From Thermoflexales bacterium (GTDB lineage: Bacteria; Chloroflexota; Anaerolineae; J036; Brachytrichaceae), in the NCBI GenBank assembly GCA_019694215.1, contig JAIBCK010000025.1:1-37911 (forward strand): a stretch of 37,911 nucleotides of DNA, written 5' to 3'. This document shows positions 1 through 37,911 of this stretch, piece after piece (position 1 is the first letter of the stretch; every line of letters begins with the position of its first letter). A program made the position numbers and the translations under genes. The notes under the pieces are model-generated. The model worked only from the letters and a program-made list of their open reading frames with translations. It had not been told where the DNA came from and ran no database searches.

Positions 1-73
1 GGGGCTGCCTCGGATGTTCGGTTGCACGCTATGAAGTTGGGCGCGAGCGCCCGGGCTCACTTAGCGGGGCGAC

Positions 74-79
74 ATTATA
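74..79 (-). promoter_or_regulatory. Leftward -10 box TATAAT near the left edge
   Basis: The minus strand reads a perfect TATAAT here, directed toward the left edge. No good -35 is visible at 16-18 bp. Downstream, a GTG at 60-58 opens a reading frame that stays open to the window edge. The same stretch could instead be the 5' part of a non-coding RNA. The downstream gene is cut off, so its nature cannot be decided. Confidence 0.4.
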
Positions 80-106
80 CACGCTTTTTGAAGGGGGTGC
101 TGGGGC

Positions 107-325
107 GGACGGCCGAAGACGGACGACCGAGGACCGAAGACCGAAGCAGGTTTGGGCGGATTACCGCGGACGGCGGACGGCGGACGGCCGAAGACGGACG
201 ACCGAGGACCGAAGACCGAAGCAGGTTTGGGCGGATTACCGCGGACAGCGGACGGCCGAAGACGGACGACCGAGGACCGAAGACCGAAGCAGGTTTGGGC
301 GGATTACCGCGGACGGCGGACGGCT
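107..325. repeat. Tandem repeat family A, three copies of 68-75 bp
   Basis: Three head-to-tail copies begin at about 107, 182 and 250. Each holds a run of imperfect 7-bp steps of the type GGACCGA/AGACCGA, then the core GCAGGTTTGGGCGGATTACC, then GCGGAC/GGCGGAC filler. Reading frames that cross it (for example 22-351 plus) are low-complexity Arg/Asp/Gly/Thr strings and are not credible genes. A diverged inverted relative lies at 17461-17510. Confidence 0.9.
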
Positions 326-500
326 GCCATGCAGACCAGACTAACGGATGACGGATGACGGATGAGATTCGACCGCCGACGGCAGACAGCGGACGGCTGC
401 CATGCAGACGCCCCTAACGCATGACGGATGACGGATGAGATTCGACCGCCGACGGCAGACAGCGGACGGCGGCCATGCAGACGCCCCTAACGCATGCCGG
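321..500. repeat. Tandem repeat family B, period 73 bp, two full copies and a partial
   Basis: The motif CGGCTGCCATGCAGAC recurs at 321, 394 and 467, exactly 73 bp apart (the last copy with one substitution). Between copies lie GACGGATGACGGATGAG and a GACCGCCGACGGCAGAC segment. The block abuts family A and stops just before the end of the HAD hydrolase gene. The GCAGAC and CCGCCGACGGC words recur in the linkers of the array at 16416-17459, suggesting common building blocks. Confidence 0.88.
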
Positions 501-515
501 ATGACGCAGGACGTC

Positions 516-1181
516 CTACCCCAGCAGCCCGCCCACGTCGGCGGTGGAGGCCAGGATGGCGTCGGCGCCACTGCGGCGGAGTTCGCCCTCGACGCCAAAC
601 CCGCACAGCACGCCGATGGCCTGCGCGCCCGCCGCGCGCGCAGCCCGCATGTCCACGGTGGTATCCCCCACCATCACGCAGCCTTCGACCGGAACGCCCA
701 GCATGGCCGCAGCAAAGCGCAACGGCTCGGGCGAGGGCTTGGTCCGCGCGCAGGACTCGGCAGTGACCACGGCCCCGAACCAGGGGGCCAGGCGGTGACG
801 CTCGAGAAAATCCTGCACCATCGGGCGACCGCGCGCGCTGACGATGGCCAACGGGTAACGCCCCGCAAGCGCCACGAGCATCTCCGGGACGCCGGCGACG
901 ACCGGCCGCGCAGCGGCCGCCTCGCCGACCCGACGGCGGCGCAGGCGCGCGCTCAGCCAGCGCATGGCCCCATCCCACCCCAGCCGATCCAGCACGGCAT
1001 AGGCGAAATTGGCCGGCGTCTCGAGGGCGAGCACGATGCGCCGGGCCACATCCGCACGCATCCGCGAAGGGAGCAGGACGAGCCAACGCGCAACGGTGGC
1101 CGCATACACATCATCCGTGTCGCTGAGCGTGCCATCCACATCAAAGAAGATGGCCCGGACACGGCCGGGGTCGAACGCCAT
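516..1181 (-). CDS. HAD-superfamily hydrolase (phosphatase-like)
   Basis: The 221-residue product has the full haloacid dehalogenase motif set: motif I FFDVDGTLSDTD (nucleophile D14, acid D16), motif II IVSARG (S115), motif III lysine K148 in RTKPSPEP, and motif IV VGDTTVD (D173, D177). An alpha-helical cap fits residues 18-100, as in subfamily I phosphatases of the phosphoglycolate phosphatase type. The start at 1181 was chosen because motif I then sits 13 residues in; an upstream in-frame ATG at 1232 would add a tail that overlaps the preceding gene. It follows the 83-residue membrane protein by 4 nt, so the two are cotranscribed. The substrate cannot be read from sequence. Confidence 0.88.
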   Translation of the reverse strand: MAFDPGRVRAIFFDVDGTLSDTDDVYAATVARWLVLLPSRMRADVARRIVLALETPANFAYAVLDRLGWDGAMRWLSARLRRRRVGEAAAARPVVAGVPEMLVALAGRYPLAIVSARGRPMVQDFLERHRLAPWFGAVVTAESCARTKPSPEPLRFAAAMLGVPVEGCVMVGDTTVDMRAARAAGAQAIGVLCGFGVEGELRRSGADAILASTADVGGLLG

Positions 1182-1185
1182 GGCG

Positions 1186-1437
1186 TTACTGGCCCCCGCG
1201 CAGAAAGCCGAGCGCCACCATCGAGGCGGCAAAGGCCAGCAGCAGGAACGACACGCCCATCAGCCGGTAGACGCGGCGGGTGAACGTTTCCCCGCGCTTG
1301 ACCAGCATGGCCTTGCCCACCGGATCGTATTTGACCAGTTCCTCGACCGGCCGACGCAGGGCGGAGAAGCCCTGCAAAAAGAGAAGAAAGGCGAGGATGA
1401 GGCCAATCGCCCCGGTCGCCACACTGCCAAGTGCCAT
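1186..1437 (-). CDS. Small two-TM membrane protein of unknown function
   Basis: The 83-residue protein has two hydrophobic helices, at about 5-25 (GAIGLILAFLLFLQGF) and 59-79 (GVSFLLLAFAASMVALGF), joined by a charged loop of about 30 residues. No family was recognised. The start at 1437 puts a perfect minus-strand TATAAT (1449-1444) 6 nt upstream, the same arrangement as other leaderless-type starts in this window. An alternative start at 1461 would overlap the divergent gene's start codon. It is first in an operon with the HAD hydrolase. The hairpin topology suggests a small inner-membrane protein; nothing points to a specific role. Confidence 0.65.
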   Translation of the reverse strand: MALGSVATGAIGLILAFLLFLQGFSALRRPVEELVKYDPVGKAMLVKRGETFTRRVYRLMGVSFLLLAFAASMVALGFLRGGQ

Positions 1438-1443
1438 GTGATC

Positions 1444-1453
1444 ATTATAGAAT
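1444..1453. promoter_or_regulatory. Overlapping divergent -10 boxes
   Basis: The minus-strand TATAAT occupies 1449-1444 and the plus-strand TAGAAT occupies 1448-1453, overlapping by 2 bp. Each lies exactly 6 nt from its own start codon (1437 minus, 1460 plus). With a usual start about 7 nt past the -10 box, both transcripts would begin at or next to their ATG. Confidence 0.7.
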
Positions 1454-1459
1454 CCGCGC

Positions 1460-2323
1460 ATGAGCACCCCTCGCGCCCCGCGCACCCTCACGCTTGGCCT
1501 GGTTCAGGAAGCCTGGCACGCCGACCCCGCGCTGCACGCCGCTGCCCTCACGAAGGGCGCCCGGCAGGCCGTCGAACGCGGCGCGCAGCTGATTTGTCTG
1601 CAGGAGCTGAGCTGCCATCGCTACTTCGGCGATGTGCGCAGCCGCAAGCTGTTCGGGCTGGCCGAGCCGCTGCAGGGTGGGCCGACCGGCATCCTGTGCG
1701 CGCGCATCGCGCGCGAGACGCGCGCCTGGGTGGTGGGATCGATCTTCGAGCGCGGGCCGGACGGGCACTTCTTCAACACCGCGGTGATTTACAACGGCGA
1801 CGGCGAGCTCGCCTTTCACACCCGCAAGCAGCACATCCCGCGCGGGACGGGCTATCACGAGGACTTCTACTTCGAGCCCGGTGACAGCGACTATCCCGTG
1901 CACGACCTCGGGATCGTCAAACTGGCGGTGCCCACCTGCTACGACCAGTGGTTCCCTGAGCTGGCGCGCATCTACGCGCTGAAGGGTGCTGAGCTGGTCG
2001 TCTACCCGACCGCAATCGGCTCCGAGCCCGATCACCCCGGCTTTGACACGCAGCCGATGTGGCAGACCATGATGCGCTCGCACGCCATCGCCAACGGGCT
2101 GTTCATCGCCGCGATCAACCGCACCGGGCACGAGGGCCTGGTGCGCTTCTACGGCTCCTCGTTCGTGTGCGAGCCGACCGGGCAGGTGCTCGCCCAGGCG
2201 CCGCGCAACGAACCCGCCGTCGTCGTGGCCACGCTCGACTTCGCCATCCAGATCTTCTGGCGGACGCTCTTCCCGCTCCTGGAGCAGCGCCAGCCGACCA
2301 CCTACGGGCGGCTGACGAAATGA
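1460..2323 (+). CDS. aguB: N-carbamoylputrescine amidase-like carbon-nitrogen hydrolase
   Basis: This 287-residue nitrilase-superfamily amidase has the Glu-Lys-Cys triad at E49 (LQELS), K123 (RKQHIP) and C160 (PTCYDQWFPE). The segments CYDQWFPE and YPTAIGSEP are hallmarks of N-carbamoylputrescine amidases, which turn N-carbamoylputrescine into putrescine, CO2 and ammonia in the agmatine route. No agmatine deiminase gene is adjacent, so the pathway link is inferred from family resemblance alone. The start at 1460 follows TAGAAT by 6 nt with no Shine-Dalgarno. The stop overlaps the next gene's start (ATGA), indicating translational coupling. A related cytosolic omega-amidase activity is the main alternative. 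Confidence 0.85.
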   Translation: MSTPRAPRTLTLGLVQEAWHADPALHAAALTKGARQAVERGAQLICLQELSCHRYFGDVRSRKLFGLAEPLQGGPTGILCARIARETRAWVVGSIFERGPDGHFFNTAVIYNGDGELAFHTRKQHIPRGTGYHEDFYFEPGDSDYPVHDLGIVKLAVPTCYDQWFPELARIYALKGAELVVYPTAIGSEPDHPGFDTQPMWQTMMRSHAIANGLFIAAINRTGHEGLVRFYGSSFVCEPTGQVLAQAPRNEPAVVVATLDFAIQIFWRTLFPLLEQRQPTTYGRLTK

Positions 2324-3123
2324 ATCGTCGCCCGGTCCCGCATGCGCGCCCACCGATGGGCGGTGGCGGGGTGCGCATCCCGGACGGCGCGCTGTACGGA
2401 CGGCATGCCGTGCTCGAGTGCCTGCGGGCAGGGCGCCGCAGCTTGACGCGCCTCTGGCTGGCGGAGGGTGCCCGCGACGCCGCCATCCTGAACGAAATCG
2501 CCGAGGCCGCCCGAGCGCGCAAGGTGCCCATCGAGGCCGTCCCCCGCGAGGCGCTCGACCGCATCTCCGACCACGCGCAGGGCGTGGCCTTGAGCTGCGG
2601 GAGCTACCCGTATGTTGAGGTCGACGAGATGCTGGCCGCGGCGCAGGCGGCCGGCGAGCCGCCGCTGCTGCTGATGCTCGACACCCTGCAGGACCCGCAG
2701 AACCTCGGCACGCTGATCCGCGCCGCGGACGCGGTGGGGGTGCATGGCGTCATCCTGCCCGAGCGCCGCAGCGCGGGGGTGACCCCAGCCGTCGTCAACG
2801 CCTCGTCGGGCGCGGTCGAGCACCTGCGCATCGCGCAAGTCGTCAATCTGGCGCGCGAGGTCGACGCTTTGAAGAAGCAGGACGTGTGGGTGGCGGCGCT
2901 GCAGGATGATGCCCGCGCGACGGGCATCTTCGACACCAACCTGCGCGGTGGGTTGGCGCTGATCGTGGGCAACGAGGGTGAGGGCGTCAGCCGCCTGCTG
3001 CGCGACAAGGCCGACTATCTGATCCGGCTGCCCATGCGGGGGCGGATCGCTTCGCTCAACGCAGCCAGCGCAGGCTCGATCGCGCTGTATGAGGTCTTGC
3101 GCCAGCGGCAGGCAGCAAGCTGA
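2320..3123 (+). CDS. rlmB: TrmH/SpoU-family 23S rRNA 2'-O-methyltransferase (RlmB-like)
   Basis: The 267-residue protein has an N-terminal RNA-binding substrate domain (about 25-95, starting LYGRHAVLECLRAG) and a C-terminal SPOUT domain. The three SpoU motifs are present: DPQNLGTLIRAAD (N128), IVGNEGEG (215-222) and SLNAASAGSIALYE (245-258). This layout matches RlmB, which methylates the ribose of G2251 in 23S rRNA using S-adenosylmethionine, but TrmH-family members with other rRNA or tRNA targets look alike. The start at 2320 overlaps the amidase stop by 4 bp; a longer frame opening at 2059 lies inside that gene and was rejected. The first 20 residues are Pro/Gly-rich and probably disordered. 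Confidence 0.88.
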   Translation: MNRRPVPHARPPMGGGGVRIPDGALYGRHAVLECLRAGRRSLTRLWLAEGARDAAILNEIAEAARARKVPIEAVPREALDRISDHAQGVALSCGSYPYVEVDEMLAAAQAAGEPPLLLMLDTLQDPQNLGTLIRAADAVGVHGVILPERRSAGVTPAVVNASSGAVEHLRIAQVVNLAREVDALKKQDVWVAALQDDARATGIFDTNLRGGLALIVGNEGEGVSRLLRDKADYLIRLPMRGRIASLNAASAGSIALYEVLRQRQAAS

Positions 3124-3173
3124 TACGACGCTCAGGCCGGGTGCGTAGCGGCCGTCTGCAAGCCCGCATGAGC

Positions 3174-3179
3174 TACAAT
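3174..3179 (+). promoter_or_regulatory. -10 box TACAAT of the SH3 lipoprotein gene
   Basis: TACAAT ends 8 nt before the ATG at 3188, with no Shine-Dalgarno between. A leaderless or near-leaderless transcript is expected. No clear -35 is present. Confidence 0.6.
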
Positions 3180-3187
3180 TCCTGTTT

Positions 3188-4339
3188 ATGACGAGATCGA
3201 ACATAACAACCCGCGTTGTCAATGGGTTTGTCGCCATGGCGATGGTCTTCCTGGCGGCCTGCGGCGCGAGCGCCATCCCGCTCACGGCGGTGATCACCGC
3301 GCCGACGAGCAATGCCAAGCTCGAGCCGGGCCAGTCGGTCAGCGTGACCGGGAAGGTCACCGGCGGCGAAGTCAAAGTGGCCGAAGTGTGGGTCGATGGT
3401 GTGAAAGTTGGCGCGATCAATGAGAAGGCGGCCAACGGCGATTTTGTCGTCGCGTATCCATGGACGCCCACCAGTGGCGGCACGCACGTGCTGCAGATCA
3501 AGGGCGTCAACGACAAGGGCGAGGCGATCACGCAGTCGGAGCCCGTCTACGTCAACGTAAATGCGCCACCCACCGCGGTGCCGACCGTGCCGCCCAAGCC
3601 GACGGCCGTGCCGGCCACGGCGACCCCGGCCGCGACGGCCACGCCGGCCGGAGCGACCGCGACGCCCGCTGACGAATTTGCCAACGTGCGCAAAGGCCCG
3701 GACACGGTCTACGACAAGGTCGGGACGCTGCAGGCCGGCCAGACGGCCAAGGTGACGGGCAAGTCGAGCGATGGGCAGTGGTTCCAGATCGAGTTTGCCG
3801 CGGGCGACGGCGGCGTGGGCTGGGTGAACGGCGAGGTCGTCAAGGTCACCGGTGCGACCGATGCCCTGCCCGTCAAGCCTGCCCCGGCCAAGCCGGTGGC
3901 GCAGGTCCCGGTGGTGCCGCCACCTGCGACCTCGACGCCGCCGCCTGCTGCGACAACGCTGCCCTCTTATGCGATGTTGCCCTACTCCCAGGTGTTCCGG
4001 TTTGAGCCGCGCGACAATATCGGCGATGTGCCGCTAGGTTACAACGAGCCAAAGACCTCTACAGCCGCATATCAAATTTATGGCGCGGTTAGGGCCGAGT
4101 TGGAGATCACGAGCATGGCGGGCAGCGGAATCTTCAGTCAATGCCCCGCGGGGGACTTGAGTTCGGTCAGCGGGATTGCGACCAACACGCGGGTACCCCT
4201 CCAGTTGCCAAGTGGCCGCCTGCCCTTCAGCATCCAGGGCAAGGGCTACTACCTGTTCAAGATCTACGTGTTCAAGACCGACGGGTCCACAACGGACATT
4301 CCACTGAAAGTGATCGTCGATTGCTTCAAGTCGCAGTAG
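3188..4339 (+). CDS. Lipoprotein with Ig-like and bacterial SH3 domains
   Basis: The 383-residue protein starts with a lipoprotein signal ending in LAAC, giving lipidated Cys25. Next come an Ig-like beta-sandwich (about 33-126, typical of chloroflexal surface proteins), a Thr/Pro/Ala linker (about 127-163), a bacterial SH3 domain (about 164-222, NVRKGPDTVYDKVGTLQAG), a Pro/Ala/Val linker, and a unique C-terminal domain (about 265-383) with two cysteines that could pair. SH3b domains usually bind cell-wall peptides, so anchoring at the cell surface is a reasonable inference. The C-terminal domain matches nothing I recognise. It is a single-gene unit between a TACAAT promoter and a strong terminator. 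Confidence 0.85.
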   Translation: MTRSNITTRVVNGFVAMAMVFLAACGASAIPLTAVITAPTSNAKLEPGQSVSVTGKVTGGEVKVAEVWVDGVKVGAINEKAANGDFVVAYPWTPTSGGTHVLQIKGVNDKGEAITQSEPVYVNVNAPPTAVPTVPPKPTAVPATATPAATATPAGATATPADEFANVRKGPDTVYDKVGTLQAGQTAKVTGKSSDGQWFQIEFAAGDGGVGWVNGEVVKVTGATDALPVKPAPAKPVAQVPVVPPPATSTPPPAATTLPSYAMLPYSQVFRFEPRDNIGDVPLGYNEPKTSTAAYQIYGAVRAELEITSMAGSGIFSQCPAGDLSSVSGIATNTRVPLQLPSGRLPFSIQGKGYYLFKIYVFKTDGSTTDIPLKVIVDCFKSQ

Positions 4340-4372
4340 ACGGCCGTCGACAAGGCTGCATCAGGCATACTC

Positions 4373-4423
4373 AGGACGGACGCCCGCGCCGGTGAATGAC
4401 CGGGGGCGTCCGTCCTCTTTTTT
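4373..4423 (+). terminator. Rho-independent terminator of the SH3 lipoprotein gene
   Basis: A perfect 13-bp stem pairs 4373-4385 (AGGACGGACGCCC) with 4404-4416, with an 18-nt loop, followed by CTTTTTT. It begins 34 nt after the stop codon. Confidence 0.9.
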
Positions 4424-4547
4424 CACGCGTCGGTGCGCCGGCCTTGCGGTCAACACCAGATTGGACAACGCAGATTGCCAACTTCTGGCAGGGCCAGGGT
4501 TCGCCGCGCCCAGTTCTCCACGTTGAGCGGGTGGATCCGGCCAGCGG

Positions 4548-4592
4548 AAAAAGCATCAGGCGGAGCGAAGGGGCAGTCCCTTCGCTCCGCCT
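4548..4592 (-). terminator. Hairpin terminator of the SdrD-like secreted protein gene
   Basis: A perfect 15-bp stem pairs 4558-4572 with 4578-4592 around a 5-nt loop. On the minus strand the stem is followed after 5 nt by TTTTT (4552-4548). It sits 55 nt past the stop codon of the minus-strand gene. The displaced T-run makes it slightly atypical. Confidence 0.75.
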
Positions 4593-4647
4593 GCGTTCGC
4601 GTTGTCCGTTCGTCCGGCGTCAACGGGTGTGACGCCCGCGGCCGACG

Positions 4648-5304
4648 CTACTTGCGCACGGGGTGATACTGATCGCAAGCCTCGACCGTCGTGACAGTCG
4701 CATCACGCACGAAGCCGAGGTTGTTGTTAAGATACGCGAATCCGTTGGTCGTATCGACCTTGGTCGCCTTGACAACCGGCGTCGTCGTGCGCCAGCCCTT
4801 CGGCGCGATCGCATACACGAAGTAGGTCATGCCGACCTCGGTCACGGGCACGCCGTAGGTCGAGTCGCTGCCGGCGTAGCCGCACACAAACCAGCCGCCA
4901 CCGTCCGAGACCTTGAACCAGGCACCGCCCATCTTGGGCTCCCCGGCATCCCACTTGCCGTTTGCGTTGAGGTCCTCAAAGGCGGTGCCGCGCACCGATG
5001 CCTGGCCGCCGCACGTCCCGACGACCTCTGGTTCTCCACCCTGTGGCGCAACAGGTTCGGACCACAAGATCGTCTCGTAGAGCAGGCCATCGATGCACTC
5101 ATAGACGCACTCGCCGGCCACCCAGGAATCCAGGATCTCGCCGGTCTCATTGTCGACCCAGTAGCCCATCCACACGTTGCCCTCGCAGGCGTAGTGGTAG
5201 GAGGTATCGCCCGAGGTCCCGGCTTGCACCGCGGCAGAACCGCCGCTGAACATCAGAAAGGCCGTTGCCATCGCAACGACCACGCGCACGATTGCACTCT
5301 TCAT
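4648..5304 (-). CDS. Secreted protein with an SdrD B-like domain
   Basis: The 218-residue protein has a Sec signal peptide (about 1-28, cleavage after VQA). Residues 35-100 form a Cys-rich region (C40, C66, C70, C98) that could be disulfide-linked. Residues 103-198 resemble an SdrD B-like or Cna B-like fold: VRGTAFEDLNANGKWDAGEP carries an acidic calcium-loop pattern (D111, N113, N115, D119, E122). C141 and C210 make six cysteines in the mature chain. The Shine-Dalgarno AGGGGGA lies 8-9 nt before the ATG, so unlike many neighbours this gene has a normal leader. No sortase motif or membrane anchor is seen, so release or non-covalent attachment is likely. Function unknown. Confidence 0.75.
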   Translation of the reverse strand: MKSAIVRVVVAMATAFLMFSGGSAAVQAGTSGDTSYHYACEGNVWMGYWVDNETGEILDSWVAGECVYECIDGLLYETILWSEPVAPQGGEPEVVGTCGGQASVRGTAFEDLNANGKWDAGEPKMGGAWFKVSDGGGWFVCGYAGSDSTYGVPVTEVGMTYFVYAIAPKGWRTTTPVVKATKVDTTNGFAYLNNNLGFVRDATVTTVEACDQYHPVRK

Positions 5305-5418
5305 ATTCTTTTGTCCCCCTGTAACCTAAAATGCTTGTTGCCATGTCCCCACGGCATGTGATCAATCATAGGGGTGATCGGCACATTGCGCAAGAGACAT
5401 CCCCGGCCGGAGAGCGAG

Positions 5419-5424
5419 TACAGT
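5419..5424 (+). promoter_or_regulatory. -10 box TACAGT of queG
   Basis: TACAGT ends 6 nt before the ATG at 5431. This spacing supports the 5431 start over the in-frame upstream ATG at 5374. Confidence 0.5.
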
Positions 5425-5430
5425 CTGGGC

Positions 5431-6468
5431 ATGATCGCGGCCTCCACCCTGCGCGCCCGTGCGCTCGAGCTCGGCTTTGACCTGGTGGGCTTTGCGCCGG
5501 CCGGGCCGACGCCGGGTGCCGAACGCTTTGTGGCATGGCTTGCCGCGGGCCGCGCCGGCGAGATGGCCTATCTGGCTCGCGAACCGGAGCGCCGGGCCGA
5601 CCCGCGCCGGGTCCTGCCCGGATGTCGCTGGGTGATGATGGTCGCCGTAAGCGATGAGAGCCTGGGCGTGCCCGCGGCGGCGCTCGCGGACCCGACCCGG
5701 GGCAGAATCGCCCGTTATGCGTGGGGGCTGGATTATCACGACACCATGACGCCCCGCCTGCGCGCGCTAGGCGACCAGGTGGGCGCGCTGACGCGCAGCT
5801 ATGTCGACACGGGGGCGGTGATGGAGCGCGCCTGGGCGGCCGAGGCGGGGCTCGGGTTCATCGGCCGCAACACCTGCCTGATCCATCCCAGCCAGGGCTC
5901 GCACCTGCTGCTGGGTGCCGTGCTGATTGCCGCCGACCTCGACCTCGACGAACCGCCCGCCCCGACGCACCCCCCGGGTTGCGGGCAATGCAGGCGTTGC
6001 CTGGCCGCCTGTCCAACGGGCGCACTCGACGCCGAATATTCTCTCGACGCGCGGCGCTGCATCTCGTATCTGACCATCGAGCTCAAGGGCAGCATCCCCG
6101 AAGCGTTGCGTCCGCGGATGGGCAACTGGATCTTTGGCTGCGATGTCTGTCAGGACGTCTGCCCGTATGTGCGGCGTTTCTCGACCGCGGCGGCCTGGCC
6201 GGCGTTTTCCCCGCGCACGCTCGATCACGCCGCGCCGCGCCTGGCCGATGCGTTGCAATGGACGCCGGCCGCGTTCAACGCCGCGTATCGCGGCAGCCCG
6301 CTCAAGCGCGCCAAGTGGCGCGGCATCCTGCGCAATGTCTGCGTCGCGGCGGGCAACAGCGGCGACCGGTCGCTGCTGCCGCGGCTCGAGCCGCTCACGC
6401 GGAGCGAGGAGGGGCTGATCGCCGAACACGCGGCCTGGGCGGTGGCAGCGTTGGCGCATCACCGCTAG
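5431..6468 (+). CDS. queG: Epoxyqueuosine reductase QueG
   Basis: QueG reduces epoxyqueuosine to queuosine in tRNA, the last step of queuosine synthesis, using a corrinoid and two [4Fe-4S] clusters. The 345-residue product has the catalytic Asp region YVDTGAVMERAWA (D127), GFIGRNTCLI (142-151), and two cluster motifs: CGQCRRCLAACP (C184, C187, C190, C194) and CISYL...CDVCQDVCP (C210, C237, C240, C244). The C-terminal 80 residues look like the HEAT-like tRNA-binding part. Length is normal for the short form of the family. The start at 5431 gives the family N-terminus and follows TACAGT by 6 nt. It is monocistronic and divergent from the SdrD-like gene. Other queuosine genes are absent from the window. 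Confidence 0.95.
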   Translation: MIAASTLRARALELGFDLVGFAPAGPTPGAERFVAWLAAGRAGEMAYLAREPERRADPRRVLPGCRWVMMVAVSDESLGVPAAALADPTRGRIARYAWGLDYHDTMTPRLRALGDQVGALTRSYVDTGAVMERAWAAEAGLGFIGRNTCLIHPSQGSHLLLGAVLIAADLDLDEPPAPTHPPGCGQCRRCLAACPTGALDAEYSLDARRCISYLTIELKGSIPEALRPRMGNWIFGCDVCQDVCPYVRRFSTAAAWPAFSPRTLDHAAPRLADALQWTPAAFNAAYRGSPLKRAKWRGILRNVCVAAGNSGDRSLLPRLEPLTRSEEGLIAEHAAWAVAALAHHR

Positions 6469-6529
6469 GTCGCCGGGCGACGTTACAAACTTCTTACGCC
6501 GCCGCGACCTCGATTTGATCTACCGGGGG

Positions 6530-6535
6530 CACAAT
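6530..6535 (+). promoter_or_regulatory. Weak -10 box CACAAT of the DUF1800 gene
   Basis: CACAAT ends 6 nt before the ATG at 6542. It departs from TANNNT at position 1 but matches the spacing of the other leaderless-type starts here. Confidence 0.35.
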
Positions 6536-6541
6536 GGCGGC

Positions 6542-8104
6542 ATGAACAGGTCTCCATCGACCCTGAGCCGACGCCGCTTCCTGCAGCTTGGTGCCGCAGC
6601 GAGCGCGCTGGCCGCCTGCAGCCGGATGCCGGGCAGCAACCGGATCATCGTCGATCCGACGGCCACGCCTGCCGCGACATCTGGCCCGACCCTCGCGACG
6701 GGGGCACCCGCCGCGACGCCGGCCGCCACGGCAGCGGCCACGGACAGGGCCGCGCAGGCCTGGCTGGGCGCAAATCGATTGATGTTCGGCCCGCGCGCCG
6801 GCGACCTCGAGCGCATCGCGGCCATGGGGCTGGACGACTTCATCGACGAGCAGCTCGCGCTCGCCAGCGGCCCGGAGGACCCGGCGCTCGAGACCCGGCT
6901 GAAGGGCTTCGACACGCTGACGATGTCGCCGGGCGAGATCCTGACCAAGTACGCGGGGGACCCACGCGGGACGGGCATCCGCCGTGACATCCTGCTGGAT
7001 TTGCAGCAGGCCGCCGTCATACGCGCGGTGTATAGCAAGCGGCAGTTGTACGAGGTCATGGTCGACTTCTGGAACAACCACTTCAACGTGGGCTTCAACA
7101 AGAAGTTCGACTACCTGCTCAAACCGGCCGACGACCGGGACGCCATCCGCCCGCATGCGCTTGGCACATTCCGTGAGCTGCTCGGCGCAAGCGCGAAGAG
7201 CCCGGCGGTGCTGCAATCGCTCGACAACGATACGAACACGCGCGACAAGCTGAACGAGAACTACGGGCGCGAACTGCTTGAGCTTCACACGTTGGGCGCG
7301 GACAACGGCTACACCCAGAAGGACGTCAGTGAGACGGCGCGCGCCTTCACCGGCTGGAGCATCGAGCTGCTGCGCGACAACCCCGAGAAGGCCGGCCAGT
7401 TTCTGTATCGCCCCCGGCTGCATGACGAAGGCGCAAAGACCATCATGGGGTTGCAGCTCAAGGCGAATGGCGGGATGAAGGACGGCGAGGCTGTGCTCGA
7501 CCATCTGGCGGCGCACCCGAACACGGCCACCCACCTGAGCGAGAAGCTGTGCCGGCGCTTCATCGCCGATGCACCGCCAGCCGAGGCGGTCAGCGCGGGC
7601 GCGGCTGCCTTCACTGCAAGCAAGGGCGACCTCAAACGCACCCTGGCCGCCATCCTGCACAGCCCTGCCTTCAAGGCCTCGGGCGGGCGCAAGCTAAAGC
7701 GGCCGCTGGAGTTCGTCGCCTCGGCCCTGCGCGCCGTGGAAGCCGACACCAACGCCGAAACCCGCATGCAGACGGCGCTGGGGACGATGGGGCAGCCGCT
7801 CTTTCTGTGGCAGCCGCCCAACGGTTTTCCAGATGTCGCGGGCGCCTACCTCGGCACGAGCGCGCTGCTGGCGCGTTGGAACTTCGCGCTGGACCTGGTC
7901 AACGGGGCATATCGCGAGACGCGCATGCAGCTCGCCGGCCTGGCCGGCCCGGGCGATGTCATCGATGGGCTGGCGCAGCGCTTCTATGGCGCGACGCTGC
8001 CCGCCCCGGTCAAGACAACCTTGCAGCCCTTCGCGACGCAGAAGGCGCTGCCCCAGCTGGTGGCGCTGCTGCTGTCTGCGCCGCTCTTTCAGATGCGCGG
8101 GTAG
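6542..8104 (+). CDS. DUF1800 family protein with Tat lipoprotein signal
   Basis: The 520-residue protein opens with a twin-arginine signal (SRRRFLQLG, residues 9-17) that runs into a lipobox LAAC with C26, so it should be folded before export and then lipidated. A Thr/Ala/Pro linker spans about 35-67. The rest is DUF1800: FWNNHFNV, NYGRELLELHTLG and YTQKDVSETARAFTGW are its characteristic segments. DUF1800 genes are commonly next to DUF1501 genes; their biochemical role is not established. The start at 6542 is set by the Tat motif; an upstream ATG at 6515 would add nine residues. The DUF1501 gene follows after 18 nt with its own ribosome-binding site. Confidence 0.92.
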   Translation: MNRSPSTLSRRRFLQLGAAASALAACSRMPGSNRIIVDPTATPAATSGPTLATGAPAATPAATAAATDRAAQAWLGANRLMFGPRAGDLERIAAMGLDDFIDEQLALASGPEDPALETRLKGFDTLTMSPGEILTKYAGDPRGTGIRRDILLDLQQAAVIRAVYSKRQLYEVMVDFWNNHFNVGFNKKFDYLLKPADDRDAIRPHALGTFRELLGASAKSPAVLQSLDNDTNTRDKLNENYGRELLELHTLGADNGYTQKDVSETARAFTGWSIELLRDNPEKAGQFLYRPRLHDEGAKTIMGLQLKANGGMKDGEAVLDHLAAHPNTATHLSEKLCRRFIADAPPAEAVSAGAAAFTASKGDLKRTLAAILHSPAFKASGGRKLKRPLEFVASALRAVEADTNAETRMQTALGTMGQPLFLWQPPNGFPDVAGAYLGTSALLARWNFALDLVNGAYRETRMQLAGLAGPGDVIDGLAQRFYGATLPAPVKTTLQPFATQKALPQLVALLLSAPLFQMRG

Positions 8105-8122
8105 CGCGCAGGGGGAACTTCG

Positions 8123-9358
8123 ATGAGCACCTTTTCTGCCACGGGATTTGGGCGCCTGCCGGCCTGGATGCCGCGTCTGGCGTTCGCGCCGCAGGGACAG
8201 GCCGCGCGCGGCGATGTCATGGTCGTCATCTTTCAGCGTGGGGCGATGGACGGGCTGAACGCCGTCGTCCCGCTGGGGGATCCCGACTACGCCCGGCTGC
8301 GTCCTACGATCGCCATCAAGGAGACGAAGGCGGGGGACAAGACGACGGCGATCCGGCTGGATGGCTTCTTCGGGCTGCATCCCGCGCTCGCGCCGCTCAA
8401 GCCAATCTTTGACGCCGGGACGCTGGCGATCGCGCATGCCTGCGGGTCGCCGGACGAGACCCACTCCCACTTCGAGGCGATGGACAGCATGGAGCGTGGG
8501 ACGCCCGGGCAGATCGGCGGGCTGGGCTCCGGCTGGATCGGCCGCCACCTGCAGGTGGCCAACACGGGCAACACCTCGCCGCTGCGCGCGGTGGGGATGG
8601 GCGGCATGCTGCAGGCCGCGCTGCGCGGGCCGGTGCCGGCGGCCGCGCTGAAGTCGATCGCGGACTTCCACTTGAATGGCAAGCTCGCCGACGTCGCGCC
8701 GATGCAGAAGGCCATCACGGCGCTGTATGCCGGGCCCGATCACGCCAGCGCCGACCTGCGCCAGACGGCCGCCGCGGTCGACGCGACGATGGCCATCCTG
8801 ACCAAGCTCAATGCGACGGCCTACAAGCCGGCGAGCAACGCCGCGTATCCCAAGACCGATTTCGGGCTGGGCCTGCAGCAGATCGCCCAGCTGATCAAGG
8901 CCGATGTGGGTCTCGAAGTGGCGTGTGTTGACATTGGCGGTTGGGACACGCATGCCGCGCAGGGCGGCGCGGAGGGCACGCTGGCCCGCCTGCTGCAGGA
9001 GCTGGCCGAAGGGCTGGCCGCGCTGAACACCGACCTCGGCGATGCGCTCAAGCACGTGACGGTGGTGACGATGAGCGAGTTTGGCCGCCGCGCAGCGGAG
9101 AACGGCTCGGGCGGGACCGATCATGGGCACGCCAACGCCATGTTCCTGATGGGCGGTGGCGTGGTCGGCGGCAAGGTCCACGCGCGCTGGCCCGGGCTGG
9201 CCAAGGACAAGCTGTATGGCCCCGGCGACCTGGCGTTGACGACCGACTACCGCGATGTGCTGGGTGAACTGCTCACGCAGCGGATGGGCAACCCTGCCCT
9301 GGACAAGGTCTTCCCCGGCTACAGCGCCAAACCGGTCGGCATCCTGCGCGCGGGCTAG
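8123..9358 (+). CDS. DUF1501 family protein
   Basis: The 411-residue protein belongs to DUF1501, an alkaline-phosphatase/sulfatase-like fold. Visible segments are VVIFQRGAMDGLN (about 34-46), VDIGGWDTHAAQGG (about 270) and TMSEFGRRA...GTDHGHAN (about 315-340), which hold the conserved Asp/His positions of the family. The Shine-Dalgarno AGGGGGAA stands 5 nt before the ATG. Most DUF1501 proteins carry their own Tat signal; here the N-terminus (MSTFSATGFGRLPAWMPR) has no twin arginine or clear hydrophobic core. Export together with the Tat-signal DUF1800 partner is a possibility. The pair forms a two-gene operon. The substrate is unknown. Confidence 0.92.
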   Translation: MSTFSATGFGRLPAWMPRLAFAPQGQAARGDVMVVIFQRGAMDGLNAVVPLGDPDYARLRPTIAIKETKAGDKTTAIRLDGFFGLHPALAPLKPIFDAGTLAIAHACGSPDETHSHFEAMDSMERGTPGQIGGLGSGWIGRHLQVANTGNTSPLRAVGMGGMLQAALRGPVPAAALKSIADFHLNGKLADVAPMQKAITALYAGPDHASADLRQTAAAVDATMAILTKLNATAYKPASNAAYPKTDFGLGLQQIAQLIKADVGLEVACVDIGGWDTHAAQGGAEGTLARLLQELAEGLAALNTDLGDALKHVTVVTMSEFGRRAAENGSGGTDHGHANAMFLMGGGVVGGKVHARWPGLAKDKLYGPGDLALTTDYRDVLGELLTQRMGNPALDKVFPGYSAKPVGILRAG

Positions 9359-9372
9359 CGTCGGCGCGGCGC

Positions 9373-9378
9373 TATCAT
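9373..9378 (+). promoter_or_regulatory. -10 box TATCAT of the saccharopine-dehydrogenase-like gene
   Basis: TATCAT ends 7 nt before the ATG at 9386. An ATG at 9377 overlaps this box, which argues for 9386 as the start. Confidence 0.5.
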
Positions 9379-9385
9379 GGCGCGC

Positions 9386-10564
9386 ATGGATGTCCTCCTT
9401 CTTGGCGCGGGGATGCAGGGCAAGGCCGCGCTCTTCGATCTGATCAACCGTCCCGAAAACGACACGATCACGGTGGCCGACATGGCTGCGGATGCGCTCA
9501 GCGCCTGGCTGCGCGACCGAGGATGGGATTCGCGCGTCAAGGCCATCCCGGTCGACGGCCGCGATGCGGCCAGCCTGGCCCGCGCGATGTCCCGCCCGTT
9601 GGATGTCGTCATCGACCTGCAGCCGAAGTGGCTGGCCGCCAACGCCGCGCGGGCGGCCATCGCGCGGGGCGTGCCGCTCGTCAATGCGACCTTTTCGACG
9701 CCGGAGTTCAAAGCGTTGGACGCCTCGGCGCGCGCGGCCGGGGTGACGCTGCTGCCTGAATTCGGGCTGGATCCGGGTCTGGACCTGGTGATGCTCGGCG
9801 ATGCGGCCCGCAGCCTGGACGTCGTCGATGAGATTCACAGCTACGGGTCGGGCATCCCGGAGTGGTCGGCGGCCGACAACCCGCTGCACTACAAGATTTC
9901 CTGGTCGTTCGAAGGCGTGCTCGATGCGTATCGTCGGCCGGCGCGGGTCGTCAAACAGGGCATGGTGGTTGACATCGCCAGTGATGCAATCTTTGCGCCG
10001 GCCAACGTCAGCGTGCTGGATTTCCCAGGGCTGGGCGCGCTGGAGGCCTACCCCAACGGCGACGCGGTGGAATGCGCGGACGCGCTGGGCATCGAGGCCG
10101 GGTCGTTGACAGCATCCGCGCGCTACACGCTGCGCTGGCCGGGCCACTGCGCGTTCTGGGGCAACATCGTCGCGCTCGGGCTGCTCGACCATGAGCCCGT
10201 GGTCGTGGATGGCACGCCCGTCGACCGGATGCGCTACCTGGCGCGCGCGCTGGCTCCGAAGCTGCAATACCAGCCGGGTGAGCGCGATCTGGCCATCGTG
10301 CGCGTGGACGTGATCGGGCGCGTGGGCGGGCGGCGCAAGCGGATCCGCCACGAGGTCATCGACCAGATGGACCTGGGCAGCGGGCTGAGCGCGATGAGCC
10401 GCTGCGTGGGCTTCCCCATCGCTGTCGCGGCACGCATGCTGGCCAGTGGGCGGCTCAAGGGGCCCGGCCTGCTGTCTCCGGCCCGGGATGTCGCCTACGC
10501 GCCCCTGGCGCAGGCGCTGCGCGCGCGGGGGCTCGACCTGCGCCGCGAGGAGACCTGGCTGTAG
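9386..10564 (+). CDS. Saccharopine dehydrogenase-like NAD(P)-binding protein
   Basis: The 392-residue protein begins with a Rossmann nucleotide-binding loop, VLLLGAGMQGKAA (G7, G9, G12), and continues with the layout of the saccharopine dehydrogenase / LYS9-type family: a conserved VIDLQP...NATFSTPEF stretch and LLPEFGLDPGLD (about 130-141) at the domain junction. Such enzymes are NAD(P)-dependent amino acid or imine oxidoreductases; the substrate cannot be assigned here. The start at 9386 places the Rossmann strand directly at the N-terminus. It is followed by a DUF2721 membrane protein (11 nt gap) and a nitrilase-like gene, apparently one operon. Lysine or related amino acid metabolism is only a weak inference. 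Confidence 0.82.
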   Translation: MDVLLLGAGMQGKAALFDLINRPENDTITVADMAADALSAWLRDRGWDSRVKAIPVDGRDAASLARAMSRPLDVVIDLQPKWLAANAARAAIARGVPLVNATFSTPEFKALDASARAAGVTLLPEFGLDPGLDLVMLGDAARSLDVVDEIHSYGSGIPEWSAADNPLHYKISWSFEGVLDAYRRPARVVKQGMVVDIASDAIFAPANVSVLDFPGLGALEAYPNGDAVECADALGIEAGSLTASARYTLRWPGHCAFWGNIVALGLLDHEPVVVDGTPVDRMRYLARALAPKLQYQPGERDLAIVRVDVIGRVGGRRKRIRHEVIDQMDLGSGLSAMSRCVGFPIAVAARMLASGRLKGPGLLSPARDVAYAPLAQALRARGLDLRREETWL

Positions 10565-10575
10565 GGCGCGACGCG

Positions 10576-10998
10576 ATGCAAAACGAACTTACCCTGACCA
10601 CGCCGGCTCTGCTCTTCCCGGCCATCTCGCTGCTGCTGCTGGCCTTCACCAACCGCTTCCTCACGCTGGCCAACCTCACGCGCGAGCTGTATGCCCGCTT
10701 CCAGGCCCGGCCGGATGTGAAGGTGCGCGGCCAGCTGCGCAACCTGCGCTACCGCATGACGCTCATTCGCAACATGCAGTTTCTGGGGATCGCCAGCTTC
10801 TTCGCCTGCGTGCTGTGCATGTTTCTGATCTTCGCGGGGCTGGGCGACTTCGGGCGGATCATCTTCGGGCTGGCGCTGGCGCTGCTGCTCGGCGCGCTCG
10901 CGATTTCGATGCGCGAGATCCAGGTCTCGATCGACGCGCTCAACCTGCAAATCGATGACGTGGATCGCATCGCGATCCCCGGCGCGGAGGGCTCCTGA
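10576..10998 (+). CDS. DUF2721 family membrane protein
   Basis: The 140-residue protein matches DUF2721 by its N-terminal segment LTTPALLFPAISLLLLAFTN and three hydrophobic helices (about 10-28, 68-90 and 95-113). A basic stretch between the first two helices (RARPDVKVRGQLRNLRYR region) should lie in the cytoplasm. The C-terminal 25 residues are amphipathic and acidic. Function of the family is unknown. It is the middle gene of a three-gene operon, 11 nt after the saccharopine-dehydrogenase-like gene and 1 nt before the nitrilase-like gene. The upstream ribosome-binding site is weak (AGGGCG), consistent with translation coupled to the upstream gene. Confidence 0.82.
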   Translation: MQNELTLTTPALLFPAISLLLLAFTNRFLTLANLTRELYARFQARPDVKVRGQLRNLRYRMTLIRNMQFLGIASFFACVLCMFLIFAGLGDFGRIIFGLALALLLGALAISMREIQVSIDALNLQIDDVDRIAIPGAEGS

Positions 10999-10999
10999 G

Positions 11000-11776
11000 A
11001 TGCGCCTGCGCGTGACGGTGTGCGAGCTGCGCGAGGAACCCGCCGCCTTTGCCGAGGACTGGGCGGCGCTGGTCGCGCACGCGCGGGCCGAGGCCAGCGA
11101 GCTCGTGCTGCTGCCGGAGCTCGGGTTTAGCCGTTGGTTTGCCAGCACGCGGGCGTTCAAGCCCGAGGTCTGGCGAGACGCCCTGCGCGATGATGCGGCC
11201 TGGCAGCCGCGTCTGCGCGAGCTGGCCCCGGCGCGGGTGGCCGGCACGCGCCCGCTCCAGGCAGGCCGACGGCGGCTGAACGAGGCCTTTGTCTGGTCGG
11301 CCGCGCAGGGCCGCCGGGCCGCGCACCAGAAACGCCATCTGCCCGATGACGAGGGCTACTGGGAGGCGAGCTGGTATCAGCGAGGTCCGGCCGATTTTAC
11401 GTTGTGCGGATCCCGCAGCGCGCGGATGGGCTTTCTGATCTGCACTGAGCTGTGGTTCTTCGAGCGCGCCCGCGCCTACGGGCGGGCCGGCGCGCACCTG
11501 CTGCTGGTCCCGCGCACGACTGGCCAGCCCAGCGTCGAGCGTTGGCTGACCGGTGGCCGGACGGCGGCGATCGTCTCCGGCGCGTTCTGCCTCTCGTCAA
11601 ACCGCGTGGGGGCAGGCGGTCCCTCCCCCGAGTTTGGCGGGTGCGGCTGGCTGATCGACCCCGAGGGTGACGTCATCGCGACGACGTCGCGCGCGCAGCC
11701 CTTCGTCACGCGCGAGATCGACCTCGCCGATGCCGTGACGGCCAAACGCAATTACCCGCGCTACGTGCGGGAGTAG
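11000..11776 (+). CDS. Carbon-nitrogen hydrolase (nitrilase superfamily), substrate unknown
   Basis: The 258-residue protein retains the nitrilase triad: E40 in LLPELGFSR, K111 in AHQKRHLPDDEGYWE, and C148 in FLICTELWFFERAR. It is short and diverged from the amidase at 1460-2323 (no DQWFPE or PTAIGSEP), so a different amide is expected. The start at 11000 lies 1 nt after the DUF2721 stop, with GAGGG upstream; an in-frame ATG at 10955 would overlap the previous gene by 44 nt. It ends 10 nt from the convergent metH gene, with no terminator hairpin in between. Operon partners suggest amino-acid-derived amides, but this is a guess from context. Confidence 0.85.
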   Translation: MRLRVTVCELREEPAAFAEDWAALVAHARAEASELVLLPELGFSRWFASTRAFKPEVWRDALRDDAAWQPRLRELAPARVAGTRPLQAGRRRLNEAFVWSAAQGRRAAHQKRHLPDDEGYWEASWYQRGPADFTLCGSRSARMGFLICTELWFFERARAYGRAGAHLLLVPRTTGQPSVERWLTGGRTAAIVSGAFCLSSNRVGAGGPSPEFGGCGWLIDPEGDVIATTSRAQPFVTREIDLADAVTAKRNYPRYVRE

Positions 11777-11786
11777 GCGCGCGGCG

Positions 11787-15521
<3,735 letters not shown>

Positions 15522-15531
15522 GTCGGGGGCA

Positions 15532-15537
15532 ATGTTA
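15532..15537 (-). promoter_or_regulatory. -10 box TAACAT of metH
   Basis: The minus strand reads TAACAT with 10 nt to the metH ATG at 15521. This would give a leader of only a few nucleotides, too short for a riboswitch. Confidence 0.4.
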
Positions 15538-15672
15538 CCCGGCGCGAGGGGTGCGGGGGAATGGGGAGATGCGACATGGGGCCAACCCGCACGCCGACGG
15601 GCAAAGACCGTTTTGCGATTTTCAGGTTTGGCCCGGATCAGTGCCCGACCCGCCGGGTACTGCCCCCGCGCG

Positions 15673-16347
15673 CTATGGCCTGACCGTCAAGTCCTTGTCT
15701 TCCATCTCCCAGGCGTGGTCGAGGGTGTGAAAGGCGGTGTGGCGGATCAGAAAGCGCAGCGGCCATTTGCGCGCCGTCTTGCCCTCGGCGTGATACGTGC
15801 GGATCGCGCGGCAATAGGCGTCGCGGTAGTCCTTCAACCCCTCCGCCGTCAACATGGCCTCGTTGGTGGTGTGCACGCCAATCCCTTTGGCCCAGTCCTG
15901 CTCCACCCAGAGGACGTGGCTGATGATGCGGTCGCGATCCCGACCGCCGCCGCGCGGCCCGCGTCGCATCTCCGCGGACACCCGGCCGCGCACCGTGTCA
16001 AAGAACGACCAGCAGGCCCGCATCAGGGTGATCTCGCGCTTCAAGATGGCATCGGACACGACCTGGTGGTCGAGCTTGGAGAAGGCAAAGGAGATGCCCC
16101 AGAAGTCGGTGGAGCCGGTGCCCGGGAAGCGCTCGACGACGTCGACGCCGGAGAACGTGGCGAACTCGGCGTGCCTCCGGGCCACTTTGGCCACCGGCGC
16201 ATAGCGCGGGAGATACGCGAGCAGGCGGTCGATCGCCGCCTGTTCGGTGCTCGCGCCCCGTTCGAGGCCCGGCCAATCCGGTGCCAGGGCGACCACCTTC
16301 TTGCCCTTCGGTCCAATTTCGAGCGCGATGCGCAGTTTGTTTGCCAT
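15673..16347 (-). CDS. HicB-like N-terminus joined to a DinB-like domain
   Basis: The 224-residue protein has two parts. Residues 1-58 ([31 protein letters not shown] split over 8-37) resemble the small HicB-type beta-alpha fold. Residues 80-224 look like a DinB/YfiT-type four-helix bundle, with histidines placed as metal ligands: H144 ([12 protein letters not shown]), H203, H207 and H211 ([13 protein letters not shown]). DinB-like proteins are often metal-binding thiol-dependent transferases; the activity of this one is unknown. The start at 16347 has GGAGGAG just upstream; a longer frame to 16593 runs into the repeat array and was rejected. It lies upstream of metH on the same strand, 151 bp away. 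Confidence 0.75.
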
Positions 16348-16415
16348 GGCTCCTCCGATTGCGAGTAGTGCGACCTCGACGGCGGAGAATAGCACAAATG
16401 TGCGATTGTTGGGGG

Positions 16416-17459
16416 CCGCGGACGGCGACAGACTCGCCCGGGCGTGGGGCGGGCGAAGCAATCGCCATTTCGCCACGCCGGACCTCGACCCCGTGGCGAT
16501 CGCTTCGCCCCTACAAAACGGCGACCTTCCCGGCATTAGTGAACGAATGCAGACTGCGGGCGGCCGACGGCGGCGGCAGGCTCGCCCGGGCACGGGGCGG
16601 GCGAAGCAATCGCCACTTCGCCACGCCGGGCCTCGACCCCGTGGCGATCGCTTCGCCCCTACAGAACGGCAACTTTCCCGGCATTAGTCTCTTCGTTCTT
16701 CTGTGAACGAATGCAGACTGCGTGCGGCCGACGGCGACAGGCTCGCCCGGGCACGGGGCGGGCGAAGCAATCGCCATTTCGCCACGCCGGGCCTCGACCC
16801 CGTGGCGATCGCTTCGCCCCTACAGAACGGCAACTTTCCCGGCATTAGTGAACGAATGCAGACTGCGGGCGGCCGACGGCGGCGGCAGGCTCGCCCGGGC
16901 GCGGGGCGGGCGAAGCAATCGCCATTTCGCCACGCCGGACCTCGACCCCGTGGCGATCGCTTCGCCCCTACAGAACGGCGACCTTCCCGGCATTAGTGAA
17001 CGAATGCAGACCGCGGACGGCTGACCGCCGGCGGCGACAGGCTCGTCCGGGCGCGGGGCGGGCGAAGCAATCGCCATTTCGCCACGCCGGGCCTCGACCC
17101 CGTGGCGATCGCTTCGCCCCTACAGAACGGCAACTTTCCCGGCATTAGTCTCTTCGTTCTTCTGTGAACGAATGCAGACGGCAGACCGCCGGCGGCGGCA
17201 GGCTCGCCCGGGCGCGGGGCGGGCGAAGCAATCGCCATTTCGCCACGCCGGACCTCGACCCCGTGGCGATCGCTTCGCCCCTACAGAACGGCAACTTTCC
17301 CGGCATGAGTGAACGAATGCAGACCGCGGACGGCAGACCGCCGACGGCGGCAGGCTCGCCCGGGCGCGGGGCGGGCGAAGCAATCGCCATTTCGCCACGC
17401 CGGGCCTCGACCCCGTGGCGATCGCTTCGCCCCTACAAAACGGCAACTTTCCCGGCGTC
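16416..17459. repeat. Seven-copy tandem array of a 148-161 bp unit with an internal inverted repeat
   Basis: The word GGGCGAAGCA recurs at 16451, 16599, 16760, 16908, 17060, 17221 and 17373, giving intervals of 148, 161, 148, 152, 161 and 152 bp. Each unit holds arms GGGCGAAGCAATCGCCA and TGGCGATCGCTTCGCCC, complementary at 16 of 17 positions around a loop of about 26 nt, followed by CCCTACA, ACGGC, CCCGGCATTAGT and a GAACGAATGCAGAC linker. Two intervals (2-3 and 5-6) carry an extra CTCTTCGTTCTTCTGT that creates a second small palindrome, TTCGTTC/GAACGAA. Copies are nearly identical, so expansion looks recent. All frames crossing it are repeat translations, not genes. It fills the 1.2 kb between the DinB-like gene and miaB. 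Confidence 0.95.
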
Positions 17460-17460
17460 A

Positions 17461-17510
17461 GGCACCTGCCCAAACCTGCTACCGTCCTCGGTCTTCCGTC
17501 CTCCGTCCAC
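17461..17510 (-). repeat. Inverted, diverged copy of repeat family A
   Basis: The minus strand of this stretch matches the left-end family A at 34 of 40 aligned positions, including the unbroken core AGCAGGTTTGGGC and the GAC/GGAC heptad-like run. It directly follows the seven-copy array and ends about 23 bp before the miaB -10 box. Confidence 0.8.
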
Positions 17511-17532
17511 AGTGCCGCGCCCGCCAATCGCC

Positions 17533-17538
17533 TAGAAT
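17533..17538 (+). promoter_or_regulatory. -10 box TAGAAT of miaB
   Basis: TAGAAT ends 8 nt before the ATG at 17547 with no Shine-Dalgarno between. It supports the 17547 start over frames that extend back into the repeat array. Confidence 0.6.
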
Positions 17539-17546
17539 CGGCCGCC

Positions 17547-18950
17547 ATGAACTACCACATTTGGACCTTCGGCTGTCAGATGAACGAAGCCGACTCGCAG
17601 CGCCTGGCCAGCGAGCTGGAGAAGCTCGGCCTGCAGGCGACGCCCAACCGCGAGGAGGCCGATGTGGTGGTGTTGAATACCTGCGTGGTGCGCCAAAGCG
17701 CGGAGGACAAGGCGCGCAGCTACCTGCACATGATCAAGCCGCTCAAGGACGAGCGGCCCGGCACCGTCTTCGGCGTGATGGGCTGCATGGTCGGCGTACG
17801 CGGCAATACGCCGCTGCGCAAGGCCTTCCCCTTCGTCGATGTCTTCATGGCGCCCAGCGAACCGCGCCCGCTGATCGACTTCCTGCTCCAGCGCGAGGGC
17901 CGACAGCTCTCCGAGCAGGAGACCAACCAGCGCTTCGCCCTGCAGGACGGCGGCACCGAGGCCGCGCTGCGCCTGCCCGCGCGCGAGGTCGGCCAGTCGG
18001 TCTACGCCCACGTGCCGATCGTGTATGGCTGCTCGCACGCCTGCGCCTTCTGCATCATCCCGTATCGACGCGGTGCCGAACGCAGCCGGCCGCAGGCCGA
18101 GATCGTCTCCGAGATCCGCTCGCTGGTCGATCAGGGCATCCGCGAGGTCACCCTGCTCGGGCAGATCGTCGACCGCTACGGATACGACCTGCTCGGCGAC
18201 GATTTCCGGATCCGCGGCTACAACCCCGGCGCGGCCTCGGGGCATCCCAACCAGGCGGTCGCGCTGGATGCGCCGCTGATCGGGCTGCTCGAAGCCATCA
18301 GCGCCATCGACGGGCTCGAACGCATCCGCTTCCTCACCAGCCACCCGAACTGGATGACCGACGCCCTGCTCGACGCCGTGCACGGCCTGCCCAAGGTCAT
18401 GCCCCACATCGAGGTTCCGGTGCAGGCCGGCGATGACGAGGTCCTGCTGCGCATGCGACGCGGCTACACCGCCGATGACTACCGCCGTCTGATCGAGCGC
18501 ATCCGGGCCCGCACGCCGGAGGCGTCCATCGCCACCGACGTCATCGTCGGGTTTTGCGGCGAGACCGAGGCGCAGTTCCAGAACACCTACGATCTGCTCG
18601 CGGAGTTGAAGTTGGACGTTGTCCATCTTGCCAAGTATTCGACCCGCCCGCATACGACGGCCTCGCGCAGCATGGTCGACGATGTCCCCGAGGCGGAGAA
18701 GGAACGCCGCCGCCTGGCCATCGAGGCGCTGCAGGAGCAGGTGGTGGCAGAAATCAACCAGCGCTGGCTCGGGCAGCGCGTGCCCGTCCTGGTCGAGGAC
18801 CTGCACAAGGGCCGCTGGCGCGGGCGCACGCCACAGAACAAACTGGTGTTCTTTGACGCCCCCGGCGATGACTGGCGCGGCCGGATCGTGCCCGTCGACA
18901 TCACGTGGACGGGGCCGTGGAGCATGCAGGGCAATCCCGCCCTGCCGTGA
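17547..18950 (+). CDS. miaB: tRNA-2-methylthio-N6-dimethylallyladenosine synthase MiaB
   Basis: MiaB adds a methylthio group to i6A37 of tRNA using two [4Fe-4S] clusters and S-adenosylmethionine. The 467-residue product shows the N-terminal cluster cysteines C10 (FGCQMNEADS), C46 (LNTCVVR) and C80 (VMGCMVG), the radical-SAM motif CSHACAFC (C162, C166, C169), HIEVPVQAGDDEVLLRMRRGYT, and a TRAM domain (about 405-465). Two oddities: the usual LLGQNV reads LLGQIV, and about 28 extra residues (215-242, Gly/Asn/Pro-rich) sit after DRYGYD. It begins the miaB-alr-GNAT operon, with alr starting 1 nt after the stop. The start at 17547 gives the standard N-terminus. Confidence 0.95.
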   Translation: MNYHIWTFGCQMNEADSQRLASELEKLGLQATPNREEADVVVLNTCVVRQSAEDKARSYLHMIKPLKDERPGTVFGVMGCMVGVRGNTPLRKAFPFVDVFMAPSEPRPLIDFLLQREGRQLSEQETNQRFALQDGGTEAALRLPAREVGQSVYAHVPIVYGCSHACAFCIIPYRRGAERSRPQAEIVSEIRSLVDQGIREVTLLGQIVDRYGYDLLGDDFRIRGYNPGAASGHPNQAVALDAPLIGLLEAISAIDGLERIRFLTSHPNWMTDALLDAVHGLPKVMPHIEVPVQAGDDEVLLRMRRGYTADDYRRLIERIRARTPEASIATDVIVGFCGETEAQFQNTYDLLAELKLDVVHLAKYSTRPHTTASRSMVDDVPEAEKERRRLAIEALQEQVVAEINQRWLGQRVPVLVEDLHKGRWRGRTPQNKLVFFDAPGDDWRGRIVPVDITWTGPWSMQGNPALP

Positions 18951-18951
18951 C

Positions 18952-20076
18952 ATGAGCGCCGTCCCATCCGGCCAGGGCCGCCCAACGGAGGCTCGCATCG
19001 ACCTCGGCGCGCTGCGCCACAACGCGGCGGCGCTCGCCGCGCGGGCCGGCGTGCCGCTCATGGCCGTCGTCAAGGCGAATGGCTATGGCCACGGGGCCGT
19101 GCTCGCCGCGAAGGCCGCGCTCGCGGGCGGCGCGCGCTGGTTGGGCGTGGCGACCGCAGGTGAAGCCTTGCAGTTGCGCGCCGCCGGTTTGCATGCGCCC
19201 ACCCTGGTCCTGGGCTGGTGCGAGGCCGACAACGCCGCGGCCCTGGTTGAGCACGACATCGCCTGCACCATCGCCGAGGTTGGCATCGCGGAAGGACTGG
19301 CCGCCCGGGCCGCCGCACAGGGCGGTCGCGTGGCCGTCCACCTCAAAGTCGATACCGGGATGAACCGCCTGGGCGTGCGCCCCGAGGACGCGCTCGACGC
19401 GCTGCAACGCCTGCGCGCCCTGCCCGGCCTGCGCCTCGAAGGGCTGTATACGCATTTCGCAACGGCCGATGCCGCGGACGAACGCGACACGCGCGCGCAG
19501 CTGGCCGCATTCAACGCCGTCGTCGCGGCCACAGCGGCAGCCGGGCTGCGCCCGACCTGGGTGCACGCGTCGAACAGCGCCGCGACGCTGCGGCATCCGG
19601 CCGCGCGCTTCGACCTGGTGCGCTGCGGCATCGCGCTGTATGGCATCGACCCGGATGTCGAAACCCCGGCCCCGCCGGAGCTGCGGCCCGCCTTGAGCCT
19701 GGTGACGCGCGTCACGCAGGTCAAGACCATCCCGGCCGGCGCGGCCGTCTCGTATGGCGGACGCTGGCGCGCCACCCGGCCCAGCCGCATCGCGACGCTG
19801 CCCATCGGTTACGCCGACGGCCTGCGCCGCGTCCCGGCCTGGCGCGAGGTATTGCTGCGCGGCCGACGCGCGCCCATTGTCGGGCGAATCTGCATGGACT
19901 ATTGCATGGTGGATGTCACCGAGCTCCCCGACGCGCAGACCGGAGATGAAGTCGTTTTGCTGGGCTCTCAGGGTAACGAGCGCATCAGAATCGAGGACGT
20001 GGCCGGCTGGCTGGGGACCATCCCGTATGAGGTGGCCTGCGCCCTGGGCGGCCGTGTGCCAAGGGTGGCCGCATGA
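18952..20076 (+). CDS. alr: Alanine racemase
   Basis: Alr interconverts L- and D-alanine with pyridoxal phosphate to supply D-alanine for peptidoglycan. The 374-residue product has the cofactor lysine K41 in AVVKANGYGHG, the dimer-partner catalytic tyrosine Y287 in IGYADGLRR, KVDTGMNRLG (132-141), SNSA (208-211) and GRICMDYCMVDVT (311-323). Length is normal. The start at 18952 is one base after the miaB stop, so translation is coupled. A longer frame opening at 18619 lies inside miaB and was rejected. The GNAT gene overlaps its end by 4 bp. D-alanine supply implies a peptidoglycan wall, in line with the SH3b lipoprotein seen earlier in the window. Confidence 0.96.
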   Translation: MSAVPSGQGRPTEARIDLGALRHNAAALAARAGVPLMAVVKANGYGHGAVLAAKAALAGGARWLGVATAGEALQLRAAGLHAPTLVLGWCEADNAAALVEHDIACTIAEVGIAEGLAARAAAQGGRVAVHLKVDTGMNRLGVRPEDALDALQRLRALPGLRLEGLYTHFATADAADERDTRAQLAAFNAVVAATAAAGLRPTWVHASNSAATLRHPAARFDLVRCGIALYGIDPDVETPAPPELRPALSLVTRVTQVKTIPAGAAVSYGGRWRATRPSRIATLPIGYADGLRRVPAWREVLLRGRRAPIVGRICMDYCMVDVTELPDAQTGDEVVLLGSQGNERIRIEDVAGWLGTIPYEVACALGGRVPRVAA

Positions 20077-20801
20077 GCTATCACATCCGCCCGATCGAGA
20101 CCCCCGCCGAACACGCCGACTTCGAGGCCCTGCAGGGCGAGGTGTGGGGCGATGGCAACGGCGCGCCCTCGCCCGTCGCGATCGCCATCGCCCATCATGG
20201 CGGGGTGGTGCTGGGCGCCTTCGAGGACGGCAGCAACCGCCTGCTCGGCGGCGTGCTCAGCTTCATCGGCCTGACCGACCGGCCGGCGGCGAAACGCGGC
20301 CTGGTGCAGCACTCGCACCTGGCCTGCGTGCGCAACGAGCTGCACGGGCAGGGGATCGGCGAGGCGCTCAAGCGCGCCCAGGCCGAGGCCACGCGCGCGC
20401 AAGGGCTGAACCTCATCAGTTGGACCTACGACCCGATTCTGGCCCGCAACGCCTGGCTCAACATCGGCAAGCTCGGCTGCGTGTGCTCGATCTTCATCGA
20501 GAACCTGTACGGCGTGATGACCGACCAGCTCAACCACGGGTTGCCTTCGGACCGCTTCGAGGCGGAGTGGTGGCTCGACGACGCGCGGCCCGTGCCCGAC
20601 CCCGCCAGCCCGCTGGTCGAGGTCGAGATCCCGAGCGATTTCCAGGCCATCAAGCAGCAGGACATGGCGCGCGCCCTCGCACTGCGCCTGTCACTGCGCG
20701 AACGCTGCGAGGCCTTGTTTGCCGACGGCTTTGTCGTGTTTGGTTTTGACCCCGACCGCGCGCGCCCCCGCTATCGCCTGCAGCGCGCGCTGCTGCGCTG
20801 A
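20073..20801 (+). CDS. GNAT-superfamily acetyltransferase (COG3375-like)
   Basis: The 242-residue protein has a GNAT core in its N-terminal two-thirds, with the acetyl-CoA pyrophosphate loop at RNELHGQGIGEALK (87-100). The downstream pattern (LISWTYDPILARNAWLNIGKLG, then FIENLYG, then DRFEAEWWLD) is characteristic of a predicted acetyltransferase family of about 240-270 residues of unknown substrate. The start overlaps the alr stop by 4 bp (ATGA). As last gene of miaB-alr-GNAT it may act on a cell-wall or amino acid substrate, but nothing in the sequence proves it. No terminator hairpin with a T-run is seen after the stop. Confidence 0.85.
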   Translation: MSYHIRPIETPAEHADFEALQGEVWGDGNGAPSPVAIAIAHHGGVVLGAFEDGSNRLLGGVLSFIGLTDRPAAKRGLVQHSHLACVRNELHGQGIGEALKRAQAEATRAQGLNLISWTYDPILARNAWLNIGKLGCVCSIFIENLYGVMTDQLNHGLPSDRFEAEWWLDDARPVPDPASPLVEVEIPSDFQAIKQQDMARALALRLSLRERCEALFADGFVVFGFDPDRARPRYRLQRALLR

Positions 20802-20814
20802 GCGGCCGGCGACG

Positions 20815-20837
20815 GGCGTTAAGACGGCGCTAACGCC
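20815..20837. promoter_or_regulatory. Inverted repeat over the -35 region of rseP
   Basis: The arms GGCGTTA (20815-20821) and TAACGCC (20831-20837) are perfectly complementary across 9 nt. The repeat ends 6 bp before the rseP TATAAT and covers where a -35 element would lie, as an operator might. No T-run follows, so it is not a standard terminator for the GNAT gene. Confidence 0.35.
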
Positions 20838-20843
20838 AACGCC

Positions 20844-20849
20844 TATAAT
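20844..20849 (+). promoter_or_regulatory. -10 box TATAAT of rseP
   Basis: A perfect TATAAT ends 12 nt before the ATG at 20862, predicting a leader of about 5 nt or less. There is no Shine-Dalgarno. Confidence 0.6.
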
Positions 20850-20861
20850 CCTTCGGTTGAC

Positions 20862-22022
20862 ATGGATTTCGCCAACACGATTCTCTTTCCGATCCTGATC
20901 TTCATCATCCTGCTCGGGCCGCTCATGTTTGTGCATGAGCTGGGCCACTTCCTGGCCGCCAAACGGGCTGGCATCCGGGTGGAGGAATTCGGGATGGGCT
21001 TCCCGCCGCGCGCCCTGACGCTGTTCACCCGTGGCGAAACACGCTATACGCTGAACTGGCTGCCCATCGGCGCCTTTGTCAAGATGACGGGCGAGGACGG
21101 GGCCGAAGTCGTCGATCCGCGTTCGTTTGGCGCGCAGCCCAAACGCTGGCGCTTCATCGTGCTGCTGGCCGGCCCGCTGATGAACTTCCTGTTCGCCATC
21201 CCCGTGCTGCTGCTGGCCTACAGCCTGCTGTATACGATGCCGGCGTCGCTGAGCTACCGCGCCACCGTCATGCCCGGCAGCAACGCCGAGGCGCTTGGCA
21301 TGCGCAGCGGCGACATCATCCTGAGCGCCAACGGCGTCGATGCGACGGAGTATCTGCTTCCGGCCAACACGCCGGACGCGATCAGCCTTGCGGAATACCA
21401 ACGCCTGCGCGCGCAGGCACCGGCCGACACCATGCTCAAGCGGCAGGCGGTCGGGTCAATCGGCAAGCCTTTCACCGTCGCCGTCCGTCGCACCGTCGAT
21501 GGGGCACCGCGCGAGATCACGCTGAGCGGCACGCTGCCCGCCGATGCCAACGCAACCGCACCGTTGGGTGTGCAGCTCGAGGGCGTCCTGGGCCGACGCG
21601 TGCGCGTCACGCTGAGTGTGCCCGAGGCGGTCGGGTTGATGGTCGACAATGTCGGCGGCGCGCTGGTGGCAATGATCAACGTCCCGCTCTCGGTGCTGCG
21701 CGGGCAGGTCTCGGCCGAGATGGCCCGCCCGGTCGGGCCGATCGGCATCACCCAGATCGGCATCTCGCTCTGGCAGCAGGGCCCCTTCCCCTTCGTGCAA
21801 TTCGCCGGCCTGCTCAGCGTGCTGATCGGCCTGTCCAACCTGCTGCCCATCCCGGCGCTGGATGGCGGGCGCATTCTCTTCATCCTGATCGAGTGGATTC
21901 GCGGCAAACGGGTTGACCCCATCCGCGAGCAATGGATACACGCCATCGGGATGATCTTCGTTCTGGCGCTGGCCGCGGTCATCGCCCTGTTTGACATCAT
22001 CCGACCGCTTCGGCTCCCCTGA
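20862..22022 (+). CDS. rseP: RIP-type site-2 metalloprotease RseP
   Basis: RseP-family proteases cut membrane-embedded anti-sigma factors and leftover signal peptides. The 386-residue protein carries the zinc motif HELGH (H25-H29) in the first transmembrane helix and the third zinc ligand in NLLPIPALDGG (N326-G336, D334). A single PDZ domain covers about 125-235 (MPGSNAEALGMRSGDIIL). Four hydrophobic segments fit about 5-30, 100-125, 310-335 and 360-380. It starts after TATAAT and heads an operon with a HEAT-repeat protein and the GH/O-antigen-ligase fusion. No anti-sigma factor is nearby. One PDZ domain rather than two is usual outside proteobacteria. Confidence 0.95.
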   Translation: MDFANTILFPILIFIILLGPLMFVHELGHFLAAKRAGIRVEEFGMGFPPRALTLFTRGETRYTLNWLPIGAFVKMTGEDGAEVVDPRSFGAQPKRWRFIVLLAGPLMNFLFAIPVLLLAYSLLYTMPASLSYRATVMPGSNAEALGMRSGDIILSANGVDATEYLLPANTPDAISLAEYQRLRAQAPADTMLKRQAVGSIGKPFTVAVRRTVDGAPREITLSGTLPADANATAPLGVQLEGVLGRRVRVTLSVPEAVGLMVDNVGGALVAMINVPLSVLRGQVSAEMARPVGPIGITQIGISLWQQGPFPFVQFAGLLSVLIGLSNLLPIPALDGGRILFILIEWIRGKRVDPIREQWIHAIGMIFVLALAAVIALFDIIRPLRLP

Positions 22023-22030
22023 GGCCGCGC

Positions 22031-22966
22031 ATGGACAAATCCCGCAAACCCCCGCTCACCCACGCTGAGGCCCTGGCCGCCCTGGCAGCCCCCGAGACCG
22101 TCCCCGCACGCGCGCTGAAGGCGCTCTCTGACCTCGATGAGCTCCAGCTCGCCGATACCCTGCGGGTATGGGCGGAGCAGAAGCCCGAGCGTCGCATCCA
22201 GCTGGCCGAGCGGCTGACCGCGATGGTCGACGAGGACATCGAAGTCGATTTCAACGCGCTCTTTCGCGGCCTGCTCAACGACCACGACGCCAGTGTGCGC
22301 GCCATCGCAGCGGAAGCGTTGAGCGGCGACGACAGCGTCGCCAACATCGACCCGCTGATCCGGCATATGCGCGAGGATGCCAACGAGGAAGTGCGCGCCA
22401 CGGCCGCGCGGGTATTGGGTAACTATCTTGCGTTGGGCGAGCTGGGCAAGCTCAGCACTGCCCGCCGCGATCAGATCTACTCCGCATTGAACGGCGTGTG
22501 GCTGTCCACGCGCGAGTTCACCGACGTGCGCCGGTTTGCGCTGGAATCCCTTGGTTATGCATCGAACCCGGCCATCGAGACGCTGATTCGGGACGCCTAT
22601 CGCTCCGAGGACGCCGACATTCGGGTCAGCGCGGTGCGGGCGATGGGCCACAGCAGCGACAACGCCTGGGCGCACATCGCCCTGAAAGAGCTGCTCAACG
22701 ACGACGAGGAGATGCGCTGCGCGGCCGCCGCGGCATGCGGCGAAATCGAGCTGCCGGATGCGGTCGGCCAGCTCGCCCTGTTGATCGAGCGCGACGACGC
22801 GCTTAGCCCGCGCCTGGTCGCCATCGACGCCCTCTCGTATATCAGCACCCGCGAGGCGCAACGCGCGCTCGAACGCGCCGCGGCCTCGGAGGAAGAGGAG
22901 ATTGCCGAGGCAGCCGAGGAAGCGCTCGACACCTGGGAGGCGCTGAACGGGGAGATCGAGTTCTAG
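22031..22966 (+). CDS. HEAT-repeat protein
   Basis: The 311-residue protein is built of HEAT-like helix pairs from about residue 60 to 305, for example VRAIAAEALSGDD, VRATAARVLGNYLALGE, VRRFALESLGYASNPAIETL, IRVSAVRAMGHSSDN and MRCAAAAACGEIELPDAVGQL. No signal peptide or membrane segment is present, so it should be cytosolic. HEAT arrays usually act as protein scaffolds or, in PBS-lyase-type members, bind cofactors; no lyase residues can be assigned. It starts 8 nt after rseP and stops 5 nt before the GH/O-antigen-ligase fusion, so it is cotranscribed with two membrane proteins and may scaffold one of them. It ends with an acidic tail (EEEEIAEAAEEALDTWE). Confidence 0.85.
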   Translation: MDKSRKPPLTHAEALAALAAPETVPARALKALSDLDELQLADTLRVWAEQKPERRIQLAERLTAMVDEDIEVDFNALFRGLLNDHDASVRAIAAEALSGDDSVANIDPLIRHMREDANEEVRATAARVLGNYLALGELGKLSTARRDQIYSALNGVWLSTREFTDVRRFALESLGYASNPAIETLIRDAYRSEDADIRVSAVRAMGHSSDNAWAHIALKELLNDDEEMRCAAAAACGEIELPDAVGQLALLIERDDALSPRLVAIDALSYISTREAQRALERAAASEEEEIAEAAEEALDTWEALNGEIEF

Positions 22967-22971
22967 CCGTC

Positions 22972-25900
22972 ATGGTGAGACGGTCTCGGCGCCTCGCCCT
23001 GGCGGCCCTGATGGTGGCCGTGCTCGCCGGCGCCCTGGCACTGGGCGCGCGCGATGCCGGCCGCGCGGAGGCGCTGGCCCGCACAACGGCCTTTCCACAG
23101 CCGGTGCGCTTCGCCGGGACGCTCCGTTTTGGCATCAATGCCGCGCTCGAGGACCTCGACCCCGCGACGCTGGACGCCCGGCTCGCGGCGCTCAAGGCGC
23201 TGGGCGTCAGCCATGTGCGGCAGGCCTTTCGCTGGGCGGACATCGAGCCCGAACGCGGCCGCTACGACTGGCGCGCCGCCGACCGCGTGATCGCGGCCGC
23301 GCAACGTCAGGGCATTCAGATCCTCGCCGTGCTCGAGAGCAGCCCGGCCTGGGCGCGCGGGCCGAGCGGTTCAGCCGCATCGCCCAGCCCCGCCAGCGCG
23401 CCGCCCGCCGACCCGGCCGACTTCGCGCGCTTTGCCCGCGCGCTGGCCGAGCGCTACACGCCCTCGCCCTGCCCCGCCAGCCGCGACGGTTGCGCGATCC
23501 TGGCCTATCAGATTTGGGATGAGCCAAACTTGTCCGCCGCCTGGGGCAATGCGCTGATCAACCCGGCCGAATACCTGCGCCTGCTGTGGGCGGCCCGCGC
23601 CGCCATCCGGGCCGCCGACGGGCAGGCCATCCTCGTGCTCGGCGCGCTCGCCCCAACGGTCGAAGTCAACGAGGTGAATCTCGCCCCGCAGGCCTTCCTG
23701 CGTCGGCTGTATGAGCTGGGCGGGCACGACGCCTTTGACGTCGTGGCGGCCAAGCCATACGGCTTTGACCTGCCGCCCACCGATGCGCGCGTCGACGCCG
23801 GCGTGCTCAACTTCTCGCACGTCCTGCTGCTGCGCCACGAGATGGAGCTGCACAACGAAGCGGACAAAGCCATCTGGATCACCCAGTTCGGCTGGAACGC
23901 CGCCCCGCAAGGCTGGCAGGGCCGACCCTCGCTGTGGGGATCGGTCAGTGAGGCCGATCAGGCCGCCTGGACGCGCGCCGCGACCTTGCGCGCGGCGGCC
24001 GAATGGCCGTGGCTTGGCGCGCTCACCCTCGAAGCGCTGCAACCCGGCGGTGGCCACAGCGACGACCCGCGCTGGGGGTTTGCCGCCCTCACGCCGGACG
24101 GGCAACCGCGCCCGGTCTGGACGGCCTGGGGGGAGGCGATCGCCGCGGTGCGCAACGGCGCGGCACCCGCGCCGCGCGGGCAGGCCTTCGCCCTGCCGCC
24201 CAACGCGCGCCCCAAAGACAACGCCGCGCTGAGCCCATTCACGCCCAACCCGGCGGCGACCTTCTCGCCCGGCTGGCGGGTGGGTGAGCTGGGCGCCGAC
24301 ATTCCGGACACGCCGGGCGCCGCCGTCACCGTGACCTTTACCGGCGATGCGCTCGCGCTCATCGTCAAGCGCGGCGAGTCGCGCTTCCGCGGCTACCTCT
24401 ACACCAACGTTGACGGGCAACCTGCAAACTTGCTGCCGCGCGATGCGGGCGGTCCCAACGGCGGCGCCTACCTTACGTTGACCTCGGCGCGCAACGTGCC
24501 GTGGATCGAGACCATCCCGGTCGCGGACGGCCTGGGGCCGGGACCCCATCAGGCCGTGATCGTCGCGGAGGGGGGCTGGGGGCAGTGGGTGATGCTGGGC
24601 TGGTCGAGCCGGCTCGCACCGCGCGCGCCGGACTACGCCGCGCTCGGGGCGCTGCTGGCCGTGATCGCGCTTGCGGCGGCCCTTGTGTTCGGCTATCACG
24701 CGCGGCACGCCGACCTGACCGGCTGGCTGCGCGGGTCCTCCCAACGGCTGAGCGGGCTGGCGGCGCGGACCTGGCCGGCCATCGTCGCGGCAGGGATCGT
24801 GTGGGTGACCGCGGCGCTGAGCTGGGCGCAGGACGCCGCCACCGCCTATCGCAACCTGGGGCTGCCGGCCAACCTCGCCATCTCAGGCGGCGTCTCCGCG
24901 CTGGCATTGTGGGCGCCTGCGCTGGCGCTCAGCCTGCTGGCGCTGGTGGCGCTGTTCGGGCTGGTGTGGATGCGGCTGGAGGTCGGCCTTGCGCTGGTCG
25001 CCTTCTTCGCGCCGTATTACCTCGTCCCGCAGCGCCTGTTCGAACGCGCCTTCCCGATGTCGGAGGTGCTGCTGGTGATGTGTCTCGCACGTTGGCTGTT
25101 TGATCGAGCGCAAGCCTGGCGCGCGCGCCGCCGAACCGGCACCGGGTTGCCGCGGCTGACCCTGCTCGATGCGGGGGTGCTGGCGCTCGTCGTCGTAAGC
25201 GCGTTGTCCACGGCGCAGGCCGAGTTTCGCGTGGAGGCGCTGCGCGAGTGGCGGCTGGTGATCGTCGAGCCTGCGCTGTTCTACCTCCTGCTGCGCAGCA
25301 CGCCGCAGAGCGCGCGGGCGCGCGCCGGGATCGCGGTCGCGCTGGTGGCGGGCGGTGTGGGCGTCGCCGCGATCGGGCTGGTCAACTACGCGCGGGGTGT
25401 GCGCTTCGCCGCCGAATTTGGCCTGCCACGCATTCGCAGTCTGTTCGGCTCGGCCAACAACGACGCGCTCTATCTCGAGCGGGTATGGGCGCTGGCATTG
25501 GCAGGCCTGGTGTTTGCCCGTTGGGCGTTTATCAACCGACCCGCCCGGCTGGCGGCGCTGGCGCGGCTGGGGGCGGGCCTCGCGCTGGCCGTGCTGACGC
25601 TGGCCCTGGCGCTGACCCAGTCGCGCGGGGCGTTGCTCTTCGGGCTGCCGGCGGCCGTCGCGGTAATGGCCATCGCGGCCGGTGGGCGCTGGCGGAGGGT
25701 GGGCATCGGCATCGCCGTGTTGGGGCTCCTGGCCGGCGTGCTGCTGCTGAGCGGCGTTGCCGCCAGCCTGCTGCAGGGAACGCGCTTTGCCAACGCGCTG
25801 GATCTGAGCGCGGGCTCGGGCTTCATCCGCATCAATCTCTGGCAGAGCGCCTGGGAGATGTTCCTCGACCATCCTGCTCTGGGTGTCGGGCCGGACAACT

Positions 25901-26265
25901 TCCTGTATGCGTATCGCAGCTTCTACATCCTGCCGGAGGCGTGGCGTGAGCCGGAGCTCTCGCACGCCCACAACCTGGTGCTGGATGCGGCGGCGCGGCT
26001 GGGCGTGGCGGGGCTGCTCGCCCTGGCCGTAATGGGGCTGGGTTATCTTCAGGCCGTGCGGGCGGTGCTGCGCCAGTCGGAAGGTCGTGTTTTGGCGTTG
26101 GGCGGCATCGGGCTTGTCTCAGCCGCGGCCGCGCACGGCCTGGTCGATCACTCCTTCTTCCTGCCCGACCTCGCCCTCGCCTTCATGACCGCGGCCGGTC
26201 TGCTGGCTGCCTTTCGCTCCACCCCCACCCCGGGGGTGGAGATGCCCCGTATAACGAAAGGGTGA
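22972..26265 (+). CDS. Glycoside-hydrolase-like ectodomain fused to an O-antigen-ligase-like membrane domain
   Basis: One unbroken 1097-residue frame. Residues 1-35 form a signal anchor. Residues 45-395 look like a clan-A TIM-barrel glycoside hydrolase: VRQAFRWADIEPERGRYDW (82-100), IWDEPNL (E184, usual acid/base), and IWITQFGW (301-308), where the usual nucleophile Glu is Gln (Q305). Residues 425-545 form a beta-rich, probably sugar-binding, domain. From about 555 come 11-13 hydrophobic helices with Wzy_C hallmarks: LTQSRGALLFGLP (881-893), HPALGVGPDNF (967-977) and SHAHNLVLDAAARLG (997-1011). O-antigen ligases move lipid-linked glycans to an acceptor outside the membrane. It is third in an operon with rseP and the HEAT protein. 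The fusion is seen; its function is inferred. Confidence 0.85.
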   Translation: MVRRSRRLALAALMVAVLAGALALGARDAGRAEALARTTAFPQPVRFAGTLRFGINAALEDLDPATLDARLAALKALGVSHVRQAFRWADIEPERGRYDWRAADRVIAAAQRQGIQILAVLESSPAWARGPSGSAASPSPASAPPADPADFARFARALAERYTPSPCPASRDGCAILAYQIWDEPNLSAAWGNALINPAEYLRLLWAARAAIRAADGQAILVLGALAPTVEVNEVNLAPQAFLRRLYELGGHDAFDVVAAKPYGFDLPPTDARVDAGVLNFSHVLLLRHEMELHNEADKAIWITQFGWNAAPQGWQGRPSLWGSVSEADQAAWTRAATLRAAAEWPWLGALTLEALQPGGGHSDDPRWGFAALTPDGQPRPVWTAWGEAIAAVRNGAAPAPRGQAFALPPNARPKDNAALSPFTPNPAATFSPGWRVGELGADIPDTPGAAVTVTFTGDALALIVKRGESRFRGYLYTNVDGQPANLLPRDAGGPNGGAYLTLTSARNVPWIETIPVADGLGPGPHQAVIVAEGGWGQWVMLGWSSRLAPRAPDYAALGALLAVIALAAALVFGYHARHADLTGWLRGSSQRLSGLAARTWPAIVAAGIVWVTAALSWAQDAATAYRNLGLPANLAISGGVSALALWAPALALSLLALVALFGLVWMRLEVGLALVAFFAPYYLVPQRLFERAFPMSEVLLVMCLARWLFDRAQAWRARRRTGTGLPRLTLLDAGVLALVVVSALSTAQAEFRVEALREWRLVIVEPALFYLLLRSTPQSARARAGIAVALVAGGVGVAAIGLVNYARGVRFAAEFGLPRIRSLFGSANNDALYLERVWALALAGLVFARWAFINRPARLAALARLGAGLALAVLTLALALTQSRGALLFGLPAAVAVMAIAAGGRWRRVGIGIAVLGLLAGVLLLSGVAASLLQGTRFANALDLSAGSGFIRINLWQSAWEMFLDHPALGVGPDNFLYAYRSFYILPEAWREPELSHAHNLVLDAAARLGVAGLLALAVMGLGYLQAVRAVLRQSEGRVLALGGIGLVSAAAAHGLVDHSFFLPDLALAFMTAAGLLAAFRSTPTPGVEMPRITKG

Positions 26266-26302
26266 TACTCGCTGTTTTCCGTTGTGCGCCAAGCGGTCAA
26301 CT

Positions 26303-26308
26303 TAGAAT
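26303..26308 (+). promoter_or_regulatory. -10 box TAGAAT of the PCuAC gene
   Basis: TAGAAT ends 6 nt before the first of two adjacent ATG codons (26315, 26318). It is the same hexamer as at aguB, miaB and the DsbB-cytochrome c gene. Confidence 0.6.
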
Positions 26309-26314
26309 AGGCCA

Positions 26315-26785
26315 ATGATGAAGAAACTCTGGTCCCTCCCCCTCATGGCCGCGCTCGCGCTGGCCCTCACCGGATGCCCCGCGCCGGCGCCCGCCGCCGC
26401 GCCGGCCGGCCAGATCGTGGTTGACGGTGCGTGGGCGCGCGCGGCCACCGCAGGCATGAACAGTGCCGCCTACATGGTGATCAGGAATGGTGGCGCCGAG
26501 GACACCCTCGTCAGCGCACAGGTCGAGGGCGCGATGCCCGAGATTCATGAGACCGTGCAGGCCGCCGGCGGCATGATGCAGATGCAGCCCCTGGCCAACG
26601 GGCTCAAGGTGCCGGCCAACGGCTCCGTCTCGCTGCAGCCGGGCGGCTATCACATCATGCTGATGGGCCTCAAGCAGGACCTCAAGCTCGGCGGCGAACT
26701 CAAGCTCAAGCTGGTGTTCAAGTCGGGCAAGACGATGGACGTCACGGCCAAGATCCAGGAGATGCCGATGAACATGTCGAAGTAG
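26315..26785 (+). CDS. PCuAC copper chaperone lipoprotein
   Basis: PCuAC proteins bind Cu(I) outside the membrane and help load the CuA site of cytochrome c oxidase. The 156-residue product has a lipoprotein signal ending LTGC (C21) and the PCuAC fold, with likely ligands H78 (IHETVQ), M88 or M90 (GGMMQMQPL), H113 and M115 (GGYHIMLMGL), close to the family's H-x10-M-x21-H-x-M pattern. The C-terminus (QEMPMNMSK) is Met-rich and could add copper sites. Start: ATGATG, so 26315 or 26318. It is monocistronic, with a TAGAAT promoter and a strong terminator. No Sco or oxidase gene is nearby, but the DsbB-cytochrome c gene shares an extracellular redox theme. Confidence 0.92.
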   Translation: MMKKLWSLPLMAALALALTGCPAPAPAAAPAGQIVVDGAWARAATAGMNSAAYMVIRNGGAEDTLVSAQVEGAMPEIHETVQAAGGMMQMQPLANGLKVPANGSVSLQPGGYHIMLMGLKQDLKLGGELKLKLVFKSGKTMDVTAKIQEMPMNMSK

Positions 26786-26804
26786 GCCTTGCCCTTCGAC
26801 GCTG

Positions 26805-26837
26805 GGGACCCGGCCATCCGGGTCCCTTTTTGTTTTT
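26805..26837 (+). terminator. Rho-independent terminator of the PCuAC gene
   Basis: A perfect 9-bp stem pairs GGGACCCGG (26805-26813) with 26818-26826 around CCAT, followed by TTTTTGTTTTT. It lies 19 nt after the PCuAC stop and abuts the stop codon of the convergent M20 peptidase gene. Confidence 0.93.
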
Positions 26838-28156
26838 CAGCCCGCGCACCACTGGCTGGCGAACAGCGCGAGCAGCCGCGCAGTCTCGACCACGGTGTCT
26901 AGCTCGACGTATTCGTCGGCCCCGTGCAAGTTGGCTCCCTTCGGCCCCCAGGCCAGCGCGGGCGTGTCATACAGCGCGGCGAAGCGCGTGTCCAGCCCGG
27001 CCGTGATGCCGACCGCGTAGGGGATCGGGTCGCTGAACCCCGGCAAACGGGCGCCAGCGAGCAGGCCCAGAAAGTCCTGCACCAGAGGCGCAGCCTCATC
27101 CTGCAACCAGGGCTCGGCGTGCCAGCCAAAAAAGGTCAGGGCCGGCGGATGCGCACGCAGCCACGGGCTGTGCGCGGCCACTTCGGCGATGCGGCGCGCA
27201 ATTTCCTCGCGCACGCCCGTCTCGGTCTCGCCGGGCACAAAGGACATCCGCACTTCGATCTCGCAACGCCCGGGCACCGTGCTGGGCCAGTCACCGGCCC
27301 GCACCACGCCAACGTTCAAATGACACGACCGCCGAGCGGCCGGATCGCCACGTTCGAGCAGCTCGATGTGCAGGGCCGCCGCGCGCTCGAGGTCCCAGGC
27401 CCCCAGCATGGCAATGATCGGCGCGGCCTCGACCGCGGCATTGACGCCCTTGTGGGCGCGGCCGGCATGGGCGCTGCGCCCCTCGACCGTGATGCGGAAA
27501 TACAGGATGCCGGGATGCGCAATGGTCACATCGACCCAGTGCGGCTCGGTGGCGATGAAGCCATCGGCGCGGTAGCCGCGCTCGAAGCAGGCCAGCGTCC
27601 CGCCCCCGCCGCCGGCCTCCTCCTCGATCACGCTCTCCAGGATCACGTCACCGCCCAACGGAATATGACAAGCCTTCAGGGCCGCCACCGCGTCGGCGTT
27701 GGCGACGACGCCCGACTTCATATCCATCGCGCCGCGGCCAAACAGCCGTGCCCCGGCCCAGGGCAGACCGGATGCCGCCGGCGCGCGCTCGATTACGCCC
27801 TCGTAAGGCGGGCGCGTCCACGCCGAGACGGGCTCCGCCGAAACGACATCGACATGGCCGTTGAGGATGAGCGAGCGGCCACCGCCGGTGCCCGCCAGGC
27901 GACCAACGACGTTGTGGCGCCCTTCGAGCGCGAAGCCCGAATCGACAAAGGCGGGCAGGCGCTGCAGCGCGGCGCGCTCGGGTTGGAAGACATCCACGGC
28001 GAGGCCCAGCGCCCGCATGCGCTCGGCCATCCAGGCCTGGGCATCGGCCTCCTGCCCGACCACGCTGGGGATGCGCACCAGCTCGCGCGTCGCGGCGACA
28101 ATGTCATCGGCATGTGTGTGGATCCAGTCCGTAATGCGGGCCGTGAGGTTTGTCAT
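26837..28156 (-). CDS. M20-family metallopeptidase / deacylase (ArgE/DapE type)
   Basis: The 439-residue enzyme has the dinuclear zinc site of the M20 family: H101 and D103 in LNGHVDVV, bridging D145 in FGRGAMDMKSG, catalytic/ligand E178-E179 in VIEEEAGGG, E204 in ATEPHW, and a late histidine in GANLHGADEY. A dimerisation domain is inserted at about 215-330 (RSAHAGRAHKGVNA). Family members deacylate amino acids (ArgE), succinyl-diaminopimelate (DapE) or small peptides; the substrate cannot be fixed here. The start at 28156 begins MTNLTARITDWI; an in-frame ATG at 28186 overlaps the upstream stop. It is last in the operon TPP enzyme-hemW-secreted protein-M20, 26 nt after the previous gene. Confidence 0.9.
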   Translation of the reverse strand: MTNLTARITDWIHTHADDIVAATRELVRIPSVVGQEADAQAWMAERMRALGLAVDVFQPERAALQRLPAFVDSGFALEGRHNVVGRLAGTGGGRSLILNGHVDVVSAEPVSAWTRPPYEGVIERAPAASGLPWAGARLFGRGAMDMKSGVVANADAVAALKACHIPLGGDVILESVIEEEAGGGGGTLACFERGYRADGFIATEPHWVDVTIAHPGILYFRITVEGRSAHAGRAHKGVNAAVEAAPIIAMLGAWDLERAAALHIELLERGDPAARRSCHLNVGVVRAGDWPSTVPGRCEIEVRMSFVPGETETGVREEIARRIAEVAAHSPWLRAHPPALTFFGWHAEPWLQDEAAPLVQDFLGLLAGARLPGFSDPIPYAVGITAGLDTRFAALYDTPALAWGPKGANLHGADEYVELDTVVETARLLALFASQWCAG

Positions 28157-28182
28157 GGTTCGATGGGGAGGGCCGGGCGCGG

Positions 28183-29667
28183 TCAACGCACCCAGCGGAA
28201 GGTGGTGGTGTCGAAGCGGAAGCGTTGATTGGCGCTGTCACGGAGCTCGAGGACGGCCCCGCGCGCGGTGACGATGCGCAGGCTGCCCTTTGCGCCGGTG
28301 GGCGTGTAGTAACGCGCCAGCGCGCCGTCCGCGTCGCGCTGCCAGACACCCAGGCCGTCATCGCGGCGGAAGACGACCAGCGCCGGCGTCGACGCGCCGC
28401 CCTCGTTGCGCCGCGCCCCGGCATGCACGATCAAACGGATGGCGCCCACCCGCCGCTGCCAGGCGTTGACACCGATGAACTGCGAGGCCGGGAGTGGCGC
28501 CGTCACCGAGGCAACGAGATAGCCCCAGCCCAGCGCGCGACCCGTCGGGCGCGTGAAAGAGGTGATGCGCCGCGCATTCGCCAGCGCGCTGCTGTTCCAG
28601 GCCTCCCACGAGATGTCGGTCGGCGGGCCAAAGGTCTGCGCGACGGTGGGCGCGCTGGCCAGGGCGTCGCGGAGCTGCGTCCATCCCGCCTCCGATGGAT
28701 TGTTGGTATGGATGGCCTCGCACTCGGCGTCATTGCCGCGCTCGTGGCAGGCCTGCCACTGCGTCATCACCCCGATGAAGCGCAGGTCGGCGTTGGCCCA
28801 GGTCTTGACGGCCAGCGCGACGGTCTTCCACTGGCGGGCATTGGTGCCGCTGGTCAGGTAGATCTCCGGAAGCGGTTTCGTCAGCGGATGCCCGCCCGAG
28901 ACATACCAGAGATCGTTGAGCGTCCAGAAGCCGCCAATCTGGGTGTTCAGCGGCGGCGCGCCGGAGGTCGGGCAGCCATCGCACGACCCGAAATTGATCA
29001 GCGGGCGCCCCGTCCCCGAGGCATAGCCATCCACCCAGCCCCGCGTCTGGCCGGCGCTGCCAAAGCCCGGCTCGGCGTCGATCGCCCCCATGACCGTGAC
29101 GCGGCTGGCATAGCTGGAGGCCGCGACAGCACTGGCGATGCGCTGGGTCATCTGGCCCCAGGCCAGGCCGGATGCGAAGTGCACATCGGTGCCGTAGTTG
29201 TTGACGCCCAGCCCGATTGTGACTGGGATCGTGGGTGGCGCACAGGTGGCGTAGCCCGTGATGAAGCTGCGGGCGGCGAGCTCAACCTGCGCCAGCGGAG
29301 CCACGTCAAACGCAAAGTAATACACCCCCTGGACGTCAGCGGTGTAGGTGTAGGGTTGGCCAAAGTCGAGGATGATCGTCCCGCGCCGCTGCTGCTGGCC
29401 CGCCGCGCAGCCCCAGGCCTGCAGGCGGCTGGGGATGAGTGAATCGACATAGCGCGAAGTCGTGGAGACGGGGGCGGTCGCGTCGCCCCCCGGAAGGCGC
29501 GGGAAGTAGTACGTGTAGGGCGCGGTCGCGGCCAGGGCCGGCTCGGCCTGAAGCGACGCCGGGCGCGGCGGCGACGTCGTCGCCAGCACCGGGCGCAGCA
29601 GGCCCAGCAGCCCCGCCAACGCGAGCAGCGCGACCCCGATCGGGACGAACACGGACAGACGCTTCAT
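28183..29667 (-). CDS. Secreted or membrane-anchored protein of unknown function
   Basis: The 494-residue protein has an N-terminal signal sequence or anchor (residues 1-30, VPIGVALLALAGLLGLLRPV). The mature part has several Cys pairs (for example GSCDGCP) and segments VTIGLGVNNYGTD, VTVMGAIDAEPGFG and FIGVMTQWQACHERG that alternate strands and helices like a TIM barrel. A peptidoglycan- or glycan-active enzyme is possible, but no family was recognised with confidence. The last 120 residues (LVVFRRDDGLGVWQRD, LRIVTARGAVLELRD) look like a separate beta domain. Its ATG overlaps the hemW stop by 1 bp (TGATG). A longer frame opening at 29994 lies inside hemW and was rejected. Confidence 0.7.
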   Translation of the reverse strand: MKRLSVFVPIGVALLALAGLLGLLRPVLATTSPPRPASLQAEPALAATAPYTYYFPRLPGGDATAPVSTTSRYVDSLIPSRLQAWGCAAGQQQRRGTIILDFGQPYTYTADVQGVYYFAFDVAPLAQVELAARSFITGYATCAPPTIPVTIGLGVNNYGTDVHFASGLAWGQMTQRIASAVAASSYASRVTVMGAIDAEPGFGSAGQTRGWVDGYASGTGRPLINFGSCDGCPTSGAPPLNTQIGGFWTLNDLWYVSGGHPLTKPLPEIYLTSGTNARQWKTVALAVKTWANADLRFIGVMTQWQACHERGNDAECEAIHTNNPSEAGWTQLRDALASAPTVAQTFGPPTDISWEAWNSSALANARRITSFTRPTGRALGWGYLVASVTAPLPASQFIGVNAWQRRVGAIRLIVHAGARRNEGGASTPALVVFRRDDGLGVWQRDADGALARYYTPTGAKGSLRIVTARGAVLELRDSANQRFRFDTTTFRWVR

Positions 29668-30815
29668 CACACCAGCAGGCGGAAGACGCGGTTGCTCAGG
29701 AAGCGGCCGCGCTCGGTCAGCCGCGCCCCAACCGCGTCGACAGTCAGCAGGCCCTCGCCGACCGCCTGATCGAGCGCTGCCTGGAAGAAGGTTGTCATCG
29801 GCGCGCCATAGCGCGCTTCGAAGCGCGCATGCGTGATGCCTTCCTCGAGCAGGCGCAGCCCGAGCATCATCGTCTCGCCGCGCGACGTGGCGGCGTCGAT
29901 GTCCTCGTGGGCGAGTTCGATGCCGCCTGCGCGGATCGCCTCCGGCCCGGCCGCCGCGCGCGCGATGTAGTCGGCCGGGCGGCGGGCGTTCCACCAGCGC
30001 CGCTGGATCGAGCTCGAGTGTGCCCCTGCCCCCAGCCCGAAGTATGGCTCATTTCGCCAGTAGATCAAGTTATGCGCGCAGGCCCGGCCCGGGCGCGCCC
30101 AGTTTGAGATCTCGTAGTGCGCATAACCGGCGTCGCCCAGCACCTGCTCGGCGTGTTCATACATGTCGGCGGCCGCATCCGGATCGGGCAGCGGCAGCTC
30201 CCCGCGCCGGGTGCGCTCATGCAGCGGCGTGCCGGTCTCGATGCTGAGCGCGTAAAGCGAGATGTGCTCGGGGGCCAGCGCCAGCGCGGCCCGCACCGTG
30301 CGTTGCCAGCTCGCGAGCGGCTGGTGCGGCAGGCCGTAGATCAGGTCGATGTTGACATTGTCGAAGCCCGCCGCGCGCACGGTCGCGACGGCCTCGCCCA
30401 CCTCGCGCCAGCCGTGCTCGCGCCCCAGCAGCGCCAGCTCACCGGGGTCGGCGCTTTGCGCGCCAAAGCTCAGGCGGTTGATGCCCAGGGCGCGCATCTC
30501 GCGCAGCGAGGCCAGCGTCACCGTGCCAGGGTTGGCTTCGAGCGTGATTTCGGCGTCATCCGGCAAGGCGAATGCGGACCGGCACGCCTCGACCAGACGC
30601 GCCAGCTGCTCGCCGCTCATCAGCGAGGGCGTGCCGCCGCCGAAGAAGACGGTGTGGGCGACCGGGCGGACCTCGCCGGCGCGGGCGCGGATCTCCGCGG
30701 CCAGCGCCTCGGCATAGGGCTCGCGCAGGCCATCCTGATCGACGTAGGTGTTGAAGTCGCAGTACGAGCAGCGATGCCGGCAGAACGGGATATGCAGGTA
30801 GAGACCGGTGGCCAT
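29667..30815 (-). CDS. hemW: HemW, radical-SAM heme chaperone
   Basis: The 382-residue protein has the radical-SAM motif CRHRCSYCDF (C12, C16, C19). The absence of a fourth Cys after the triad and the N-terminus starting directly at LYLHIPFC fit HemW, which carries heme to target proteins, rather than the oxygen-independent coproporphyrinogen oxidase HemN. Other family segments are FFGGGTPSLM, INRLSFGAQS, NIDLIYGLPHQ, HISLYALSIETGTPL and the C-terminal HemN_C domain (about 310-382). A heme chaperone agrees with the cytochrome c fusion at 33136-34083. The start is 5 nt after the stop of the TPP-enzyme gene, and its stop overlaps the next start. Confidence 0.93.
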   Translation of the reverse strand: MATGLYLHIPFCRHRCSYCDFNTYVDQDGLREPYAEALAAEIRARAGEVRPVAHTVFFGGGTPSLMSGEQLARLVEACRSAFALPDDAEITLEANPGTVTLASLREMRALGINRLSFGAQSADPGELALLGREHGWREVGEAVATVRAAGFDNVNIDLIYGLPHQPLASWQRTVRAALALAPEHISLYALSIETGTPLHERTRRGELPLPDPDAAADMYEHAEQVLGDAGYAHYEISNWARPGRACAHNLIYWRNEPYFGLGAGAHSSSIQRRWWNARRPADYIARAAAGPEAIRAGGIELAHEDIDAATSRGETMMLGLRLLEEGITHARFEARYGAPMTTFFQAALDQAVGEGLLTVDAVGARLTERGRFLSNRVFRLLV

Positions 30816-30820
30816 TCCGG

Positions 30821-32374
30821 CTAGATCATGACCTCGATCAGGCGCGGGCCGGGCTCGCGCAGACCAACCGCCAGCGCGGCATTGAAGGCGGCCATGTCCG
30901 TCGCGCGCGAGGCCGGCACGCCCATGCCCTCCGCCAAACGCACGAAATCGAGCGTCGGCGTGTCCAGGCGCAGCATGTCATTGGCCTTGGGGCCGATGTC
31001 GAGCCCGATCGCCTTCATCTCGCCGCGCAGGATGGCGTAGTTGCGGTTGTTGAAGATCACCGTGAGCACATTCAGGCCCTCACGCGCCTGTGTCCACAGC
31101 CCCTGCAGCGTGTACATCGCCGAGCCGTCGGCTTCCATGTTGATGACGCGACGGTCGGGGCAGGCCACCGCGGCGCCGGTCGCGACGGGGATGCCCTGCC
31201 CGATGCTGCCGCCGGTCACCGCCAGCCAGTCATGCGGGGCGGTCCCGCTCATCCAACGATCGGATTCGCGGCTGCTGGTCACGGCTTCATCGGCGATGAC
31301 GGCGCCCTCGGGGAGCAGCGCGGCGAGGGCGAGCCAGATCTTCTCGACGCTCATATCGCCCTCCGGCAGGGCCGGGCGCGCGTAGGCATTGCGCTGCGGC
31401 GGCTCGGCGGGCGCGTCCAGCGCATCCGCCAGGGCTTCGAGCGCGGCCAGCACGTCCTGGCGCGGCGTGGCGAGCACATGCAGGGCGCAGTCGGGCGGGC
31501 GGATCTCGCTGGGCAGATTTGGATAACCAAAAAAGCCCACCGGCGCCGGCGCGCCCGCGAGCACGAGGTGCTTGACCCCGGCCAGCTGGGCCAGGGCCTG
31601 TGGGATGGGATAGGCCAGCCGCTCGATCTGCGCGATCCCGGCCCCGCGCGCGCCGCGGGCGGAGAAGCGATAGCCCAACGGTCGTTTGCCCAATGCGGCC
31701 CCGATCCGGCTGGCGACCGCCTGCCCGCGTGGCGTCCAGCCCGCGTCGCCGACGAACAGCGCGCAGGCCTCCCCCTTGCTGCGCGCGGCGCGCAGCGTGG
31801 CCGCCAGCGCCTCGACCGCCGCGGCATCGACGGCCGGCCGGGCCGGCAAGGCGGGCGCGGGCAGCGGATCCGGGGCCTCGGTCCACATCGCGTCGCCGGG
31901 GAAGATCAGCGTGGCGACCTGACCGGGCGGGGTCTGCGAGGCGACCAACGCGTCGACGGCGTCGTTGGGGACCGTGGCGGCGCTGGCGCTGGTGCGCACC
32001 CAGCCACTGACCGGGTTGGCCAGGCTGCGGATGTCGCTGGTGAGCGGGGCATCGTGCTTGAGGTGCCAGGTGGCGTGCTCGCCGACGATGTTGATCAGCG
32101 GGCTGCCGGCGCGTCGTGCGTTGTGCAGGTTGGCGATGCCGTTGCCCAGGCCCGGCCCGAGGTGCAGCAGCGTGCAGGCCGGGCGGCCCGTCATCCGCGC
32201 GTAGCCATCCGCCGCGCCCGTCGCCACGCCCTCGAACAGGGCCAGCACGGTGCGCATGCCCGGGACGCGATCGACGGCAGCGACGAAGGCCATCTCTGAC
32301 GTGCCGGGGTTGGTGAAACAGGTATCGACGCCGCCGTTGACCAGCGTCTGGATGAGGGATTGGGCACCATTCAT
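30821..32374 (-). CDS. Thiamine-pyrophosphate-dependent acetolactate-synthase-like enzyme
   Basis: The 517-residue protein has the three-domain layout of the acetolactate synthase / benzoylformate decarboxylase family: Pyr domain (about 1-165) with the cofactor-activating glutamate E27 in CFTNPGTSEMAF, a central domain (about 180-320), and the PP domain (about 340-517) with the Mg/TPP motif running from D416-G417 to N442-N443. The first Gly of the usual GDG reads Ala (EADGSAMYTLQGLW), a variant known in this subgroup. Members decarboxylate 2-oxo acids; the substrate is unassigned. No small regulatory subunit gene (ilvN/ilvH) is adjacent, which argues against branched-chain synthesis. It heads the operon TPP enzyme-hemW-secreted-M20, with GATAAT 6 nt before the start. 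Confidence 0.88.
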   Translation of the reverse strand: MNGAQSLIQTLVNGGVDTCFTNPGTSEMAFVAAVDRVPGMRTVLALFEGVATGAADGYARMTGRPACTLLHLGPGLGNGIANLHNARRAGSPLINIVGEHATWHLKHDAPLTSDIRSLANPVSGWVRTSASAATVPNDAVDALVASQTPPGQVATLIFPGDAMWTEAPDPLPAPALPARPAVDAAAVEALAATLRAARSKGEACALFVGDAGWTPRGQAVASRIGAALGKRPLGYRFSARGARGAGIAQIERLAYPIPQALAQLAGVKHLVLAGAPAPVGFFGYPNLPSEIRPPDCALHVLATPRQDVLAALEALADALDAPAEPPQRNAYARPALPEGDMSVEKIWLALAALLPEGAVIADEAVTSSRESDRWMSGTAPHDWLAVTGGSIGQGIPVATGAAVACPDRRVINMEADGSAMYTLQGLWTQAREGLNVLTVIFNNRNYAILRGEMKAIGLDIGPKANDMLRLDTPTLDFVRLAEGMGVPASRATDMAAFNAALAVGLREPGPRLIEVMI

Positions 32375-32380
32375 GCCCGC

Positions 32381-32386
32381 ATTATC
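32381..32386 (-). promoter_or_regulatory. -10 box GATAAT of the TPP-enzyme operon
   Basis: The minus strand reads GATAAT with 6 nt to the ATG at 32374. The spacing matches the other leaderless-type starts. Confidence 0.5.
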
Positions 32387-32395
32387 CGCGCGCCG

Positions 32396-32427
32396 AAAAA
32401 CAACGGCGGGGACAGGCTCCCCCCGCC
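32396..32427 (-). terminator. Hairpin terminator of the 166-residue lipoprotein gene
   Basis: On the minus strand GGCGGGG (32427-32421) pairs with CCCCGCC (32411-32405) around 9 nt, followed by GTTGTTTTT. It lies 56 nt past the stop of the lipoprotein gene and just before the promoter of the TPP-enzyme operon. Confidence 0.7.
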
Positions 32428-32483
32428 TGCCCCCGCCCCTCTTGCACGTCCCCTCGAGGCGGACGCCCCCCCGGCTGTTTGAA

Positions 32484-32984
32484 TCAGTTGGTCGTCAGCG
32501 AGGCGATCACCACGACCTGGCTCTTGTCCGTTGGATCAGCCATGCGGAAGATCGCCAGGGTCTGCTTCCCGCGCGAATAGATCTGGCTCTGGAAGACGTC
32601 GTTCTGCGCGTTGACCTGGTTCAAGGCCTGGTTCGCCAGCGCGCCGGCGACGCCACCCATGCCCTCGCTCCAACCGCTGGCTTTCAGCTTGTCGGTGTAG
32701 AACGAGCGCACCTTGTCCCAGCTCGCGTCGCCGGGGAAGCGGAAGGCCTTCTGCTCGGTCTTCCCGCCCGACCCGGAGGCCTGGCGCGCGGAGCTGTCAT
32801 TGGCCATGTTCTGCTGCAGCTGCTCGGCGATGCGGCTTTCGCCGGGCTTGAGCTCGGCGGCGCCGGGATAGGCCGGCAGGTCCTTGATCGCAATCGGGGC
32901 GCCGCCCCCGACGCTGCAGGCGGCGAGCGCGAGAACGCTCAGCGCGGCAATGGCGACCCGTTGGATGGTTTTGAGTGTGAACAT
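32484..32984 (-). CDS. Putative lipoprotein of unknown function
   Basis: The 166-residue protein has a lipoprotein signal ending LALAAC (C23). The mature part begins with PAYPGAAELKPGES, a pattern seen in small extracytoplasmic proteins of Chloroflexota that carry a predicted FYTDKLKASGW-type segment (here 92-106, WDKVRSFYTDKLKASGW), and ends in a beta-rich stretch (LAIFRMADPTDKSQVVVIASL). Function unknown. The start at 32984 is set by the signal peptide; an upstream frame to 33098 adds a non-signal tail. A GGGGGAT Shine-Dalgarno-like stretch lies about 11 nt upstream, within a direct repeat of ACAAACAG. It is monocistronic and divergent from the DsbB-cytochrome c gene. Confidence 0.8.
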   Translation of the reverse strand: MFTLKTIQRVAIAALSVLALAACSVGGGAPIAIKDLPAYPGAAELKPGESRIAEQLQQNMANDSSARQASGSGGKTEQKAFRFPGDASWDKVRSFYTDKLKASGWSEGMGGVAGALANQALNQVNAQNDVFQSQIYSRGKQTLAIFRMADPTDKSQVVVIASLTTN

Positions 32985-33122
32985 CTGTTTGTTGATCCCC
33001 CTGTTTGTGTGTGCCAACAGCATGCCCTGACTGGCGGCCGGGCACCTCTCACATCGGGGCGGATTTCTCTCATTACCCGCCCGAACCCCGGCGCGCACTC
33101 AGTACCCGCTCAGCGCGGCGGA

Positions 33123-33128
33123 TAGAAT
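33123..33128 (+). promoter_or_regulatory. -10 box TAGAAT of the DsbB-cytochrome c gene
   Basis: TAGAAT ends 7 nt before the ATG at 33136, with no Shine-Dalgarno between. Confidence 0.6.
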
Positions 33129-33135
33129 CAGCGCG

Positions 33136-34083
33136 ATGGACCGCTTTTTCACACGCATGGGTCGCGCGGCGCCCTATGCCGGCCTTTTGGTGGCCGCCAC
33201 GGCAACAATCGGCAGCCTCTTCATGAGCCAGGTGCTGGGCTGGCTGCCCTGCGAGATGTGCTGGTATCAGCGCATTGCGATGTATCCGATCCTGCTGCTG
33301 CTGCTGATCGGGATCATCACCGCCGACAGTCGGGTGTATCGCTATGTCCTGCCGCTGGCCGTGATCGGCGGCTTCGTCTCGACGTATCACATCCTGTATC
33401 AGAAGACCGATCTCTTCCCGGCCTCGCCGTGCGAGCTGAACTCGGGCATCTCGTGCAAGGGCGACTATCTCAATGCCTTCAACGGGATGATCACCATCCC
33501 CACCCTCGCGCTGATTGCCTTCGGCCTGATCGTGGTCTCCGCCGTGATTGCCCGGATGGCCACTGACCCGATGCTGATCGACGACGAAACAGACGACGGC
33601 GACGAAACGGCGGATGCGAAGGGGGTGCCCGCCCCCGTCGCGCGCCCTTCGGCGGGGCTGCGCGTGGCCGGCGCGCTGCTGGCCATTGCCCTCGCCTTTG
33701 GATTGGTTTACACCGTTGGAGGATCGCTGCGCGCGGCGCAGGCCCCAAAGACCCCGACGCCGCTGGGCACCCCCTCAGGGTCGCCGTTTGCGACGCCGGT
33801 GTCGAGCGCCGCCAATGGTGCGCGCCTGTTCTCGGAGTACTGCACGATGTGCCACGGCGCGTCGGGGGATGGCATCACCAACCTCGCCCCGACGCTGGCC
33901 GGATCGACGCTGGTCAAGACCGGGAGCGAGGACGACCTGCTGCGCATGATCCGCAAGGGCCGCCTCCCCACCGACGCGGACAACAAGAGTGGCCTGCTCA
34001 TGCCGCAGAGCGGCGGGATGGCGGCGTATGGCGATGACGACCTGCGCTCGGTCATCCGCTACCTCAAGACCATCATCCGCTGA
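33136..34083 (+). CDS. DsbB/BdbC-like thiol oxidase fused to a cytochrome c domain
   Basis: One 315-residue frame joins two redox modules. Residues 1-141 are a DsbB/BdbC-type four-helix membrane protein with its two Cys pairs, C39/C42 (GWLPCEMCWYQR) and C99/C107 (SPCELNSGISC), which oxidise a DsbA-type partner and pass electrons to quinone. An acidic linker (148-160) leads to a fifth helix (about 174-196), a Thr/Pro linker, and a class I cytochrome c (225-315) with CTMCH (C236, C239, H240) and probable axial M289 (LLMPQSGG). Topology places both Cys pairs and the heme outside the membrane. Direct electron delivery to cytochrome c is an inference. PlsC starts 4 nt after the stop. Confidence 0.92.
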   Translation: MDRFFTRMGRAAPYAGLLVAATATIGSLFMSQVLGWLPCEMCWYQRIAMYPILLLLLIGIITADSRVYRYVLPLAVIGGFVSTYHILYQKTDLFPASPCELNSGISCKGDYLNAFNGMITIPTLALIAFGLIVVSAVIARMATDPMLIDDETDDGDETADAKGVPAPVARPSAGLRVAGALLAIALAFGLVYTVGGSLRAAQAPKTPTPLGTPSGSPFATPVSSAANGARLFSEYCTMCHGASGDGITNLAPTLAGSTLVKTGSEDDLLRMIRKGRLPTDADNKSGLLMPQSGGMAAYGDDDLRSVIRYLKTIIR

Positions 34084-34087
34084 GGCC

Positions 34088-34783
34088 ATGACCGCGCCGA
34101 CCCCGACGACGCCCCCAAAATCGGTGTACTCCCGCCGTTGGACGTGGAACGGCAGCACGCCCCTGCGCGGGCTGTGGAATGCGCTGCTGCGGCTGGTCAT
34201 CCGCGCCTTCACCCGCTTCGAGATCCGCGGCCTCGAACACGTGCCGGCCGACGGCGGGTTCATCGTGATGATCAACCACATCCACGCCTTCGACCCATTT
34301 GTGGTCCTGCCGTGGTTGCCAAAGGGCGTCACCCCGATGGCCAAGGTCGAGGCCTTCGAGAATCTGCTGCTGCGCCCGCTCGTCATCACCTACGGGGCCA
34401 TCCCCGTGCACCGCGGCGACGTCGACACCCAGGCCATTCGGATGGCCACCGACGAGCTCAAGGCGGGCCGCGCCATCCTGATCGCCCCGGAGGGCACGCG
34501 CAGCAAGACCGGCGCGCTCATCCCGGCACAGGAGGGCATGGCCTACATCGCCGCGCGCGCCAATGCCTGGGTGCTGCCGGTCGCCATCGTCGGCACGCCC
34601 GGCATGCTGGGCTCGCTGGCGCACCTGAAGCGCGGCCGTCTAACGCTCACGCTTGGTGAGCCCTTCCGGCTGTCCGCCGAGGGCCGCCGCCCCTCCCGCG
34701 AGGCGCTGCAGCAATGGACCGACGACGCGATGCGGCGCATGGCCGCGCTGCTGCCGCCCGAGATGCGCGGCCCCTACGCATGA
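34088..34783 (+). CDS. plsC: 1-acyl-sn-glycerol-3-phosphate acyltransferase-like PlsC
   Basis: PlsC acylates lysophosphatidic acid to phosphatidic acid in phospholipid synthesis. The 231-residue protein has the acyltransferase motif I NHIHAFD (H64-x4-D69), motif II at about 104-110 (AIPVHRG), motif III APEGTRSKTG (E135, R138) and motif IV VLPVAIVGTPG. The N-terminal helix (about 28-42) should bind the membrane. The start at 34088 is 4 nt after the DsbB-cytochrome c stop; a longer frame from 33989 lies in that gene. The stop overlaps the next start by 4 bp. The exact acyl acceptor is not proven, as other lyso-lipid acyltransferases share these motifs. Confidence 0.9.
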   Translation: MTAPTPTTPPKSVYSRRWTWNGSTPLRGLWNALLRLVIRAFTRFEIRGLEHVPADGGFIVMINHIHAFDPFVVLPWLPKGVTPMAKVEAFENLLLRPLVITYGAIPVHRGDVDTQAIRMATDELKAGRAILIAPEGTRSKTGALIPAQEGMAYIAARANAWVLPVAIVGTPGMLGSLAHLKRGRLTLTLGEPFRLSAEGRRPSREALQQWTDDAMRRMAALLPPEMRGPYA

Positions 34784-36249
34784 TTGCCGAGCCGGGTCCG
34801 GCCCTGCCCGCCAGCCGCCCCGCCACCGCGCCCGGGCGGGTCAAGGCCATCGAGCCCGGCAGCGTCGCCGAGGCGGCCGGGCTGCAACCCGGTGACGAGG
34901 TCGTCGCGATCAATGGACACGGCCTGCGCGATGTCATCGACGCGCAGTTCTACGGCGCCGAGGCCGAGGTGGTCTTTGAGCTGATGCGGGCGGGCGCACC
35001 GCTGCAGAGGCGGGCCGCCCGCGCGGCGGGCCAGGCGCTGGGGATCGAGTTTGAACATCCTACGTTTGACATCGACATCCGCCGCTGCGTGAACCTGTGC
35101 CCGTTCTGCTTCGTGCTGCAGAACGCCCCGCGCATGCGGCGCACGCTGTATGTCAAGGACGACGACTACCGCTACTCATTTCTGTTCGGCCACTTCGTCA
35201 CGCTGACCAACCTGACGCAGGACGACTGGGACCGCCTCGCGGAGCAGCGCCTCAGCCCGCTGTATTTCTCCGTCCATGCCACCGACCCCGAGGTGCGCCG
35301 ACGCTGTCTGCGCAACCCGCGCGCCGCCGACCCACTCGCCCAGCTGCGCTGGCTTGGCGAACATGGCATCGCCGCGCACACCCAGCTCGTCGTGACCCCG
35401 GGGTTGAACGACGGCGAGGTGCTGGCGCGCAGCGTGCGCGAGCTGGCCGAACTGCACCCGCATGTCTTGTCCGTCAGCGTTGTGCCAGTCGGGCTGACGC
35501 GCCACCACCGCTACGGCCACCGCCCCAACAACACCGCGGAGTGTCGGGCCGTGCTCGCCGCGGTGGCCGACTGGCAGCGCGAGTTTCGCGAGCGCCTGGG
35601 CTTTGGTTTCGTGTATGCCACCGACGAGTGGTATCTCGTCGCCGGGGAGACCTTGCCGCGCAAACGCGACTACGACGGCATGGCCCTGCAGGAGAACGGG
35701 CTCGGCCTGACGCGCGACTTCCTCAACGAGTTCGCCCGCCTGCAGCGCCGCGAGCTGGGGGACTTGACCCTCGCGCCCGGCGGCCCGGACGGCGCGATCC
35801 TGGCGACGGGGGCGCTGTTCGCGCCCACCCTGCGCCGTGCTGCGGCGGCCTTCTCCCGCCGAACCGGCATCCCACTGCCAACGCTCGGCATCCGCAACGA
35901 GCGCCTTGGGGACACGATCACGGTCGCGGGGCTTTTGCCGGGACAGGACATCCTCGATCAGGTGCGCGCGGCGCGCGAAGGCGCCGACCCTGGCGTGGCC
36001 GCGCTCAAACGTCCGATCCTCATCCTTCCACGGGTGACCTTCGACCATCCCGATGGCGTGGCGCTGGACGATGTCACCCCGGCGCAGATTGCCACGGCGT
36101 TGGACATGCCAGTGGCGCTGGCCGATTGGATGGGCGACGTCGTCGACGCGCTGCACGGGCACAACGCGCTGATCTTCCGACCGGGACAGGCAGCAGGAGA
36201 CCAACCCATCGTCCGCGAGGGCGGCTGGGCGGTCGAGAAATACCTGTAG
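34780..36249 (+). CDS. PDZ / radical-SAM / DUF512 protein
   Basis: The 489-residue protein has an N-terminal PDZ-like domain (about 18-80, VKAIEPGSVAEAAGLQPGDEV), a radical-SAM-type cluster motif CVNLCPFC (C103, C107, C110), the conserved LYVKDDDYRYSFLFGHF (124-140) and TLTNL segments, and a C-terminal DUF512 domain (about 285-489). This matches a widespread family of putative Fe-S oxidoreductases found in cyanobacteria, Firmicutes and Chloroflexota whose reaction is unknown. The stretch after the cluster reads FVLQNAP where relatives usually have FVDQLP. The start at 34780 overlaps plsC by 4 bp (ATGA), so the two are made together. It ends 18 nt from the convergent rpoD stop. Confidence 0.9.
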   Translation: MIAEPGPALPASRPATAPGRVKAIEPGSVAEAAGLQPGDEVVAINGHGLRDVIDAQFYGAEAEVVFELMRAGAPLQRRAARAAGQALGIEFEHPTFDIDIRRCVNLCPFCFVLQNAPRMRRTLYVKDDDYRYSFLFGHFVTLTNLTQDDWDRLAEQRLSPLYFSVHATDPEVRRRCLRNPRAADPLAQLRWLGEHGIAAHTQLVVTPGLNDGEVLARSVRELAELHPHVLSVSVVPVGLTRHHRYGHRPNNTAECRAVLAAVADWQREFRERLGFGFVYATDEWYLVAGETLPRKRDYDGMALQENGLGLTRDFLNEFARLQRRELGDLTLAPGGPDGAILATGALFAPTLRRAAAAFSRRTGIPLPTLGIRNERLGDTITVAGLLPGQDILDQVRAAREGADPGVAALKRPILILPRVTFDHPDGVALDDVTPAQIATALDMPVALADWMGDVVDALHGHNALIFRPGQAAGDQPIVREGGWAVEKYL

Positions 36250-36267
36250 CGGGGTGGCGGCGCGCGC

Positions 36268-37911
<1,644 letters not shown>

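Follow-up and report, generated by a model that had tools for sequence, protein, structure and literature searches.

The gene analysed here very probably encodes a DsbB enzyme whose functional heme c domain lies on the outer side of the membrane, a thiol oxidase and a class I cytochrome c being joined in a single polypeptide. It lies in a window of 37,911 nucleotides, the whole stretch of Thermoflexales bacterium DNA that was analysed, and its parts are listed in Table 1. The DsbB identity, the heme site and the placement of the heme domain on the outer side are all well supported, and the comparison with relatives suggests that in these bacteria the making of disulfides is wired to the respiratory chain through a cytochrome of its own.

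Table 1. Parts of the DsbB-cytochrome c fusion gene and their positions in the window.
Feature	Position	Strand	Basis or remark
DsbB-cytochrome c fusion gene	33136..34083	+	ATG start, one uninterrupted frame, 315 codons plus stop, 315 aa
DsbB domain, residues 11-143, four TM helices	33166..33564	+	Pfam DsbB; AlphaFold2 model
Cys39-x-x-Cys42, first redox pair, outer end of TM2	33250..33261	+	Invariant in 29 fused proteins
Arg46, CXXC+4 position (E. coli DsbB Arg48)	33271..33273	+	Invariant in 29 fused proteins
Cys99 and Cys107, second redox pair, second outer loop	33430..33456	+	Invariant in the fused-protein alignments
Variable inner loop TM4-TM5, residues 144-172	33565..33651	+	Comparison of fused proteins
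Fifth TM helix, residues 173-196	33652..33723	+	Helix 173-202 in the model; mean GRAVY 1.86 (29 proteins)
Linker, Pro/Ala/Thr-rich, residues 197-223	33724..33804	+	16-37 aa in relatives
Class I cytochrome c domain, residues 224-315	33805..34080	+	Pfam Cytochrom_C; model and Foldseek matches
CTMCH heme attachment site, residues 236-240	33841..33855	+	C236, C239 and H240 invariant
Met289, likely distal heme ligand, conserved M-P motif	34000..34002	+	Invariant in 29 fused class I domains and in the alignment with free relatives

An earlier note on this DNA had proposed that both Cys pairs of DsbB, a complete heme attachment motif and a candidate axial Met occur in one chain, and all of them were recovered (C39/C42, C99/C107, CTMCH at 236-240 and Met289). 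Pfam DsbB (PF02600) matches residues 11-100 with 48 bits against a gathering cut-off of 22.1, and Cytochrom_C (PF00034) matches residues 225-312 with 46.2 bits against a cut-off of 21.3. For the first part the nearest NCBIfam model is the BdbC-like PRK03113, which scores 116.1 bits and stays below its cut-off of 124. Judged by these scores the DsbB part appears related to this BdbC-type subfamily, yet it is not filed under it. The protein shows the family features of DsbB, namely the PF02600 score, the fold, two Cys pairs (CXXC and CXnC), Arg46 and a DsbA-like partner, together with those of a class I cytochrome c, namely CxxCH, a distal Met, the PF00034 score and, in the model, the cytochrome c fold.

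The full-length AlphaFold2 model, for which 21 fused proteins served as input, is of moderate confidence (pLDDT 74 overall, pTM 0.62). Its residues 1-147 have their best structural match in E. coli DsbB 6wvf (Z 12.0, rmsd 3.5, 136 aligned), and E. coli DsbB 2zuq reaches Z 11.5, with unrelated helical bundles trailing closely at Z 10-11. The predicted four-helix bundle taken alone is weak evidence for DsbB, but it agrees with the sequence match. The heme domain was modelled separately from 50 sequences with AlphaFold2 (pLDDT 84), and its leading Foldseek matches are cytochromes of the c554/c6/c551 type (probability about 1.00, E-values 0.015 or weaker).

Because the four-helix part of DsbB has both ends inside and a fifth helix is added, the heme domain is predicted to lie outside, on the same side as the four Cys. 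Among 29 fused proteins TM2, TM3 and TM5 are clearly hydrophobic, and the inner loop between TM2 and TM3 has a mean of 2.7 Lys/Arg per 8 residues. The clear TM5 (about 173-196) and this charge pattern support the earlier proposal that, owing to the fifth helix, heme domain and thiols share one side of the membrane, an assignment that draws on both sequence and model. The same two features disfavour a cytoplasmic heme domain.

Searching for the same domain pair across Chloroflexota recovered 42 distinct fused proteins, which come from the window's family, from a Caldilineaceae-like family and from other Anaerolineae, single-contig genomes included. Outside the window's genus, 22 of the 26 sampled members of the family have the same full-length, stop-free fused frame, one of them being a single-contig genome (G021). 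One genus of this family (g2) has an unfused DsbB in its four genomes. When 396 genomes of the class were surveyed, full-length matches were obtained in 34 that belong to a second family (f117, which its named loci suggest to be Caldilineaceae) and in one from a third (f33).

Conservation was followed over both parts of the protein. The four DsbB Cys are kept in all fused proteins (42/42) and CxxCH in all but one (41/42). The alignment of 29 proteins leaves the four Cys, Arg46, CxxCH and Met-Pro invariant; in an alignment of 21 proteins the four Cys, the CxxCH frame (C236, C239, H240) and Met289 are likewise invariant. Mean pairwise identity among the 29 proteins is 54% for the DsbB part, 24% for the loop, TM5 and linker, and 43% for the heme part. 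The dN/dS values in 11 close pairs range from 0.06 to 0.24 for the heme part and from 0 to 0.23 for the DsbB part. Conserved motifs, the identity pattern and low dN/dS therefore indicate that both halves are maintained and that purifying selection acts on both domains.

The earlier note had named relatives with separate neighbouring genes, combined with a sequencing join, as grounds for giving up the fusion. Family f37 does have such separate neighbours, which would fit an assembly artefact or an accidental joining of adjacent genes, but they represent an alternative arrangement and give no sign of a false join. With 42 distinct fused proteins on many contigs and in many genomes, and purifying selection on both parts, a sequencing join is ruled out and the probability left to an artefact is negligible.

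Two fused-type loci deviate from the common pattern. The fused protein of a Litorilinea-like MAG (L036:1041-1949) has CAACR in place of CAACH, while its sister L049 keeps CAACH; this is either a sequencing error or a loss of the axial His. Within the Caldilineaceae-like fused group, L093:920-1588 (= L195) encodes a DsbB of 222 aa with a tail that has no heme motif, which reflects either secondary loss or a frameshift.

The general understanding is that DsbB enzymes pass their electrons to the quinone pool. For the fusion protein we propose that a DsbA-like protein outside the membrane would deliver two electrons to Cys99/Cys107, from where, along the path known from E. coli DsbB, they would move to Cys39/Cys42 and on to a quinone bound close to Arg46. 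Positioned on the same side by the fifth helix and a flexible linker, the cytochrome c domain could take single electrons from the bound quinol or semiquinone, and heme c would pass them on, either to a heme-copper oxidase or to a further cytochrome c. Electrons from disulfide formation would then enter the respiratory chain at its high-potential end, either in place of the quinone pool or in addition to it. We give this whole route, from DsbA over the Cys pairs, the quinone and heme c to the oxidase, an even chance of being correct, the transfer from quinone to heme and the oxidase as sink being the steps that we infer. A more specific form is put forward tentatively, as a serious possibility somewhat short of even: electrons would run via the bound quinone to the cytochrome c tethered to the enzyme itself and from there to a heme-copper oxidase, for the most part without entering the quinone pool, and Chloroflexota would have put this wiring together more than once, one branch combining it with a selenocysteine DsbA and SCO1.

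The earlier note had already suggested that the heme takes electrons from the bound quinone and feeds a cytochrome c oxidase branch. Its assignment of the protein as thiol oxidase and cytochrome c in a respiratory setting is supported. The path from quinone over heme to oxidase is plausible and gains comparative support from two cytochrome types being fused, from operon versions, from dsbA, SCO1 and PCuAC as neighbours and from the retained Arg; the electron transfer itself is what we infer from these. Counting against the route are the relative with CxxCR (L036) and the one without a heme tail (L093/L195), as well as the facts that the window gene adjoins neither dsbA nor an oxidase gene and that unlinked DsbB is common in relatives.

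Binding of ubiquinone and menaquinone depends on the residue at position CXXC+4, Arg48 in the E. coli enzyme (PMC11208910; also PMC6752827). Because Arg46 is invariant in the fused proteins, and a quinone-free enzyme is not expected to keep it, the heme most likely acts downstream of the quinone rather than replacing it. Direct transfer from thiol to heme without quinone, or a heme domain without any redox role, is accordingly given very little probability. Nothing specific speaks for either, apart from the heme domain sharing a side with the Cys pairs; the former is contradicted by the invariant Arg required for quinone binding (PMC11208910), and the latter by heme ligands that are conserved and under selection.

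The linkage of DsbB with cytochrome c was found in four forms: the fusion of the window's kind (type A), a second fusion (type B), a cytochrome gene downstream and a cytochrome gene upstream. Type B (L064 and G666 = L185) contains a different, oxidase-type cytochrome c, and the type A heme profile run on L064 did not detect this heme domain. It is nearest to another cytochrome subfamily, which includes that of the second oxidase locus of the window's genome on contig C179 (39-42% identity). In the DsbB tree both type B fusions are nested among unfused relatives by starred branches and therefore represent a separate fusion event, which contradicts a single origin for all fusions. A common origin of the heme domains of type A is compatible with the tree test (p-AU 0.68). 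The DsbB tree, which rests on few columns, scatters the fused rows.

As separate genes, a lipoprotein-like cytochrome c lies directly downstream of dsbB in G200, G417 and G513, and a cytochrome c gene lies immediately upstream of it in G495. In family f37 (L148, L149) dsbB is followed by the lipoprotein cytochrome c gene and then by hemW, an order that is kept; in the window and in L045 a hemW gene likewise lies near the fused gene, on the opposite strand. Since many Anaerolineae and the Chloroflexia loci checked have dsbB without a linked cytochrome, such linkage is not required for DsbB. The Chloroflexia homologues (L046, L048, L050-L054, L056, L061, L070, L071, L076) are about 180-200 aa long, lack a heme domain and end just past a hydrophobic segment that is the fifth in the chain. 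This helix may have preceded the fusion, the short proteins representing its precursor, or it may be what was left after the cytochrome had been lost. A profile search for fusions outside Chloroflexota found none among 398 genomes of the Paenibacillus phylum (E 1e-60, no match whatsoever there), 296 genomes of the phylum of L103 or 291 of that of L105; these sets are samples, and fusions with other heme types could escape the profile.

Among free cytochromes, the closest to the type A heme domain are ordinary lipoproteins anchored in the membrane, which makes it probable that the donor was already a tethered shuttle before the fusion. This favours the main rival to the proposed route, according to which the cytochrome is an independent module that uses DsbB for anchoring or co-localisation and shuttles between alternative complex III or a bc complex and the oxidase, while the electrons of DsbB go to the quinone pool. 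A flexible linker would permit such shuttling. However, DsbB was joined to two different cytochrome c subfamilies, and in other genomes it has a separate cytochrome gene as its neighbour, upstream or downstream. Because the free cytochromes are lipid-anchored already and DsbB became associated with cytochrome c along several separate paths, anchoring alone is hard to credit as the reason for the fusion. We regard this alternative as unlikely, though worth keeping in view, and as less likely than the transfer from quinone to heme.

In the window the respiratory setting that the earlier note had seen is built on a PCuAC chaperone and a HemW gene within 7 kb. Both genes are real: PCuAC is encoded at 26315-26785 (PF04314, 114 bits), 6.4 kb from the fusion gene, and the HemW-like protein (radical SAM and HemN_C) at 29667-30815 on the minus strand, 2.3 kb from it. 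They lie outside any operon with the fusion gene and are not co-transcribed with it, and as support for a respiratory setting they are weak in the window and stronger in the relatives. No conserved respiratory operon was found at the window locus, where neither a dsbA nor an oxidase gene adjoins. The fusion gene is instead followed after 4 bp by an acyltransferase gene and then by a DUF512 radical SAM gene. These acyltransferase (PF01553) and PDZ/radical SAM/DUF512 genes occupy 34088-36249, and the same order is found in three members of the family (L032, L033 and L034). Because the genes are close together and their order is kept in these loci, the three are probably co-transcribed.

At other loci a DsbA-like gene adjoins the fused gene, as in several Caldilineaceae loci, in L037, L039, L064 and L185, and also in marine Anaerolineae. 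L037 has genes for a metal ATPase, PCuAC and an ArsR-type regulator just upstream of the fused gene, SCO1/SenC follows just downstream in L064 and L185, and PCuAC is near the fused gene in L039 and L064. SCO1 and PCuAC function in the assembly of the copper site of cytochrome oxidase, and the setting in L037, L039, L064 and L185 is therefore one of oxidase biogenesis and respiration. These neighbours of SCO1, PCuAC and metal ATPase type would also suit a role in the assembly of respiratory enzymes, in which DsbA and DsbB treat the thiols of CuA-site proteins (SCO1, PCuAC, COX2) or of apocytochromes and the heme senses or couples without carrying the electron flow. In Rhodobacter, loss of DsbA impairs biogenesis of the cbb3 oxidase (PMC5742617). 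However, such neighbours occur at only few fused loci, the Caldilineaceae loci have dsbA without an adjoining oxidase-assembly gene, and the heme domain retains the normal features of an electron carrier, so that a pure assembly role appears improbable. For the route from quinone to heme, the window's genome encodes DsbA-like proteins, a caa3-type oxidase (COX2 with a cytochrome c domain) and a second oxidase; partners thus exist at both of its ends. Nine cytochrome c domain matches were found in this genome.

DsbA-like selenoproteins occur in the selenoprotein literature. Three DsbA-like genes of the present set (L144:1558 in G000:C68, L064:7471 and L185:881) read TGA in frame where the codon for the first Cys of CxxC is expected (U-P-V/F/Y-C) and probably encode selenocysteine DsbA. 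One belongs to the window's own genome and the others lie directly before the two type B fusions. The window's genome encodes a tRNA-Sec (C79:27927-28019, 68.7 bits against a gathering score of 47), and a search for a SECIS-like stem-loop after the TGA codons of these genes gave nothing better than shuffles. In another DsbA-like gene of this genome (G000:C162:20594-21064, L143), a cyclophilin-like peptidyl-prolyl isomerase and a DsbA-like domain (CPAC) appear to be joined in one protein, in one open frame of 633 aa.

Compared with known systems, the fusion protein shares with DsbB/BdbC (PF02600; PRK03113) the four-helix fold, two outer Cys pairs, the CXXC+4 Arg and a DsbA-like partner, and differs in the added TM5, linker and cytochrome c domain. 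Its heme domain has the fold and motif of tethered class I cytochromes, such as the lipoprotein cytochromes of Chloroflexota, CcoP, cyt cy and the tails of caa3 COX2, and its nearest sequence matches in the PDB are CcoP and cytochrome subunits of dehydrogenases. However, these are held by lipid, by a helix of their own or by an oxidase or dehydrogenase subunit, and none by a thiol oxidase.

The nearest known architecture is that of DsbI and the nearest known function that of Erv1/ALR, the fold of which is unrelated to DsbB. In mitochondria Erv1/ALR passes thiol electrons through FAD to cytochrome c, so that, like the fusion protein as proposed, it is a thiol oxidase with a cofactor leading to cytochrome c and oxidase, but FAD takes the place of the quinone and the partner cytochrome is separate instead of fused (PMC5203823). 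In DsbI of Campylobacter and Helicobacter the DsbB-like part likewise has five helices and is followed by a C-terminal domain on the outer side, but this domain is a beta-propeller in place of a cytochrome c, and DsbI has no second Cys pair (PMC4460558); neither trait is found in the fusion protein. VKOR and the VKOR-thioredoxin fusions catalyse the same reaction, and the helical bundle resembles VKOR at lower rank (4nv5); they belong to a different family, in which the partner domain is thioredoxin-like and not a cytochrome (PMC4555120). That paper on the phylogeny of DsbB and VKOR does not mention cytochrome (PMC4555120). In the open-licence full-text literature no earlier report of a DsbB-cytochrome c fusion was found, and absence there is no proof.

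If the proposed route is true, the fused DsbB would be a bacterial equivalent of mitochondrial Erv1, both using cytochrome c as acceptor, which here is built in. Where the quinone is low-potential menaquinone, as is generally the case in Chloroflexota, the cytochrome would exert a stronger pull on disulfide formation. Having both parts in one protein makes the question directly testable, since the colour of the heme would report the oxidation of thiols.
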